Shown: piece by piece, positions 1 through 64,000 of the stretch | How the letters are laid out: each line of letters starts with the position of its first letter | Position numbering within the stretch: position 1 is the stretch's first letter | NCBI RefSeq assembly: GCF_026341775.1 | Contig: NZ_JAPEOB010000004.1 | Coordinates: 186,001 to 250,000, forward strand | Origin: Streptomyces sp. NBC_00654 | Lineage (GTDB): Bacteria > Actinomycetota > Actinomycetes > Streptomycetales > Streptomycetaceae | Length of the DNA stretch: 64,000 bases | Direction of reading: 5' to 3' | The notes under the pieces: model-generated | What the model was told of the DNA's origin: nothing | Database searches by the model: none | The model's input: only the letters and a program-made list of their open reading frames with translations | Translations under genes and position numbers: made by a program

Positions 1-58
1 GATCCGGGGTGCGGTCTTGGTGTGGGTCGGCCCTCATGTCCACGCTGAGGAGATACCG

Positions 59-1294
59 ATGACCGAGTACGTGATGTCCATGCGGCCGCGTGAGGCGCTG
101 GCGGCACTCGTGAGCCCGGAAGGGCGCCGCGACCCCTATGTCTTCTACGACGCCATCCGGGAACACGGGAACCTGGTGCGGATCAAACCGGGCCTGATGG
201 CCGCCGTCGGGTACGACGAGTGCTCGCGCGCGCTGCGGGAGCCCCGGCTGCTGGTCCAGGACGCCAAGAGCCACGACCTGCTCTATCCCGACTGGCGCTC
301 GCACTCCTCGCTGCGCCGCTTCACCGACTCCGTGCTCTACAGCAACCCGCCGGACCACTCCCGGATGCGACGCGTGATGAGCCGCGCGTTCACCCCGCGG
401 CGGGTGGCCGAGCTCGAACCCGCGATCGTCCGGATGGCCGACCGGCTGCTGGACCGCATGGCGGACCTCGGATCGGACGGCACACCGGTGGAGTTCATGG
501 CCGAGTTCGCCTACCGGCTCCCGGTCGCGGTGATCGGAGAGATGCTCGGGGTCGCCGACGACGACCGGATCTGGTTCCGCGCCGCGGTGGAGGACGTGAC
601 CGTCGCCCTGGAGGGCATCAGCCGGGTCTCCCGGCTCGACGCCGCGAACCGGGCGATGGACGAGCTCGCCTCCTACTTCGCCGAGCTGGTCGACCAAAGG
701 CGCCGCCACCCCGCGGACGACCTGGTCAGTGCCCTGGTCACCTCCGCGGACACCGATGGGGAGCGGTTCAGCCACGACGAGCTCGTCGGCAACCTGGTAC
801 TGCTGCTGGCCGCCGGATTCGACACGACGACCCATCTGCTCGGCCAGGGCCTCCAGCTGGCCTTCGAGAACCCGGACCAGGCCGCCGGGCTGCGTACACA
901 GCCCGCTCTCGCCTCCGGATACGTCGAGGAGACGCTGCGGTTCGCGGCCCCGGTGCACGCCACCAGCCGCTTCGCCGAATCGGACATGGACGTGCTGGGC
1001 ACCTTCGTGCCCGAAGGAACCAAGGTGCTCGTTCTGCTGGCCGCCGGCAACCGGGACCCGCTGCGCTACCCATCGCCGCACCGCTTCGTCCCGGACCGGC
1101 CGGACAACCAGCCCCTGAGCTTCGGCGCCGGCGCCCACTTCTGCCTGGGGGCACCGCTCGCCCGGGTGGAGGCGCGGATCGCGCTTCCCATGCTGCTCCG
1201 CCGCTTCCCGCGCCTCGCGCCCGCGGGCCCCGCGACGTACCGCGACCGGCTGGTCGTCCCGGGCCACGAGCGGCTTCCGGTAGCGGTCGGTTAG
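59..1294 (+). CDS. Cytochrome P450 monooxygenase
   Basis: A soluble bacterial class I P450 of 411 residues, which would hydroxylate or otherwise oxidise a small molecule using electrons from a separate ferredoxin and reductase; neither partner is in the window. The sequence shows the I-helix oxygen-activation motif AAGFDTTTH (about residue 245), the ExxR motif EETLR, and the haem-binding loop FGAGAHFCLGAPLAR whose Cys is the thiolate ligand. The ATG at 59 follows GAGGAGAT and is preferred over an in-frame GTG at 17. Its stop is separated from the convergent acyltransferase by a bidirectional terminator. The substrate cannot be read from sequence, and nothing nearby ties it to the peptide cluster 22 kb away. 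Confidence 0.95.
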   Translation: MTEYVMSMRPREALAALVSPEGRRDPYVFYDAIREHGNLVRIKPGLMAAVGYDECSRALREPRLLVQDAKSHDLLYPDWRSHSSLRRFTDSVLYSNPPDHSRMRRVMSRAFTPRRVAELEPAIVRMADRLLDRMADLGSDGTPVEFMAEFAYRLPVAVIGEMLGVADDDRIWFRAAVEDVTVALEGISRVSRLDAANRAMDELASYFAELVDQRRRHPADDLVSALVTSADTDGERFSHDELVGNLVLLLAAGFDTTTHLLGQGLQLAFENPDQAAGLRTQPALASGYVEETLRFAAPVHATSRFAESDMDVLGTFVPEGTKVLVLLAAGNRDPLRYPSPHRFVPDRPDNQPLSFGAGAHFCLGAPLARVEARIALPMLLRRFPRLAPAGPATYRDRLVVPGHERLPVAVG

Positions 1295-1388
1295 AGGCGG
1301 TCCCGCGACCTCCGGCGGATCAGCGTGCGGCCCCGGCCCGGTCCGTCGTGTCGTCGTACCTCCGAAGTGCCACCGGACCGGGCGCCTT

Positions 1389-1416
1389 CCCGCCCGGCAC
1401 CCAGGTGCCGGGCGGG
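1389..1416. terminator. Bidirectional hairpin terminator
   Basis: A perfect 13-bp inverted repeat (1389-1401 with 1404-1416) closes on a 2-base loop between two convergent genes. There is no U-tract, which is usual in high-GC actinomycetes. Confidence 0.7.
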
Positions 1417-1421
1417 CGACG

Positions 1422-2741
1422 TCAGACCGACGCCCGCTTGGGCTCGTTCTCCTCGACCGCGGGCCGGCTCCCACCGGTGTCCGCCGCGCTACGGGCGTCC
1501 CTCCGCTTCTTGATGACCCGCTCGCCCCAGTTCAGCAGCGGACGCTCGAAGAAGTAGTAACTCACCGTGGCGAGCACGAGCGTGCCCGCCACCACGACGG
1601 CCAGCATCTCCCAGAATCCGACCTTCCCGACCAGGAAGGCGGCGGGCACCGGCGGGGCGCCGAAGATGCTCCCGCTCTGGAACCAGAGGTACATCACCAC
1701 GAAGTGCCAGAGGTAGATGCCGTAGGAGATGCGCCCGAGGAAGCGTGTCGGGCGATTCGTCAGCACCCTGTCCATCAACGGCGAACTGGCGTCGGGCGCG
1801 ACCAGCGGGACCATCAGCAGGAAGGCGAACGCCAGGAACGATATGTGCTGGAGCATGGCGAACTGCGGTGTTCCGTAGTCCCAGGTGCCCCATTTGCCCA
1901 GAGGGGAGGTGCAGTTGACGAGGTAGGCCACGAGTGCCCCGACCCAGAACAGGTTCGGCCTCCTGATGGCCAGACGGTAGAGCGCGGGCATCTCGCCCGG
2001 CGACTGCTCCGCCCGGACCGAGAGTATGGCCATTCCCATGCCTATCCCGAAGAGGCCCAGACGGCTGAACGGCCACCAGTACTCGGGCGGCCAGGGGCCC
2101 ATGGACTCCATGTGCATGTATCCGGTGAACAGGAACCCGACCACTATCATGACGGCGAGGGGGATCATCATCCGGCGTATCTTCCGCGCCGGGTCGACGA
2201 CCCGGCCCGCGAGCCAGTGCATCAGCCAGGCGAGCAGGGGCAGCACGAGGTAGAACTGGGCCTCGGTCGGAATGGTCCACGTCGGGTCCATGCCCGCGTA
2301 CCAGACGTAGTCGTAGTCCTGCATCAGCAGGATCGGACGCAGCACGTACCAGATCGAGTTGATGCTCGAGAAGTTGAGGAGCAGCAGACAGACCGCCGTC
2401 AGCAGCCAGTAGGCGGGCATGAGCCGCAGCCCGCGGCGGAGGAAGAACTCGCCCAGCACGGGCTTCCGGGCCCCGCCGAGCGTGGCACGGGCGAAAGGCT
2501 TGTAGAGCAGCATGCCGGACAGGATGAAGAAGGGCCCCAGACCCACTTCCGCGCCGACCGACAGGATGGACCAGATCCCCTTCTGGGGCGGTCCGGATTC
2601 GGAGCCGAGAACCACACCTGTGCTGAATGCGACGTGGGTGATGACCACGACCATCGCACAGAGTCCGCGAACCCCATCGAGGCTTCCGATGCGTTTCTTG
2701 TCGTGGGGTCTCACAGTGGACCCGGTCCCGAGTGCCGTCAT
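1422..2741 (-). CDS. Acyltransferase 3 family integral membrane protein
   Basis: A 439-residue membrane acyltransferase of the AT3/OafA type, which moves acyl groups onto sugars, cell-wall polymers or secondary metabolites at the membrane. The N-terminal LDGVRGLCAMVVVITHV carries the family R and H residues, and about ten hydrophobic segments follow, ending in a charged tail rich in Lys and Arg. The ATG at 2741 is chosen because GGAGG lies 8 bases upstream; a longer reading from a TTG at 2762 would bury that site. It is the last gene of the minus-strand group 4150-1422. The acceptor substrate is unknown. Confidence 0.9.
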   Translation of the reverse strand: MTALGTGSTVRPHDKKRIGSLDGVRGLCAMVVVITHVAFSTGVVLGSESGPPQKGIWSILSVGAEVGLGPFFILSGMLLYKPFARATLGGARKPVLGEFFLRRGLRLMPAYWLLTAVCLLLLNFSSINSIWYVLRPILLMQDYDYVWYAGMDPTWTIPTEAQFYLVLPLLAWLMHWLAGRVVDPARKIRRMMIPLAVMIVVGFLFTGYMHMESMGPWPPEYWWPFSRLGLFGIGMGMAILSVRAEQSPGEMPALYRLAIRRPNLFWVGALVAYLVNCTSPLGKWGTWDYGTPQFAMLQHISFLAFAFLLMVPLVAPDASSPLMDRVLTNRPTRFLGRISYGIYLWHFVVMYLWFQSGSIFGAPPVPAAFLVGKVGFWEMLAVVVAGTLVLATVSYYFFERPLLNWGERVIKKRRDARSAADTGGSRPAVEENEPKRASV

Positions 2742-2983
2742 GGCGGATACCTCCAGTTTCAATGGGCCGCATCAGCTTGCTTTCAAGACATTCGTGGCGC
2801 ATCTCTTGGGTTGCGGTATTCGACGGAAGCCCTGACTCCGGGAACTTTTCCTGCTGGGTGGCGTCTCTCCGGGCGCTTCCGCCGCACGAAGAACACCCGG
2901 TACCGGGGGATTGCGGAACAGCCCTCGGTACCGAGCGGCCGGCGGTATCGGCGGCGGTACCGGCGGGACGGCACGGAAGACTC

Positions 2984-3017
2984 GTGAACCCCCGCCGAGG
3001 TATCGGCGGGGGTTCAC
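2984..3017 (-). terminator. Hairpin terminator after SRPBCC gene
   Basis: A perfect 15-bp inverted repeat (2984-2998 with 3003-3017) with a 4-base loop lies downstream of the minus-strand gene ending at 3121 and upstream of the acyltransferase gene, so the two are probably separate transcription units. Confidence 0.7.
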
Positions 3018-3027
3018 AACGGGTCCG

Positions 3028-3110
3028 GCGCGAAGGAACTGACAGCGCGAAGGAACTGAAGGCGCGAGGGGATGAAGGTGCGAGGGGATGACGGCGTGAG
3101 GGAACTACGG
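3028..3110. repeat. Imperfect 16-17 bp tandem repeat, five copies
   Basis: Five diverging copies of a unit beginning GCGCGAAGGAACTGA or GCGCGAGGGGATGA start at 3028, 3045, 3062, 3078 and 3094. They fill the space between the stop of the SRPBCC gene and its terminator hairpin. No function is evident; it is one of many minisatellites in this window. Confidence 0.75.
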
Positions 3111-3120
3111 AACCGGGAAG

Positions 3121-3546
3121 CTACGGGTGGGCGTCGGCCCGGCCCGTGCTGTGGAACACCGAGGTCCGGGTCCGTCCGTCACCGAGGTCGGTGAAGACCA
3201 GGCTGGAGACGATGCCCGAAATGGAGTCCCGGTAGGAGAGCAGTTCGGGTTCGACCACCGCGAGAAAGACGCATGTCATCGCGTACTCGTCAGCGTCCGC
3301 GTCCCTGACGGCGGTGCCTTCGAACCGCCCGCCGGCCCACGGCTCGATCGTGATGCTGGAGGGTGACACCGTCGTACCTGCCGGGCCCCAAAAATTGACG
3401 AACTGTTCCGGCTCGACAAAGGCTCTGAAAACCAGTTCTCGCGGGGCGTTGAAAACTCTTGTGGCAGTGAGCTCACCGAGAGCGGAACCTCGTGGGCTCC
3501 TGTCGAGGGCGGCCACGTACTCGTCGGTGGTGGCGGAATTCGCCAC
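3121..3546 (-). CDS. SRPBCC (AHSA1-like) protein, C-terminally short
   Basis: A 141-residue protein of the SRPBCC / Aha1-C-terminal-like fold, a START-like ligand pocket seen in aromatic and polyketide-binding proteins and in stress-related proteins. The stretch FNAPRELVFRAFVEPEQFVNFWGP and the later EPWAGGRFEGT are typical. The GTG at 3546 has GGGAGA 4-9 bases upstream. The family normally continues about 25-30 residues into a long C-terminal helix (a GWxxxLDxLxxxL pattern); here the reading frame stops right after LGDGRTRTSVFHSTG. I found no continuation in the other frames. The gene may therefore be decayed or a natural short form. Confidence 0.75.
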   Translation of the reverse strand: MANSATTDEYVAALDRSPRGSALGELTATRVFNAPRELVFRAFVEPEQFVNFWGPAGTTVSPSSITIEPWAGGRFEGTAVRDADADEYAMTCVFLAVVEPELLSYRDSISGIVSSLVFTDLGDGRTRTSVFHSTGRADAHP

Positions 3547-3709
3547 GTGATCTCCCTGAATTCTTCTGGGGATGGCTTTCGCGCCCAGTTTTTCAGAGGC
3601 CACGGGAGCACGCATCTTCGAGGTTGCGCAGTTGTGGTGGTGCGCATTCCTCGGCCCCGGCACGTCGCGGGGCGACATGCCGGGGCCGTGGAGTGGGAAG
3701 CCGCGCGGG

Positions 3710-4150
3710 TTACAGGAAGTTGATCGGCTGGCTGCCGCCGTCACCCGTGGCGCTGAGTACGACGATCTGGGTCTGGGTGGCCTTGGCGTCCACGGTGCCC
3801 CAGACGGTGCCGTCGGAGCCCACGACCGCCTGGAAGGAGGTGTGGACGGTGATCGAGCTGTTGATCTTGCCCTGCGCGTCGGCGGTGACGTTCACCGAAG
3901 TGGTCTTGTCGCAGCCGAACTTGCCGGGCTCCACCAACGCGCACTGACCGACCTGGAACTGCGTGTTCGGCGTCAGACCCGTGGCCGCGACCGAGATCTG
4001 CTGACCGTCGGACAGGCCCGTCGACTGCGACACCGTGACCGCGGCGGCCGCGGCCATGGCGCCGGGCTGGACGGCGAGCGCCAGTCCGGCGGCGACCGCG
4101 GCGGTGGCACCGATGCGAGCGATGAGGCCGAGCTTGTTCTTTGCAGTCAT
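3710..4150 (-). CDS. Neocarzinostatin-family secreted apoprotein-like protein
   Basis: A 146-residue secreted protein of the neocarzinostatin/macromomycin fold, a seven-stranded immunoglobulin-like barrel that in enediyne producers carries and protects the chromophore. A signal peptide (KNKLG... to about residue 36, ending GAMAAAA) precedes a mature domain with the family landmarks STGLSDGQQISVAATGL, VGQCAL...FGC and GTVWGTVDA. The first disulfide pair (CAL...GC) is present, but the second pair found in neocarzinostatin is missing (TVDAKATQTQIVV has no Cys). The ATG at 4150 follows GGGAG at a distance of 11 bases. No enediyne synthase lies in the window, so an orphan or non-enediyne role is likely. 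Confidence 0.85.
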   Translation of the reverse strand: MTAKNKLGLIARIGATAAVAAGLALAVQPGAMAAAAAVTVSQSTGLSDGQQISVAATGLTPNTQFQVGQCALVEPGKFGCDKTTSVNVTADAQGKINSSITVHTSFQAVVGSDGTVWGTVDAKATQTQIVVLSATGDGGSQPINFL

Positions 4151-4542
4151 TTTCTCTGACTCCCTGTCGTGTGCGTCGTGTGCGTCGTGTGCGTCGTGTG
4201 GAGGGGCGGGCTGTTCCGACCTGTGAATGAATCTAGTAATCATGAAAGGCATCGGCATCTTCCAGGTTGCTTCATGAAACTCAGCAGTTGGCAGGGGTGC
4301 TGACGGTCCCGCACGGGAGACGACCGATCCGTGGCGATGACGGTGGCGGTGCCGTTCGCACCCCCGGAGCCCGTGTCCTGCCCCGCTGCCGGGGCGGGAG
4401 GAAGACGCCGGCGGGACGCCCCGGGAACCGGTTACCGGGCCACGCCCGGATCTGCGCACGACAGGAGTTGGCCCCCCATCGAGCGGCTGCCGACGATGAA
4501 CAGATCCATCCGTGAGACAGCCACCAGCAAAGGACACACCCG
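4151..4542. promoter_or_regulatory. Divergent intergenic region with 9-bp repeat
   Basis: This 392-base gap lies between the divergent secreted-protein and AhpD-like genes and should hold both promoters. The 5-prime leader of the secreted-protein gene contains a 9-bp tandem repeat (GTCGTGTGC, about 3.9 copies, 4166-4200). Beyond it is a more AT-rich patch (4225-4280) with two copies of TTTCATGA on the minus strand. I see no gene in it. Confidence 0.5.
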
Positions 4543-5082
4543 GTGCCGCACATAGCGATCAGCAATGGCCTTCCCGGCATCAGAGGCCTGATGGCCGAAC
4601 GCCCCGACACCGCCGCCCCGCTCAACGCGCTCGCCGACGCCCTCCTGCGCGGACCGTCACCGCTGAGCCGCGGGGAACGCGAACTGATCGCCTCGTACGT
4701 CTCGGAACTCAACGAGACCCGTTTCTGCGCCGACACGCACGGCGCCGCCGCCGCGGCGCAACTGGCGGGCGGAGCGGACCTGGTCAAGGCGGTCCGGCAC
4801 CACGTCGGGACCGCGCCGCTGTCCCCGCTGCTGCGGGCCTTGCTGCGGATCGCCGCGGAGGTCAAGGACGCGGCCCGGCCCGTCTCGGACCGAGCGGTGG
4901 CCGCGGCACGCGCCGAGGGAGCCACGGACGCGCATCTGCACGACACCGTCCTGATCGCCTCGGCGTTCTGCATGTACAACCGCTACGTCAGTGGCCTCGC
5001 GACCGAGCTGCCGGGCGAACCCGGTTACTACGAGGAGTCGGGCCGGCGGATCACCGCCCACGGCTACGCCCCCATCATCTGA
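4543..5082 (+). CDS. Carboxymuconolactone decarboxylase / AhpD-like protein
   Basis: A 179-residue all-helical protein of the AhpD/CMD superfamily (peroxidase-related group), which acts in peroxide reduction or decarboxylase-like chemistry. The active-site block reads ELNETRFCADTHG, giving the ExxxCxxxH arrangement with a single Cys rather than the CxxC pair of true AhpD, so disulfide peroxidase activity is doubtful. The GTG at 4543 is preceded by AAAGGA about 9 bases upstream. It ends 13 bases before the MHS transporter and is probably co-transcribed with it, which suggests that the imported compound feeds this enzyme. Confidence 0.85.
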   Translation: MPHIAISNGLPGIRGLMAERPDTAAPLNALADALLRGPSPLSRGERELIASYVSELNETRFCADTHGAAAAAQLAGGADLVKAVRHHVGTAPLSPLLRALLRIAAEVKDAARPVSDRAVAAARAEGATDAHLHDTVLIASAFCMYNRYVSGLATELPGEPGYYEESGRRITAHGYAPII

Positions 5083-5095
5083 GAGGCGGGACCAC

Positions 5096-6400
5096 ATGCC
5101 CGGGCAGCCACGCAAGCCGCTCTCCCCGAAGCGCGCCCATCGCCGAGCGGTCACCGCGACCGTCGTCGGCAACTTCGTCGAATCCTTCGACTGGCTGGGA
5201 TACGGGCTCTTCGCCCATCTCTTCGCAGCCCGCTTCTTCCCCTCCTCGAACCCGGTCACGTCCCTGATCGGCGCGTTCGCCGTACTCGGCATCGGCGTAC
5301 TGGTCCGGCCGCTGGGCGGCATCCTGCTGGGCCGCCTCGCCGACCGGCGCGGGCGGCGCCCCGCCCTGATGCTCGCCATCAGCCTGATGACCGCGGGTTC
5401 CGTACTGATCGGCATCACCCCCACCTACGACCAGATCGGCCTGCTCGCCCCGCTGGTCCTGATCCTGGCCCGTATCGCCCAGGGCATCTCCTCGGGCGGC
5501 GAGTGGCCGGCGGCCGCCGCGTACCTCATGGAGGTGGCGCCCCAGCGCCGTAAGTCCCTCTACGGCAGCCTCTTCTCCCTCACCACCGTCGCGGGCGCGT
5601 TCACCGCGTCCCTCCTAGGTGGCGGCCTGACGGCGCTGCTCGGCCCCGATGCCATGGCCTCGTGGGGCTGGCGCGTCCCGTTCCTCGTCGGCGGACTCTT
5701 CGGCGCGGTACTGATGATCATGCGTCGCCAGCTCGCCGAGACCGAGGTCTTCCGGCGCGAGGCCAGCGAGCGTCCTGCCCGTGGGTCCCTGCGCAAGGTC
5801 CTCGTCACCTACCGCCGTCAGGTCCTCAGGTCCGTGCTGTTCATCGCGGGCATGGCCGCGGTGGGCGGCGTATGGACCTCCGTGGTGCCGGCCATGGGGC
5901 AGAAGCTGGGTGCCCCGGGACTGATGTTCTGGGTCGTCGTCTGCGCCACGGCGGTCCTCATGGTGGTCAACGTTCCGATCGGCCTGCTCGCCGACAGAGT
6001 GGGTCCCCGGCGCTTCCTCCTGTCGGCGAGCGTCGTCTTCGCCGCCGCCGGTTCCTACACCTACCTGACCATCGAGGGCACTTTCACCAGCCTGCTGCTC
6101 ACCTACCTCAGTGGCACGGTCTACCTGACCTGCGTCACGACGACGCTCCCCGGCATCCTCTCCGAGCTCTACCCCACGGAGAACCGTGCGCTGGGGCTGG
6201 GCCTGCCCAACGCCGTCACCTCGGCCGTCCTCGGCGGCATCGCACCGGCACTGGCCACCTATCTGGCGGAACGCGATGCGTCGGGCTGGACCATGGCCTG
6301 GGTGATGGCCATGGTCCTGCTCGCCTGGCCGGCGGCCTTCATGCGCTCGCCCGCCCCCGCACCCGCCGCCCCATCTCCCGGATTCAGCCTGGTGGGATGA
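5096..6400 (+). CDS. MHS-family MFS transporter
   Basis: A 434-residue proton symporter of the metabolite:H+ symport (MHS) branch of the major facilitator superfamily, the group that takes up osmolytes and carboxylates such as alpha-ketoglutarate or shikimate. The N-terminal GNFVESFDWLGYG matches the MHS signature, and GRLADRRGRRPA is the loop 2-3 motif; twelve hydrophobic segments are apparent. The ATG at 5096 follows GAGAGGCGGG. It forms an operon with the AhpD-like gene. The substrate cannot be assigned. Confidence 0.9.
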   Translation: MPGQPRKPLSPKRAHRRAVTATVVGNFVESFDWLGYGLFAHLFAARFFPSSNPVTSLIGAFAVLGIGVLVRPLGGILLGRLADRRGRRPALMLAISLMTAGSVLIGITPTYDQIGLLAPLVLILARIAQGISSGGEWPAAAAYLMEVAPQRRKSLYGSLFSLTTVAGAFTASLLGGGLTALLGPDAMASWGWRVPFLVGGLFGAVLMIMRRQLAETEVFRREASERPARGSLRKVLVTYRRQVLRSVLFIAGMAAVGGVWTSVVPAMGQKLGAPGLMFWVVVCATAVLMVVNVPIGLLADRVGPRRFLLSASVVFAAAGSYTYLTIEGTFTSLLLTYLSGTVYLTCVTTTLPGILSELYPTENRALGLGLPNAVTSAVLGGIAPALATYLAERDASGWTMAWVMAMVLLAWPAAFMRSPAPAPAAPSPGFSLVG

Positions 6401-6534
6401 GATCCTGCCCACATGAGCGATGAGTTTCCGGCCCGGACGAGGTCTACTCCCCGAACGGCTGTCAGGCTCCCCGCACAGGGGACCAGGACCTGAACACCGG
6501 ACAAGCAACAGAGCCACGGGCGCGGGAGATAAGA

Positions 6535-6822
6535 ATGTCGTTTCAGGCGTATCTGGACACGATCGAGGACAAGACCGGACTGACTCCGCGAGAGTTCATC
6601 GCGCTCGCGCACGAGCGCGGCTACGACGACCCCTCCACCAAGGCCGGAACGATTCTGGAGTGGCTCAAGACGGACTACAACCTGGGCCGCGGGCACGGAA
6701 TGGCACTGGTGCACGTCTTCAAGAAGGGCGCGACGATCGACGCGAAGCACGTCGGATCGTCCGGCTCGCACCGCGACGAGTCCGACACCCTCTGGCTGGA
6801 CGGGAAGAAGACCCGCCCCTGA
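6535..6822 (+). CDS. DUF4287 domain protein
   Basis: A 95-residue small soluble protein that matches the DUF4287 family along its length (FQAYLDTIEDKTGLTPREF ... ILEWLKTDYNLGRGHGMAL). No biochemical role is established for the family. A GGGAGA ribosome site lies 5 bases before the ATG. It stands alone, followed by a clear hairpin. Confidence 0.85.
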   Translation: MSFQAYLDTIEDKTGLTPREFIALAHERGYDDPSTKAGTILEWLKTDYNLGRGHGMALVHVFKKGATIDAKHVGSSGSHRDESDTLWLDGKKTRP

Positions 6823-6860
6823 CCTCCGGATACCGGTACATCCTTCACCAACGGCAGGCT

Positions 6861-6887
6861 GTTCGCCCGACCTCGTAGCGGGCGAAC
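6861..6887 (+). terminator. Hairpin terminator
   Basis: A 9-bp inverted repeat (6861-6869 with 6879-6887) sits 38 bases after the DUF4287 stop. Confidence 0.6.
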
Positions 6888-6997
6888 GGCCTGTCCGCGG
6901 TTCCGGAGCCGCTGGACCGATGAGTTCTCCGGTGAACCGCTGTCATCTCTGGGTCAGGGGGTACGACGCCCCTCCCGAGCGAAGCGGAGCACACCGT

Positions 6998-7834
6998 ATG
7001 TCAGCAACGCACGAGCAGGCGGCCACTGTGAGGTCGACGGTCGTCTCGAACGACGGCACGACCATCGCGTTCGAGCGGTCGGGCGGTGGGCCTGCCGTGA
7101 TCCTGGTGTCCTCGGCCCTGGCCGACCGCTCCGACACCAGGAAGCTCGCCGGCCTCCTCGCCCCGCACTTCACCGTCGTCAACTACGACCGCCGCGGCCG
7201 GGGCGCCAGCAGCGACGGCGCCGACTACGCGGTGCGGCGCGAGATCGACGACATAGCGGCCCTGATCGAGCACCTGGGCGGCTCCGCCTCGGTGTTCGGC
7301 AGCTCATCCGGCGCCGTGCTCGCCCTGCGCGCCGCCGCGGCGGGACTGGACATCGAGCGGCTCGCGCTCTACGAGCCGCCCTTCGCCGTCGTGCCCGGCG
7401 ACTTCGGACCGCCGGAGGGCTTCGCCCGGCACATCGACGGTCTGCTCGCCGAGGACCGGCGCGGCGAAGCGGTGAAGGCCTTCATGACCAAGGCCCAGGG
7501 CATGCCCGGGTTCATGGTCGCGACGATGCGGCTGATGCCCGGAGTGTGGTCGAACCTCACGGCGATGGCCCACACCCTGCCGTACGACATCGCGGTCATG
7601 GGCGACACCCAGCAGGGCAGGCCGCTGCGCGCCGAGGAGTGGTCGTCCGCGGCCGCGCCGACCCTCGTGATCACCGGCTCCAAGAGCCCCGACGGCTTCC
7701 GGAGCGCGGCGCGAGCGGTCGTCGAGGTGCTGCCCGACGCCGGTCATCGGACGCTCCAGGGCCTCAGCCACGGAGCGGTGGTCATGGCGCCCAGGAAGCT
7801 CGCGCCGGGGCTCGTCGAGTTCCTCCGGGGCTGA
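6998..7834 (+). CDS. Alpha/beta hydrolase
   Basis: A 278-residue alpha/beta-hydrolase-fold enzyme, presumably an esterase or C-C hydrolase in the cytoplasm. The nucleophile elbow is VFGSSSGAVLALRAA (GxSxG), preceded by the NYDRRGRGASSD strand-loop typical of the fold. The likely catalytic His is in GLSHGAVV near the C-terminus. The ATG at 6998 has GGAG 8 bases upstream; 26 more residues could be read from 6920 but carry no fold element. A hairpin follows the gene. Confidence 0.88.
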   Translation: MSATHEQAATVRSTVVSNDGTTIAFERSGGGPAVILVSSALADRSDTRKLAGLLAPHFTVVNYDRRGRGASSDGADYAVRREIDDIAALIEHLGGSASVFGSSSGAVLALRAAAAGLDIERLALYEPPFAVVPGDFGPPEGFARHIDGLLAEDRRGEAVKAFMTKAQGMPGFMVATMRLMPGVWSNLTAMAHTLPYDIAVMGDTQQGRPLRAEEWSSAAAPTLVITGSKSPDGFRSAARAVVEVLPDAGHRTLQGLSHGAVVMAPRKLAPGLVEFLRG

Positions 7835-7862
7835 TCCCCACCCCGGATCACCGCCTCCACCG

Positions 7863-7892
7863 CCGTCACCGCACTCCTGGACGCGGTGACGG
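7863..7892 (+). terminator. Hairpin terminator
   Basis: A perfect 10-bp stem (7863-7872 with 7883-7892) with a 10-base loop follows the hydrolase gene. Confidence 0.6.
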
Positions 7893-7957
7893 TCTGGAGC
7901 CCGACTCCGGATCGGCATACGGTGGTTGCCCCGCCGCCCGTACGAAGGAGTGCACGC

Positions 7958-8887
7958 ATGCCGGTCCCCCTCGGTCTCGGTCTTCCCCAGATGAAGCGGT
8001 ACGACCTCAGCCGCGATGTCGCCGACGTGGCACGGGCGGCGGAGGAGACCGGGTACGACAGCCTGTGGGTCTTCGAGCGTGTGCTGTTCCCCGAGAACAC
8101 GGCCCAGGGCCTGTACGGCGTTCCGGGGATGCCCTGGCCCGATCGGTACCGCGGCATCGCCGACCCGCTGATCACGCTCACCCTGGCCGCCGCCGCCACG
8201 GACCGGGCCCTGCTCGGGACCAGCGTCCTGGTCGCCCCGCTGCACATTCCGTTCCAGCTGGCCCGCTCGCTGGCCTCCCTCGACGCCGCCGGCGGTGGCC
8301 GGGTGGTCGCGGGCTTCGGCACCGGCTGGTCGCTCGACGAGTACGCCGCTGCCGCCGTGGCCCCCTTCGAGAAGCGCGGTGCCGTCCTGGACGAACTGCT
8401 CGACGTGTGCGCCGCGGTCTGGGGTCCGGACCCGGTCGCGTACGAGGGCGAGCTGACGGCCATCGCCCCCTCCGAGGTCGGCCCCAAGCCGGTCCGGCCG
8501 ATTCCGGTGTACCTCGCCGCGGGCGGCCCGCGCGCCGTCCGCCGCCTGGTGGAACGGGCGGACGGCTGGATGCCCGTCGCCATGGGCGCTCGGCAACTGG
8601 GTGAGCAGTGGCGGCGGATCCAGGATCTCGCCGCCGAACACGGCCGCGACCGCCCCCTCCGGGCACGCGTCCGCGCCAACGTGATCTACAGCGCCAAGCC
8701 GGTCGAGGACCGGGACCGCGCCGCCTTCCACGGGAACGTCGCGCAGATCGTGGACGACCTGGCGGCCCACGCGGCCACCGGCGTACCGGAGTTCCTGCTC
8801 GACCTCCAGGCCACGGCACGCGACGCCGCCGAGCTGACGGACCTGGCCGCCGAGGTGTACGAGACGGCTCGCGCCGCAGGGATCTGA
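7958..8887 (+). CDS. LLM-class (F420- or FMN-dependent) oxidoreductase
   Basis: A 309-residue luciferase-like monooxygenase-fold TIM barrel. Recognisable features are GLGLPQMKRYD at the first strand, ARAAEETGYDSLWVFERV, the glycine-rich GRVVAGFGTGWSLDEYAA and the PIPVYLAAGGPRAVRR strand. Actinobacterial proteins of this type mostly use reduced F420, but the cofactor is not proven by sequence. The ATG at 7958 has GAAGGAG 7 bases upstream. It appears monocistronic, followed by a long minisatellite. Confidence 0.88.
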   Translation: MPVPLGLGLPQMKRYDLSRDVADVARAAEETGYDSLWVFERVLFPENTAQGLYGVPGMPWPDRYRGIADPLITLTLAAAATDRALLGTSVLVAPLHIPFQLARSLASLDAAGGGRVVAGFGTGWSLDEYAAAAVAPFEKRGAVLDELLDVCAAVWGPDPVAYEGELTAIAPSEVGPKPVRPIPVYLAAGGPRAVRRLVERADGWMPVAMGARQLGEQWRRIQDLAAEHGRDRPLRARVRANVIYSAKPVEDRDRAAFHGNVAQIVDDLAAHAATGVPEFLLDLQATARDAAELTDLAAEVYETARAAGI

Positions 8888-8897
8888 CGCGGCAGAA

Positions 8898-8992
8898 CCC
8901 CTCATCCCTCATGCCTCATCCCTCATCCGGCATCCCTCATCCGGCATCCGGCATCCCTCATCCGGCATCCGGCATCCGGCATCCGGCATTCC
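8898..8992. repeat. 7-bp minisatellite (CATCCCT/CATCCGG)
   Basis: About 13 head-to-tail 7-bp units alternate between CATCCCT, CATGCCT and CATCCGG in higher-order order, directly after the LLM gene. It contains no open gene and no dyad suggestive of CRISPR. Confidence 0.85.
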
Positions 8993-9094
8993 AGGATCGC
9001 CCCATGCGAACAGCTGAGGACACCGCGCACATGACTGAGCCCGTGCAGCGCCCTGCCGGTCACGTTCCGTCGGACGTCACGGGGGAGGCTCACC

Positions 9095-9604
9095 ATGTCT
9101 GACGAGCACGAGAACCCGGCCGAACTCGTACGCGCGCGCTACGCCCTGTACGTGGAGTCGCTCCGGGCCCGGATGCCGCAGGAACAGTTCGCCCTGCTCA
9201 TGGAGATCGTCCGCCTGTGGGTACGGGGCGGGGGCGGTACCGCGCGGCTGGAGCTGGACGGCCCGGAGAGGGAACTGTTCACCCCGGAGGTCCAGCAGGA
9301 ATTCCTGAACCTCATGGGTCTGATCGGCGCGATGCAGCCGGGTCACGAGGACCGCGCCGACCATGTCGTCGCCCGGCTCGGCGATGGCGAGCACACCAGG
9401 GGCGCCATGTCCCTCGTCCCGCCGGACGTCGCCGCCGACCCGGAGAAGCTGCGCGCGATGAGGGACCGGATCGACGCCGAGCAGGGGCAGCGGACGCGGG
9501 ATCAGCGGACGGTGGAGGAGATCGCCCGCGCGAGCGGCATGAGCACCTCGGATCCTTCGGACACCTCGGGTCCCTCGGGACCCACGCAGGCTGAGGACAG
9601 CTGA
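9095..9604 (+). CDS. Conserved small acidic protein of unknown function
   Basis: A 169-residue acidic, Glu/Asp/Arg-rich soluble protein that I do not recognise. The N-terminal two thirds looks helical (AELVRARYALYVESLRARMP, LMEIVRLWVRG). The C-terminal tail is a Ser/Thr/Pro/Gly linker with DPSDTSGPSGPT. There are no membrane segments or catalytic motifs. The ribosome site GGGAGG lies 6 bases before the ATG. It is bounded by minisatellites on both sides; the downstream repeat begins inside its last codons. Confidence 0.7.
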   Translation: MSDEHENPAELVRARYALYVESLRARMPQEQFALLMEIVRLWVRGGGGTARLELDGPERELFTPEVQQEFLNLMGLIGAMQPGHEDRADHVVARLGDGEHTRGAMSLVPPDVAADPEKLRAMRDRIDAEQGQRTRDQRTVEEIARASGMSTSDPSDTSGPSGPTQAEDS

Positions 9605-9650
9605 CCGAGGACGGCTGACTGAGGACGGCTGACTGAGGACGGCTGGCTGG
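9588..9650. repeat. 14-bp tandem repeat
   Basis: Units CTGACYGAGGACGG occur at 9601-9614, 9615-9628 and 9629-9642, with a degenerate copy before and after. The array overlaps the stop codon of the preceding gene. Confidence 0.75.
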
Positions 9651-9672
9651 GGGCGCGAAGCGTCCTCAGCCA

Positions 9673-9879
9673 TGGCGCCGATCTCTGTGGACGCTGGCGC
9701 CGGAACCTCCCCCTAGTGGCGCCACCATGGCGCTGCGCAATGCCATCGCATCTCATCTCCCCGCCGGGGTGATCCTGGTGCGCGCACATGTCTGAGAGAA
9801 AACTCCAGGTCAGAGAGGTATGCGCCAAGCGGGCGTCAATCTGGCTCGCTATGGCGCTATCGATGTGCCATGATGGCGT
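9673..9879. promoter_or_regulatory. Helically phased TGGCGC operator array
   Basis: TGGCGC occurs at 9673, 9695, 9717 and 9728 and again at 9852 with TGGCGT at 9874. Spacings inside the groups are 22, 22, 11 and 22 bases, i.e. whole helical turns on one DNA face; three copies extend into the palindrome TGGCGCCA or GGCGCC. The array fills the 365-base gap before the DUF4097-ABC transporter operon. I infer a cooperative repressor or activator binding region. The cognate regulator is not adjacent. Confidence 0.55.
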
Positions 9880-9969
9880 CATGGGCCTCACGCCCTAGCC
9901 GAAAGCTCTTCCGGCGCCCGCCCCACCTTCACCAGCGTCACCCGCACGAGCCAAGAGGACGGAACAGCC

Positions 9970-10860
9970 ATGCCTTCTTTCGAGACCCCCGGACCGATCA
10001 CCGCGACCGTCGAGCTGGACTTCGGCACCGCCCGTATCACCGCGGGCAAGCGCACCGACACGGTCGTGGAGGTGCTGCCGAGCAACGGTTCGGACGACGA
10101 CGACGTACGTGCCGTGCGGCAGACCCAGGTCAGCTGCACGGACGGCCGCCTCAGCGTCAGGACGCCCAAGAAGCGGTCTCCGTTCGGCACGGCGGGATCC
10201 ATCGAGGTGAGCATCGAACTGCCCGCCGGATCCGATCTCCGGGGAAGCACGGGCCTGGGCAGCTTCCACTGCGAGGGCCGCTTCGGGGAGGTCGCGCTCA
10301 CGTCCTCGCTCGGTGACCTCAAGGTCGACGAGGCGGCCGGTGCCGACCTCAGGACCGACCACGGCGGCATCCGCCTGACCCGTTCGACCGGGGACATCGA
10401 GGTCGTCGGCTCGGGCCGCATCGAGCTCGGCAGCGTCGCCGGCGCGGCGACCGTCAAGAACCTCAACGGCGCGACCGAAGTCGGCGAGGTCACCGGTGGT
10501 CTGACGGTCGGCGCGGCCAACGGCGACATCTCCATCGGCATCGCGCACGGCAGCGTGGGTGCCACATGTGCGAACGGCCGGATCGAGGTCGGGGTCGCCC
10601 GCTCCGGAGTCGAAGCGACGTCTTCCAACGGCGGCATTCGCGTCGGTGAGGTCATCCGCGGCCGTGTCGACCTGCGTACCTCCGTCGGCGACCTCGACGT
10701 CGGCATCCACGAGGGCACCGCCGCCCGGCTCGACCTCAACCCGAAGTACGGCACCGTACGCAATTCACTCGACCCCGCCGACGGCCCCGCGGGCTCCGGC
10801 GAGCCGGTCGAGGTGCACGCCCGGACCACGGCCGGCGACATCATCATCCGCCGCGCCTGA
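9970..10860 (+). CDS. DUF4097 beta-repeat protein
   Basis: A 296-residue protein built from repeated short strands of the DUF4097 type (DLRGSTGLGSFHCEGRFGEV, DISIGIAHGSVGATCANGRI, DLRTSVGDLDVGIHEGTA), predicted to form a right-handed parallel beta-helix. Its molecular role is unknown, but in actinomycetes it is habitually the first gene of a DrrAB-type transporter operon, as here. The ATG at 9970 has AGAGGA about 11 bases upstream. No signal peptide is visible. Confidence 0.85.
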   Translation: MPSFETPGPITATVELDFGTARITAGKRTDTVVEVLPSNGSDDDDVRAVRQTQVSCTDGRLSVRTPKKRSPFGTAGSIEVSIELPAGSDLRGSTGLGSFHCEGRFGEVALTSSLGDLKVDEAAGADLRTDHGGIRLTRSTGDIEVVGSGRIELGSVAGAATVKNLNGATEVGEVTGGLTVGAANGDISIGIAHGSVGATCANGRIEVGVARSGVEATSSNGGIRVGEVIRGRVDLRTSVGDLDVGIHEGTAARLDLNPKYGTVRNSLDPADGPAGSGEPVEVHARTTAGDIIIRRA

Positions 10861-10902
10861 CCCTGCCTGCCCCCACTCCCCTTCCCCGAAAGGAAAAACG
10901 GC

Positions 10903-11946
10903 ATGACTGCCACTCAGGCATCCGCGCCGACCGTCGGCACCACGTCTACGTCTACGTCTACGGCTCCGGCGATCACGGTCACCGGTCTTCGTAAGTCGTA
11001 CGGTGGCAAGGTCGTGCTGGACGGTGTCGATCTGTGTGTTCCGGCCGGGTCGGTGTTCGCGTTGCTGGGGCCGAACGGTGCCGGTAAGACGACCGCGGTG
11101 AGGATCCTGTCCACGCTCGTCACGGCGGACGGTGGTGATGTGCGTGTGGGGGGTCATGATCCGGCGGTCGAGCCGCAGGCGGTGCGGGCGGCGATCGGGG
11201 TCACGGGGCAGTTCTCCGCGGTCGACGGGCTGATCACCGGCACGGAGAACATGCTCCTCATGGCGGACCTGCACCACCTGTCCAGGGCGGAGGGGCGGCG
11301 GGTCACCGCCGGGCTCCTGGAGCGGTTCGGTCTGACGGAGGCCGCGGGGAAGCCCGCCTCGACGTACTCGGGCGGGATGAAGCGGCGTCTGGACATCGCG
11401 ATGACGCTGGTCGGGAGCCCGCGGATCATCTTCCTCGACGAGCCGACCACGGGCCTGGACCCGCGCTCCCGCCACAACATGTGGGGCATCATCCGTGAAC
11501 TCGTCTCCGGCGGGGTGACGGTCCTGCTCACGACCCAGTACCTGGACGAGGCCGACGAGCTCGCCGACCGTATCGCCGTCCTCCACGACGGCCGGATCGT
11601 CGCGGAGGGCACCGCCGACGAACTGAAACGGCTCGTGCCCGGCGGACACGTACGGCTCCGCTTCACCGACCCCGCCGCCCACCGCTCCGCGGCGTCCGCC
11701 CTGCACGGGTCCACCCGGAACGACGAGGCGCTCACCCTCCAGATCCCCAGCGACGGCACCCAGCGCGAACTGCGCTCCATCCTCGACTGGCTCGACTCCG
11801 CCGGTGTCGAGGCCGACGAGCTGACCGTCCACACCCCCGATCTCGACGACGTCTTCTTCGCCCTGACCAGCACCAGCACCGCCGGCACCGCCGGCACCGC
11901 CGGCACCACGTCCCAGGCAGACCAGTCCAAGGAGAACGCCCGATGA
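10903..11946 (+). CDS. DrrA-family ABC transporter ATPase
   Basis: A 347-residue ABC ATPase of the daunorubicin-resistance (DrrA) family, which powers drug or lipid export with a DrrB partner. Motifs in order are Walker A LLGPNGAGKTTAVRIL, Q-loop VTGQFSAVD, signature YSGGMKRRLDIA, Walker B IIFLDEPTTGLD and H-loop-region TTQYLDEADELADR. The DrrA-type C-terminal domain follows (IPSDGTQRELRSILDWLD). Both ends carry repeat-derived linkers: Thr/Ser alternation near residue 15 and AGTAGTAG near the C-terminus. It overlaps the permease by 4 bases (ATGA). Confidence 0.93.
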   Translation: MTATQASAPTVGTTSTSTSTAPAITVTGLRKSYGGKVVLDGVDLCVPAGSVFALLGPNGAGKTTAVRILSTLVTADGGDVRVGGHDPAVEPQAVRAAIGVTGQFSAVDGLITGTENMLLMADLHHLSRAEGRRVTAGLLERFGLTEAAGKPASTYSGGMKRRLDIAMTLVGSPRIIFLDEPTTGLDPRSRHNMWGIIRELVSGGVTVLLTTQYLDEADELADRIAVLHDGRIVAEGTADELKRLVPGGHVRLRFTDPAAHRSAASALHGSTRNDEALTLQIPSDGTQRELRSILDWLDSAGVEADELTVHTPDLDDVFFALTSTSTAGTAGTAGTTSQADQSKENAR

Positions 11947-12734
11947 GTTCCCTCTCCCTCGCCGTCCGCGACTCCTCCACGATGCTCCGCCGGAACCTGC
12001 TGCACGCCCGGCGCTATCCGTCCCTGACACTGAACCTGCTGCTCACGCCGGTCATGATGCTGCTGCTCTTCGTCTACATCTTCGGCGACGTGATGAGCGC
12101 CGGCATCGGCGGCGCGGGCGCCGACCGCTCCGCCTACATCGCCTACATCGTGCCGGGCCTGCTGCTGATGACGATCGGGAGCACCACCATCGGCACGGCG
12201 GTCTCGGTGTCCAACGACATGACCGAGGGGATCATGGCCCGCTTCCGCACGATGGCGATCCACCGCGGCTCGGTCCTGGTCGGGCATGTCGTCGGCAGTG
12301 TCCTGCAGTGCGTGATGAGCGTGCTCCTCGTGGGCGCCGTCGCCGTCGCCATCGGGTTCCGCTCCACCGACGCCACGGCCCTGGAATGGGCCGCGGCCCT
12401 CGGACTCCTCGTCCTCTTCGCGACCGCGCTCACCTGGATCGCCGTCGGTATGGGCCTCGTCAGCCCGAACGCCGAGGCCGCCAGCAACAACGCCCTCCCG
12501 ATGATCCTGCTCCCGCTCCTGTCCAGCGCCTTCATCCCCGTCGACACCATGCCCGGCTGGTTCCGGCCGATCGCCGAGTACCAGCCCTTCACCCCCGCCA
12601 TCGAGACCCTCCGCGGCCTGCTCCTCGGCACCGGGATCGGCCACAACGGCTGGCTCACCCTCGCCTGGTCCCTCGGCCTCACCACCCTCGGCTACCTCTG
12701 GTCCACCTCCAAGTTCCACCACGACCCGAAGTAA
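11943..12734 (+). CDS. DrrB-family ABC-2 permease
   Basis: A 263-residue ABC-2 type permease with six predicted membrane segments, the partner of the preceding ATPase. The first half has the RNLLHARRYPSLTLNLLLTPVMMLLLF entry helix. The second has the conserved SNNALPMILLPLLSSAFIPVDTMPGWFRPIAEYQPFTP stretch found in DrrB/NodJ-type permeases. Its start ATG overlaps the ATPase stop, so the two are translationally coupled. A strong 17-bp hairpin follows. Confidence 0.93.
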   Translation: MSSLSLAVRDSSTMLRRNLLHARRYPSLTLNLLLTPVMMLLLFVYIFGDVMSAGIGGAGADRSAYIAYIVPGLLLMTIGSTTIGTAVSVSNDMTEGIMARFRTMAIHRGSVLVGHVVGSVLQCVMSVLLVGAVAVAIGFRSTDATALEWAAALGLLVLFATALTWIAVGMGLVSPNAEAASNNALPMILLPLLSSAFIPVDTMPGWFRPIAEYQPFTPAIETLRGLLLGTGIGHNGWLTLAWSLGLTTLGYLWSTSKFHHDPK

Positions 12735-12750
12735 CCACCCTGAGCACGCG

Positions 12751-12793
12751 GGCCGACGCCCCGCCCCCGGCCACCCGGGGCGGGGCGTCGGCC
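12751..12793 (+). terminator. Strong hairpin terminator of transporter operon
   Basis: A perfect 17-bp inverted repeat (12751-12767 with 12777-12793) starts 17 bases after the permease stop and is all G/C apart from one A-T pair near each arm. Confidence 0.75.
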
Positions 12794-12816
12794 GTGCCAC
12801 CCGCGGAACCACGGGC

Positions 12817-12847
12817 TTGAAGCTTCCGCAGCGGCAGCCTCTACCTT
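12817..12847 (+). promoter_or_regulatory. MerR-type promoter with 19-bp spacer and dyad
   Basis: TTGAAG (12817-12822) and TACCTT (12842-12847) are separated by exactly 19 bases, the stretched spacing that MerR-family activators correct. The spacer contains a dyad CTTCCGC-A-GCGGCAG with one mismatch. It lies 56 bases before the start of a MerR/TipAL gene, so autoregulation is expected. Confidence 0.65.
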
Positions 12848-12903
12848 CGTGAGCAGGGCCGGAGAGGCCGGCCCGGTGAAGCGACTCGTGAGGGGAGACG
12901 GCG

Positions 12904-13665
12904 ATGGCCTGGCCGACCGCGGAAGTGGCCCGGATGTCGGGCGTGACGGCCCGCACCCTGCGCCACTACGACGAGATCGGCCTGCTGCCACCGGCCTGGA
13001 CGGGCACCAACGGCCACCGCTACTACGAGGAGCGCGAGCTGCTGCGGCTCCAGCAGATCCTCGTACTGCGGGCACTGGGTCTGGGCCTGCCCGAGATCGG
13101 CCGGGTCCTGGCCGCGCAGGTCGACGAGCTGGAAGCCCTGCGCGGCCATCACCGCAGGCTGCTCGCCGAGCGCGACCGGCTCGACGCCCTGGCCGGCACC
13201 GTCTCCCGCACGATCACCGAACTGGAGCGATCCAGAGAGAACGGTGGTCCCATGACCGGCATCAACCGACCGGAGAACCTGTTCGAGGGCGTCCGCCCCG
13301 CCATGTACAGGGAGAGCCTGCGCGACTTCCCCGAGCTGGCCAGGGAGGTCGAACGCCGTACCGCGACGATGACCGAAACCCAGATCGAGACCGGGCACCG
13401 CGAGCGCACGGCACAGATGATCCGGCTGGCCGAACTGCTGACCGCCGGTACACCCGCCGACGCGGCGCCGGCGCAGGCGGAGGCGGACGCCCAGTACCGC
13501 ACGCTGAGCGAACTGCGCGCCGTGACCGCCGAGGAGTACCGGGCGATCGGGCGCTCCTGTGTGGAGAACGAACCGTGGCGCGCGGCATACGAGGCGATCG
13601 CGCCGGGTCTGGCCGCGTACCAGCGCGACATCATCGAGGCGTACGCCACGACCCGGCTGAGCTGA
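12904..13665 (+). CDS. MerR/TipAL-type thiopeptide-sensing regulator
   Basis: A 253-residue transcription factor with an N-terminal MerR winged helix (TAEVARMSGVTARTLRHYDEIGLLPP, residues 3-70). A long dimerisation helix follows, then a C-terminal TipAS-like domain (about 115-250, FEGVRPAMYRESLRDFPELA ... YRAIGRSCVENEPWRAAYEAI). In Streptomyces TipAL the TipAS domain binds thiopeptides and other drugs and activates its own promoter. The ATG at 12904 has GGGGAGA 6 bases upstream. Because it lies just after a DrrAB exporter, it may control multidrug responses. Confidence 0.9.
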   Translation: MAWPTAEVARMSGVTARTLRHYDEIGLLPPAWTGTNGHRYYEERELLRLQQILVLRALGLGLPEIGRVLAAQVDELEALRGHHRRLLAERDRLDALAGTVSRTITELERSRENGGPMTGINRPENLFEGVRPAMYRESLRDFPELAREVERRTATMTETQIETGHRERTAQMIRLAELLTAGTPADAAPAQAEADAQYRTLSELRAVTAEEYRAIGRSCVENEPWRAAYEAIAPGLAAYQRDIIEAYATTRLS

Positions 13666-13833
13666 GCCGAGCCGAGCCGAGAACCGGATCCGGTGCACCG
13701 GGGGCTCCGGGGGCCCTGTGCGGTCCCCGGGGCTCCTACACCACACCCGGCCCGCAGGTCTCGACATTTGATCAACTACAGCGAATTCAGGGGTACTTCG
13801 GAGGACTTTCGAGTGGGCTTCCGAGGCCTTCCC

Positions 13834-13839
13834 TATCCT
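13834..13839 (+). promoter_or_regulatory. Candidate -10 element of a leaderless transcript
   Basis: TATCCT ends 7 bases before the ATG at 13847, and no Shine-Dalgarno sequence precedes that ATG. Transcription would start at or next to the A of the start codon. No convincing -35 is visible. Confidence 0.45.
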
Positions 13840-13846
13840 CCCGATC

Positions 13847-14911
13847 ATGAGTATCCCCACCGAGCTGATCGGTAGTATCCCGCGCCCTTCGGACCTTCAC
13901 TCCGCCCTCACCGCGCACGCGCGGGGGCGGCTGAGCGACGCCGACCTGACCAAGCACCAGGAGCAGGCCGTCGCGGAGACCCTGGCCCGGCTGGCGGAGC
14001 TGGGCAGCCCCGTCCTGGTGGACGGGGAGCAGGCCAAGCCGAGCTTCGCCACCTACCCGGTCGCCGGCCTGGCGAGCCTTTCGCCGGACGGCGTCGTCAT
14101 CCCGTTCGCCGACGGACACACCCGGCAGCTGCCCTGCATCACCGAGGGTCCCTTCCGGTACCAGGTGCACGCGGAGACCTATCTGCGCGAGGCGCAGCGG
14201 CTCACCGACCTGCCCGTCAAACAGGCGGTCATCGCCCCCTCCGCGCTCAGCCTGCTCTATCCGGCCACGCCCATCGAGGGGTACTCCCGCGAGGAGTTCC
14301 TGCGGGATCTGGCCGACGAGGCGGAGGCCGACATCCGCGGCTGCCTGGACGCCGGGGCCCATGTGGTGCAGCTCGACTTCACCGAGGGGCGGCTGTCGCT
14401 GAAGCTGGATCCGAGCGGCGGTGTCCTGGACGACTTCATCGCTCTCAACAACACGGTCCTCGACCGGTTCAGCGACGCCGAACGCGCCCGGATCGGCGTG
14501 CACACCTGCCCCGGCGGGGACCAGGACTCCACGCACAGCCTCGATGTCGACTACGCCGGGCTGCTGCCCAAGCTCTTCCAGCTCAGGGCGGGCAACTTCT
14601 ACCTCCAGCTCGCGAGCGAGGCGGACCCGGACCGGGTGCTGAGCATCGTCGCGGACCATCTCCCGCCAGGGGCAAGGGTGTTCATCGGTGTGACCGACCC
14701 GATCGATCCACGGGTGGAGACACCGGAAGAGGTACGTGACCGGGTGCTCGCAGCCGCCCGTCACCTTCCGGTGGAACAGCTGGGCACCTGTGACGACTGC
14801 GGCTTCTCCCCGTTCGCGGACGACGCCTCCACCTCACGCGACCTGGCGTTCGCGAAGATCAACGCGCGGATTCGGGGTACGGCCATGGCCGCCGAGGCCC
14901 TCGGCGCCTAG
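13847..14911 (+). CDS. Cobalamin-independent methionine synthase-like (MetE C-terminal) protein
   Basis: A 354-residue TIM-barrel protein equivalent to the catalytic C-terminal half of MetE, which transfers a methyl group to a thiol through a zinc-activated thiolate. It starts with IPTELIGSIPRPSDL, has the DGEQAKPSFATYPV and QLDFTEGRLSLKLDPSG strands, and keeps the zinc ligands as IGVHTCPGGD (His and Cys) and TCDDCGFSPF (Cys). Without the N-terminal barrel it is unlikely to be a folate-dependent MetE; such short forms use other donors or substrates. It is probably leaderless. Its stop codon TAG ends on the first base of the downstream inverted-repeat element. Confidence 0.88.
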   Translation: MSIPTELIGSIPRPSDLHSALTAHARGRLSDADLTKHQEQAVAETLARLAELGSPVLVDGEQAKPSFATYPVAGLASLSPDGVVIPFADGHTRQLPCITEGPFRYQVHAETYLREAQRLTDLPVKQAVIAPSALSLLYPATPIEGYSREEFLRDLADEAEADIRGCLDAGAHVVQLDFTEGRLSLKLDPSGGVLDDFIALNNTVLDRFSDAERARIGVHTCPGGDQDSTHSLDVDYAGLLPKLFQLRAGNFYLQLASEADPDRVLSIVADHLPPGARVFIGVTDPIDPRVETPEEVRDRVLAAARHLPVEQLGTCDDCGFSPFADDASTSRDLAFAKINARIRGTAMAAEALGA

Positions 14912-15147
14912 GGCGTGTGTCGAAAGTAGCGCCGTCCGCCCGAAGGGCGGGGCTCACGGCGTCCGGTGCGTGCGATCGCGAGGCGGAGGAGTGTTCTCGT
15001 ACTGGACGTACGAGAACACTCCGACAACGCCGACAACGCCGACAACGCCGACAACGCCGACAACGCCGACAACGCCGACAACGCCGACAACGCGGCGAGC
15101 GTGCGTGCCGGGCGTCGCGAGCCAGGCGGGACTTTCGACACACGCCC
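14911..15147. mobile_element. MITE-like inverted-repeat element with internal hairpin and VNTR
   Basis: A 237-bp non-coding element has terminal inverted repeats GGGCGTGTGTCGAAAGT at 14911-14927 and its exact complement at 15131-15147. Inside are a perfect 14-bp hairpin (14989-15002 with 15008-15021, 5-base loop) and eight exact copies of CGACAACGC (15022-15093). No transposase is encoded. The left end begins at the last base of the MetE-like stop codon. I infer a non-autonomous mobile or REP-like element; a clean target duplication is not visible. Confidence 0.7.
15022..15093. repeat. Eight exact 9-bp repeats (CGACAACGC)
   Basis: The eight units are identical, which implies recent slippage expansion. 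They lie inside the inverted-repeat element, just after its hairpin. Confidence 0.9.
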
Positions 15148-15206
15148 TGGCCCCGGGCCACGCGTCCGGCCTGCGGACCGTGAGTGGCGTACGGGCCCTG
15201 CGGAGG

Positions 15207-15242
15207 ACGGCCCGGCACGGGGGTGTTCCCCGGCCGGGCCGT
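15207..15242 (-). terminator. Hairpin terminator of nucleotidyltransferase gene
   Basis: A stem of about 15 bp (left arm from 15207, right arm to 15242) with one bulged base and a loop of about 4-5 bases lies directly after the minus-strand stop at 15245. Confidence 0.7.
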
Positions 15243-15244
15243 CG

Positions 15245-16054
15245 TCAGGCGGAGCCCCGCAGCGCCGCGAGGGTCTCCTCGGCCAGCACCCGCGCCCGGT
15301 CCACCGTCGCCGTCAGCGCCCCGGCGCTCACGCCCGGCGCTCCGAGCAGTTCACGGACCCGGGGGCCGAAGTCCGCCGGGGCGCCCGGGAGCGACTCGGC
15401 GACGGCCAGCGCCCCCTTCTCGTTGAGGCACCAGCGCCGGTCCCCGGCGAACAGCGCCTGTACCAGCACACCGACGGCCCGGGACAGGCACAGCGCGACG
15501 TACAGCGTGTCCCCCCGGGCCGCGCCCTTCCCCGCGGCGGTGACCAGGAACTCCGCCTCCCAGGCTCCCGCCGTCAATGCCTCCCGCAGCGGCTCCGGAT
15601 ACGTCGTCGCCCGCAGCCGTAGGTCCGTCAGCTCGCCCGAGGGATCGGCCAGCACCTGTCCGAGTGCCACCTCGCCCGCGTAGCAGGGAGACCAGAACCC
15701 GAGCGGATGCCCGGCCTGCACACCGACCTCGTACCGGCCCTCGCGGCAGTCCTCCCACACCCGCTCGACCCGGTCCAGGTCCCGCAGGATCCAGTCCACC
15801 GCGACACCCTCGGCCTGGAGCCACGCACCGCCGTTCACCCACGGCCCCCAGCCACCGGGCCCGGCCACCTCGACGTCCGGTCCGGCCAGCGCGCGCAGCG
15901 CGTCGAGGTCGAGTCCGGCCCGGTAGTAGACGCCGAGGTCCCAGTCCGAGTCCGGCCGGTGCTCCCCACGCGCCCGGCTGCCGCCGAGCAGCACGCCCAC
16001 GACTCCCGGTACTTCGGCCAGCCGTGCCGCCATGTCTTCGATGATCACTCGCAT
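15245..16054 (-). CDS. Nucleotidyltransferase-fold protein
   Basis: A 269-residue protein with an N-terminal DNA-polymerase-beta-like nucleotidyltransferase core: VVGVLLGGSRARGEHRPDSD followed by WDLGVYY gives the GS...DxD metal-binding arrangement at residues 22-45. A third acidic residue is likely in GVAVDWILRD. The C-terminal half is helical, as in aminoglycoside adenylyltransferase-like proteins and MNT antitoxins. No HEPN partner is adjacent, so a resistance-type or regulatory adenylyltransferase is more plausible than a toxin-antitoxin pair. The ATG at 16054 lacks a Shine-Dalgarno sequence, and translation may be leaderless. Confidence 0.8.
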   Translation of the reverse strand: MRVIIEDMAARLAEVPGVVGVLLGGSRARGEHRPDSDWDLGVYYRAGLDLDALRALAGPDVEVAGPGGWGPWVNGGAWLQAEGVAVDWILRDLDRVERVWEDCREGRYEVGVQAGHPLGFWSPCYAGEVALGQVLADPSGELTDLRLRATTYPEPLREALTAGAWEAEFLVTAAGKGAARGDTLYVALCLSRAVGVLVQALFAGDRRWCLNEKGALAVAESLPGAPADFGPRVRELLGAPGVSAGALTATVDRARVLAEETLAALRGSA

Positions 16055-16134
16055 GGAGCGAGTCTGGCAGCCGACCGGACGGACGGGCCAGCCGGTTTCG
16101 TACCGCGGCGGCGGAGGCGGGAACCGCACCCGCC

Positions 16135-17160
16135 TCAGTCCAGTGTGATCCGGGCGGCGACGGGCAGGTGGTCGCTGCCGGTGGCGGGCAGCGTACGGAT
16201 GTGGCCGACGGTCGCCGAACGGGCCATGACCTGATCGATCCGGGCCACCGGGAAGGCGGCGGGGAAGCTGAGGGCGAAGCCGCGTCGCGCCGTGTTCATC
16301 CGCGAGGTCAGCGGGGCCAGCCCATGGTCGTCGACCGTGCTGTTGAGGTCGCCCAGCAGGATCACCCGGCGTACCTTCTCGGCGGCGACGGCCTCGCCCA
16401 GCAACCCGGCACTCTCGTCACGGCGGGCGGACGCGAGGCCGCTCGCTCCGATCCGGACCGAGGGCAGGTGTGCGACATACGCCGCGACCTCGCCGCGCGG
16501 TGTGTGGACGACGGTCCGCAGGCCACGGCTCCAGCCCTCCGCGATTCCCCGGGGCCTGATGTCCAACAGCCGGGTGCTGGACATCGGATGCTTCGACCAG
16601 AGTCCGACGGTGCCCCGGACCGCGTGGTACGGGTAGTCGGGGGCGAGGGTCTTCTCATAGACCGTCAGCGCCGGAGGCACCAGCTCCTCCAGTGCGATGA
16701 GATCCGGCTCGGCGTCCGCCAGCGCGCGGGCCGTGGCCGCCGGGTCGGTGTTCTCGTCGCTGACGTTGTGCTGCACCACGAGCAGATCGTCCGCCCCGGG
16801 CCCGTCCCCGGGCAGCAACAGCCCGCCGAAGAGGTACGCCCAGGCCGTCACCGGCAGCAGCAGGGCCACCAGCGCGACGGCCGAACGGCGCAGCAGGACC
16901 AGGCCGAGCAGCAGCACGGCCACCAGCCCGAGCCAGGGCAGGAACGTCTCCAGCAGACTGCCCGGACCGCCCGCGAGGTCGGCGACGACTCCGTGGAACA
17001 CCAGCAGCGCGGCCGTCAGCACCGCGAGCGCGGCGAGCACCCGCCCCCGTCCCCGGGGCGACCGGTTCCCCGGGCGCCCCTCCGTGTCCCCGCCCCGTTC
17101 CGCCCACCGGAACGCCGCCCCCGCTCTCGACGCCGTACCGCTGTCCGCCCGCCGCACCAT
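16135..17160 (-). CDS. Membrane-anchored endonuclease/exonuclease/phosphatase protein
   Basis: A 341-residue protein with three hydrophobic segments at about residues 40-115 followed by an exposed EEP (DNase I/phosphodiesterase-like) domain. Catalytic landmarks are VVQHNVSDENTD, DLIALEEL (metal Glu), ILLGDLNSTVDD and SDHLPVAARI (catalytic Asp-His). It probably cleaves a phosphodiester or a phospholipid headgroup outside the membrane. AAGGGG sits 4 bases before the ATG. The substrate is unknown. Confidence 0.87.
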   Translation of the reverse strand: MVRRADSGTASRAGAAFRWAERGGDTEGRPGNRSPRGRGRVLAALAVLTAALLVFHGVVADLAGGPGSLLETFLPWLGLVAVLLLGLVLLRRSAVALVALLLPVTAWAYLFGGLLLPGDGPGADDLLVVQHNVSDENTDPAATARALADAEPDLIALEELVPPALTVYEKTLAPDYPYHAVRGTVGLWSKHPMSSTRLLDIRPRGIAEGWSRGLRTVVHTPRGEVAAYVAHLPSVRIGASGLASARRDESAGLLGEAVAAEKVRRVILLGDLNSTVDDHGLAPLTSRMNTARRGFALSFPAAFPVARIDQVMARSATVGHIRTLPATGSDHLPVAARITLD

Positions 17161-17473
17161 GTATCCCCTTCGCTTGCTCCTGCCCCCTCCAGGACGTGCG
17201 GTCCGGCTGATCGGTTTCCGGGGTGCCGCCCGGACCGACCCGGTCGGCGAGGTCCTGAAGGCCGGTGGCCGGTGGCGGCGGACCGCAGCATGTACGCGGC
17301 CTGATCGGGCGTGGAAACCCGAAGAGTTGTCGGCATGCGGTCAGCCAAACGCCTCCGTCGTCCCTGTCACCCGTTCGTGAGTTCCCGGGCCACCGGGGCC
17401 CCGGAAGCCGCACCCTCGCACAGAGCGGCCGACGACCGTGCCGCCCGAGCGCAACGGCTACAGGGGGAGAGGC
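17161..17473. promoter_or_regulatory. Divergent intergenic region, no gene seen
   Basis: This 313-base gap lies between the minus-strand EEP gene and the plus-strand polyprenyl operon. It must contain two promoters, but no clear -35/-10 pair, repeat or small gene could be supported. Confidence 0.4.
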
Positions 17474-17752
17474 ATGACCCGAGCGGAGAACGGCGGAGGG
17501 CCGGGGGAGCGGACGGTTCTGATGGTGGTGGGGCTGGCCGACCTGGCGGTGGACACACTCGGCACCACCGTGGGCACGCTCCGGTCGCTGCTCGGCCGGT
17601 CGGACATGCCCGAGCTCGCGGCCGACGCGAAGTCGGACCTCCGGGCCCGGGGCCGGCTGGCGCTGGACCGGTACACGACGGTGCCGCCCGCGTACCTGGA
17701 GGTGCTGGCCCGGCACGCCGTGGCACGCCGGGCGGCCGACCGCGATGCCTGA
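17474..17752 (+). CDS. Small protein translationally coupled to polyprenyl synthetase
   Basis: A 92-residue protein of unknown function. A hydrophobic stretch (TVLMVVGLADLAVDTLGTTVGTL) is followed by a basic, helical C-terminus (LRARGRLALDRYTTVPPAYLEVLARHAVARR). It could be a membrane-associated accessory to prenyl transfer, but no family is recognised. GGGGGAGAGG lies just before the ATG at 17474. Its last 8 bases overlap the start of the polyprenyl synthetase gene, so the two are coupled. Confidence 0.75.
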   Translation: MTRAENGGGPGERTVLMVVGLADLAVDTLGTTVGTLRSLLGRSDMPELAADAKSDLRARGRLALDRYTTVPPAYLEVLARHAVARRAADRDA

Positions 17753-18797
17753 CCCGTACGGGGCGGACGCCTTCAAGGGCCGTATCGACGGGGTGCTGAG
17801 CGGTTTCGTGGCGCGGGAGACGGACGAACTCCTCGCCATCGACGCCGATCTGCGCCCGGTGGCGGACCAGGTGGAGGCGGCGGTGGCCGAGGGGAAGCGG
17901 CTGCGGGCGGCCTTCTGCTACTGGGGCTGGCGGGCCGCCGGTCAGCCGGACAACGACGCGCTGGTGCGGGCGGCGGCGTCCATGGAACTGGTGCACGCCG
18001 CCGCCGTGGTGCACGACGACATCATCGACGACAGTCCGCTGAGGCACGGCAGGCCCACCGCGCACCTCGCCCTGGGCACGGCTCTCGGGCCCCGGCCCCG
18101 GGCGAGGAGCGCGGGCCGGGCGCTGGCGATGCTGGTGGGCGATCTGCTGATGTCGCTGGCCGGGCAGCTGTTCGTCAACAGCGGCCTGCCCGCGGCCTGT
18201 CTGGCCCGCGCCCGTCCGCTGTGGGCGGCTCTCGCCCGTGACCTGATAGCCGGGGAGTGCCTGGAGATCCTGCGTACCGGTGCCGTCCCGGACACCGGCG
18301 ACTCGCTGAAGGTGATCCGGTACAAGACCGCGAAGTACACCGTCGAACAGCCGCTGCTCATCGGCGGCGCCCTGGCCGGTGCGAGCGGCAGGCTGCGGGA
18401 GGGGCTTTCCGCCTACGGGGTGCCGCTGGGCGAGGCGTTCCAGCTGCGGGACGATCTGCTCGGCCTGTTCGGCGACCCGGCCCGCACCGGCAAGGCGAGC
18501 CTGGACGACGTGCGCGCCCACCGGCCCACCGCCCTGCTGGCGGAGACCTGGCGGCTGGCGGGCGAGCCGGAACGCGACCTGCTGCGCCGCCTGCTGGGCA
18601 GAGCGGACATCGGCCCGGACGGGCTGGAGGCGGTACGCGGGGTGATGAGCCGTCTGAAGGCGCCCGAGCGGATCGAGCGGATGATCCGGGCGCGGGCCGA
18701 GGAAGCCACCCGCGCCCTGGACGGGACGGACATCCCCGAGCACGCCGAACGCGCCCTGACGGCGCTGGCCCGGTCCGCGACCGTCCGCCACCACTGA
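17745..18797 (+). CDS. Polyprenyl (GGPP-type) synthetase
   Basis: A 350-residue trans-isoprenyl diphosphate synthase, which condenses isopentenyl diphosphate with allylic diphosphates. The first aspartate-rich motif is VVHDDIIDDS and the second is FQLRDDLLGLFGD; KTAKYTVEQPLL is the helix before the second. Large or small chain length cannot be set with confidence. It is fused by overlap to the small upstream gene and followed 89 bases later by an MpaB-type oxygenase, suggesting that the prenyl product is cleaved or oxidised by that neighbour. Confidence 0.93.
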   Translation: MPDPYGADAFKGRIDGVLSGFVARETDELLAIDADLRPVADQVEAAVAEGKRLRAAFCYWGWRAAGQPDNDALVRAAASMELVHAAAVVHDDIIDDSPLRHGRPTAHLALGTALGPRPRARSAGRALAMLVGDLLMSLAGQLFVNSGLPAACLARARPLWAALARDLIAGECLEILRTGAVPDTGDSLKVIRYKTAKYTVEQPLLIGGALAGASGRLREGLSAYGVPLGEAFQLRDDLLGLFGDPARTGKASLDDVRAHRPTALLAETWRLAGEPERDLLRRLLGRADIGPDGLEAVRGVMSRLKAPERIERMIRARAEEATRALDGTDIPEHAERALTALARSATVRHH

Positions 18798-18886
18798 GAA
18801 CCCGCACCGCACGGCGGCCCGGCAGCGCTCCGGCGATCTGCCGGGTGCGTGCGCCCCGGGCCGGAAGAGAAGCCGAGGAACCGAGC

Positions 18887-20053
18887 ATGATCTACACCGA
18901 GTCGTCGATGGACGCCCTGCGACAGGGCGGCGACGAGCTGGCCGACGCCACCGTGGCCACGCTGTTCGAGCGCGGGGAGGTGGGGAAGTTCAACACCCTC
19001 ATGCGGTACGTGTCCACCGCGGGGAGCCCGCTGCCCGAGGGGCTGCCCGAGGTCGCGCTGGAGTATCTGCGCGCGACCGGTGCGCCGCCCGCGTGGGTCG
19101 ACTGGGGCGAGATGGAGAAGGCGCGGCTGTTCTTCATCGACAACAACGTGCACATCTCCACCGCGCTGTCCTTCGCGTCGATGCCCGCCTGCTACGTCGT
19201 CCCGCACGTGGCGAAGCTGCTGTCGGCCACGCACGCGCTGGAGTACCCCTCCCAGCGGATGGCGGAGACCGGGCAGTTCACCGTCCACCTGATGCGGCCC
19301 GACGCGTTCGAGGCGGGGAGCCGCTTCGTCCCCGCCGTGCAGAAGGTCCGTCTGCTCCACGCCTCCATCCGCCACCACCTGCGCAGGGAGGGCCGCTGGG
19401 ACGTCGGGACGCTGGGGACCCCGATCTGCCAGGAGGACATCATCGGCGGTCAGATGTTCTTCTCCCTGCTGGTCCTCGACAGCCTGCACCGGCTGGGCAT
19501 CCACATGAGCGTCGACGGCGCCGAGGCGTACTTCTACGCCTGGCGCGTGGTCGGCGCGATGCTGGGCGTCGACCAGGACCACGTACCCGAGGACCTCGAC
19601 TCCGCCCGGCAGTTCCTGGACCTGTACATGACCCGGCACATGGGGCCCAGCGAGGAGGGCGCCCGCCTCACCCGGCAGCTGATCGACCTCTACGAGGAAG
19701 TGGTCCCCGGCACGCTCCTCGACCCGGTCGTCCCGGCGCTGATCCGCCATCTCATCGGCGACACCTGCGCGGACTGGCTGGACGTGCCGCGTTCCGCCTG
19801 GGACACCCTGGTCAAGGCCGTGCCCCGGCTGCTCGGTGTTCTGGAGACCATCGAGGACCGGTCCCCGCTCGGAGCCCGTGCCCTGGACCGGCTGGGCCGG
19901 CTCACGACGGTCCTGGAACTCTCCTCCCTCACCCGCGGCCGGGTCATGCACTACGCCATTCCGGAGCAGCTGAAGAAGGACTTCGGCGTCTCCGCCGCCG
20001 TCTCGCGCACCCGGCGCTGGGCCCCGCCCGCGCCCACGGTCGGCCCGCGCTGA
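18887..20053 (+). CDS. MpaB / latex-clearing-protein-like oxygenase (DUF2236)
   Basis: A 388-residue b-type haem oxygenase of the MpaB/Lcp family; characterised members cleave isoprenoid double bonds (rubber, or the farnesyl chain in mycophenolic acid biosynthesis). The family core is visible as FIDNNVHISTALSFASMPACYV, KVRLLHASIRHHLRREG and GTPICQEDIIGGQMFFSLLVLDSL. No signal peptide is present, so the substrate is intracellular. The ATG at 18887 has GAGGA 7 bases upstream. Pairing with a polyprenyl synthetase points to oxidative trimming of a newly made prenyl chain. Confidence 0.85.
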   Translation: MIYTESSMDALRQGGDELADATVATLFERGEVGKFNTLMRYVSTAGSPLPEGLPEVALEYLRATGAPPAWVDWGEMEKARLFFIDNNVHISTALSFASMPACYVVPHVAKLLSATHALEYPSQRMAETGQFTVHLMRPDAFEAGSRFVPAVQKVRLLHASIRHHLRREGRWDVGTLGTPICQEDIIGGQMFFSLLVLDSLHRLGIHMSVDGAEAYFYAWRVVGAMLGVDQDHVPEDLDSARQFLDLYMTRHMGPSEEGARLTRQLIDLYEEVVPGTLLDPVVPALIRHLIGDTCADWLDVPRSAWDTLVKAVPRLLGVLETIEDRSPLGARALDRLGRLTTVLELSSLTRGRVMHYAIPEQLKKDFGVSAAVSRTRRWAPPAPTVGPR

Positions 20054-20098
20054 CCGCCACCGCCGGCCAGGGGCCTCCCGCGGGTGCCGGGAAAGCCC

Positions 20099-20680
20099 TC
20101 AGGGCCGCTCGCCCACCTGTGTGACCCGTTCGTCGCCGAGCCGGTGCTGCACGTCCTGGAGGAGCACCCGCAGCAGCCCGTTCAACTGGCTCTGCTGCTC
20201 GGGCGTCAGAGCGGTGATCAGTTCCGCCTCCCGGTGGAGCACCTGGTCGACGGTGGCCTCGACCAGTGCGTGGCCCGCCGGGGTCAGGGTGACCAGCACG
20301 GTTCGCGGGCGTCCCTGGGCGGGCTGCCGGACGACGAGCCCCTCGCGCTCGGCACGGGCCACCCTCTGGGAGACCGCGCCTGCGGTGACCAGGGAGCGGT
20401 GCCCCAGTTCGCGGGTGCTCAGGGTGTACGGGTCACCGCTGCGGCGCAGCACGCTGAGCAGGTCGAGCGTGGCCGTGTCCACGCCCGCGTGGGCCAGGAC
20501 CCGGCGCCGGTCGTCACCGAAGAGCTTGGCCAGCTGCCAGATCGGGGTGACGATCCCGATGGAGGAGACGGGCGTCCCGGGACGCTCGCGCTCCCAGGCG
20601 GCCGCGATGTCCTCGGCGGACGGAAGGCCGGAATCCCCGACCCTACCGTCCGACGCCGGGACCAGGGGTTCTCTTGCCAT
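20099..20680 (-). CDS. MarR-family transcriptional regulator
   Basis: A 193-residue winged-helix regulator. The MarR core is LDLLSVLRRSGDPYTLSTRELGHRSLVTAGAVSQRVARAEREGLVVR with the wing QGRPRTVLVTLTPAG. The ATG at 20680 has GGGAG about 7 bases upstream. It is divergent from an SDR gene across 68 bases containing a matching palindrome, so repression of both genes and release by a small ligand are expected. Confidence 0.92.
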   Translation of the reverse strand: MAREPLVPASDGRVGDSGLPSAEDIAAAWERERPGTPVSSIGIVTPIWQLAKLFGDDRRRVLAHAGVDTATLDLLSVLRRSGDPYTLSTRELGHRSLVTAGAVSQRVARAEREGLVVRQPAQGRPRTVLVTLTPAGHALVEATVDQVLHREAELITALTPEQQSQLNGLLRVLLQDVQHRLGDERVTQVGERP

Positions 20681-20702
20681 CGTGCCACTCCCAGGTGTTA
20701 CG

Positions 20703-20719
20703 TTTAGCTCTAAATTTAG
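20703..20719. promoter_or_regulatory. MarR operator between divergent genes
   Basis: Alternating half-sites TTTAG (20703), CTAAA (20710) and TTTAG (20715) form two overlapping perfect palindromes, TTTAGCTCTAAA and CTAAATTTAG. The patch is strikingly AT-rich for this DNA and sits between the MarR and SDR starts. Confidence 0.65.
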
Positions 20720-20748
20720 GTCTACACCAACCATACGGAGCTGAGTCC

Positions 20749-21468
20749 ATGGCACGCAACATTCTGGTCACCGGCGGTTCCACGGGCATCGGCCGAGCCC
20801 TCGCCGGCCACTTCGCCGAGCGCGGCGATTCCGTGATCATCACCGGCCGGCGACCCGGTCCGCTCAAGGAGACGGCCGCCGCGATCGGCTGCCGCGGGCT
20901 GGTCTGCGACCACACCGGCCCGGAGGCGCTCACCGCGCTGCTCACGGAGCTGCCCGAGCGGATCGACGTACTCGTCAACAACGCGGGCGGCAACACCGAC
21001 TTCGACGCGGACGGTGCCGACGACCTCGCCGCGTACGCCCGTGACTTCCGTGCCAACCTCGACGCCAACCTCGTCAGCGCGGCCCTGACCACCAAGGCGC
21101 TGGAGAGCCGTCTCGCACCCGGTGGCGCGGTCGTGCACATCGGCTCCATCGCAGCGGACCAGGGCGCGGGCTCCTACGGCGCGTCCAAGGCGGGCCTGGC
21201 CGCCTGGAACCTCGATCTCGCACGGCAGCTCGGTCCTCGCGACATCACCGCCAACGTGGTCGCGCCCGGTTACACCGGCGGCACGGAGTTCTTCCGCGAC
21301 CGCCTTCCCGCCGAGCGACGGGAACACCTGATCGCCGACACACTCACGCACCGCCCCGGCACACCGGCCGACATCGCGGAGGCGGTCGGCTTTCTGGCGT
21401 CTGTGGCCGCCCGGCACATCACCGGGCAGGTGCTGCACGTCAACGGGGGCGCCCTGACGACCCGGTGA
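20749..21468 (+). CDS. Short-chain dehydrogenase/reductase
   Basis: A 239-residue classical SDR with the cofactor loop LVTGGSTGIGRALA (TGxxxGxG), the NNAGG strand, and the catalytic Ser...Tyr-x3-Lys as GSIAADQGAGSYGASKAG. The last stretch HITGQVLHVNGGA is typical. It is probably NAD(P)H-dependent with an unknown carbonyl or alcohol substrate. CGGAG precedes the ATG at 20749 by 8-9 bases. The divergent MarR regulator is its likely controller. Confidence 0.93.
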   Translation: MARNILVTGGSTGIGRALAGHFAERGDSVIITGRRPGPLKETAAAIGCRGLVCDHTGPEALTALLTELPERIDVLVNNAGGNTDFDADGADDLAAYARDFRANLDANLVSAALTTKALESRLAPGGAVVHIGSIAADQGAGSYGASKAGLAAWNLDLARQLGPRDITANVVAPGYTGGTEFFRDRLPAERREHLIADTLTHRPGTPADIAEAVGFLASVAARHITGQVLHVNGGALTTR

Positions 21469-21760
21469 CACTCCACCCGCAGCCGGCACACGCACGACGG
21501 CGGCTCCTCGGCCCCCTGGGGGCGGGCTGCGGCGCCCGCGGGCCGTCACGGCGGACACAACCGGGCCCATGGGGCCGGGGCCGGTGGGCTCCGAGGTGGC
21601 CACCGCGGCGTTCTCCGGATCAGCGGGAGGCGGCGGGGCCGACGTTCGGTGGCTGGACGAGCAGGCGTTGAACCGCGGCCGCACGTCGCCTGAACCGGCC
21701 CGGCGGCCACGCCGCTGTCCGCCGGCCCGTACCTGCGGACCCGGGTCCGTAACCGCCCAC

Positions 21761-21799
21761 GGCCCGGCCCGGCTCCCTCATCAGGAGCCGGGCCGGGCC
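21761..21799. terminator. Strong bidirectional hairpin terminator
   Basis: A perfect 16-bp inverted repeat (21761-21776 with 21784-21799) with a 7-base loop lies in the otherwise featureless 381-base gap between the convergent SDR and surface-protein genes. Confidence 0.75.
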
Positions 21800-21849
21800 G
21801 GCGGGCGTGTCCGTTGCCGGGCGGACGGGGCGGGTGACGCCGCCGGGTG

Positions 21850-23118
21850 TCAGGCTCGCTTGGACCTGCGGCGGGCCGCCAGGACCAGGCCGGTACCCAC
21901 GGCGAGTACCGCGGCGGTCCCGATGATCATCGGGACGGTGCCGCTGCTGCCCGTCGAAGCGAGGTCGCCGCCCTTGCCCGGCGTCTTGCTCGACGACGGG
22001 GCGGGCGTGCCCGGTACCGCGGGCTCGGAGGAACCGGAGGACGGGGTGCCGCTCTCCGTGGGCGGCGTCACCGAGGCGGACGGCGTGGCGTCCACCGGCG
22101 GCGTCGTCGTGGGGGTGTCGCTCGGCGTCGGTGTGGTGGTCGGGGGCTTCCCGGTCTCCGGAAGGCAGCCGGTGAAGGGGAAGTGGTGCGTCTCCGCGCC
22201 GCCCGAACCGTGCAGCGAGGCGACCCACACCGAGCCGTTGACCGGTGCGCCGGTACCCAGCTCCAGATGTGCCCGGGGTGCCAGCACGCTGCCGGGCCAG
22301 GCCGCCTTGCTGCTCTTGGTGACCGTGCGGGCCTCGGGGAAGTTCCACAGCAGCCGGGCACGGACCTTGCCGTCGGAGGCGCTCTGGAGCTTGTCGTCGA
22401 GTACGTAGTCCTGCCCACCGGACAGGAAGAAGCCGGTGGTCCCCGCCTTGGCCATGTCGTACGTCTCGCCGCTGACGTTGACGATCGCGGTGGCACCGGC
22501 CGGGATCTTGAGGTAGATGTCCTTGGCCTGCTCCAGCTGACCGGCGGTCACCTTGAAGATGTTGCGCCCGGTGTCGCTGCCCTTGAGGGTGAGCTTGGTG
22601 CCCTCCAGCGCGACGTCCGTGCCGCTGGTCACCGCTTCCCCGGCCAGTGCCGAGGAGTAGGCGCGGAGCTTGGTGAACTCGGCGTCGAAGTCGATCAGCC
22701 CGGCGTCCTTGCGGAACGTGCCGGAGTGCAGCTCGACCGCGCGGTCGCGGACCTCGCCGCCGACGACCGCGTTGCCCTTCATCACCGCGGTGACCGAACC
22801 GCCGTTGAGCAGGTCGCCGCGGACGACGAGCGAAGCCCGGCCGGGCAGCGCGTCGACCTCGGCCGCGGTCAGCTCATTGGCGACGCTGAATCCGCCGCGG
22901 AAGTCGGCGTTGCCACCCACGGCCACCGCGCCCTCCGCGTCGGGGGAATGGACATCGTCGCCGAGGACGAACTCGCCGTACTTACCGGCGATTCCGAAGG
23001 CGTCGGTGGTGCACCCTGCCGAGTCGGCGGGGGCGGCCTGTGCGGCCGGGACGGCCGTGAGGCCGAGAACGAGAGCTCCACCGAGCATGGCTGCTGCGGC
23101 GGTTGCGGTTATGCGCAT
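21850..23118 (-). CDS. Choice-of-anchor A surface protein with LAxTG sortase signal
   Basis: A 422-residue secreted cell-wall protein. An N-terminal signal peptide ends near AAQAAPAD; a choice-of-anchor A domain follows (YGEFVLGDDVHSPDAEGAVAVGG ... VVRGDLLNGG ... GSVLAPRAHLELGTGAPVNGS). Next come a Thr/Pro/Ser-rich spacer and a terminal LASTG motif, hydrophobic helix and RRRSKRA tail. LAxTG is the motif recognised by class E sortases of Streptomyces. The ATG at 23118 is chosen because the signal peptide starts there; 21 extra residues could be read from 23181. An adhesin or sheath role is likely. Confidence 0.88.
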   Translation of the reverse strand: MRITATAAAAMLGGALVLGLTAVPAAQAAPADSAGCTTDAFGIAGKYGEFVLGDDVHSPDAEGAVAVGGNADFRGGFSVANELTAAEVDALPGRASLVVRGDLLNGGSVTAVMKGNAVVGGEVRDRAVELHSGTFRKDAGLIDFDAEFTKLRAYSSALAGEAVTSGTDVALEGTKLTLKGSDTGRNIFKVTAGQLEQAKDIYLKIPAGATAIVNVSGETYDMAKAGTTGFFLSGGQDYVLDDKLQSASDGKVRARLLWNFPEARTVTKSSKAAWPGSVLAPRAHLELGTGAPVNGSVWVASLHGSGGAETHHFPFTGCLPETGKPPTTTPTPSDTPTTTPPVDATPSASVTPPTESGTPSSGSSEPAVPGTPAPSSSKTPGKGGDLASTGSSGTVPMIIGTAAVLAVGTGLVLAARRRSKRA

Positions 23119-23499
23119 GGGGCGTGATTCTCCAGCGGAGGTGGTTGTAAAGATTCCGTGGCGGTTGCCCATAGTTTTCACACAATCAGATATTGGTCAA
23201 GACCAATGCCCAAAGGGCTGGCGAAAAGCGTCAAATGACGGATTTGTTCGACTATGTGGGATCGGATGCGGCGCGGCCGGGCGGGGTCGTCGCCCCGCCT
23301 CTTCAGGCCAGAACACCCCCGCCGCCCGCACGTGGGAGGGGTGGTTCCCCTCGAAGGCGGGGGCGTGCGGAACCGGCCGGACATGGCGGGGCGCCGTCGC
23401 TCGCTCGCCGCGCGCCCGCCTCCCGGCCCGTGGTGACGCGCCGGGAGAGTTCGGCGCGGGCCGCGGGAAACGGGGCTGACTGTCCTGGGAAAGAATAGG
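23119..23499. promoter_or_regulatory. Upstream region of surface-protein gene
   Basis: Positions 23140-23240 are AT-rich and presumably hold the minus-strand promoter. The rest is GC-rich with partial inverted repeats (for example CCGCACG near 23329 with CGTGCGG near 23365). No gene can be supported here. Confidence 0.4.
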
Positions 23500-23528
23500 T
23501 TGCTGTCAATCTGAACGTTGACTAGAAT
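23500..23528 (+). promoter_or_regulatory. Predicted promoter of XRE-TPR regulator
   Basis: TTGCTG (23500-23505) and TAGAAT (23523-23528) are separated by 17 bases. The element overlaps TTGACT and a CTAG...CTAG dyad. It implies a 5-prime leader of about 210 bases before the regulator start at 23746. Confidence 0.5.
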
Positions 23529-23546
23529 TTTACTAGGTTGGTCAGT

Positions 23547-23609
23547 ATGCTTGTCGCGCCACGTTCGTTTGATCCAACCGGATGGCCCGTACCGCCTGCA
23601 TTACGATGA
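23547..23609 (+). CDS. Possible 20-residue upstream ORF with a TTA codon
   Basis: A tiny reading frame lies in the leader of the XRE-TPR gene (peptide ending GWPVPPALR), with a TTA leucine codon as its nineteenth codon. The ribosome site is weak (AGG about 9 bases upstream). It could be a regulatory uORF or chance; coding is not established. Confidence 0.25.
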   Translation: MLVAPRSFDPTGWPVPPALR

Positions 23610-23745
23610 TCTCGCAGATCAGGACGGCGGCAGAAGGCGCGGCCACGTCTGAAACTCCGGTGAAGACATATACGCCATATCCGCCGGTCCGGGAAAAGTT
23701 CGCTTCAGGCTCGCTTTCTCGAGACCTGTCAAGTGAGGGGTCACA

Positions 23746-25089
23746 GTGACCGCGATCGAAGGGCTGGGATCACGTATTCGGCGACTGCGCAGAGCTGCCG
23801 GTCTTTCCCAGGAGGCACTGGCCCGTCCCAACCTCTCCCCCAGCTACGTCTCCCTGCTGGAGGCCGGAAAGCGCGTCCCCTCGGAGGACGTCCTCGCGCA
23901 GCTCGCCGAGCGGTTGGGGTGTGATCCGGCCTATCTCATAGGGATGATCGCCAAGCCGGACTCGGTGGATCTGGAGATCGAGCTGCACTACGCGCAACTC
24001 GCCCTGCGCAACGGCGAATCGCAGGCGGCGCTGGAGACCTTCACCGCTCTGCTGGCCAAGTTGCCGGCCACCGACCGGACGGATCTGCGGTTCGCCGTGG
24101 AGCTCGGCATCGGCCAGTCCCTGGAGCATCAGGGCGAGCTGGAGGAGGCCGCCCGGAACTTCGAGTCACTGCTGCAGTGGTCCGCGGCGCAGGGGCGCGG
24201 CATCCTGGACCGGCTCAGCGTGGTCATGCCGCTGTGCCGGTGCTACCGCGAACTGGGCGACCTCTCGCACGCCATAGACGTCGCCGAGGAGGTGCTGGCC
24301 GAGGCGGACGCCGCGGACCTGCCGCCCACGGTCACACAGCTGGAGCTGCTGTCCACACTGATCGGTGTGTACTGCGAACGCGGTGACCTGCACCGGGCGA
24401 ACTTCCTCGCCGGCGAGGCGATCAGCCGTGCCGAGGTCATGTCCGACCGCCGGGCGCTCGGCGGCGCCTACTGGAACGCGAGCGTGGTCCTGCACCGGCG
24501 CGGACGGTCGAGCGAGGCCCTGGACCTGCTGAAGAAGGCCGTCGCCATCTATGCCGAGGGCGACGACGAGCGCGCGCTGGCACGGGTGCGCAATGCGCAC
24601 GCGACGGTGCTGCTGCAGTCGGACGACCCCAACCCCGAGGTCGCCAAGACGCTCCTCGAACAGAGCGCCGCCACCCTGCGCACCCTGGGCAGCAGCCTCG
24701 ACGTGGCCTACGTCGAGACGGCGCTGGCCCGCGCGGAGGTGATGCTCGGCTGTGCCGGGGCCGCGATCGAGCACGCCGGGGTCGCCCTTGACCTGCTGGG
24801 ACCCGAACACCGGCTGGAGAGCGCGCGCGTGCATCTCGTGCTTGCCGCCGCCCATCTGCTGCGCGACGACTACGACGCCGTACAGGCCGCGTACGAACGG
24901 GGGGCGTTGCTGCTCGAAGCCTCCGAGGCCGGGCGCCAGGCCGCCTTCGCCTGGTCGGAACTGGGCGAGATCCTGGAGAAGAGCGGGGAGAGCGAGCGCG
25001 CGGTATGGGCCTACCGCCAGGGGATGCGTCTGATGGGGCACCGCAGCTCGCTCGTCGCGAACACTCCGCGCCGGGTCCGGCAGGACTGA
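23746..25089 (+). CDS. XRE-family regulator with TPR sensor domain (RRNPP-like architecture)
   Basis: A 447-residue regulator with an N-terminal Cro/C1 helix-turn-helix (IRRLRRAAGLSQEALA, SPSYVSLLEAGKRVPSEDVL, residues 8-60). About eight TPR-like helical pairs follow over residues 75-430 (ELHYAQLALRNGESQAALETF, LSTLIGVYCERGDLHRANF, WSELGEILEKSGESERAVWAY). This layout is that of RRNPP receptors, which bind a re-imported secreted peptide through the TPR groove. GAGGGG is 5 bases before the GTG. It converges on a 49-residue secreted-peptide gene across a terminator. I infer control of the peptide cluster; no target is proven. Confidence 0.85.
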   Translation: MTAIEGLGSRIRRLRRAAGLSQEALARPNLSPSYVSLLEAGKRVPSEDVLAQLAERLGCDPAYLIGMIAKPDSVDLEIELHYAQLALRNGESQAALETFTALLAKLPATDRTDLRFAVELGIGQSLEHQGELEEAARNFESLLQWSAAQGRGILDRLSVVMPLCRCYRELGDLSHAIDVAEEVLAEADAADLPPTVTQLELLSTLIGVYCERGDLHRANFLAGEAISRAEVMSDRRALGGAYWNASVVLHRRGRSSEALDLLKKAVAIYAEGDDERALARVRNAHATVLLQSDDPNPEVAKTLLEQSAATLRTLGSSLDVAYVETALARAEVMLGCAGAAIEHAGVALDLLGPEHRLESARVHLVLAAAHLLRDDYDAVQAAYERGALLLEASEAGRQAAFAWSELGEILEKSGESERAVWAYRQGMRLMGHRSSLVANTPRRVRQD

Positions 25090-25131
25090 CGCTCCCTCAC
25101 ACCCTCCGCGCGCCCATCCGCCCCAGCGCCC

Positions 25132-25163
25132 CAGCGCCCCATGAGACCTCTCATGGGGCGCTG
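25132..25163. terminator. Bidirectional hairpin terminator
   Basis: A perfect 15-bp stem (25132-25146 with 25149-25163) with a 2-base loop separates the convergent XRE-TPR and small-peptide genes. Confidence 0.75.
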
Positions 25164-25232
25164 CATGCTGTACGGGGGCCGGTGCCGGGGCGCGGGCCTG
25201 TGGTGCGGCGCGGCGCGGGTACGGCCCGGACG

Positions 25233-25382
25233 TCAGCAGCAGAGTGGGATGTCGGTGTCGATCTCGCTGTTGTCGAGCATGACCGCCTCCGAACCCACGC
25301 CGCCCGCGACCGTCTCCACGGCGGCGGAGCTACCGGGCAGGAGAAGCAGGGCGGCCAGTAAGTAGACGGCGATCTTCTGCAT
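25233..25382 (-). CDS. 49-residue secreted peptide precursor with TTA codon (candidate signal peptide)
   Basis: A 49-residue reading frame has the layout of a secreted peptide precursor: Met-Gln-Lys start, a leucine-rich hydrophobic core (IAVYLLAALLLLPGSSAA), then an acidic C-terminal part ending NSEIDTDIPLCC. AGAGG lies about 9 bases before the ATG, and a candidate promoter is upstream. Codon 8 is TTA, so translation should depend on bldA in Streptomyces. It faces an XRE-TPR regulator, which suggests a peptide-pheromone role. The terminal Cys-Cys could also be a modification or metal-binding site. Similarity to known pheromones is not visible by eye. Confidence 0.6.
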   Translation of the reverse strand: MQKIAVYLLAALLLLPGSSAAVETVAGGVGSEAVMLDNSEIDTDIPLCC

Positions 25383-25436
25383 TGCAGACACCTCTCATTT
25401 GCCACGGCGATGGCCGTAGGGAGTGCGACGGGATCG

Positions 25437-25466
25437 AGCATGACAGTCCTCGACTGGGCCAGTCAA
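25437..25466 (-). promoter_or_regulatory. Predicted promoter of the 49-residue peptide gene
   Basis: On the minus strand TTGACT (25466-25461) and CATGCT (25442-25437) are 18 bases apart, giving a leader of about 50 bases. The -35 lies inside TTTATTGACT, a decamer repeated before the LuxR-type gene (28274-28265). Confidence 0.45.
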
Positions 25467-25536
25467 TAAAACAAAGACGCAGGCGAATCATCTGTATTGC
25501 CTTGTTTATGCACCGTATCTACCGTGCGCATTCCGG

Positions 25537-25610
25537 TATAATTGATGACATTTTTACGGCAATATCGAAGGGGAAAAAGTTTGTTACTCTGTGAGTCATA
25601 TTTGAGTCAT
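25537..25610 (+). promoter_or_regulatory. AT-rich promoter zone with GAGTCAT direct repeats
   Basis: This very AT-rich stretch holds a consensus TATAAT (25537-25542) without an obvious -35, and two GAGTCAT copies (25593-25599 and 25604-25610) one helical turn apart just before the AlaRS-like gene. A third GAGTCAT is at 28241 in the LuxR-type gene promoter. A shared regulator is inferred. Confidence 0.45.
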
Positions 25611-25626
25611 TAAGTTTGGAGGCAGG

Positions 25627-26916
25627 GTGTCCGGCAGTGGGGCGAGGTGGCCGGTGCGGAGTTCGCCCGGCGCCATTCATCAGGTGGCGGACGCCCTGGC
25701 AGCCCGCGGCTACCGCTGGCAGCCGCCGCCCCCGCTGGGAGAGGCCGGCGGCTCGGGACCGTTCGCGCACTACGGCGCCGCGTCCTGGATCGACCCCCTG
25801 CTCCCGCCGTTGTCCCACTCGCGCGGCGGGGTGCACACCGTGCGCTGGTCCATCAGGACCCACCGCCTGCACGGCGTGCCGACCGCGATGCCGCCCTCGG
25901 CCCAGCGGGTGCTGAGCGCGGTCTGGGCGGGCCCCCGCCCGCCGCAGGTCCCCGTCGGCGACGTGACCGGCGCACTGGCGCACGCGGGCCTGGACCCGCG
26001 GCGGCTGGCCTGTGTCGTCTCGGCGCGGCCCCCGGACGGCAACGCCGTGCACGAGGCGCTGACGGCCCATCCGGTCACCGCCGCGGGACAGGTGAGCATC
26101 GACACGTGCGCCGGCGCGGCGCTGCGGCGTACGGTGCTGGCGGTGCGGGCGCACGTCAGCATCGAGTATCCGGTCGGCGCCCCCTGCAGCGGCACCTGCC
26201 GTCCCGGCTGCCGGTGCGGCCGCTATCTGGTGCTGGCCCGGCTCCAGTTCGGGGAGACGTCCCGGGGCCGCTCCCTGCTGGAGGCCGTCGTCCTGGAGAA
26301 CGGCCTGCTCGGCGCCCTGGGAGACACGCGCGAGCCCTTCGCCGTCCGGCGGTTCGCGCCCCTGGTGCGCAGCGCCCACGAGTCGCTGCCGGACCAGGTG
26401 GCGGCCGCCGCCGGTGCGGAGCACGTACGGCTGCTCGTCGACCGCTGCTTCACGGCCGCGCTGCTGCTCGGGCAGGGGGTCGTGCCGGGTGCGCGCGGGC
26501 GGGCCCATGTGGTGCGGCGGCTGCTGCGGCAGGCCGGGGTCCGGCTCTTCCTCGCGGGCGGCTCGCTGACCCGGCTCGACCACCTCGTGGGGGTGGCGGA
26601 CGGCTCGGTCCGCGCCGAACTGGGCTTCGCCCCCCTCACGGTCGTCCTGTCCGACACCGTACGCACCGAGCGCGAGGGCCTGGCGCGGGTGCTCGCCCGT
26701 GCGCCCGTACTGCTGCACCGGGCCGTCGCGGGCCACCGGGAGCCGGCCGCGCGGGCGGACGCCGTACTGCGTCTGCGCAATGAGCACGGTGTGCCCCTGG
26801 ACCTGGCCATGACGTGGTGCCGGGAGAACGGCATCTCCGTCTCGCTGAGGGATGTGGCACGGCTGGAACGGAGCGCGCGGGGGCCGGCGAGGCGGGGTGT
26901 CCGGCCGGAGGGCTGA
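25627..26916 (+). CDS. Alanyl-tRNA-synthetase-like protein, degenerate catalytic motifs
   Basis: A 429-residue protein that resembles the N-terminal half of alanyl-tRNA synthetase. CSGTCRPGCRCGRYL matches the Cys-rich CGPGCDCGRY insertion before the EIWNLVF strand. The block RLLVDRCFTAALLLGQGVVP then GARGRAHVVRRLLRQAG matches the ADHIRT...DGVLPSNEGRGYVLRR helix region. The class II catalytic residues are poorly kept (HTVRWSIRTHRLHGVPT where motif 2 should be), and the editing and C-Ala domains are absent. GGAGG is 4 bases before the GTG. It may bind aminoacyl-tRNA or an aminoacyl adenylate for the peptide pathway; function is unproven. Confidence 0.6.
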   Translation: MSGSGARWPVRSSPGAIHQVADALAARGYRWQPPPPLGEAGGSGPFAHYGAASWIDPLLPPLSHSRGGVHTVRWSIRTHRLHGVPTAMPPSAQRVLSAVWAGPRPPQVPVGDVTGALAHAGLDPRRLACVVSARPPDGNAVHEALTAHPVTAAGQVSIDTCAGAALRRTVLAVRAHVSIEYPVGAPCSGTCRPGCRCGRYLVLARLQFGETSRGRSLLEAVVLENGLLGALGDTREPFAVRRFAPLVRSAHESLPDQVAAAAGAEHVRLLVDRCFTAALLLGQGVVPGARGRAHVVRRLLRQAGVRLFLAGGSLTRLDHLVGVADGSVRAELGFAPLTVVLSDTVRTEREGLARVLARAPVLLHRAVAGHREPAARADAVLRLRNEHGVPLDLAMTWCRENGISVSLRDVARLERSARGPARRGVRPEG

Positions 26917-27010
26917 GGCGGGGCGCGCGGCGGGGCGCCGGCGCGGCGGGGCGAGTACGGGCGCGGGGCGAGCGACGAGGGGCGCGGGGCCGCCCCTTCC
27001 GTACGGGAGG

Positions 27011-28048
27011 TCAGTCGGCGGACGCGGCGTGCAGGGGTTCCTCGTCGAGGAGGCCCTGCTGTGCGGCGAGCACCCCGGCCTGGAACCGGCTCTCCGCGCC
27101 GAGTTCCTCCATGATGTCGGCGATGTGCTTGCGGGCGGTCCGCAGCGACATCCCGATGCGGCGGGCGATGGTCGCGTCCTTCATGCCCGCCGTGAGCAGC
27201 CGAAGGATGGTCCGGTCGATGTCCTTGGCGACGAGCTCCAGGCCGTCGGTGGCGGCGTCGGAGAACGGGGTGGCCTGCGTCCACTCCTGCTCGAACACGT
27301 CGCACAGATAGCTCACGATGGACGGCTCCCGGATCACCACGGCGCCCCAGGTGTCCCCGCGCTCGGGTATGAAGGCCAGCTTGCGGTCGAAGACGATCAG
27401 CCGGCCGAACAGTTCGTGCCGGGTACGGTACTCGGCGCCGCGGGCCGAGAGGGTCGCGACATAGGCCTGACTGGGGCCGTTGAAGCGCGCGGTGTGGTGG
27501 TAGAGCGTACGGATCCGCACGCTGCGGGCCAGCATCGCGGTGTCGCGGGGGAGGGCCTCCCGCAGCACTTCGGGGACCCGGTTGCCGCCCGGCTGGCTGG
27601 TGAGCATCTCCTGCGTGCACTCCTGGGAGGCCAGGGTCAGGGCGGCGCGCACCTCCTGCGGTCCGGGGATGATCTCGAAGCCGACGGGCAGCCGGCTCAG
27701 GCTCTCCAGGTAGTGGCCCCGCAGGCCCGCGAACTGCTCGCGGATGTCGTGCAGTTCGGCCTTCTGGCTGCGGATCGCCGACTCCATGGACGTGGTCACC
27801 ACGGCGGCCACGAGATCCGGGTCCACCGGGCGGAGGCGGTCGGGGTCGTCCACTTCCGGCCGGAGGAGTCCGAGTTCGGTCAGGGAGGCCACGGCCGACT
27901 CCAGCTCGGCGCGGTCCAGGCCCAGTTCGCGGCCGGCGTGGTCGGGGTCCATCCTGCCGTTCCTCGCCACCCACCGGTACAGGGCGACTTCCGTGTCGCC
28001 GGGCCGCGTGGGCGGTGCGGGCGACCGGCCTTGGTTCACTGCGAACAC
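27011..28048 (-). CDS. LuxR-type regulator with degenerate N-terminal winged helix
   Basis: A 345-residue transcription factor of a type common in actinomycete antibiotic clusters. The N-terminus has a TrmB-like winged helix (EVALYRWVARNGRMDPDHAGRELGLDRAELESAVASLTELGLL). The middle is a coiled and sensor-like region, and the C-terminus (about 275-330) a LuxR HTH (DRTILRLLTAGMKDATIARRIGMSLRTARKHIADIMEELGAESR). The GTG at 28048 has GGGG about 6 bases upstream. It is divergent from the NRPS run across a 625-base control region, and is a likely pathway regulator. Confidence 0.88.
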   Translation of the reverse strand: MFAVNQGRSPAPPTRPGDTEVALYRWVARNGRMDPDHAGRELGLDRAELESAVASLTELGLLRPEVDDPDRLRPVDPDLVAAVVTTSMESAIRSQKAELHDIREQFAGLRGHYLESLSRLPVGFEIIPGPQEVRAALTLASQECTQEMLTSQPGGNRVPEVLREALPRDTAMLARSVRIRTLYHHTARFNGPSQAYVATLSARGAEYRTRHELFGRLIVFDRKLAFIPERGDTWGAVVIREPSIVSYLCDVFEQEWTQATPFSDAATDGLELVAKDIDRTILRLLTAGMKDATIARRIGMSLRTARKHIADIMEELGAESRFQAGVLAAQQGLLDEEPLHAASAD

Positions 28049-28227
28049 TACGTCCCCTGTTCCTCTGGCCCGTGGGACAGCTTGCCGGATGCCCCGGCAC
28101 GCATCGGGCCCGCAGGGGGCGCGACGGTGCCGAAGTCCGTAGGAGCGGTGCGGGAATCAGTCCGGGATCACCGGACCCGTTTCCCTGTCGCCCCTTTATC
28201 GGTCCCCCCGTCACCCTACTGACCGCG

Positions 28228-28256
28228 AGCCTAGAGATTCGAGTCATGCCTGTCAA
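28228..28256 (-). promoter_or_regulatory. Consensus-like promoter of LuxR-type gene
   Basis: On the minus strand a perfect TTGACA (28256-28251) is followed after 17 bases by TAGGCT (28233-28228). A second TTGACT lies 14 bases further upstream (28270-28265). This is the best sigma-70-type promoter seen in the window and predicts a leader of about 170 bases. Confidence 0.65.
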
Positions 28257-28339
28257 TATTCGTCAGTCAATAAACCGTGAATCCGAAGTGTGTGGTTGAC
28301 GGGCGAGCCGCCGTGCGTACCAGGCGGCCCGTAACTCGC

Positions 28340-28378
28340 CGCAGCTCCCCGCAGCTCCCCGCAGCTCCCCGCAACTCC
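28340..28378. repeat. 10-bp tandem repeat in cluster control region
   Basis: Three exact copies of GCAGCTCCCC (28341-28370) with flanking partial copies lie between the divergent LuxR-type gene and the first biosynthetic gene. Confidence 0.75.
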
Positions 28379-28491
28379 TTGCTTCGACCGCCCGGTTTGC
28401 CCCTTTGCTCACGCTTCGCAGTGATACGCGCCCGCCTCGTTTTCTTGTCGGGCAGGTTGGTGAGCAGGGGCGGGACTGGGTGGGACGGGCC

Positions 28492-28502
28492 GTGACAGTC
28501 AC
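28492..28502. promoter_or_regulatory. GTGACAGTCAC palindrome upstream of the biosynthetic operon
   Basis: A perfect 11-bp palindrome with single-base centre lies about 170 bases before the carrier-protein start. The region 28049-28673 contains no supported gene and must carry the NRPS operon promoter, so this is a candidate operator. Confidence 0.35.
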
Positions 28503-28673
28503 AGTGAAGGAGCGGTGCCGAGCCGCCTCCCGAAAAGGGATTCGGCCGCTGTGCCGTACACGCAAGGCATTCCTAGTATTTCCGCGTTCACCCGCCCGGG
28601 GTGGCGTGGATTCTGGTCCCGCACGTCTTGTGCGGGCCTGTGAAGGTAAACGTCCGGGGAAGGAAAACGGCGG

Positions 28674-28943
28674 ATGAGTGTGGAAGTCGGTTCCAAGGAC
28701 GCGCAGGACATCGCCCTGCGTATCGCCGGGATCTTCGGGGAGGTCCTGGGCGCGGACGGCGCGCCCACCACGGACAGCGCGTTCCTGGAGATCGGCGGCG
28801 ACTCGCTCACGGCCGCCCGCGCGGTGTCGCTGGTCAGCACCGCGGTCGGCGTCCGGGTGACGGTCCGTGATCTGTTCCGGGCCAGGACGGCCGACGGTCT
28901 CGCCGCCGTGGCCGCGGGCCGGATGAGGGCCGCCGCCCCGTAG
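28674..28943 (+). CDS. Free-standing peptidyl carrier protein
   Basis: An 89-residue carrier protein with the phosphopantetheine attachment site FLEIGGDSLTAARAVSL (Ser of GGDSL) and the four-helix pattern of PCP/ACP domains. It is the first gene of the biosynthetic run. As a discrete PCP it needs an A domain in trans; the free-standing A domain at 41596 is the obvious partner. It may supply the acceptor site missing after the C domain and eroded A domain of the 46518 gene. AAGGA lies upstream of the ATG. Confidence 0.9.
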   Translation: MSVEVGSKDAQDIALRIAGIFGEVLGADGAPTTDSAFLEIGGDSLTAARAVSLVSTAVGVRVTVRDLFRARTADGLAAVAAGRMRAAAP

Positions 28944-28956
28944 AGGCGGTCCAGCG

Positions 28957-29024
28957 GTCCCTGACGGGCCGCGGTCCCCGACAGGCGGCCGTCCCCGACA
29001 GGCCGCAGTCACCGACAGGCGCAC
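28957..29024. repeat. 17-bp tandem repeat, four copies
   Basis: Four units of GTCCCCGACAGGCSGC type begin at 28957, 28974, 28991 and 29008, filling the gap between the carrier and MbtH genes. Confidence 0.75.
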
Positions 29025-29120
29025 GAGGAATCACCGGACAGTCCCTTGAGGCTTGAGGGCCGTTCCGCAGGTCCGGGCGGTGTCCGCCCGGTTTTCACGA
29101 CGACTCTGGGAGGAAACGGC

Positions 29121-29306
29121 ATGGCGTCCCAAACGTTCCGCGTGGTGGTGAACGGTGAGGAGCAGTACTCGGTCTGGCCGGTCGGCCGGGAGATGCCCGA
29201 GGGCTGGTTCGACGAGGGCACGTCCGGCTCGAAGGAGGAGTGCCTGGCCCATGTCGAGCAGGTCTGGACGGACATGCGCCCGCTCAGTCTCCGACAGGCG
29301 CGGTGA
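29121..29306 (+). CDS. MbtH-family NRPS accessory protein
   Basis: A 61-residue MbtH-like protein that binds and activates A domains. The family pattern is complete: [22 protein letters not shown], then [13 protein letters not shown] and [10 protein letters not shown], with the conserved Trp residues. GGGAGG precedes the ATG by about 7 bases. Its place directly before the large NRPS gene fits a role in folding or stimulating one or more of the A domains here. Confidence 0.95.
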
Positions 29307-29362
29307 GACGACCGACATGAGCACGCCGAACAAAGCAGCTGCGGAATCCATGGGAGGACGTC

Positions 29363-32300
29363 GTGACCAGTGAAGGGCTGGGGGAGAGGCGCGTACTCAC
29401 CGCGGCGAAGCGTGAGTTGCTGCGCCAGCGGCTGCGCGGGCGCCCGGCGCCCGCGCCGGACCGGCGGGAGCCCGCGGACGGCATTCCGCGGCGGCCGGCC
29501 GGGGAAGCCGCACCGCTGGCGCCCGTCCAGCACAACCTGTGGGTGGCGGACCGTCTGCTGCCGGACAACTCCACGTTCAGCGTGCACCGTGTACTGCGGC
29601 TGACCGGCACGCTCGACCGGGCCGCGGTCCGGCGCGCGCTCGACGCGCTGGTCGAGCGCCACGAGTCGCTGCGCCTCGTCTTCCGCGACGGGCGTCCGCC
29701 GACGCAGACCGCGCTGCCTCCGGCCCCCGCCGCGCTCCGCGAGGCCGACCTGACCCGGCTGCCGCCCGCCGCCCGCGCGAACGCCGCCGTGCGGCTCGCG
29801 GAGGAGGAGATCGGCACACCGTTCGACCTGGAAGCGGGACCGGTCTTCCGGGCCGTCCTCGCGAAGCGCGACGAGAGCACCCACCTGCTGGTCCTCAACC
29901 TGCACCACTGCGTCGCCGACGAATGGTCCTGCGGCGTGCTCGGGCGCGAGTTCGGTGCCCTGTACGCGGCCTGCGCCGAAGGCGTCGAGGACCTGCGCAC
30001 GGTGCTGCCGGAACTTCCGGCGACGTACACCGACTACGCGGCCTGGCAGTCGGCCCGGCTCTCCGGCGACCTGCTCACCGTCCAGCGGGACTACTGGCGC
30101 AAGGCTCTCGACGGTGTTCCCCCGGTGCTGGAGCTGCCGGCCGACCATGTGCGCCCGCCCGCCCCGACGTTCTGGGGGCACGGCGCCCGCCGGCGGCTGA
30201 CCCCGGAGGCCAGTGCCGCCCTGCGCGCCTACGCCCGCGCCCGGGGCGTCACCCTCTACACGGCCGTCCTCGCCGTCTACGCCGCGTTCCTGCACCGCTG
30301 GAGCGGAGGGCAGGAACGATTCTCCGTACTGACGCCGGTGTCGGGCCGGGTCTCCGCCGATACCGAACCCCTGATCGGCATGCTGGCCAACACGCTGCCG
30401 CTGCCGATGGACACCACGGGCGCGCCGGCCTTCACGACGCTGACCGACCGTGTCAACGCGGTCGTCCTGGGCGCGCTGGAGCACCAGGACATCACCTTCG
30501 AGCAGCTGGTCGCCGACGCGGGGCTCCCCCGGGACACCTCGCGCAACCCGCTGGCCCAGGTCATGTTCCAGTGCATCGAGGCCGGCGAACACGTCTGGGA
30601 ACTGCCGGGCCTGGCCGTCGAGCGGGAGCGGGTGAGCAGGGCGTCGGCCAAGGTCGACCTGTCGCTGATCGCGGTGAACCTCGACGACGGCGTCCAGCTC
30701 GACCTCGTCGGCGAGACCTCCCTGTTCGAGCCCGCCACGGTGGAGCGCATGCTCGACTCGCTGGTCGAGGTCCTCACCCGCGCCGTGGTCCGGCCGGACA
30801 CCGTCGTCGGCGCCCTCGACCTGCTCTCCGCCGCCGACCGGGAGCGACTGGCGGCGGAGTGGAACCCCGCCGCCACCGGCGCCCCGCCGGCCGGCACGGT
30901 GCTCGACCTCTTCGACGCGAGCGTGGCGGCCACCCCCGACGCGCCCGCGGTCGTCTTCGGGGACACCACCCTGACGTACCGCCAACTCGACGCGGCGTCC
31001 GACCGGACGGCGGAGCGGCTGCTCGCAGCGGGCGCGGCGCCCGGCGAGCTGGTCGGTATCCACCTCTCCCGCAGTGAGCGGCTCGTGGTCGCGCTGCTGG
31101 GCACCTGGAAGGCCGGCTGCGCCTATCTGCCGCTGTCCCTCGACCATCCCGTCGAGCGGGTGCGGACCACGCTGGAGGACGCGGGCGCCGTTCTGGTGCT
31201 CGGCGAACGCGGCCGGACCGCCCTGGGCGACGGCCCGCCGGTCCTGTACATGGACGACGAGACCGGCACGCTCGGCGCGGCCGGCGAGACCGGCGCGGCC
31301 GACGAGACCCGCAGGACCCGCGCGGCCGGCGAGACCCGTGCGGCCGGCACCGACCGCGCCACCGCGCCCCGCGTCCGCCCCGCCGTCCCCCCGATGAGCC
31401 TGGCCTATGTGCTCTACACCTCCGGGACCACCGGCCGCCCCAAGGGCGTGGCGGTGCATCACGCCGGGGTGCTGAACTTCCTGTGCGGCCTGCGGGACGA
31501 GCTCGGATCCCGGCCGCAGGACGTCTGGTTCGGCATCACCGGCCCGACCTTCGACATCGCGGTGGCCGAGACCTTCCTGCCGCTGATCACCGGCGCCCGT
31601 GTGGTGGTGACCCCGGACGGAACGGAGCGGGACCCCGCCGCGGCGGCGGAGATCATCCGCACGCACGGGGTGACCCATGTCCAGATCACCCCGTCCGGCT
31701 GGCGCATCCTCCTGACCGCCCCCCGGCTGCCCCGGATCGCCGTGGCCATGGCCGGCGGCGAGGCGCTCCCCCCGTCGCTCGTCGCCGAAATGCGCCTGGC
31801 TGCCCGGCGCGTGCTGAACTGCTACGGCCCGACCGAGATCACCGTCTACGCCACCTACGACGATGTGACCGACCCCGGCACCGGCATCACCGTCGGTGCC
31901 CCCGCCGCCCATGTCACGGCCCATGTGCTGGACGAGGCCATGCGGCCCGTGCCGCCCGGTGTGGCGGGCGAGATCTACATCGGCGGGGCCGGTGTGGCCC
32001 ACGGCTACCACGCACGCCCCGGACTGACGGCGAGCACCTACGTCCCGGACCCGTTCGGCCCGCCCGGCGCGCGGCTGTACCGCTCCGGCGACCTGGCGGT
32101 CCGGCGCACGGACGGCCGGATCCGCTTCCTGGGCCGCAACGACCACCAGGTCAAGATCCGCGGCCACCGCATCGAACTCGGCGAGATCGAGGCCCGGCTG
32201 ACCGAGCACCCCGAGGTCTCCGAGGCCGTGGTGACGGTCCAGCAGGCGCCCTCCGGTGCCCGCCTGGTCGGTTACGTCGTCGGCGGCGCCCGTGAGGAGG

Positions 32301-35300
32301 AACTGCGCCGCCACCTCGGTGCGGCGCTCCCGGCGGCCATGGTGCCCGCCGTCTTCGTGATGCTGGACAGCATGCCGCTGTCCGCGAACGGCAAGGCCGA
32401 CCGCAAGCGCCTGCCCGCCCCGCAGACCGTGCCCGACGACGCCGCGACCGAGGAACTGCCCGCGGACGGGCCGCAGCGCGTGCTGGCCGGACTCTGGTCG
32501 GAACTGCTCGGCGTCGAACGGGTCGGCCCGCGCGACAGCTTCTTCGCCCTCGGCGGCGATTCCGTCAGCGCCGTGTTCCTGGTGTCCAAGGCCCGTGAGG
32601 CCGGCTACGTCCTCACGGCGCGCCAGGTGCTCGCACACCAGACCCTCGCCGAGCTCGCCGCGGTCGCCGTCCCCCCGGCCGTCACCCCCGCCGTACCGGC
32701 CCCCACCCCCGAGGACTTCCCGCTCGCCGGTCTCGGCCAGGACGACCTCGACCGCGTCCTGTCCGGCACCGGGACGGGCGACGTCCAGGACATCTACCCC
32801 TGCACCCCGCTCCAGGCGGGCATGCTGTTCGAGGCCGTCCACGACCCCGACGGCGACGCCTACTTCACCCAGTACCGCTGGGAGATCGAGGGTGACCTCG
32901 ACCCGGACACCCTCGCCGCCGCCTGGCAGTACGTCGTCGACCGGCACGACGCCCTGCGCTGCTCGTTCCGCTGGGAGGGGCTGCCCCGGCCGTTGCAGGT
33001 GGTGCACCGGAGCATCCCCCTCGGCCTCACCACGCTGGACTGGACGGACACCCCCGCCGGGGAGACCGGCGCCCGGCTGGACGCCCTGCTCGCCGAGGAG
33101 CGCCGGCGCGGCTTCGACCTGTTCCGTACCCCGCCGCACCGCCTCCATCTGATCCGTACCGCGCCCGCCACCCACCACCTGGTCTGGCACAGTCACCACA
33201 TCCTCGCCGACGGCTGGAGCGTCGGACCGGTCCTCAACGAGGTCTTCGCCACCGTCACCGCGCTGCGCCGGGACGGGCATCCGCCGCGTGACCTGCCCGC
33301 GCCGGTGTCCCACCGCAGCTATGTGGAATGGCTGGAGAACCAGGACCCCCGCGCGGCCGAGGACCACTGGCGCGAGACCCTGGCCGGACTGACCGAGCCC
33401 ACTTCCCTGCCCGTCGTCCGCCCGGCCGGTGAGGACCGTCCCGCCGGCCGCGCCCGCACCGTCGAACGCGGCCTCGCCCCCGGGCTGATCGAGGAGCTGA
33501 CCCGGCTGGCCCGCGCACGGCGCTGCACGCTCGGCACCGTGCTCCAGGGCGCCTGGGCGCTCCTCCTCGGACGCTGGAGCCGGAGCGACGACGTCATGTT
33601 CGGGCTCACGGTCTCCGGCCGGTCGGTGGACCTCCCGCAGATCGAACGGACCGTGGGACTGCTCTCCAACACCCTTCCGGTACGCGTCCGCTGGAGCGGG
33701 GATGACCGCCTCGGCGACTGGCTCGGCCGCCTCGGCGGGGAGCTCGGCGCGCTGCGCGACGTCGAGCACTGCTCCCTCGTCGACATCCACGGCTGGTCCG
33801 ACGTGCCGGGCGACCGCAAGCTGTTCGACAGCATCCTCGTCGTGCAGAACCTGGCCGCCGCCGGACGCGCCGACCTCGGCGGACTGCGGGTGCGCATGGG
33901 CCCGGTCCACCAGAACAGCGGCTACCCGCTGATGCTGAACATCCGGCTCGACGCCGACGGGCCGTGCGCGCAGCTCATCCACGACGACGCACGCGTGGAC
34001 ACCGAGGACGCCGAACGGCTCCTCGCCTCGTTCGGCCGGCTCCTCGCCTCCGCCGCCGAAACGCCCGACGCGCGGATCGCCGATCTCGCGATCCTGCCGG
34101 AGACCGATCACGACCTGGTGGTCCACCACGGGAACGCCACCGCACGGGAGTACCCCGCCGCCACGACCGTCCCCCGGATGATCGCGGACCAGCTGGCCCG
34201 CACCCCCGGGGAGACAGCCGTCGTCTGCGGCGCGGACGAGTGGTCGTACACCGGACTCGACGTCCGCGCCGAGGAGTTGGCGGACCGGCTGCGCGCGGCG
34301 GGAGTACGTCCGGGGGACCGGGTGGGGCTGCGGCTGGACCGTTCGGCCGCCCTGTTCGCCGCGGTCCTCGCCGTGTGGCGGGTCCGCGCGGCCTACGTAC
34401 CGGTCGACCCCGAGTACCCCGCCGAACGGACCGCCCACGTGCTGTCCGACGCGGGCGTACGCGTCCTGATCACCGACAGCGACGAGAGCACGCCGCCCGA
34501 CGTGACCCGTGTGGACGTCCGCGCCCCGGCGGCCGGGACCCCCGCGGAGCGGGCCACCGACGCCGTGCGCCCGCCGGACCCGGACGACCTCGCGTACGTG
34601 CTGTACACCTCGGGTTCCACCGGCTTGCCCAAGGGCGTGGAGATCACCCACCGCTCGCTCGCCCGTCTGGTCGCCGCCATGACCGACGTGGTCGCGCCGT
34701 CCGGGCCCCAGGTGTGGCTGGGGCTGACCGCCCTGTCCTTCGACATCTCCACCGTCGAGATGTTCGTTCCCCTGACCACGGGCGGCCGGGTCGTGGTGGT
34801 GCCGGAGGAGGCCCGCTGGGACGCCCCCGCCCAGCGCGCCCTGATCCGCCGGCACGGCGTCACCCACGTCCAGGCCACCCCCTCCGGCTGGCGGCTGCTG
34901 CTCGCCGCCGGGTTCGGCCCGCACGACGCCGTGACCACGGGTCTGGCCGGCGGCGAGGCGCTGCCCGTGTCGCTCGCCACCGAACTCACCGCGTGCCTGC
35001 CCCGGCTGGTCAATGTCTACGGCCCCACCGAGGCCACCGTCTGGGCCACGTACGACGAGGTCGGGGACGGCGACGGGGAAGTCACCATCGGCAGGCCCCT
35101 GCCCAACGTCACGGCCTATGTGCTCGACGACGCGATGCGGCCGGTGCCGGCCGGGGCACCGGGCGAGCTGTACCTCGGCGGTGCCGGGGTCGGGCGCGGC
35201 TATCACGCCCGACCCGCCCTCACGGCGCGCGCCTTCGTACCGGACCCGTTCGGTCCGCCCGGTGCGCGGCTTTACCGCACGGGCGACCTCGCGGCCCGGC

Positions 35301-38300
35301 GCGGGGACGGCCGCATCCGGTTCCTGGGACGCGCCGACCACCAGGTCAAGGTCCGCGGCCACCGCATCGAACTCGGCGAGATCGAGGAGGCCCTGACCCG
35401 CCATCCGGACGTCGGCACGGCCGCGGTGACGGTGTGCCGGGACGAGAGCGGCGAGGCGTTCCTGGCCGGCTATCTGACCGGCACCGCGCCCGATCCGTCC
35501 GAGGTGCGCGCCTTCCTGCGCACGGAACTCCCCCGTGCCATGGTGCCCGCCCGGCTGACCGTCCTGGAACGGATGCCGCTCAGCCCCGCGGGCAAGATCG
35601 ACCGCCGTGCCCTGCCCGCCCCCGGGGCAGGCGATGCCGGGACCGTGGCCCGCACCGCCCCGCGCACCCCCGCCGAACGGACCCTCGCCGGGATCTGGTC
35701 GCAGGTCCTCGGCGCCGCCGAGGTCGGCGTGCACGACGACTTCTTCGCGCTCGGCGGCAACTCCATGAAGGCGGTCCTGGTCGCCGCGCGCGCCAGGGAG
35801 GCGGGGCTGTCCCTCACCACCCGCCGGATCTTCGCCCACCCGACCGTCGAGGCGCTGGCCGCCGAGGAGAGCACGTCCGCGGCCCCGGCTCCCGCCCCGG
35901 CCACCCGCCCCTTCGAGCTGTGCGGACTCGAACCGCGGACGCTGGACGAACTGCTCGACGCCACCGGGCGGGAGGAGACCGAGGACGTCCTGCCGCTGTC
36001 CCCGCTCCAGACCGGGCTGCTGCTGCACACCCTCGCGGAGACCGCCGACTACGTCCGTACGTTCGCCGTCGACATCGAAGGCGACTTCGACGCCACCGCC
36101 TTCGAGGAGTCGTGGACCCGCCTCGTCGACCGGTACGCGATCCTGCGGTCCTCCTTCCGCTGGGCCGGACTGCCGCACCCCGTCCAGGTCGTGCACCGCG
36201 AGGCACCGCCGCGCTTCGAGCACGTCGACCTGACCGGCCTGCCCCCGCACGACCGGGAGGAGCGGCTCACCGGGCTGACCGGGGCGGAGGGGCGGACCGT
36301 CTTCGACCTGGCCGCCGCGCCGCCCGCCCGCTTCCTGCTGATCCGCGTCGCCGAGGACCGCCACCGGTTCGTCTGGACCACCCATCACATCGTGTTCGAC
36401 GGGTGGAGCCTGTACACCCTTCTCACGGAGGCGTTCGAGGCCTACCGCACCCGGCGGGACACCGGCAGCCTCCCCGACACCCCGGCGCCGCCGCCGTTCC
36501 GCGACTACCTGCGCTGGCTCGCCGAACGCAACGCGGCGGACGAGGCCGAGGCCGATGCCGGGGCGCGGGCCGAAACCGGGGCGCGGGCCGAAGCCGAAAC
36601 CGGGGCGGACGGCACCGGGAGCGGCCACTGGCGTACGGCCCTGGCGGGCTTCACCCGGCCCACCCCGCTGCCCGGAAGCCGCACCACCGGCGACACCGAG
36701 GGGGTGTGGACCGCGCGCCGGAAGCTGGACCCCGGTCTGGTCGCCGCCCTGGAACGCACCGCCCGCCGCCACCACGTCACCGTCGGCACCCTGGTGCACA
36801 CCGCCTGGGCCCTGCTGCTGGCCCGGACCAGCGGCGAACGGGACGTCGTGTTCGGCACCACCGTCTCCGGCCGCTTCGGTGACGTCGACGGTGTCGACCG
36901 CATGGTGGGGCTGCTGATGAACACCCTGCCCCTGCGGGTCGTGGCCGAGCCCGGCCGCCCGCTCACCGAACTGCTCGGGGACGTCCACGCGCGGATCACG
37001 GAGGTCGCCGGACGCGCCCATGTCGCCCTCACCGCCGTCCAGCGGGCCGCCGAAGTGCCCGTGGGACGACGGCTGTTCGACAGCCTGGTCGTGTTCACCG
37101 ACACCGGGGGCGCCACCCTGCCCGCCGGGGTCCGCCCGGTGGCCGAGAGCGAGGCCCGGGACACCGGCTATCCCCTCGTCCTGGAGGCCGCGCGCTCCGA
37201 CGGCCTCACCCTGGAGGTCGGCTGCGCGCGCACCCACTACGACCGGCCCACCGCCGGGCGGCTGCTCGCCCAGACCGAGACACTGCTGACCGGCCTGTGC
37301 GCCCCGGAACCCGGCACCGCCGCAGAGGTGCCGATGCTGTCGGCCGGGGAACGCGACCTGGTGCTCCACACCTGGAACGCCACCGCCACCCCCTTCCCCG
37401 ACGACCGCACCCTGCACTCCCTGGTGGAGGACCGGGCCGCCGCCACCCCGGACGCCGTCGCCGTCCGTACGGTGGCCGAGGGGATGACGTACCCGGCGGC
37501 GGCCGGGGGGATGACGTACGAGGCCGCCGAAGGGCCGGCGTACGAGGCCGGGGCGCTGACGTACGCGGAACTCAACACCCGGGCCAACCGCGTCGCCCAC
37601 CGGCTGCGCCGGGCCGGGGTCGGCGCCGGCTCCCTGGTCGCCCTGTGCACCGAACGCTCCCCGGAACACGTCGTCGGCCTGCTCGGCATCCTCAAGTCCG
37701 GCGCGGCGTACGTCCCCGTCGACCCCGAGCACCCCGCCTCGCGCCAGGCGTATCTGCTCGCCGACGCGGGGGCACAGGCGGTGCTCACCCAGAACCGTCT
37801 GCTGGACACGCTGCCCGGCACGGACGGAACCGGTGTGCCGGTCCTGGCCCTGGACGACCCCGCCCTGTGGGCGGACGGGCCGGACCACGACCCGGAGCCC
37901 CTCGCGCGCCCCGCCGACCTCTGCTCGCTCTACTACACCTCCGGCTCCACCGGCGCGCCCAAGGGCGTCGCCTCCCACCACGCGGGCTGGGTCAACCGGA
38001 TGGCGTGGATGCAGCGGCGCCACGGACTGCGCCCCGGTGACGCGGTGCTCCACAAGACCACGCTCACCTTCGACGACGCGGCCGTGGAGATCCTGTGGCC
38101 GCTGATCGAGGGCGGCCAGGTCGTGCTGCTGCCGCCCGGCGCGCACCGCGACGCGCACGCCATCGTCGAGGCCGTCGTCCGGAACGCGGTCGTCCACGTC
38201 CAGTTCGTGCCCAGCGTCCTGGAGGTGTTCCTCGATGTGCTCACTCCGGCGCGGGCCGCGGGGATGACCGCCCTGCGGTCGGTCCTCACCAGCGGTGAGG

Positions 38301-41300
38301 CGCTCCGCCCCGGCCTGGTGCGCAGATTCCGGGAGCTGTTCGGGGACCGGGTGAGCCTGGACAACACCTGGGGTGCCACCGAGGTGTCCATCGACTCGAC
38401 CTGCCGGGTGTGCACCGCCGAGGACGCCGCCGCCGGGAGCGGCGCGGTCGCCCTCGGACTGCCCTTCGACAACAACACCGTCCATGTCCTCGACGCGGAC
38501 ATGGAGCCGCTGCCGGCCGGCGTCACCGGCGAGCTGTACATCGGCGGCACCGGCCTCGCCCGGGGCTACCACCGGCGGCCCGGCCTGACCGCCGGACGCT
38601 TCGTCCCCGACCCGTTCGGGCCGCCCGGCAGCCGGCTGTACCGGACCGGAGACCTGGGACGGCGACGCGCGGACGGTGTGCTGGAGTTCGCCGGCCGCGA
38701 CGACCACCAGGTCAAGCTCGGCGGCGTACGTGTCGAACTCGGCGAGATCGAGGACGCGTTGCGCCGTGCGCCCGGGGTCCGCGACGCGGTCGCCGACGTC
38801 CGTACCGTGGACGGCGCGAAACTGCTCGTCGCCTATCTGACGGGCGACGCCGACCCCGACCGGACCCGGGCCGCGCTGCGGGCCGAGCTGCCGGACGTGA
38901 TGGTCCCCAGGGCGTTCGTCGTCCTGGACGCCCTCCCGCTCAACTCCAACGGGAAGACCGACCGGGCCGCCCTGCCACACCCGGAGCCCGGCGGCGCGGC
39001 GGACCCCGGTGACGCGCACGTCGCCCCCCGCACCCCGACCGAACAGGCGCTGGCGGACATCTGGGCCCGTGTCCTGCGGATACGGCACATCGGCGTCCAC
39101 GACAACTTCCGTGTCCTGGGCGGCGATTCGATCCTGCTGATCCACACCGTGGCCCGCGCCCGCGAGGCCGGTCTGACCGTCACCCCGCGCATGGTGTTCG
39201 ACCATCCCACGGTCGCGGAGCTGGCCGCCGCCGCGGACGCCGAGGCAGCCCGCGGCCAGGTGCCCGTCCACGCCGAACAGGGCCGCGTCACCGGCGAGGT
39301 GCCCCTCGGACCGATCCAGCGGCACTACGCCGAACTGGGCCCGCACGACCGCTTCAACCAGACACAGCTGCTGCACGTCGGCCCGGAGACGGGCGCCGAC
39401 ACCCTGCGTACCGCGCTCAGGGCCCTCGTCGAGCACCACGACGCGCTGCGGCTGCGCTGGACCCGCGGCCCGGACGGCTGGCGGCAGCACCTGACGGCGG
39501 ACACCCCCGACGACGACCCGCTGCACGTGGTCGTCGACCCGGCGGACACGGACGCCGCCGTCGAGGCAGCGCACGCCGGGCTCGACCTCTCCCGCGGACG
39601 CCTGCTGCGGGCCGTCCTGGACCGGCCGTCGGGCCGTCTGCTGCTGGTGGTCCACCACGTCGCCGTCGACACCGTCTCCTGGAACATCCTCGTCGAGGAC
39701 CTCACCACCCTGTGCGGCGGCGGGCGCCCGCCCGCCAAGACGACCTCCGTACGCCACTGGGCGCGGCGGCTCCAGGAGTACGCGGACAGCGAGGAGTTCG
39801 GCGCCGAGGCCGCCTACTGGGCGCTGCCGCGCCCGGCGGTGAAGCCCCTCCCGGTGGACCGCGAGGGCGGCAGCGACACCGAGGGCCGCTCCCGCACCGA
39901 ACGCGTCGTCCTGCCGGCCGCGCTCACCGAGGCGCTGCTCCGGCAGGCCGCCGCCGCACACGGTGCCGAGCCCGAGCACCTCATGCTCGCCGCGCTGGCG
40001 GCCGCCCTCACCGAGTTCACCGGCGGCGACACCTGCGCCATCGACGTCGAACGCCACGGCAGGGAGCCACTGTTCGACGACGTCGACCTGTCCCGGACCG
40101 TGGGCTGGTTCACCAGCGTGCAGCCCCTCACCCTCACCCGCCCCGCGTCGGGCGACACCGCGGACTGGGTCGCCGCGGTCCGGGAGCACGTCCGCACCCC
40201 CGCGGGCCGCGGCATCGGCCACGGCCTCGCCCACCAGCTGCGCCGGAGCACCGCCGGACCGTCCGGCACCGGGGCGCAGGTCGCCTTCAACTACCACGGG
40301 CGCAGGGACACCGCAGCGCCCTCCGACGCCCTGCTGCGCCCCCTGCCGCACACCCTCGGCACCCCGGTCGACCCCGGGCAGCGGCGCTCGCACCTCATCG
40401 AGGCCGACTCGGCGGTCCTCGCGGGCGAACTCCACATGGAATGGCGTTACGCCGCCGACTCCTTCGACGCCGCAACCGTGCGCGGCCTGGCCGAACGCAC
40501 CCTGCGCAGGCTGGCCGGGCTGGTGGAGAGCGCCACCGTGCCGGGCGCGGTACGACGGCCCGCCGAGCCGTTCGTCGCGCGGCTCTTCCCCGGCAGCCCG
40601 GTCCCGTTGCCGCCGATGCTCCGGCACCGGGTGCCCGGCGTGGGCATCGCGGTGATCGCCGAGGGCGAGCTGCGGGGAGCCTGGGGCTTCGGCACCCTGG
40701 GCGCCGACGACTCCACCCCCGTGGACGGGCGGACCCTCTTCCAGGTCGGCTCGGTCAGCAAGCACATCACCGCCCTGGCGGCCATGCGGCTGGTCCAGGA
40801 CGGCCGGCTGGACCTCGACACCGACGTCAACAAGCTGCTGACCACCTGGCGGCTGCCCGGCGACGGGGTCACCCTGCGCCATCTGCTCACCCACACCTCC
40901 GGCCTGGGCGCCCAGGCCTATCACGGCCATCATGCGGACGAGCCGGTCCCCACGCTCCGCGAGATACTCGACGGCCGCCCGCCCGCGCCGACCCCGCCGG
41001 TACGGCCCGAGGGCCCGCCCGGCTCGCCGTACCTGTACTCCAGCGGCAACTACACCGTCGTCCAGCAGCTGCTGGAGGACGTCACGGGCCAGGACTTCGT
41101 ACCCCTGATGCGGGCCCTGGTCCTGGATCCGCTGGACATGCGGGACAGCGACTTCGCCCTCGACGCCCCCCGGCGTCACGACGGCACGGTCGCCCGCAAC
41201 CACGACTCCGCGGGCAGGCCCCTTCCCGAGGGCCCGCACCTCTACCCCGAGGCGGCGGCCGGCGGTCTGTGGTCCACCCCGCGGGACGTGGCCCGGGTCG

Positions 41301-41602
41301 CGATCGAGATCCAGCGGGCGGTCACCGGCGGCCCGGCGGCCTTCCTCGGCGCCGACGCGGCGGCGCAGATGCTCCGGCCGCACCCCGGCACACCCGGCGG
41401 ACTCGGCGTGGTCGGCAAGCCCTACGGCGACCGCCGCTGGTTCGGCCACACCGGGGGGGTCCCCGGCTTCCGCGCCCTGACCTGGTCGGACCCCGACCGG
41501 GGCCTCGGACTGGTCGTCACGGCCAACTCCGACGCGGGCGAGGACTTCCTGCGCGAGCTGCTGCACGAGCTGGGTGTCGGACTGGAGGACGCGCGATGGT
41601 GA
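29363..41602 (+). CDS. Trimodular NRPS with epimerase and fused PBP-type thioesterase
   Basis: A 4079-residue synthetase read as C(50-490)-A(514-1015)-PCP(Ser ~1067)-C(1140-1560)-A(1600-2085)-PCP(~2134)-C(2205-2640)-A(2686-3206)-PCP(~3256)-E(3310-3730)-TE(3745-4075). C motifs are HHCVADEW, SHHILADGWS and THHIVFDGWS; the E motif is HHVAVDTVSW. The terminal domain is beta-lactamase/PBP4-like (SVSK at ~3797, YSSGNY at ~3891, GHTGG at ~4030), the offloading-cyclase type that accepts a D-residue C-terminus. Pockets read as DIAQAACVYK, DIVQGAVVWK and DDVQLSTIDK. GTG start with GGGAGG 5 bases upstream. Although first in gene order, it must act last in the assembly line. Confidence 0.93.
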   Translation: MTSEGLGERRVLTAAKRELLRQRLRGRPAPAPDRREPADGIPRRPAGEAAPLAPVQHNLWVADRLLPDNSTFSVHRVLRLTGTLDRAAVRRALDALVERHESLRLVFRDGRPPTQTALPPAPAALREADLTRLPPAARANAAVRLAEEEIGTPFDLEAGPVFRAVLAKRDESTHLLVLNLHHCVADEWSCGVLGREFGALYAACAEGVEDLRTVLPELPATYTDYAAWQSARLSGDLLTVQRDYWRKALDGVPPVLELPADHVRPPAPTFWGHGARRRLTPEASAALRAYARARGVTLYTAVLAVYAAFLHRWSGGQERFSVLTPVSGRVSADTEPLIGMLANTLPLPMDTTGAPAFTTLTDRVNAVVLGALEHQDITFEQLVADAGLPRDTSRNPLAQVMFQCIEAGEHVWELPGLAVERERVSRASAKVDLSLIAVNLDDGVQLDLVGETSLFEPATVERMLDSLVEVLTRAVVRPDTVVGALDLLSAADRERLAAEWNPAATGAPPAGTVLDLFDASVAATPDAPAVVFGDTTLTYRQLDAASDRTAERLLAAGAAPGELVGIHLSRSERLVVALLGTWKAGCAYLPLSLDHPVERVRTTLEDAGAVLVLGERGRTALGDGPPVLYMDDETGTLGAAGETGAADETRRTRAAGETRAAGTDRATAPRVRPAVPPMSLAYVLYTSGTTGRPKGVAVHHAGVLNFLCGLRDELGSRPQDVWFGITGPTFDIAVAETFLPLITGARVVVTPDGTERDPAAAAEIIRTHGVTHVQITPSGWRILLTAPRLPRIAVAMAGGEALPPSLVAEMRLAARRVLNCYGPTEITVYATYDDVTDPGTGITVGAPAAHVTAHVLDEAMRPVPPGVAGEIYIGGAGVAHGYHARPGLTASTYVPDPFGPPGARLYRSGDLAVRRTDGRIRFLGRNDHQVKIRGHRIELGEIEARLTEHPEVSEAVVTVQQAPSGARLVGYVVGGAREEELRRHLGAALPAAMVPAVFVMLDSMPLSANGKADRKRLPAPQTVPDDAATEELPADGPQRVLAGLWSELLGVERVGPRDSFFALGGDSVSAVFLVSKAREAGYVLTARQVLAHQTLAELAAVAVPPAVTPAVPAPTPEDFPLAGLGQDDLDRVLSGTGTGDVQDIYPCTPLQAGMLFEAVHDPDGDAYFTQYRWEIEGDLDPDTLAAAWQYVVDRHDALRCSFRWEGLPRPLQVVHRSIPLGLTTLDWTDTPAGETGARLDALLAEERRRGFDLFRTPPHRLHLIRTAPATHHLVWHSHHILADGWSVGPVLNEVFATVTALRRDGHPPRDLPAPVSHRSYVEWLENQDPRAAEDHWRETLAGLTEPTSLPVVRPAGEDRPAGRARTVERGLAPGLIEELTRLARARRCTLGTVLQGAWALLLGRWSRSDDVMFGLTVSGRSVDLPQIERTVGLLSNTLPVRVRWSGDDRLGDWLGRLGGELGALRDVEHCSLVDIHGWSDVPGDRKLFDSILVVQNLAAAGRADLGGLRVRMGPVHQNSGYPLMLNIRLDADGPCAQLIHDDARVDTEDAERLLASFGRLLASAAETPDARIADLAILPETDHDLVVHHGNATAREYPAATTVPRMIADQLARTPGETAVVCGADEWSYTGLDVRAEELADRLRAAGVRPGDRVGLRLDRSAALFAAVLAVWRVRAAYVPVDPEYPAERTAHVLSDAGVRVLITDSDESTPPDVTRVDVRAPAAGTPAERATDAVRPPDPDDLAYVLYTSGSTGLPKGVEITHRSLARLVAAMTDVVAPSGPQVWLGLTALSFDISTVEMFVPLTTGGRVVVVPEEARWDAPAQRALIRRHGVTHVQATPSGWRLLLAAGFGPHDAVTTGLAGGEALPVSLATELTACLPRLVNVYGPTEATVWATYDEVGDGDGEVTIGRPLPNVTAYVLDDAMRPVPAGAPGELYLGGAGVGRGYHARPALTARAFVPDPFGPPGARLYRTGDLAARRGDGRIRFLGRADHQVKVRGHRIELGEIEEALTRHPDVGTAAVTVCRDESGEAFLAGYLTGTAPDPSEVRAFLRTELPRAMVPARLTVLERMPLSPAGKIDRRALPAPGAGDAGTVARTAPRTPAERTLAGIWSQVLGAAEVGVHDDFFALGGNSMKAVLVAARAREAGLSLTTRRIFAHPTVEALAAEESTSAAPAPAPATRPFELCGLEPRTLDELLDATGREETEDVLPLSPLQTGLLLHTLAETADYVRTFAVDIEGDFDATAFEESWTRLVDRYAILRSSFRWAGLPHPVQVVHREAPPRFEHVDLTGLPPHDREERLTGLTGAEGRTVFDLAAAPPARFLLIRVAEDRHRFVWTTHHIVFDGWSLYTLLTEAFEAYRTRRDTGSLPDTPAPPPFRDYLRWLAERNAADEAEADAGARAETGARAEAETGADGTGSGHWRTALAGFTRPTPLPGSRTTGDTEGVWTARRKLDPGLVAALERTARRHHVTVGTLVHTAWALLLARTSGERDVVFGTTVSGRFGDVDGVDRMVGLLMNTLPLRVVAEPGRPLTELLGDVHARITEVAGRAHVALTAVQRAAEVPVGRRLFDSLVVFTDTGGATLPAGVRPVAESEARDTGYPLVLEAARSDGLTLEVGCARTHYDRPTAGRLLAQTETLLTGLCAPEPGTAAEVPMLSAGERDLVLHTWNATATPFPDDRTLHSLVEDRAAATPDAVAVRTVAEGMTYPAAAGGMTYEAAEGPAYEAGALTYAELNTRANRVAHRLRRAGVGAGSLVALCTERSPEHVVGLLGILKSGAAYVPVDPEHPASRQAYLLADAGAQAVLTQNRLLDTLPGTDGTGVPVLALDDPALWADGPDHDPEPLARPADLCSLYYTSGSTGAPKGVASHHAGWVNRMAWMQRRHGLRPGDAVLHKTTLTFDDAAVEILWPLIEGGQVVLLPPGAHRDAHAIVEAVVRNAVVHVQFVPSVLEVFLDVLTPARAAGMTALRSVLTSGEALRPGLVRRFRELFGDRVSLDNTWGATEVSIDSTCRVCTAEDAAAGSGAVALGLPFDNNTVHVLDADMEPLPAGVTGELYIGGTGLARGYHRRPGLTAGRFVPDPFGPPGSRLYRTGDLGRRRADGVLEFAGRDDHQVKLGGVRVELGEIEDALRRAPGVRDAVADVRTVDGAKLLVAYLTGDADPDRTRAALRAELPDVMVPRAFVVLDALPLNSNGKTDRAALPHPEPGGAADPGDAHVAPRTPTEQALADIWARVLRIRHIGVHDNFRVLGGDSILLIHTVARAREAGLTVTPRMVFDHPTVAELAAAADAEAARGQVPVHAEQGRVTGEVPLGPIQRHYAELGPHDRFNQTQLLHVGPETGADTLRTALRALVEHHDALRLRWTRGPDGWRQHLTADTPDDDPLHVVVDPADTDAAVEAAHAGLDLSRGRLLRAVLDRPSGRLLLVVHHVAVDTVSWNILVEDLTTLCGGGRPPAKTTSVRHWARRLQEYADSEEFGAEAAYWALPRPAVKPLPVDREGGSDTEGRSRTERVVLPAALTEALLRQAAAAHGAEPEHLMLAALAAALTEFTGGDTCAIDVERHGREPLFDDVDLSRTVGWFTSVQPLTLTRPASGDTADWVAAVREHVRTPAGRGIGHGLAHQLRRSTAGPSGTGAQVAFNYHGRRDTAAPSDALLRPLPHTLGTPVDPGQRRSHLIEADSAVLAGELHMEWRYAADSFDAATVRGLAERTLRRLAGLVESATVPGAVRRPAEPFVARLFPGSPVPLPPMLRHRVPGVGIAVIAEGELRGAWGFGTLGADDSTPVDGRTLFQVGSVSKHITALAAMRLVQDGRLDLDTDVNKLLTTWRLPGDGVTLRHLLTHTSGLGAQAYHGHHADEPVPTLREILDGRPPAPTPPVRPEGPPGSPYLYSSGNYTVVQQLLEDVTGQDFVPLMRALVLDPLDMRDSDFALDAPRRHDGTVARNHDSAGRPLPEGPHLYPEAAAGGLWSTPRDVARVAIEIQRAVTGGPAAFLGADAAAQMLRPHPGTPGGLGVVGKPYGDRRWFGHTGGVPGFRALTWSDPDRGLGLVVTANSDAGEDFLRELLHELGVGLEDARW

Positions 41603-43221
41603 CGATCGACGAGGCATTCCGCCGCTGGACGGCCCGCACCCCCGACGCCGTCGCCCTGCACGGCACCGGCGTCCGGCTCACCTACCGCGAACTGGACGAG
41701 GCGGCCACCCGGCTCGCGGACCGGCTGCGGCGCCTCGGCGTACGCCACCAGGAACTGGTCGGCGTCGCCGCCGCCCCGTCACCGCAGTTCGTGGTGAACA
41801 TCCTGGCCGTCGTCCGGGCGGGCGCCGCCTACGTACCGCTCGACCTGGCCTATCCGGACGACCGGCTCGCCCACATGCGCCACGACAGCGGCATCCGCGT
41901 GCTGATCGCCGACTCCCGGGAGGAACTGCCCACCGCGCTCGCCGACTGCCGGATCCTCGACCCGGACCGGCCGGGCGACGACACCCCGGCCGGGGGGCCT
42001 CCCGCCGGGGGTACGTACGACGACGGCACGCACACCGGGAACGGCCCCGTGCCCGGCGGCCCCGTGCCCGGCGGCCCCGTGGCCGCCGCGCCCGGAGACC
42101 TCGCGTACGCCATGTACACCTCCGGCTCCACCGGCCTCCCCAAGGCGGTCCTGGTCGAACAGCGCAACGTCACCGCCTTCTGCCGCGCACAGGATCTCGC
42201 CGCCCCCGGTCCCGGCCGCACGATGCTGCGGAGCAGCTCGTTCTCGTTCGACGCGTCGGTGCTGGAGATCTGGGGCGTGCTGCTCAACGGCGCGTGCCTG
42301 GCCTTCCCGCCCGACGACGTGTTCGGCGCGGCCGACCTCGCCGAGGCCATCGAGGCCCGGCAGGCCACGGACCTGTGGCTGTCGGCCGGACTCTTCCACC
42401 AGCTCGTCGAGGAGGACCCCACGGCACTCGCCGCGCTGCACACCGTCGTCACGGGCGGCGACATCGTCTCGCCCACCCACGTGCGGCGCGCCCTGACCGC
42501 CAACCCGGGACTGACCGTCGCGCACATCTACGGCCCGACCGAGACCACCGTCGCGGTCTGCCGCCAGCTGCTCACCGACCCCGGCCGGCTCGAATCCCCG
42601 CTGCCGCTGGGCACCGCCCTGCCGGGAGCGCGCCTCCACGTCGTGGACGAGGAGGGCCGCCCGCTGCCGCCGGGGGAGACCGGTGAACTGCTCATCGCCG
42701 GGGAGACCGTGTCCCGCGGCTACCACAACCGCCCCGGACTGACCGCCCGGCGCTATGTCACCGAACCCGGAACGGGACGGCGCGCCTATCGCAGCGGCGA
42801 CCTCGCCCGGATGCGCCCGGACGGCACGGTGGAGTTCGCCGGCCGCGCCGACCAGCAGGTGAAGATACGCGGATTCCGCGTCGAACCCGGCGAGATCGAG
42901 GCAGCCCTCGGCGAAGTCCCCGGCGTACGGGCCTGTCTGGTCGTGGCCCGTACGGCACCGCCCGGCGACAGACGCATCGTCGCCTATGTCGTCCCGCACC
43001 CCGGAACCCGGCTGTCCGCGGCCGACGTCCACCGGTCCCTCGCCGGCCGGCTGCCCCGGCACATGCTGCCCGCCGAGTACCTGGCGCTCGACGCGCTGCC
43101 CCTCGACGCCAACGGCAAGGAAGACCGGCGCCGTCTGCCCGAACCCCGGTGGGGACGCGGCACCCTCGCCGCTCTCGACCCCGCCACCAGCCCGCACACC
43201 GCCCAGCCCGAGAGGATCTGA
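41596..43221 (+). CDS. Free-standing NRPS adenylation domain
   Basis: A 541-residue discrete A domain. Core motifs are YTSGSTGLPK (~175), FDASVLE, YGPTETT (~312), YRSGDLARM (~398) and the catalytic Lys in LDANGKEDRR (~505). The pocket reads D-A-L-W-V-G-I-V-A-K, whose first four residues resemble valine codes, so a branched aliphatic residue is a tentative guess. No PCP is attached; it probably loads the discrete carrier at 28674. It overlaps the large NRPS by 7 bases, indicating coupling. A repeat-derived Pro/Gly linker (PVPGGPVPGGPV) interrupts the loop before A3. Confidence 0.92.
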   Translation: MVTIDEAFRRWTARTPDAVALHGTGVRLTYRELDEAATRLADRLRRLGVRHQELVGVAAAPSPQFVVNILAVVRAGAAYVPLDLAYPDDRLAHMRHDSGIRVLIADSREELPTALADCRILDPDRPGDDTPAGGPPAGGTYDDGTHTGNGPVPGGPVPGGPVAAAPGDLAYAMYTSGSTGLPKAVLVEQRNVTAFCRAQDLAAPGPGRTMLRSSSFSFDASVLEIWGVLLNGACLAFPPDDVFGAADLAEAIEARQATDLWLSAGLFHQLVEEDPTALAALHTVVTGGDIVSPTHVRRALTANPGLTVAHIYGPTETTVAVCRQLLTDPGRLESPLPLGTALPGARLHVVDEEGRPLPPGETGELLIAGETVSRGYHNRPGLTARRYVTEPGTGRRAYRSGDLARMRPDGTVEFAGRADQQVKIRGFRVEPGEIEAALGEVPGVRACLVVARTAPPGDRRIVAYVVPHPGTRLSAADVHRSLAGRLPRHMLPAEYLALDALPLDANGKEDRRRLPEPRWGRGTLAALDPATSPHTAQPERI

Positions 43222-43227
43222 CCGACC

Positions 43228-46200
43228 GTGACCGCCGCCCTCGGCCCCACCGGGGTCCAGGTACCGCTCAGCCGCGACCAGGAACGCACCTGGTTCGTCG
43301 ACCAGATGAGCAGCCATCCCTCGGACTACCTCATCCCGCTCCGGCTGCGTCTCGCCGGCCCCCTCGACCGGCCGGCCCTGCGCCGGGCCCTGACCGCGCT
43401 GGTCACCCGGCACGAGGTGCTGCGCACCGCCGTCGTCGCGCACGGCGGGACCCCCGTCGGGCTGGTCCTGCCGCCCGGGTCCGTCACGCTCCGCGAGACG
43501 GACGCCGACGACCCGGCCGCCCGTGAGCACGCGCTCGCCCAGGAAGCCACCACACTCGTCGACCTGGCCACCGGACCGCCGATGCGCGCCCTGCTGGTGC
43601 GCCACGGCCCCGCGGAGCACACCCTCGCCCTGACGGTCCACCATGTCGCCGCCGACGACTGGTCCTGCGCCCTGCTGTACGAGGAACTCGCCGCCGCATA
43701 CGCGGCGTTCACCACGGACTCCGACCCCGGCTCCGAGACCGCCACCGGCTCCGGCTCTGCCACCGACCCCGGCTTCCCGGTGTCCGTACCCGCCGAGCCC
43801 TACCGCACCACCGCGGCCCGGCTGGACGCCCTGGCCGCAGAAGAGGCGGACTCCGGCGGACTCGACCACTGGCGCGAGGTCCTCGCCGACCTCACCCCGT
43901 TCGAGCTGCCCGGGGACCGGCCGAGGCCACCGGTCCGCGCCGGACGCGGCGCCGGGCGTACCGCCTTCGTCCTGCCGCCCGCCGTCGCGGACCGGCTCAC
44001 CACGCTCGGCCGCTCCCTCGGCGCCACCCCCGCGATGGTGCTGACCGCCGCCGTCCAGGCCGTCCTGCACCGGTACACCGGCCGCACCGACGTCACCACG
44101 GGCACCACCTACGCCCGCCGGGACGACCCCGCCACCGAACGGCTCGTCGGCGTCCTGATCAACATGCTGCCGCTGCGCGGCCTGCCGCACCCGGACCTCT
44201 CCTTCCGGGAGTACGCCGAGCAGATCCGGGACGTGTCGCTGGACGCGTACGACCACGCCGAGGTGCCCTTCGACCGGCTGGTCGAGGAGATCGCCCCCGA
44301 GCGCGACCCCTCCCGCACCCCCCTGTTCCAGATCCTCGTCAACTTCCGCAGCGGACGCCGCCGCGCACCCCGGCTGCCGGGCCTGACGGTGACCGAGCTG
44401 CCGATGCCGTACGAAGGCGCGAAGTACGACCTCTGCGTCAGCTTCGAGCACACCCCCGACGGGCTGTGGTGCGGCGTCAACTGGGACACCGACCTCTACG
44501 ACGCCACCACCGTCGACCGGCTGACCGGCTGGCTGCAGCGGCTCCTGGAGCATGTCGCCGAACACCCCGACAGCCGTCTCGACGACATTCCGCTCCTCTC
44601 CGGCGCCGAACAGGACGCTCTGCGCGCCCTGTCGCTGCGCCCGTCCGCCGACACGCCGAGCGCGTGCCTGCACGAGCTGGTCGCCCGCCGCGCGGCGGCC
44701 ACCCCCGACGCCGTCGCGCTCGTCGCCGACGACGGCGGCACGACGACATACGCCGCGCTGGACGCCGCCGCCAACGCCGTCGCGCACCGGCTGGCCGCGC
44801 ACGGCGTCGGCCGGGACACGCCCGTGGGCCTGCACATCGACCGGTCGGCCGAGATGGTCGTGGGCCTCCTCGGCATCCTCAAGGCCGGCGGCGCCTACCT
44901 GCCCGTCGAGACCGCCACACCCGCCGCCCGGGTCGCCACCCTCCTCGGCGACGCACGGGCCACCGTGTGCCTGGCCGCCCCGGAGCACGCCGGCACCGTG
45001 ACCCGGGCGGGCGCCGTCGCGCTGACGGTCGACCCGACCGCCGCGGCGGAACCGCTGCCCGTGACCAACAGCCCCGACGACCTCTGCGCCGTCTACTACA
45101 CCTCCGGCTCCACCGGCCGCCCCAAGGGCGTGGCCTGCACCCACCGGGGCTGGGTCAACCGCATGGCCTGGATGCAGCGGCGGCACGGCCTCCGGCCCGG
45201 CGAGACCGTCCTGCACAAGACGACCCTGCCCTTCGACGACGCCGCCGTCGAGATCCTGTGGCCGCTGATCGAGGGCGGCACGGTCGCCCTGCTGCCCCCC
45301 GGGCTGCACCGCGACCCGCGCGCCCTCGTGGACGCCGCGGTCCGCCACCGCGCGGTGCACGTCCAGTTCGTGCCGAGCGTGCTGGAACTCTTCCTGGAGG
45401 AACTCACCCCCGCCGACATCACCGCGCTCCGCCGCCATCTGCGCAGCGTGCTCTCCAGCGGCGAGGCGCTGCGCCCCGTCCTGGTGAGCCGGTTCCGCGA
45501 CGCGTTCGGCGACACGGTCAGCCTCGACAACACCTGGGGTGCCACCGAGGTGTCGATCGACTCCACCTTCCATGTGTGCGGACCGGACGACACCGGGGGC
45601 ACCGGAGCGGTCCGCCTCGGCCGCCCCATGGACAACAACGAGGTACTGGTCCTCGACCACCGGCTCGTACCGCTGCCGCCCGGCGTCCCCGGCGAACTGT
45701 GCATCGCCGGAACCGGACTGGCCCGCGGCTACCTGGGCGACCCGGCCAAGACCGCCGGCGCCTTCGTACCGCACCCCTACCGGCCCGGCGAACGCCTCTA
45801 CCGCACCGGCGACCGGGGGCGGATGAACCCGGACGGCACCTTCTCCTACCTGGAGCGGATGGACCGTCAGGTCAAGGTGCGCGGGGTACGCGTGGAACTC
45901 GGCGAGGTCGAGGCCGCGCTGCGCGAACACCCCGCCGTCACGGACGCGGCGGTGGTGGCCCGCCGCGCCGCCTCCGGCGACCTCCGGCTCGCCGCGTACC
46001 TCGCCCTCGGCGACCCGCCGGCCACGGCCGCGGAGATCCGCGAACACCTCACCGCCCGGCTGCCCGGGTACGCGATGCCCGGCACCCTCACCGTCCTGCC
46101 CGCCCTGCCCCGCTCCGCCAGCGGCAAGCTCAGCCCCGGCGAGCTGCCCGAACCCGACCCGTCCGACCACCCGCACACGGACCACGTCGAACCCCGCGAC

Positions 46201-46521
46201 GAGACCGAACGGGTCCTCGCGGAGATCTGGGCCGAGGTGCTCGGCGTGCCCCGGCTCGGTGTGCTGGACGACTTCTTCGGTCTCGGCGGCCACTCACTGC
46301 TCGCCACCCGCGCCGTCAACCGTATGCGGCAGGCGTTCACCACCCCTCTGCCGCTCAGCGTGATCTTCGAATGCCCCACCGTCGCCGCGGCGGCGGAACG
46401 CATCCATGACCTGATCCTCGCCGAGATCGAGGACATGTCCGATGACGAGGTCCGGCACCTGCTCGCCGGATCCGCCGAGGTCCCCGTCCCCGCGGACAGC
46501 GAACGAGGTACGACACGATGA
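43228..46521 (+). CDS. NRPS module C-A-PCP
   Basis: A 1097-residue single module: C (10-450, VPLSRDQERTWF, HHVAADDWS at ~137), A (470-985, YTSGSTGRPKG at ~625, NTWGATEVSIDST, SASGKL) and PCP (LGGHSLLATRAV, ~1019). The C domain has Asp instead of Gly after the catalytic Asp. The A-domain pocket reads DDVQLSTIDK, identical to the third A domain of the 4079-aa NRPS. The -S-x-I-D-K end resembles known diaminobutyrate codes, so I infer a Dab-type residue. GTG start; it overlaps the next gene by ATGA. Confidence 0.93.
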   Translation: MTAALGPTGVQVPLSRDQERTWFVDQMSSHPSDYLIPLRLRLAGPLDRPALRRALTALVTRHEVLRTAVVAHGGTPVGLVLPPGSVTLRETDADDPAAREHALAQEATTLVDLATGPPMRALLVRHGPAEHTLALTVHHVAADDWSCALLYEELAAAYAAFTTDSDPGSETATGSGSATDPGFPVSVPAEPYRTTAARLDALAAEEADSGGLDHWREVLADLTPFELPGDRPRPPVRAGRGAGRTAFVLPPAVADRLTTLGRSLGATPAMVLTAAVQAVLHRYTGRTDVTTGTTYARRDDPATERLVGVLINMLPLRGLPHPDLSFREYAEQIRDVSLDAYDHAEVPFDRLVEEIAPERDPSRTPLFQILVNFRSGRRRAPRLPGLTVTELPMPYEGAKYDLCVSFEHTPDGLWCGVNWDTDLYDATTVDRLTGWLQRLLEHVAEHPDSRLDDIPLLSGAEQDALRALSLRPSADTPSACLHELVARRAAATPDAVALVADDGGTTTYAALDAAANAVAHRLAAHGVGRDTPVGLHIDRSAEMVVGLLGILKAGGAYLPVETATPAARVATLLGDARATVCLAAPEHAGTVTRAGAVALTVDPTAAAEPLPVTNSPDDLCAVYYTSGSTGRPKGVACTHRGWVNRMAWMQRRHGLRPGETVLHKTTLPFDDAAVEILWPLIEGGTVALLPPGLHRDPRALVDAAVRHRAVHVQFVPSVLELFLEELTPADITALRRHLRSVLSSGEALRPVLVSRFRDAFGDTVSLDNTWGATEVSIDSTFHVCGPDDTGGTGAVRLGRPMDNNEVLVLDHRLVPLPPGVPGELCIAGTGLARGYLGDPAKTAGAFVPHPYRPGERLYRTGDRGRMNPDGTFSYLERMDRQVKVRGVRVELGEVEAALREHPAVTDAAVVARRAASGDLRLAAYLALGDPPATAAEIREHLTARLPGYAMPGTLTVLPALPRSASGKLSPGELPEPDPSDHPHTDHVEPRDETERVLAEIWAEVLGVPRLGVLDDFFGLGGHSLLATRAVNRMRQAFTTPLPLSVIFECPTVAAAAERIHDLILAEIEDMSDDEVRHLLAGSAEVPVPADSERGTTR

Positions 46522-49500
46522 CGATCCCCCTGCTGCACGAGGCGTTCCTGGCGCACGCCGCGCGCACCCCCGACGCCCCGGCCCTGCTCTGGTCCGGCTC
46601 CACGGTCAGCTACGGCACCCTGGAACGCCGCTCGGCCCGGCTCGCCCGGCGGCTGCGCGCCGCCGGGGTCGGCCGGGACAGCCTGGTCGGCGTCTGCGTC
46701 AGCCGAGGGCCGGGCCTGGCCACCGCACTGCTCGCCGTGGCACGGGCGGGCGGCGCCTGGGTCCCGCTGGACCCGGCCTACCCCCGGGACCGGCTGGAGT
46801 ACATGCTCCGCGACTCGGGCACCGCCCTGGTGATCGCCGACGCCCCCTCGGCGGACCGGCTGCCCGGCGGCGTACGCCTGCTGGACCCCGAAGGCCGCGA
46901 GGGACCCGTAGACCCCGAAGACCCCGAAGACCGTGAAGGCCGCGAGGGCCGCGTAGATCCCGTAGACCGCGAAGGCTCCGAAGACCCCGAGGGACCCGTA
47001 CCGGCCGACGCGTCTCCGCTCGCCGGCCTGCCCACGCGTACGCCCCAGGACCTCGCCTATGTCATCTACACCTCCGGTTCCACCGGCCGCCCCAAGGGCG
47101 TGCTCGTCGAACACGGCACCGTCGCCGCCACCGTGGCCGGTATGCGCACCGAGTGGGGCGTCACCGCCGAGGACCGGGTCCTGCAGTTCGCGCCGTCCAG
47201 CTTCGACGCCTCCGTCTGCGAGCACGGCATCGCCCTGACCGCCGGTGCGGCCCTGGTCCTCGCCGGCCCCGACAGCGTCGTCCCCGGACCCGGTCTGCTG
47301 GAGCTGCTGGCAGGCGCGCGGGCGACCGTCGCCGTCCTGCCGCCGTCCGTCGTCGCCGCCCTGCCCGACACCGCGCTCCCCGACCTGCGCACCCTCGTGT
47401 GCGCGGGTGAGGCGCTGCCCGCCGAGGTGGCCGCCCACTGGGGCCGGGGCCGGCGCATGATCAACGCCTACGGGCCCACCGAGACCTCGATCTGCGCCAC
47501 CACCGGGGAGGTGACCGGCACCGGGGCGCCCGACATCGGCCGCCCGCTGCCGGGTGTGCGCGTCGACCTCCTCGACAGCGACGGACGGCCCGTACCGCCC
47601 GGCGGGACCGGGGAGATGACCGTCTCCGGCGCCGGAGTGACCCGTGGTTACGCCGGCCGGCCGGCCCTGACCGCCGAACGCTTCGTGCCCGTCGCGGGCG
47701 GCCGGCGCGCCTACCGCACCGGCGACCTGGCCCGGCTGCTGCCCGACGGCCGCCTCGCCTACGCGGGCCGCGCCGACCACCAGGTCAAGATCCGCGGCTT
47801 CCGCGTCGAACCCGGCGAGATCGCCGAGGTGCTGCGCGCCCACCCGGCCGTCGCCGACGCCGTGGTCGTCCCCCGCGACGGGGTCCTCGTCGGGTACGCC
47901 GCCGCCCCCGGGACCCCCGCCGACGCGGCGGAACTGCGCGCGTGGTGCGCCCGAAGCCTGCCGGCCCACATGGTGCCCGCCGCCGTCGTCGTCCTGCCCG
48001 CGCTGCCCCTCACCCCCAGCGGCAAGGTGGACCGCGAGTCCCTGCCGAGGCACGGCCGGGCCAGCGCGGGGCTCGCCGAGGCCCGCGAGGAACCGGCCAC
48101 CGCGACCGAACGGACCGTCGCCGCCCTCATGTCGGAGCTGCTCGGCGGCACCGACGTCGGCGCCACCGACGACTTCTTCCGGCTCGGCGGCCACTCCCTG
48201 CTGGTGGGCCGCCTCGCCGCCCGCCTCCGCGACGACCTGGGCGCCGACGTCCCCCTCTCCGGGCTGTTCCGGCACGCCACCCCCCGCGCCGTCGCCGCGC
48301 TCATCGACGGCGGCCCCGACCGGGCCGGGGCCACCGCGCCCGCCCCGCCCCCGCTGCGGCACGCCGACCGCACCCGCCCCCTGCCCCTGTCCTATCCCCA
48401 GGAACGCATCTGGTACCTGGAACAGATCTCGCCCCGCAACCCCGCCTACCGGGTCCAGGCCGCACTCCACCTCACGGGCCCGCTCGACCTCCCCGCCCTG
48501 CGGGCCGCGCTCACCGAACTCGTCCGCCGCCACGAGATCTTCCGTACCGCCTTCCGGGAGATCGACGGCGTACCCGCACAGTGCCCCGTCGACCCGGACG
48601 GCATCGACCTGGACGTACCGCTGGTGGACCTCTCCGCGCTGTCCGGGACCGCGTGCGAGGACGCCTGGCGGGACCTGGTCGCCCGGGAGAAGTCCCGCCC
48701 GTTCGACCTGGAGAGGCCCCCGCTGGTCCGCTGGGTCGTGGCCAGGACCGGACCCGACGCACACCGCCTGCTGCACCTGGAGCACCACCTGGTGCACGAC
48801 GGCTGGTCGTTCGCCGTGTTCGTCGACGAACTGACCCGCCTGTACGCCGTGTTCGCCGCCGACGGGCCCGCCCTGCCCGAGCCCCGCTTCCAGTTCGCGG
48901 ACCTCGCGGCCTGGCAGCGCTCCTGGCTGAGCGGCCCCACCCTCGACCGCTACCTCGACCACTGGAGCGACGCCCTCGCCGGAGCCCCCGCCGCCCTGGA
49001 GCTCCCCACCGACCGGCCCCGCCCACCGGAGTTCACCTTCCGCGGCGGCATGGTCTCGTTCCGGCTCGCCCCCGAGGAGTACGCCCTGCTGCGCTCCCGG
49101 GCCCGGGAGGCCGGCGTCACGCTCTACTCGATGATGCTGACCGCGTTCGCCGCCCTGATGTCGCGCTACAGCGCCCAGGACGACTTCGTACTCGGTGTCG
49201 GCGTCGCCAACCGCAGGCTCACCGAGGCCGAGCGCCTGATCGGCATGATGGTCAACACCGTGCCGCTGCGCGTCCGGCTCGACGGCGATCCGACCTTCCG
49301 CGCCCTGCTCGCCCGGGTGCACGCCACCGCCGTGGAGGGCTACGCCTGGCAGGACGTACCGCTCCAGCGCCTGGTCAGGGCCCTCGCGCCGGTACGTGAC
49401 CTGTCGCGCAACCCGCTGTTCTCCGCCCTGTTCAGCTTCCATGATTCCGCCGTGCCCGACCTCGACTTCGCCGGACTGCGCGGCGAGGTGTCCGTGGAGC

Positions 49501-51350
49501 ACAACGGGTCCGCCAAGGCCGACCTGAACGTGGTCGTCATCCCACGCGCCGAACAGCGGGTGGGACTGCGTCCCAGCGACGAGGACGACTCGATCACCGT
49601 CCTGTGGGAGTACGCCGCCGACCTCTTCGACGCGGACACCATGCGACGGATGGCCCAGGCCTACCAGGACCTGCTGCGCGCCGCCCTCGACGACCCGGAC
49701 CAGCCGGTCTCCCGGCTGCCCCTGACCGGAGCCACCCCTGACGCGCGGTCCGGAAACGGCGCGCGGTGCGGCGCTGACGTGCGATCCGGCGACGGCGCGC
49801 GGTCCGGCGACGGCGCGCGGTCCGGCACCGGAGCCGACGGTCCGGGTCCGGTCGCGCTGGCGGAACGGCACATCGCCGAGCGCCCCGGCGCCCCGGCGCT
49901 GAGGACCGGACCGCACACGCTCACCTACGCGGACCTCGGCGCCCGCGCCGGTCTCCTCGCCGACCGGCTCACCGCCGCCGGCGCGGGACCCGGCCGGACC
50001 GTCGCCGTACGGCTGCCGGCGGGCGCCGGCCTGGTCACGGCCCTGGTGGCCGGGGCACGGACGGGAGCCGTCTGCACGGTGCTCGACGCTGGGGAGGAAC
50101 CGGCGGCCGGTGCGGTGCTGGTGAGCGGTGCGCCGGAGGACGGGACGGTGCTGGTGAGCGGGGTGCCGGAGGACGCGGGCCGGGAGGACACGGGCCGGGA
50201 GCCGGTGGCCGGCGCCACGGCCCGGAGCCCCCGTCCGCCCGCCGCGCCCCCCGCCGACACGGACGTACTCGCCGTCGCGGACGGCACCGGGGTGACCCAC
50301 GGCGCCCTCCGGGCCGCCCTGGCCGCGCTGGACTCCCTCGGGCTCGGCCCGGAGCGGGTCCCGCAGGTCAACCCGGTGACCGGCCCCCTCTTCCTGGTGG
50401 AGCTGTGGACCACACTGGGCCGCGGCGGCACCCTCGACCTACCGGAGGAAGCAGCGGGCTCCACTGCTCCGCGAACCGCCGCGAAATCCGCCGCGCACAC
50501 CGCCGCGCACGCTGCTCCGCACACCGCCGCGCACGCTGCTCCGCAATCCGCCCCGCAGGCTGCTCCGCAGGCCACCCCGCTCGGCGCCCCGCACACCGCC
50601 CCGCAGGCCACCCCGCTCGCCGCACTGCTCGGCGCACGCGAGGAACCGTTCAGCGCGCTCCTGCTGCCCGACACCACCGCCAACACCCTGCTGGCACACC
50701 ACCTTCCCGCTCTCGCCCACGGCACCGAAGCCCTGCTCGTCCTCGGCCCGGACGCCGACCCGTCCGCGCTGCGCGCGGCGGCCGGTGCCTGCCGGCTCGC
50801 GACCGGGCTGGGCACGCCCGCCCTCCCGGTGGCCCTGACCCGTACCCACCACCCGTCCCCCGGGGACGACGGGACCGTCGTCCCCGTCGGCATCCCGGCC
50901 CCCGGTGTCACCGCCGTCGTCCTGGACGGCCGCGGAGAGCCCCTGCCACCCGGCGTACCCGGTGAACTGCACCTCGCGCACGCCGAGTCGGGACCGCCGC
51001 TGCCCACCGGGCACCGCGCCCGGCGCACGCCCACGGGTGAGTTCGAGGCGCTGGGCCCCGCCGGGACCTGGCCGACCGTCTCGGGTTTCCGCGTCGCGCC
51101 CCACGAGACCCGCGCCCGGCTGACCGCTCACCGCGCGATCGCCGAAGCGGCCGTCCTGCCCACCGGCGGCGAACTGCACGCGTACCTCGTGCCGCACTCC
51201 GGCGGCCGCGCCCCGGACGACGGCGAACTCGTGGAGTTCCTCGCCGAACGGCTTCCCGACTACCAGATCCCGGCCCGCTTCGTCACGGTGGCCGCGCTGC
51301 CCGCACCGCCGGACCGGCGCGCCACCGGGCGGCCGGCCGCCCGGACCTGA
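46518..51350 (+). CDS. NRPS A-PCP-C followed by an eroded A domain
   Basis: A 1610-residue protein that begins directly with an A domain (1-505; YTSGSTGRPKG ~185, NAYGPTETSICATT ~315, PSGKVDR ~502), then PCP (LGGHSLLVGR ~556) and C (615-1060; HHLVHDGWS ~755). Starting without a C domain marks a loading module; the pocket D-A-C-V-V-A-A-I-C-K agrees with phenylalanine codes at seven of ten positions. Residues 1115-1610 keep the A-domain outline (LTYADLGARAGLLADRL, GVPGELHLA, AERLPDYQIPARFV) but lack A3, A5, A7 and the catalytic Lys, and hold long Ala/His/Pro/Gln repeats. No PCP follows. Confidence 0.92.
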   Translation: MTIPLLHEAFLAHAARTPDAPALLWSGSTVSYGTLERRSARLARRLRAAGVGRDSLVGVCVSRGPGLATALLAVARAGGAWVPLDPAYPRDRLEYMLRDSGTALVIADAPSADRLPGGVRLLDPEGREGPVDPEDPEDREGREGRVDPVDREGSEDPEGPVPADASPLAGLPTRTPQDLAYVIYTSGSTGRPKGVLVEHGTVAATVAGMRTEWGVTAEDRVLQFAPSSFDASVCEHGIALTAGAALVLAGPDSVVPGPGLLELLAGARATVAVLPPSVVAALPDTALPDLRTLVCAGEALPAEVAAHWGRGRRMINAYGPTETSICATTGEVTGTGAPDIGRPLPGVRVDLLDSDGRPVPPGGTGEMTVSGAGVTRGYAGRPALTAERFVPVAGGRRAYRTGDLARLLPDGRLAYAGRADHQVKIRGFRVEPGEIAEVLRAHPAVADAVVVPRDGVLVGYAAAPGTPADAAELRAWCARSLPAHMVPAAVVVLPALPLTPSGKVDRESLPRHGRASAGLAEAREEPATATERTVAALMSELLGGTDVGATDDFFRLGGHSLLVGRLAARLRDDLGADVPLSGLFRHATPRAVAALIDGGPDRAGATAPAPPPLRHADRTRPLPLSYPQERIWYLEQISPRNPAYRVQAALHLTGPLDLPALRAALTELVRRHEIFRTAFREIDGVPAQCPVDPDGIDLDVPLVDLSALSGTACEDAWRDLVAREKSRPFDLERPPLVRWVVARTGPDAHRLLHLEHHLVHDGWSFAVFVDELTRLYAVFAADGPALPEPRFQFADLAAWQRSWLSGPTLDRYLDHWSDALAGAPAALELPTDRPRPPEFTFRGGMVSFRLAPEEYALLRSRAREAGVTLYSMMLTAFAALMSRYSAQDDFVLGVGVANRRLTEAERLIGMMVNTVPLRVRLDGDPTFRALLARVHATAVEGYAWQDVPLQRLVRALAPVRDLSRNPLFSALFSFHDSAVPDLDFAGLRGEVSVEHNGSAKADLNVVVIPRAEQRVGLRPSDEDDSITVLWEYAADLFDADTMRRMAQAYQDLLRAALDDPDQPVSRLPLTGATPDARSGNGARCGADVRSGDGARSGDGARSGTGADGPGPVALAERHIAERPGAPALRTGPHTLTYADLGARAGLLADRLTAAGAGPGRTVAVRLPAGAGLVTALVAGARTGAVCTVLDAGEEPAAGAVLVSGAPEDGTVLVSGVPEDAGREDTGREPVAGATARSPRPPAAPPADTDVLAVADGTGVTHGALRAALAALDSLGLGPERVPQVNPVTGPLFLVELWTTLGRGGTLDLPEEAAGSTAPRTAAKSAAHTAAHAAPHTAAHAAPQSAPQAAPQATPLGAPHTAPQATPLAALLGAREEPFSALLLPDTTANTLLAHHLPALAHGTEALLVLGPDADPSALRAAAGACRLATGLGTPALPVALTRTHHPSPGDDGTVVPVGIPAPGVTAVVLDGRGEPLPPGVPGELHLAHAESGPPLPTGHRARRTPTGEFEALGPAGTWPTVSGFRVAPHETRARLTAHRAIAEAAVLPTGGELHAYLVPHSGGRAPDDGELVEFLAERLPDYQIPARFVTVAALPAPPDRRATGRPAART
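46885..47002 (+). repeat. In-frame 9-bp repeat expansion in A domain
   Basis: Degenerate 9-base units encode an acidic tract (EDPEDREGREG type) in the loop before the A3 motif. The same loop is expanded with unrelated repeats in other A domains of the cluster. Confidence 0.7.
50460..50635 (+). repeat. In-frame repeat in eroded A domain
   Basis: Interleaved 12-24 base units encode HTAAHAAP and PQATPLGAP-like repeats replacing the region where an intact A domain would have its A3-A4 core. Confidence 0.7.
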
Positions 51351-51392
51351 GCACCGCTCCGGCCCCGTACCCGACCACCCCCCGAGGAAGTC

Positions 51393-52319
51393 ATGCCCTT
51401 CGGTACCACAGCCACAGCCAGGACGGCGGTCCGCGTCTTCGGCACCCACCACAGCAGCAGCCACCACGGAGAGATCCTCCAAGGCGTCTTCGAGACCCGG
51501 GGACGGCTGCGGCGCGCCCTGCTCACCCTGCCCTGCCCGCTGTACGGTTCCCGGGCCGACTTCGAGCCGTCACCGGCCGCCGACCACATCACCGTGCTCG
51601 ACCCGTGGCGGATCAAGGCGGGCCGCGCCGCCGAGCTGGCCCTGCGCACGCTGGACGGCCCCTTCACGGGCGGCACCCTCCGGGTGAGCAGCAACATCCC
51701 GCCCGGCCGTGGCCTGGGCTCGTCCACCGCCGACGTCCTCGCCGCCATCGGCGCGGTGTACGACGCCGCCGGACGTACCCCCGACCCGGCCCAGAGCGCC
51801 GTCCTGGCCGTGGCCGCGGAGACCGCCTCCGACGCGCTGATGTACCCGGACCGGGCCGTCCTCTTCGCCCACCGCAAGGGCGAGGTCGTCGAGGACATGG
51901 GCGGCGGACTGATGCCGCTGGCCGTGCTCGGCTTCGGCACCAGCCGGGACGGCGCCGGCGTCGCCACACTCGAACTGCCCCCGGCCCGCTACACCGTCTG
52001 GGAGATCGAGGCGTTCCGCCCGCTCCTCGGCCTGGCCCGGCGCGCGATCCGTACGGGCGACGTCGGCCTGATCGGCCGGGTGGCCACCGCCAGCGCCCGG
52101 CTCAACCAGCGCCACCTTCCCGTGTCGGGACTGGAGGATCTCCTCCGGGCCGGCGAGGAGGCGGGCGCCGCCGGCCTCCAGATCGCGCACAGCGGCGACA
52201 TCGCGGGCCTGCTCTTCGACCCCCGCCCGCCCGGCCTCGCCGCCCGCACCGACGACGCCCGCAAGCGGCTCGCCGCGCTGGGCGTCGAGGACACCTGGTA
52301 CTTCACCACCAAAGGATGA
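51393..52319 (+). CDS. GHMP kinase, L-threonine-kinase-like
   Basis: A 308-residue GHMP-superfamily kinase. The N-terminal SSSHHGEILQGVF recalls the GELxQG strand of PduX-type L-threonine kinases, and the phosphate loop is SNIPPGRGLGSSTADVLAA. It should phosphorylate the hydroxyl of threonine or a related amino acid. Directly followed by a CysK-like PLP enzyme and, further on, an argininosuccinate-lyase-like enzyme, it fits the first step of 2,3-diaminobutyrate formation as proposed for friulimicin-type clusters. GAGGAAG precedes the ATG. Confidence 0.85.
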   Translation: MPFGTTATARTAVRVFGTHHSSSHHGEILQGVFETRGRLRRALLTLPCPLYGSRADFEPSPAADHITVLDPWRIKAGRAAELALRTLDGPFTGGTLRVSSNIPPGRGLGSSTADVLAAIGAVYDAAGRTPDPAQSAVLAVAAETASDALMYPDRAVLFAHRKGEVVEDMGGGLMPLAVLGFGTSRDGAGVATLELPPARYTVWEIEAFRPLLGLARRAIRTGDVGLIGRVATASARLNQRHLPVSGLEDLLRAGEEAGAAGLQIAHSGDIAGLLFDPRPPGLAARTDDARKRLAALGVEDTWYFTTKG

Positions 52320-52329
52320 GACGCAGACC

Positions 52330-53409
52330 ATGCCTTCGCCCGTTCTGTCCGCACCCAGTGACTCCATCGTCGACGCGACGGTCCTGCCCCGCCTGATCCG
52401 CCTCGGCCCCAATCTGTGCGGGGCAGCCTTCAGCCTGATGAAGCTGCTGCCGGCCCGGTTCATGCTCGACCGGGCCGAGCAGCGGGGCGAACTCGCCCCG
52501 GGGACCACCGTCCTGGAGACCTCCTCCGGCACCTTCGCGCTCGGCCTGGCGATGGTCTGCCGGCTGCGCGGCTACCCCCTGGTCATCGTCGGAGACCCGG
52601 CCATCGACCCCGTGCTCCGCGTGCGCCTGGAGGAGCTGGGCACCCGTGTGGAGATCTGCACGGAGCCCAGCCCGCAGGGCGGGTTCCAACGGGCCCGGCT
52701 GGACCGGCTGGAGGAGCTGCGCGCCGAGTACCCCGACCACTACGTCCCGGGCCAGTACCACAACCCGGACAACCCCAACGCCTACGCCGCCGTCGCCGAG
52801 CAGCTCACCGAGAGCCTCGGGCTCGTGGACTGCCTCGTCGGCCCGGTCGGCTCCGGCGGATCCACCGGCGGCACCGCCGCGTTCCTGCGGCTGCTCCAGC
52901 CCGGCCTGCGCCTGATCGGCGTGGACACCTCGCCCAGCGCCATCTTCGGCCAGCCCGACGGACCCCGCACCGTGCGGGGTCTGGGCAACAGCCTCGTACC
53001 GCCGAACGTCAGGCACACCGCCTACGACGAGGTGCACTGGGCGGGCCCCACCGAGGTCTTCCGGGCCACCCGCGACCTGCACGCCCGGCACGCCCTGTAC
53101 ATGGGGCCCACCAGCGGCGCCGCGTTCCTGGTCGCCCGCTGGTACGCCGAACAGCACCCCGACGCCCAGGTGGTGGCCCTGCTGCCCGACGAGGGACACC
53201 GCTACCAGGACTCCGTCTACCAGGACGAGTGGCTGGCCGCCCGGGGCTTCCTCGACGCGCCGCCCGCCACCGCGCCGCGCACCGTCACCCACCCGGAACA
53301 GGCCCTCGGCGACTGGGCCCGCATGGAGTGGCGCCGCCGCAGTCTGGACGACGCCCTCCGCGCACCGGGGACCGACCACGCCGCCACCGCCCCCAGGGAG
53401 CCCCGATGA
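52330..53409 (+). CDS. PLP-dependent CysK-family beta-replacement enzyme
   Basis: A 359-residue fold-type II PLP enzyme related to cysteine synthase. The Lys-bearing segment is LMKLLPARFMLDRAEQRGEL, followed by ETSSGTFALGLAMVCRLRGYP (substrate-binding SSG loop) and the phosphate-binding glycine loop VGPVGSGGSTGGTAAFL. It would replace the phosphate of O-phosphothreonine with an amine donor, plausibly aspartate, given the lyase downstream. The usual NPTGSVKDR context of the active Lys is altered, so catalysis should be checked. It overlaps the ATP-grasp gene by ATGA. Confidence 0.87.
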   Translation: MPSPVLSAPSDSIVDATVLPRLIRLGPNLCGAAFSLMKLLPARFMLDRAEQRGELAPGTTVLETSSGTFALGLAMVCRLRGYPLVIVGDPAIDPVLRVRLEELGTRVEICTEPSPQGGFQRARLDRLEELRAEYPDHYVPGQYHNPDNPNAYAAVAEQLTESLGLVDCLVGPVGSGGSTGGTAAFLRLLQPGLRLIGVDTSPSAIFGQPDGPRTVRGLGNSLVPPNVRHTAYDEVHWAGPTEVFRATRDLHARHALYMGPTSGAAFLVARWYAEQHPDAQVVALLPDEGHRYQDSVYQDEWLAARGFLDAPPATAPRTVTHPEQALGDWARMEWRRRSLDDALRAPGTDHAATAPREPR

Positions 53410-53465
53410 CCCCACCGACCCCGATCACCCCACCGACCCTGCCGACCCCGATCACCCTGCCGACC
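53406..53465 (+). repeat. In-frame repeat at ATP-grasp N-terminus
   Basis: Units of CCACCGACC/CCGATCACC encode TPPT and PITL repeats at the very start of the ATP-grasp protein, just after the overlap with the previous gene. Confidence 0.65.
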
Positions 53466-54752
53466 CTGGTCCTGGTCGAGTCCAACACCTCCGGCACCGG
53501 GCGGCTGTTCGCCCGGCGCGCGCGGGAGCTCGGCGCCCGGCCCCTCCTGCTGGCGGAGGACCCCGGCCGCTACGCCTACGCCCGCGACGACGGCCTCGAC
53601 GTGGTCCGCGCGGACACCTCGACGCCCGCCGCCGTACTCGCCGCGCTCGCCGCGCTGCCCGGCGGCCCGCCCGCCGGCCTGACCACCAGCTCCGACTACT
53701 TCGTCCCGGTCGCCGCCGCCGCGGCCGCCGCGCTCGGCCTGCCGGGACCGGACCCGGAGGCCGTCGCCCGCTGCCGCCACAAGGGCAGGCAGCGCGCCGC
53801 GCTCGCCGCGGGCGGGGTCCCGGTGGCCGCCCACAGCCTGGTCACCTCCGTCGAGGCGGCCCTCGACGCCGCCGGCCGGACCGGCTTCCCCGTCGTCCTC
53901 AAACCCGCCGACGGCTCCGGCAGCACGGGCGTACGGCTGTGCACGACCCGGGAGGAGACGGCCGCGCACGCCGCACGCCTGCTCGCCCGCACCCACAACG
54001 AACGCGGGATGCCGACCGCGCCCGGATTCCTCGTGGAGGAGTACGTCGACGGGCCGGAGTTCTCCGTGGAGGTGTTCGCCCACACCCCGGTCACCGTGGT
54101 CGCCAAACACCTCGGCGCCGCCCCGCACTTCGTGGAGACCGGACACGACGTGCCCGCACCGCTGCCCCCGGCACGGGCCGGACTGCTGGCCGAAACCGCC
54201 GTGCTGGCGGTCAAGGCACTCGGCCTCGGCTTCGGCGCGGCCCATGCCGAACTGCGCCTCGGCCCGGCCGGCCCCGTCCTGATCGAGGTCAACCCCCGCC
54301 TCGCCGGGGGCATGATCCCCGAACTGATCCGCTCCGCACTCTCCGTCGACCTCGTCCGCGCCCAGGTGGCCGCGGCACTGGGCCGCCACGAGGAACCGGA
54401 ACCGTCCACCGCCCTGCACTCCTCGCTGCGCTTCCTGGCCGTCGACACCCCGTCGTACCTGGCCGGACCACCTGACGGGCCGCCGTCCGGATCGCCGGAC
54501 GGACCGCCGGACGGACCGCCGGACGGACCGCCGGACGGCGCGGCACCGTACGGCACCGAGGCGCGCCACGTCACCGAACAGACCCTCACCGGACGGCGCG
54601 GCGAACTGCTCGTCCCGCACCACGACCACCGCGACCGGGTCGGACACGTCATCGCCACCGCCCCGGCCGCCGAGGACGCGGCGCGCGCCGCCGACACCGG
54701 ACTGGCCCGGCTGCGCACAGCACTGCGGCCCGCCGAGGAGGCGACCCGATGA
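53406..54752 (+). CDS. ATP-grasp ligase
   Basis: A 448-residue ATP-grasp enzyme, which joins a carboxylate to an amine via an acyl phosphate. Visible are the ATP-lysine strand FPVVLKPADGSGSTGVRLC, the lid/hinge FLVEEYVDGPEFSVEVF and the metal-binding PVLIEVNPRLAGGMIPELI. The first 20 residues are a Thr/Pro/Ile repeat of little structural value. A second in-frame 12-bp repeat (54489-54540) encodes GPPD units in a C-terminal loop. Its substrate is unknown: it may make an intermediate for the lyase, or a dipeptide. It overlaps both neighbours by 4 bases. Confidence 0.87.
   Translation: MTPPTPITPPTLPTPITLPTLVLVESNTSGTGRLFARRARELGARPLLLAEDPGRYAYARDDGLDVVRADTSTPAAVLAALAALPGGPPAGLTTSSDYFVPVAAAAAAALGLPGPDPEAVARCRHKGRQRAALAAGGVPVAAHSLVTSVEAALDAAGRTGFPVVLKPADGSGSTGVRLCTTREETAAHAARLLARTHNERGMPTAPGFLVEEYVDGPEFSVEVFAHTPVTVVAKHLGAAPHFVETGHDVPAPLPPARAGLLAETAVLAVKALGLGFGAAHAELRLGPAGPVLIEVNPRLAGGMIPELIRSALSVDLVRAQVAAALGRHEEPEPSTALHSSLRFLAVDTPSYLAGPPDGPPSGSPDGPPDGPPDGPPDGAAPYGTEARHVTEQTLTGRRGELLVPHHDHRDRVGHVIATAPAAEDAARAADTGLARLRTALRPAEEATR
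54489..54540 (+). repeat. In-frame 12-bp repeat in ATP-grasp gene
   Basis: About four copies of GGACCGCCGGAC encode tandem DGPP. The inserted loop lies between the catalytic core and the C-terminal segment. Confidence 0.75.
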
Positions 54753-56227
54753 CCGCCCGCGCCGCCACGGGCCGGCTGACGTCCGCCGTCGCCCCCGCCG
54801 CCGCCGAGATCCTCTTCGAGCGGCATCTGCGTACCCCCGACGACCCGGTCGCCGCCGAACTCCGGCCCACCAGCGACGTCGACCGCGCCCATGTCGTCAT
54901 GCTCACCGAACAGGGCGTCGTGGAACGGGAGACGGCCGCCCGGCTGCTCGCCGGCATCGACGCGCTGCGCGCCGACGACTTCGCACCCCTGCGCCACCGA
55001 CCCGCCCCCCGGGGCCGCTACCTCGCCTACGAGGGCTGTCTCGTGGAGACGCTGGGCGAGCGGACGGGCGGAGTGCTGCACAGCGGCAGGTCGCGCAACG
55101 ACCTCAACGCCACCGTCCTCAGGCTCCAGCTGCGACGGCCCTACGACCGCCTCCTCACCGAGACGGACGCCCTGGGCCGTGCGCTCACCGGCCAGGGCCA
55201 TCGGTGGCACACCACCGTGATGCCCTCCTACACCCACCACCAGCCGGCGGTTCCCACCACCTACGGTCACTATCTCGCCGGTGTGGCCGCCGCCCTCGTA
55301 CGCGATCTCGACCAGCTCGAACACGCCGGCCGGGAGATCGACGAGAACCCCCTCGGCGCGGGTGCCGCGGGCGGCACCACCCTGCCCGTCGACCCGCGCC
55401 GCACCACCGAACTCCTCGGCTTCACCGAGCCTCTGGCCAACTCCCTGCACGCCGTCGCGTCCCGGGACCTCGTGCTCCGGCTGCTGTCCGCCTGCTCCGT
55501 CCTCGGTGTGCTCCTCATCCGTACCGCACACGACCTCCAGTCGTGGACCAGTGCGGAGAACCCGCTGCTGCGGCTGCCGGACGACCTCGTCGGCAGCAGC
55601 TCGATGATGCCGCAGAAGCGCAACCCGTTCCTCCTGGAGAACATCCAGGGCAAGGCCGCGGCGGCCCTCGGCGCCCTCACCGCCGCGACCACCGCCATGT
55701 CCACCGCCCGCTACACCAACGCGATCGCCGTCGGCACCGAGGCCGTCGGCCAGCTGTGGCCCGCGCTGGAGGCCACCACGGACGCCGTCCTGCTGCTGCG
55801 GCTGATCGTCGAGGGAGCGGAGCCCGACGGCGACCTGATGCTGCGGCGGGCCACCGAGGGACACACCGCCGCCACCGCCCTCGCCGAACGCCTGGTCGTC
55901 GCGGGTGTGCCCTTCCGCACCGCCCACCACGAGGTCGGCGACATCAGCCGGGCGGCCGTCACCACCGGGCGGCCCTTCGAGGAGGTCGCCGCCGAACGCC
56001 TGACGGGCCGTCCGCCCCAGGTGCTCGCCGCCCTGGACCCCGCCTCGATCGTCGCCGCCGCCACGGCCGGCGGGGGACCCGGAGCGGCATCCGTGCTCGC
56101 CGCCCTCCGGGACACCACCGCCCGCCTCGACCTCCTGCACGCCGCCGCGGAGGCCCGCCGGGAACGCTGGGCGGCCGCCGAGGAAGCCCTGGCGGACGCC
56201 GTGTCCGCCCTGACCCATGAAGCGTGA
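54749..56227 (+). CDS. Argininosuccinate-lyase-like fumarase-superfamily enzyme
   Basis: A 492-residue member of the fumarase/aspartase superfamily, closest in motifs to argininosuccinate lyase: HSGRSRNDLNATVLRL, MPSYTHHQPAVPTTYGHYL and the signature GSSSMMPQKRNPF with the catalytic Ser loop. Such enzymes eliminate fumarate from an N-succinyl adduct. In this context it should release a free amino group on a 2,3-diamino acid after aspartate has been coupled by the CysK-like enzyme. Arginine biosynthesis is unlikely because no other arg genes are here. Confidence 0.9.
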   Translation: MTARAATGRLTSAVAPAAAEILFERHLRTPDDPVAAELRPTSDVDRAHVVMLTEQGVVERETAARLLAGIDALRADDFAPLRHRPAPRGRYLAYEGCLVETLGERTGGVLHSGRSRNDLNATVLRLQLRRPYDRLLTETDALGRALTGQGHRWHTTVMPSYTHHQPAVPTTYGHYLAGVAAALVRDLDQLEHAGREIDENPLGAGAAGGTTLPVDPRRTTELLGFTEPLANSLHAVASRDLVLRLLSACSVLGVLLIRTAHDLQSWTSAENPLLRLPDDLVGSSSMMPQKRNPFLLENIQGKAAAALGALTAATTAMSTARYTNAIAVGTEAVGQLWPALEATTDAVLLLRLIVEGAEPDGDLMLRRATEGHTAATALAERLVVAGVPFRTAHHEVGDISRAAVTTGRPFEEVAAERLTGRPPQVLAALDPASIVAAATAGGGPGAASVLAALRDTTARLDLLHAAAEARRERWAAAEEALADAVSALTHEA

Positions 56228-56240
56228 GGACCACACCCCG

Positions 56241-57340
<1,100 letters not shown>

Positions 57341-57344
<4 letters not shown>

Positions 57345-58672
57345 GTGTGCCGGCCCCGGCCGCCGAGTCCCGCGCGGCCGGCCTGGGCTCCCACCGGGCG
57401 TTCCGGGTGTTCTGGGGGGCGGACACGGTCAGCCAGTTCGGCACGTACGTCGGAAACACCGTCCTCCCCCTGGTGGCCGCCACGACCCTGGCGGCCACCC
57501 CGATGGAGATGGGGCTCCTCGGCGCCGCCGAGACCGCGGGCTACCTGCTGATCGGGCTGCCCGCCGGGGTGTGGGTCGCGCGGGCCCGGCAGCGGCGCCT
57601 GATGCGGCGGGCCAACTTCGCCCGCGCCGCGCTGATGTGCACGATTCCCCTGGCCTGGTGGTGCGGCGTGCTGTCCGTCTCCCAACTGGTCGTCGTGGCC
57701 CTGCTGTGCGGTGTCTGCGCGGTGCTGTTCGATGTCGCCTACCAGTCGCACCTGCCGGTCCTGGTCGACCGCGACCGGCTCCTCGAAGGCAACGCCAAGC
57801 TCCAGTCCAGCCAGTCCCTCGCCCAGATCACCGGCCCCGGCATCGGCGGGACGCTCGTCCAACTGGCCGGTCCCGCGCTCCCGGTGGCCGGGTCCGCGCT
57901 CGGACAACTGGTGGCCGCCCTGCTGCTGGGCCGGGTGCGCGAACCGGACCCGGCGGCACCCGCCCCCGCCGGGGGCCCGCCGCTCCTCGCGGAGATCCGT
58001 GAGGGCCTGCGCTTCACCGCCCGCGTCCGCACGCTGCGGGCCATCACCGCGTGCACCGCCACCACCAACCTGTTCAGCGGCGTCCTGGGCGCCGTCCAGG
58101 TGTTCTTCCTGACCCACACCCTCGGGCTCTCCGACGCCGCCGTCGGCGCGACGCTGAGCGTGGTGGGTGTCGGCGGCGTCCTCGGAGCGCTGACCGCGCA
58201 CCGCGTCGTCCTGCGCGTCGGCCAGGCACGGGCCGTGTGGCTCATCCCGCTGACCACGTTCCCCTGGCTGCTCCTCGTCCCCCTGGCCGGCCCGCACCTG
58301 ATGCTCGCACCGGCCCTGGCCGGGCTCTTCGTCACCGGGTACGGCTATGTCGTCTACAACGTCGCCCAGGTCAGCTACCGCCAGGCCGCCTGCCGCGAGG
58401 ACATGCTGGCCCGGGTCAACGCCACCGTCCGTTTCATGGGCTTCGGCGCCCTGACGGCCGGTGCGCTGGCGGGTGGCGCACTCGGCGGACTTCTCGGCAT
58501 CCGCGCCACCCTGTGGATCGCCGCCGTGGGCACCTGTCTCTCCGCCGTGTGGGTGCTGTGCTCGCCGCTGCGCGGGATGCGGGACTTCACACCGCCCGAC
58601 GCGACACCGGATGACGCGACACCACCCGACGCGACACCGGATGACACGGTTCCGGACCCCGGGCGCAGGTGA
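57341..58672 (+). CDS. MFS exporter (EntS-like)
   Basis: A 443-residue major facilitator with about twelve hydrophobic segments, similar in outline to the MFS_3/enterobactin-exporter group. FRVFWGADTVSQFGTYVGNTVLPLVA opens the protein, and VWVARARQRRLMRRANFARA is the loop 2-3 region. As the last overlapping gene (GTGA) of the peptide operon it is the probable product exporter and self-resistance determinant. The C-terminus carries an in-frame repeat encoding DATPDDATPPDATPDDT. Confidence 0.9.
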
Positions 58673-58675
58673 CAG

Positions 58676-58732
58676 GGGAGAGAGACGAGAGAGACGAGAG
58701 AGAGGGGGGAGACGAGAGAGAGGGGGGAGGAG
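58676..58732. repeat. Polypurine minisatellite after exporter gene
   Basis: An uninterrupted purine-rich tract with two exact 18-bp copies (58693-58710 and 58711-58728) of GACGAGAGAGAGGGGGGA. Such strand-asymmetric tracts can form triplex or slippage structures; no hairpin terminator is present here. Confidence 0.7.
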
Positions 58733-58944
58733 CAGCAGCATCGCACGACCGCGTCGGCCGATATGTGACACAAGCTCAATATTCCTTCTTCCTCCCCCGG
58801 GGGCCTTGGTGACCTGCAACTAGGTGAGCGGTCCGAGGCCGGCCGGCCGGTGTCGCGCACGGCCAGAATCGACGGTGACCGCGAGGGCGCGGGCGCCTCA
58901 CGCACGGCCCCGCGACCATGGACCCGAGAAGGAGTGGGAACACG

Positions 58945-59070
58945 ATGACGTTACGTCTGCCCCTGATGCCCGTGCAGGACGGCATCGCGCGCACCGCGCC
59001 CGAGGACCCCGACAGCGGCTGGGGCGGCTGTGCGCCGGGACCGCGGTACGCGCCGTCCGGCAGGAGGTGA
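58945..59070 (+). CDS. 41-residue ORF with a TTA codon (candidate peptide)
   Basis: A short reading frame encodes a 41-residue peptide with a hydrophobic start (TLRLPLMPVQ), an acidic centre (APEDPDSG), a WGGCAPG segment with a single Cys, and a basic end. AAGGAG lies about 10 bases before the ATG. Codon 3 is TTA, implying bldA-dependent translation in Streptomyces. It ends 78 bases before a cupin-like gene and could be a modified-peptide precursor, a leader for translational control, or spurious. I do not recognise the sequence. Confidence 0.45.
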   Translation: MTLRLPLMPVQDGIARTAPEDPDSGWGGCAPGPRYAPSGRR

Positions 59071-59148
59071 CGAGGACCGGGCGTGGAGGCCGGCCCGCGA
59101 GCGGCGGAACGGCCGGCCGTCCCGCCGTACGGGAGGAGAGCGGACGGA

Positions 59149-59679
59149 ATGCCACTGCCCGACGGTGAGCTCGACCTGCTCCTCGCGGATGTGGAGCTCT
59201 CCCTGTCGGCGCACGGCCGCGACCGGATCGCCGTGGTGTGGCCGCGCGGCGCGGACCTGCTGGCACGGATCGTGGCCGGCCGGCGCACCGCACCCGCCCT
59301 CGCCGACAGCAACCGCGGCCCGTCGGCCCGCGCCGTCGCCGCGCGGCTCGCGGACCGCCTCGCGGACCGGCTCGGCGAACCGGTGACGGCCGCCTGGCGG
59401 ATGCTCACCGGGCAGGCGCCGGGCGGCCCCGAGGTCGTCTACCGGACCGAGTGGGACACGCTCCTGCTGTCCGTCCGGGGTGCGCTGTGGGTCCGCGTCG
59501 CCCCCTTCGACGCCGGCGGGGACGACTCCACCGCCGCTGCCGGCCGGCGGCCGGGGCCGCTGCGCCTGCGCCTGCGTACGGGCGAGGCGGTGTACGTGCC
59601 CCGGGGGTTCATGTGCGAGATGTCGGAGGTCAGAAAGCCGACCCTGCTGCTCGAACTGTCCCTGCCCGGCACGGGGTGA
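59149..59679 (+). CDS. Cupin-like protein
   Basis: A 176-residue protein whose C-terminal half looks like the second half of a double-stranded beta-helix: LRLRTGEAVYVPRGFMCEMSEVRKPTLLLELSLP resembles the GDxLYxPxGxxH strand of cupins and JmjC-like oxygenases, although the usual His is replaced by Cys/Glu. The N-terminal half (ELDLLLADVELSLSAHGRD) has no clear match. The ATG at 59149 has GGAGAG 8 bases upstream; an in-frame GTG at 59083 with GAGGA is an alternative. A role with the preceding 41-residue ORF is possible. Confidence 0.6.
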   Translation: MPLPDGELDLLLADVELSLSAHGRDRIAVVWPRGADLLARIVAGRRTAPALADSNRGPSARAVAARLADRLADRLGEPVTAAWRMLTGQAPGGPEVVYRTEWDTLLLSVRGALWVRVAPFDAGGDDSTAAAGRRPGPLRLRLRTGEAVYVPRGFMCEMSEVRKPTLLLELSLPGTG

Positions 59680-60033
59680 GCAGATGTTCCGCCGCTGCTT
59701 CCCGCGGCGCCGCCCTGTCCGTCGATGGCCTGATGCGGCGGTACGGGCACCTCGCCGGCCCAACTGCCCACGATCGTCGATCCCGAGGCGGTCGGTCCGA
59801 GGTTCACCCGTTCCGGTGGTCGCCCCCGGAAACGCCGCCCGACGATGACAGGTCACCCATGATCGGCCCGGTGATCACCCACGGCACACGCCCCGCCTCC
59901 GGGCACCGTGTGGCTCGGGCCGTCAAGGTCGGCGTGGCTGTGACGGTGACACGCGGTGATATGCGTAACTCTGAGTCATGGAACGCGAGAAGCGCGAGCC
60001 ATGCGAAGTGTGTTTTCCACTGGAGGCGAAAGA
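59680..60033. other. Intergenic region, no gene supported
   Basis: This 354-base gap separates the right edge of the peptide locus from the next gene. A GAGTCAT word occurs at 59973. No convincing promoter, repeat or small gene was found. Confidence 0.4.
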
Positions 60034-61020
60034 GTGTCACGTCAGCGTCTGAGGCTGGGAGTACTCGCCCTTGCGGCACTGGTTCTCTCGGGTCCCGCGG
60101 TTGCCCCGACCGCGGCGGTAACCTCCTGGCCGGTCACAACGAGCGTCCATGGGCAGGCCGTCCTGGCGGGTCCGTCGGCCGACGAGGACCCGGGCTTTCT
60201 CAAAAGGCGTCAGAAAGCCCAGGCCGAGGGGCTCATCGACGCCGACGGCAGGGTCCCGGGAAGTCAGAGCGAGGGGAGCCGCGCATGGCCACGCGATGAC
60301 ACGGGATACCGCATCCAGCCCCGGGACCTGGAGTTCCTCGGGCTGACGCGGCAGCAGGTCGGGTGGTGGCGCCACTACGAGGCGCCGTTGGGTACGACTC
60401 CGCACCAGTTCAAGCGCATGTCGGCGTCCCTGTTCAGGGTCCTGTGCTCCGCCTGTGAGCGCCCCCAGGACTATGACGTACGACTCCAGGGATCATGGGC
60501 GTTCTTCTTCTCGGGCCGCCACAAGGACTTCCCGACCGAACGGGACCTGGCAGGGCAGCCGGTGGCGCTGGCGAGGTTCCAGGAGTGGATGGGCTCCACA
60601 CCTCCCGTCGAGCGCCCGGCGCGCCGCCCGTTCGGCGCGTTGCACAAACTGGGGATGCTCGACGAGAACGGGAAGCCGTTCGGACCCAGCGACGGGGACT
60701 TCCATATCTCGTCCGACATCATGGTGGCCGAGGCCCGGGTGAAGTGGGATGAGCTGAAGAGCGCAGGAAAGCTCAGTGATGAGGACATCCGCAAGGGGTT
60801 CATTCATCAGAAGTACAGCTTCGTCAACCGGACAGCGGTTCAGGAGGCCTTCCCGGACCTCGAAAAGTGGTCGACCGTATGGGAGGAGCGGCTGGGCCGG
60901 CCCATCGCGCCGTCGCTGTTCCCCAGCTCCGGACCCCCCGACAAGTCTCAGGAGGGGAACGGGATCTCCACTCACTTCCGGAATTCCGACTGGGTGGTCA
61001 CAAACCCACCGAAGCACTGA
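60034..61020 (+). CDS. Secreted protein of unknown function
   Basis: A 328-residue protein. The GTG at 60034 follows GGAGG by 7 bases and starts a clear signal peptide (RLRLGVLALAALVLSGPAVA). The mature part is hydrophilic and globular, with a stretch DVRLQGSWAFFFSGRHKDFP and SDGDFHISSDIMVAEARVKW that recalls the GS...DxD layout of nucleotidyltransferase-fold proteins, but this is only a resemblance. One pair of Cys (LCSACERP) is present. Upstream readings from 59956 or 60001 would hide the signal peptide. Function unassigned. Confidence 0.75.
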   Translation: MSRQRLRLGVLALAALVLSGPAVAPTAAVTSWPVTTSVHGQAVLAGPSADEDPGFLKRRQKAQAEGLIDADGRVPGSQSEGSRAWPRDDTGYRIQPRDLEFLGLTRQQVGWWRHYEAPLGTTPHQFKRMSASLFRVLCSACERPQDYDVRLQGSWAFFFSGRHKDFPTERDLAGQPVALARFQEWMGSTPPVERPARRPFGALHKLGMLDENGKPFGPSDGDFHISSDIMVAEARVKWDELKSAGKLSDEDIRKGFIHQKYSFVNRTAVQEAFPDLEKWSTVWEERLGRPIAPSLFPSSGPPDKSQEGNGISTHFRNSDWVVTNPPKH

Positions 61021-61102
61021 CCCGGTTCCGCCCCGGCCGGCCGACGACCCGGCCGAGCGGGACGCGGTCGACGTTCCGGACCTGAACGCCTGACACGCTC
61101 CT

Positions 61103-61144
61103 CGGCCGCCGCCGCTCCCCGTTCCGACGGGACGGCGGCGGCCG
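61103..61144 (+). terminator. Hairpin terminator
   Basis: A perfect 12-bp inverted repeat (61103-61114 with 61133-61144) with an 18-base loop lies 83 bases after the secreted-protein stop. Confidence 0.65.
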
Positions 61145-61287
61145 TTCGCGCGGGTCGGCTGCGGGCGGTGGCCGCAGGGCTGTCCCGTGGTGCGCCGCTG
61201 GATTCCGCGACCTCGTGGCGCAAACCGACGGTCCACCCGATGCGTCGGCCGTAGGCCCGCACAACAGGCACCGGGGCTCGGGAGCCG

Positions 61288-61734
61288 TCAGCCGTCCGAC
61301 GCGGTGGCCGGCCCCTCGGCGGCGGCGTCGGCGGCGGCGTCGGCGGCGGCCTGCGCGTCGAGACGCCGCCGGGCGTCGTCCCAGGTGAGCGGAAGATCGT
61401 CGGTGGAGACTTCCCAGAAGGTGAAGGTCCCCGCGCGCATGGTGGGCCGTACGGCGTCCATGATGCTCCGATGGGGCTCGGTCCCCGCGAAGACGTACAG
61501 GGCGTCGCGGTTCTCCCACGCGGACAGGGTCAGGAAGACACCGGCCAGGGGCCGGGCGACGAGGGAGGCGCCGAACGCGCCCGGCGCGGACCGCACCTGC
61601 CGCCATGCCTGCAGGGACTTCAGGAAGAACCGAGGCACGTCCCGCCGGGACCTCAGAGTGAAACGGGACGCCATGACGTACGCCCCGGTGTGTGGTGGAG
61701 CCGGGTTCGGTGTCGCCCAGGGAAGCGTCGGCAT
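61288..61734 (-). CDS. DUF3291-like (ABM-fold) protein
   Basis: A 148-residue protein with the dimeric alpha-beta barrel pattern: ASRFTLRSRRDVPRFFLKSLQAWRQ, GVFLTLSAWENRDALYVFAGTEPH and GTFTFWEVSTDDLPLTWDDARRRL, matching DUF3291-type proteins related to monooxygenases and haem-degrading folds. The C-terminus is an Ala/Asp repeat (AAADAAADAAA) from a GGCGGCGGCGTC minisatellite (61318-61345). AAGGAGG lies about 8 bases before the ATG. Confidence 0.8.
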   Translation of the reverse strand: MPTLPWATPNPAPPHTGAYVMASRFTLRSRRDVPRFFLKSLQAWRQVRSAPGAFGASLVARPLAGVFLTLSAWENRDALYVFAGTEPHRSIMDAVRPTMRAGTFTFWEVSTDDLPLTWDDARRRLDAQAAADAAADAAAEGPATASDG

Positions 61735-61880
61735 ACGGTCCCACCTCCTTCTCGACGGAGGCCCCGCCGGTGTTTCCGGGTCCTATGACCGGCATGAAAC
61801 ACGCATACGGGAGCAATCCGCCTCACGCACTCATTCTCGATGCCTCGCGGGGCACCGCAACCGCAGCCCGAGGACCCCGG

Positions 61881-62933
61881 CTACTCCGAGCCGGCGGACT
61901 CCCCGAGCTGTTCCGCCGCACGCTGCGCCAGTGCGGCCGCGAGCGTCACCCCGGGGTGCGCGGCCAGTGCGACGACCCCCGGAGCGCTCGCCAGCGGGGC
62001 GCAGAGCACGCCGTCGCCCGCCGGGATCGGGCGCATGCCGATGGTCATGCCCTCCAGCACCGGTTCCCGCGGCAGCCCGAACGCCTCCGTCACGGCACTC
62101 AGGGACGTACGCACCCGCGCCCGCGTCGCCGACTCCGGCTCTCCCGGGACCACGTCCTCGGCGCCGACGAAGCCGTGCCGGGCGGACGGCCGGATCTCGA
62201 AGGACGGCGTGGACACCACCCGGTCCAGGCGCAGTTCCGGCGCGGTGAAGGTGAAGCGCGCGGCCGGGACGCCGGGCACGTCGATGTGCTCGCCGAACTG
62301 CTCCGCGAGGGCGGGCAGGCCCGTCCCGCAGGCGAGTACGACCCGATCGACGACCAGCGCCGCTCCGGTGCCCCACAGCTCGTAGCCGCCGGCCCGCCGT
62401 GCCCGGACGCGATCCACCCGGGCGGCGACGACGGTGGCCCCGCCGGCCCGCGCGCGGGCGAGGAACGCGCGGCGCAGGTCGTCCGGCTCGACCATGCCCT
62501 CGTCGCTCGCATGGGCGACGACCGGCGGCGGCACCCGCAGGCCGGGGAGGATCCGCCGCAGGGCCTCCGCCCCGACGGTCGCGACGCCGGGCCCCGACTG
62601 CTCGGCGAACCGAGCCGTCGCGGCCGCGGTCGACGCCCAGCTCACGGCGCCGTTCCAAGCGATGAGGCCGCGCAACGGCGGCGTCGCCGTGACGGTGCGC
62701 AGCACGCCGAGCGACCGGGCGAGCTCGTCCTGATCGCGCGCGCCCGACGGCGGCTCCGCCGCCGACCCGTGCGAGTTGAGCCAGCCGAACGCCGCATCCG
62801 TCACCGGCGGCCGCGACTCCTCCGCCGTGCAGACGACGACGGACAGGCCGCGGCGCACGAGCTCGTCCGCCACCGCCGCCCCCAGCACGCCCGAGCCGAC
62901 CACGGCGACGCGCAGCACGTTCTCCAGGCCCAT
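61881..62933 (-). CDS. FAD-dependent oxidoreductase (DAO family)
   Basis: A 350-residue flavoprotein of the D-amino-acid-oxidase/glycine-oxidase fold. The dinucleotide-binding motif VAVVGSGVLGAAVADELVRRG opens the protein, followed by the substrate-domain strands and the C-terminal ATG-like FAD contact EGMTIGMRPIPAGDG. It probably oxidises an amine or amino acid. The ATG at 62933 has AGAGG about 8 bases upstream; reading could extend to 63278 but without any recognisable domain. Confidence 0.85.
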   Translation of the reverse strand: MGLENVLRVAVVGSGVLGAAVADELVRRGLSVVVCTAEESRPPVTDAAFGWLNSHGSAAEPPSGARDQDELARSLGVLRTVTATPPLRGLIAWNGAVSWASTAAATARFAEQSGPGVATVGAEALRRILPGLRVPPPVVAHASDEGMVEPDDLRRAFLARARAGGATVVAARVDRVRARRAGGYELWGTGAALVVDRVVLACGTGLPALAEQFGEHIDVPGVPAARFTFTAPELRLDRVVSTPSFEIRPSARHGFVGAEDVVPGEPESATRARVRTSLSAVTEAFGLPREPVLEGMTIGMRPIPAGDGVLCAPLASAPGVVALAAHPGVTLAAALAQRAAEQLGESAGSE

Positions 62934-63471
62934 TCGCCCACCTCTGTTTCCTCCGCGATCGCCGTCGGCACGCGAAGGCCACGGACGAACTGTCAGCAAC
63001 ACTCGGCCCGGGTGGATTCCACTCGTCGCCGACGCCACCGTATCGACCGATAGCTGCAGAGTGAAATGAATTCGTCGACGCGCTCCCCGGCGCGCAGGGC
63101 TGCCGCGTACCGGCTCGTCGGCCCAGCCCAACGCGGTGGTGGGCCGCGCACGGCGGTGGTGCGCCGCGCGAGGGGGAACCGCCGTGGGCGCCGTCGGATC
63201 ACCGTCGTAGCGCTCACGCCACGAGGCGGGGGCGGTCCAGGTGGGGGCGAGAGACCGTTCCAGGCCTGCCGTACCCACCGCGGGCCGGCGGCACTCCGTA
63301 CGTCCATGGCCCTGTCGGCGGTGGTCTGTTCATGCCCAACAGGATCAGGCCCAGGGGCTGCTGGCCCGATCGCGTGAACCCGGGACCCGCCTCCCGTCGG
63401 GATCCCCCGGCGAAAAGTAGGTTGAGCGCCAACCTGCTCCGGCCGGACCGGGCGATCCCAGAGGAGCGAGC
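62934..63471. other. Intergenic region, no gene supported
   Basis: This 538-base gap holds the divergent promoters of the oxidoreductase and lipase genes. Both strands have long open frames from GC bias, but their translations are Arg/Pro/Gly-rich without domain pattern. Positions 63040-63075 are slightly AT-rich. Confidence 0.45.
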
Positions 63472-64000
63472 ATGGCGACCGACCCGGACCAGGCGACCGT
63501 CCCGCAGGTGACCATGACGCTCTCCGCGATCGCGGCGACCGCCGCCACCCCGCGCCCCTCGGGGGAGACCCCCGCGGAACAGAGCACCCGGATCATCCTC
63601 GGCATCAACCAGCAACTGGCCGACACCTCGCTCGCGACCCGGGGCACCTGGGTCCTCTCCTGGCTCGGGATGAGCCCGGACAACGCCAACCTGGCCTACC
63701 TCGCGAGGAACACCGACGGCTCCAACTCGTTCGCCGTGGTGATCCGCGGCACCGTCGGCAACGTGACCGATCTGATGGAGGACCTCGACGTCGGCACGAT
63801 GGTTCCGCTGAACCTCGTCGGGATGCCGTCCCCGGTCTCGGTCTCCAAAGGGGCGATGAAGGCGTTCACCCAGGTCGTCACCATGAGCACCTCGGGTGTC
63901 ACCCTGGCACAGGCACTCGGCGCCGCCCTGGGCCGGGCGCAGCCGGACCCGACGGTCTACGTGACCGGCCACAGCCTGGGCGGCTGCATCGCGACCATGG
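63472..64000 (+). CDS. Class 3 lipase-family protein, partial (runs off window)
   Basis: The first 176 residues of a lipase (class 3) fold protein. FAVVIRGTVGNVTDLMEDLDVGT is the oxyanion-hole region, and VYVTGHSLGGCIATM contains the nucleophile elbow GHSLGG. There is no signal peptide, so it may be cytoplasmic or secreted otherwise. GAGGAG precedes the ATG by 5 bases. The gene continues past position 64000. Confidence 0.85.
   Translation, partial: MATDPDQATVPQVTMTLSAIAATAATPRPSGETPAEQSTRIILGINQQLADTSLATRGTWVLSWLGMSPDNANLAYLARNTDGSNSFAVVIRGTVGNVTDLMEDLDVGTMVPLNLVGMPSPVSVSKGAMKAFTQVVTMSTSGVTLAQALGAALGRAQPDPTVYVTGHSLGGCIATM

Follow-up and report, generated by a model that had tools for sequence, protein, structure and literature searches.

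An XRE-TPR regulator and a small secreted-type peptide ending in Cys-Cys form a conserved, probably RRNPP-like gene pair in Actinomycetota

Inspection of a 64,000-nt stretch of the Streptomyces sp. NBC_00654 genome (contig NZ_JAPEOB010000004.1, positions 186,001 to 250,000; hereafter, the window) revealed a gene for an XRE-TPR regulator (the receptor) facing a small ORF for a propeptide, with 143 bases between their stop codons (Table 1). Open frame and Pfam matches of the former, and translation of the latter with its hydrophobic leader and DIPLCC end, agree with what an earlier note had described at this locus. On the other side of the regulator lies a gene for a choice-of-anchor A protein (21850-23181), whose C-terminal sortase-type, LAETG-like motif scored just under the cut-off.

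Table 1. Features of the receptor–propeptide locus, in window coordinates.
Feature	Position	Strand	Basis
XRE-TPR receptor/transcription factor	23746-25089	+	Single open frame, 447 aa; Pfam HTH and TPR
Helix-turn-helix (HTH) domain, residues 7-64	23764-23937	+	HTH_31 7-62, HTH_3 11-64
TPR superhelix, residues 73-429, putative peptide-binding groove	23962-25032	+	Model helices; MalT, Rap, NprR, AimR among fold matches
49-aa propeptide, hydrophobic leader, convergent with receptor	25233-25382	-	Translation MQKIAVYLLAALLLLPGSSAAVETVAGGVGSEAVMLDNSEIDTDIPLCC
DIPLCC-stop, conserved C-terminal tail, putative mature signal	25233-25253	-	Tail conservation
TTA codon, codon 8 of propeptide	25359-25361	-	
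GAGAGG, ribosome-site-like, 8 nt before propeptide ATG	25391-25396	-	
Operator-like palindrome TTGACTGGCCCAGTCGA, including -35-like TTGACT of propeptide promoter	25450-25466	-	9/10 to TTGAC-N7-GTCAA
Operator-like half-sites GTTACTCTGTGAGTCAT and GAGTCAT before AlaRS-like gene	25583-25610	+	2 mismatches
Weak operator-like site upstream of receptor gene	23529-23545	+	TTTACTAGGTTGGTCAG, 3 mismatches, chance level alone
AlaRS-like protein gene, divergent from propeptide	25627-26916	+	tRNA-synt_2c match 229-423; synteny
LuxR-type regulator	27011-28048	-	
NRPS cluster	from 28674 on		

C-terminal of its HTH, the receptor matched TPR_MalT/TPR_12 in Pfam, and its AlphaFold2 model reached a mean pLDDT of 91.7. 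PlcR was the best natural chain in the match list of the receptor profile (E 3.4e-13, profile positions 3-190, covering the HTH and first TPRs), and MalT III surpassed the RRNPP proteins as a fold match to the receptor TPRs; as regards common descent with PlcR, NprR and Rap, both comparisons are to be read with TPR and HTH being common domains. Against the NsdA family (NF053720), the receptor scored 27.3 bits, under the curated cut-off of 75 bits, and is thus not a member of that family by this measure.

The propeptide carries a Lys near its start, a hydrophobic core and the tail EIDTDIPLCC, with a stretch of small residues (GSSAA) picked out by eye as a possible cleavage site; an alternative in-frame GTG 9 nt upstream of the ATG would extend it to 52 aa. 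Excerpts of a survey of RRNPP systems (PMC10075063) describe propeptides of 10–100 aa that are Sec-secreted and matured outside the cell, encoded adjacent to TPR-containing receptors of 250–500 aa. The window's receptor falls inside this size range and has TPRs by Pfam and model, its propeptide gene adjoins it, and precursor lengths are within the given span as well (38–77 aa across 86 precursors). Bearing on secretion, a hydrophobic core is present in the propeptide and the precursors, "signal-like" being defined here by hydrophobicity and start sites.

Queried on its own, the propeptide (P0002) found no relative except itself among 5.8 billion proteins, and a single other, weak match, inside a 340-aa frame, in 295 genomes; the precursor family is visible only via the receptor. 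Ten precursors hit no Pfam or NCBIfam family above cut-off. A DIPLCC-like tail pattern matched five times in 295 genomes, a number not above chance since the reversed control pattern gave ten; three of the five, including the window's, adjoin a receptor and have a leader, and the other two have neither. The peptide had been thought too small for routine annotation, a view that needs qualifying for the longer related precursors, some of which are annotated as hypothetical proteins (e.g. WP_008741297.1, 71 aa).

Receptor homologues were found in 14 of 295 same-genus genomes (E 1e-60) and, with receptor profile A1, in 29 of 200 family and 67 of 394 class genomes (1e-45) and 22 of 246 phylum genomes (1e-40), the own genome being counted each time. 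The scan for partner ORFs covered 133 loci with 144 receptor genes, excluding the own-genome paralogues L002–L005 and 16 weaker receptor places from the family and class genome searches. At 82 of the 133 loci, a small signal-like ORF with Cys-Cys as its very last residues lay within 1 kb, a count corrected to 84 of 132 upon adding L092–L094, whose peptides had been identified under other locus ids, and removing L034, the same record as L026. Absence of the small ORF beside homologous regulators, which the earlier note had set down as grounds for giving up the proposed signalling pair, is hence not what these loci display. Three further loci (L008, L149, L150) have CC followed by 2–5 residues, and seven have a precursor in the same place with a similar leader and another tail, of Trp/Pro type in six. 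This brings precursors of any kind to 94 of 132 loci, the remaining 38 being without an adjacent partner by the scan rules; receptor loci share ancestry, so that these counts are not independent events. The arrangement of 98 precursors (99 placements less L034) was divergent upstream in 73, convergent downstream in 22 and same-strand in three cases.

Individual loci depart from the simple pair. At L080, L086, L089 and L104, two different CC precursors flank the receptor, the divergent one ending for example in PGDFCC and the convergent one in GGSDFCC. L095–L100 carry tandem receptor paralogues, the second copy matching the profile only from around residue 71–75 and seemingly lacking the HTH, and have no CC precursor by the scan rule. 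The own-genome paralogue L002 has no CC-type ORF either. A receptor with a GGxWCC-type precursor is also kept in a family of small genomes (f25, 1.6–2.2 Mb; L149–L151).

Beyond this set, a plasmid collection yielded 16 receptor matches; of eight inspected, three had a CC precursor (Mg1, ADI95-16 and Nonomuraea) and five had no credible one adjacent. Among 22 more distant receptors, ORFs ended in CC at two, in CCG at one and in W/F-P tails at 11 (e.g. NWPHH, KWPWG, SFPGP; ORFs of 28–40 aa), these tails having been sorted by eye and the W/F-P type having no separate control. Phage and viral collections contained no credible receptor homologue with a CC peptide: the copies comprised one partial contig from feces, labelled phage (34%), and three short partial viral matches, for which the CC-ORF scan, run on fixed coordinates, is weak.

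To what extent might such ORFs arise by chance? In the flanks, 139 kb in total at 500 bp to either side of the 133 loci, 85 of 179 signal-like ORFs of any tail ended in CC, the second commonest tail occurring six times. Dinucleotide-shuffled flanks gave a mean of 0.025 signal-like CC ORFs over all 133 flank sets (40 runs), reversed flanks gave none, and none of 60 signal-like ORFs in 144 kb of background away from receptors ended in CC. NsdA-family XRE-TPR regulators of Streptomyces, likewise TPR-like and numerous (13–46 matches per genome in 25 genomes), differ from the present receptors in that a CC-ending ORF lay within 600 bp at only one of 30 loci, and this was an 89-residue Cys-rich frame, unlike these precursors and unlikely to be a gene. 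In five of six groups of related precursors, pN/pS values of 0.29–0.41 indicated purifying selection on the ORF; the sixth (0.78) had more change behind the leader.

The Cys-Cys end is the most constant precursor feature. Around the window's receptor, the nearest group (45–72% identity, 13 loci without L034) has a D/G-[IVF]-P-[LA]-CC tail at 12 loci, including L008 with its extension and plasmid pSMg1-1 of Streptomyces sp. Mg1, whose DIPLCC precursor is WP_008741297.1; the thirteenth, L010, has a secreted-type ORF ending LDVPPPKMQ. Only precursors of the D/G-x-P-[LA]-CC subgroup usually have an acidic residue ahead of the tail, so that the acidic part of the earlier expectation of conserved acidic residues plus Cys-Cys applies to this subgroup. 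At L157 (7833-8045) and L009 (3287-3463), the DIPLCC precursor is followed by another small ORF of secreted type, with VNNTGS in common between the two. The TTA codon reported in the window's peptide gene is indeed there, but TTA occurs in only 3 of 86 precursors; gating by bldA was consequently dropped as a part of the system and is at best a local detail.

Across precursors, tails vary and leaders are kept. Profile A2, built on 15 precursors of family f17 plus a single one from Nonomuraea (16 in all), retrieved at least 41 relatives, whose leaders are in most cases strongly conserved; among the 41 listed, which are protein sequences without genomic context, the end is CC in 24 and something else, chiefly of Trp type, in 17. 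The tail is repeated in four of them, as WTHAD three times in P0134 and as WTYP-type repeats in P0144, P0153 and P0157. Intragenic duplications are described as frequent in RRNPP propeptides in the survey excerpts (PMC10075063).

A search of the regions upstream of precursors identified TTGAC-N7-GTCAA as the top-ranking perfect 5-bp inverted repeat (23 of 86 upstreams), as compared to two or three occurrences of the commonest repeat in shuffled upstreams. Sites of 9/10 or better were present in 31 of 86 upstreams against 0.32 expected; without the duplicate L034, these figures become 23 of 85 and 30 of 85, leaving 55 of 85 with no such site. The palindrome occurs mostly in the window's family and seldom outside it; a different upstream stretch, ATGACAGTATTGGACTA, is common to 12 loci, most if not all of which belong to family f19. 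In 25 of 30 cases, the palindrome sits 37–72 bp before the precursor start, and one half-site forms a -35-like TTGAC. In the 12-Mb genome G1063, the exact motif TTGACT-N5-AGTCAW occurs only twice, once before each precursor, and with one mismatch allowed, it was rarer than the control pattern in each of the three genomes searched (6, 3 and 9 vs. 15, 16 and 12). Better palindromes than the weak site upstream of the window's receptor gene are found in the matching place at L023 and L019.

Within the window, no site other than the palindrome of the propeptide promoter comes within one mismatch of TTGACT-N5-AGTCAW, and the next best precedes the AlaRS-like gene. This placement lends no support to the proposal that the pair guards or controls the NRPS genes, and a motif link to the NRPS operon was rejected, as only three-mismatch sites were available there, which in the window are at chance level (22 observed, 13.7 expected; 22 reached in 7 of 100 shuffles). 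Some receptor–precursor loci lie near NRPS or SARP/P450 genes.

The AlaRS-like gene itself, whose Pfam match is limited to the residues given in Table 1 and preceded by a Cys-rich stretch, looks like a receptor target. Besides the window, G020, G1063 and plasmid W02 (60%, 55% and 57% identity, respectively) have it divergent from a D[IL]PLCC precursor, and each of the four copies is preceded by one or more AGTCA half-sites; relatives of 31–34% identity lie near precursors at L026, L033 and L007. Such matches adjoin DxPLCC precursors only, save one of 26% in L023, 8 kb from the receptor; for most loci, this neighbour check covers only ~1.5 kb of flank. Seen with the chemically unusual C-terminal CC, the company of this gene might suggest that the peptide is a RiPP-like product or scaffold processed at its Cys-Cys end, with the AlaRS-like protein possibly taking part in tRNA-dependent modification and the XRE-TPR protein a merely local regulator. 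We regard this as rather improbable: apart from the L023 match, the AlaRS-like gene is restricted to DxPLCC precursors in the flanks covered, and neighbours differ among annotated loci while the TPR regulator is the constant partner.

The six receptors closest to the window's (74–85%) have no adjacent precursor; if the pair is functional, one would be expected elsewhere in these sources. A tail pattern was therefore run on five genomes or records, namely the own one and four sources for the orphan receptors, and recovered off-locus D[IL]PLCC precursors of signal type in two genomes and one plasmid of the four: on another contig in G020, as two precursors 29 kb from the receptor in G1063, and as two on W02 at ~2 and ~7 kb, the second being less sure as it needs an internal Met. 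W01, where only the plasmid was searched, gave none. The same pattern also produced four chance-looking matches (reversed control, six). Upstream of the off-locus precursors, the operator is present at 9/10 in four of five and at 7/10 in the fifth.

XRE-type antitoxins beside small ORFs are a familiar layout, and an operator lying over the promoter would fit autorepression, as expected of a toxin-antitoxin or self-limiting module with the hydrophobic peptide as membrane-active toxin and the XRE-TPR protein as transcriptional antitoxin. The precursors, however, are sometimes far from the receptor; it is their last two to six residues that are conserved or swapped, rather than the hydrophobic core alone, and tail repeats suit a released unit, all of which makes this explanation improbable.

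Two adjacent cysteines are able to coordinate metal or to close into a disulfide, and the receptor has a nearly invariant cysteine, Cys166, on one of its TPR helices. Even so, a peptide acting inside or at the membrane of its producer by Cys-Cys redox or metal sensing, not as a cell-to-cell signal, is highly improbable, given that 13 of 17 receptors paired with CC-free tails retain Cys166 and that Trp/Pro tails replace CC in matching precursors. Pairing of Cys166 with ligand cysteines was rejected for the same retention alongside CC-free tails. Another receptor residue, at position 180, is Gly in 76 of 98 CC cases and in none of 18 others, and Gly, Ala or Cys in all 98, with Ala in five of the 18. 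The CC cases count L034 and five off-locus precursors, and the others include L131, whose tail GPLNNAE is neither CC nor Trp type. As the position was chosen among all columns and tracks the tail in about three independent contrasts (sign test p 0.25), this covariation is only suggestive.

Among known systems, PlcR–PapR of the Bacillus cereus group likewise combines an HTH and TPRs in its receptor, and the PlcR–PapR7–DNA complex was a Foldseek match to the receptor model, at rank 24. PapR7 is given as ADLPFEF in an excerpt of PMC6568020 and has D-[LI]-P-[LF] in common with DIPLCC. The present pair differs in its longer receptor, its phylum, the Cys-Cys end of its tail and the mostly divergent or convergent arrangement of the two genes. 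NprR–NprX and Rap–Phr of Bacillus are more remote, with just 9–13% identity to the receptor and a different ligand class, and the AimR–AimP arbitrium system is phage-borne, unlike the receptor–CC peptide pair. In the literature excerpts consulted, RRNPP systems are described from Firmicutes and their mobile elements; those of PMC10075063 draw their examples from Firmicutes and viruses and present Actinomycetota signals as typically small molecules, and those of PMC12224297 and PMC8068269 mention XRE or TPR regulators and not this pair. Among the open PMC papers listed in literature searches, there was no description of a Cys-Cys peptide/XRE-TPR receptor family.

The RRNPP-type architecture pointed out in the earlier note thus proved to be conserved together with the pairing itself; from co-occurrence, the constant tail, selection on the ORF and shared operator-like sites, we infer that the pair is quite probably an RRNPP-like peptide signalling module. 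By analogy with known members, the precursor would be exported through its N-terminal signal and cut down extracellularly to its last six or so residues, approximately DIPLCC; this C-terminal peptide would be taken back into the cell and bind in the TPR groove. The XRE-TPR receptor, for its part, may bind the TTGAC-N7-GTCAA-type palindromes overlapping the -35 of the precursor promoter as well as the related half-sites before the AlaRS-like gene, and the imported peptide would alter this binding, by release or change. Since this site lies over the promoter, the most likely sign of control is autoinduction, with the peptide lifting repression.

More generally, the peptide–receptor pair most likely represents a new RRNPP-like signalling variant that is widespread in Actinomycetota. 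We favour, with some reserve, a broader reading in which these precursors would belong to an ancient class of ribosomally made pheromones spanning the phylum, whose signals are short C-terminal tails with Cys-Cys at the end of most and Trp/Phe-Pro motifs in the others. Every signal would be read by an XRE-TPR receptor of its own, in control of the gene for that signal, and in the DxPLCC branch, the AlaRS-like protein would be a conserved, co-regulated third component. The conserved partner suggests a so far overlooked family of peptide signals in bacteria whose signalling is held to rely mainly on small molecules. If true, synthetic six-residue peptides would be testable switches in antibiotic-producing actinomycetes, and peptide quorum sensing in Actinomycetota would become directly testable with cheap reagents.
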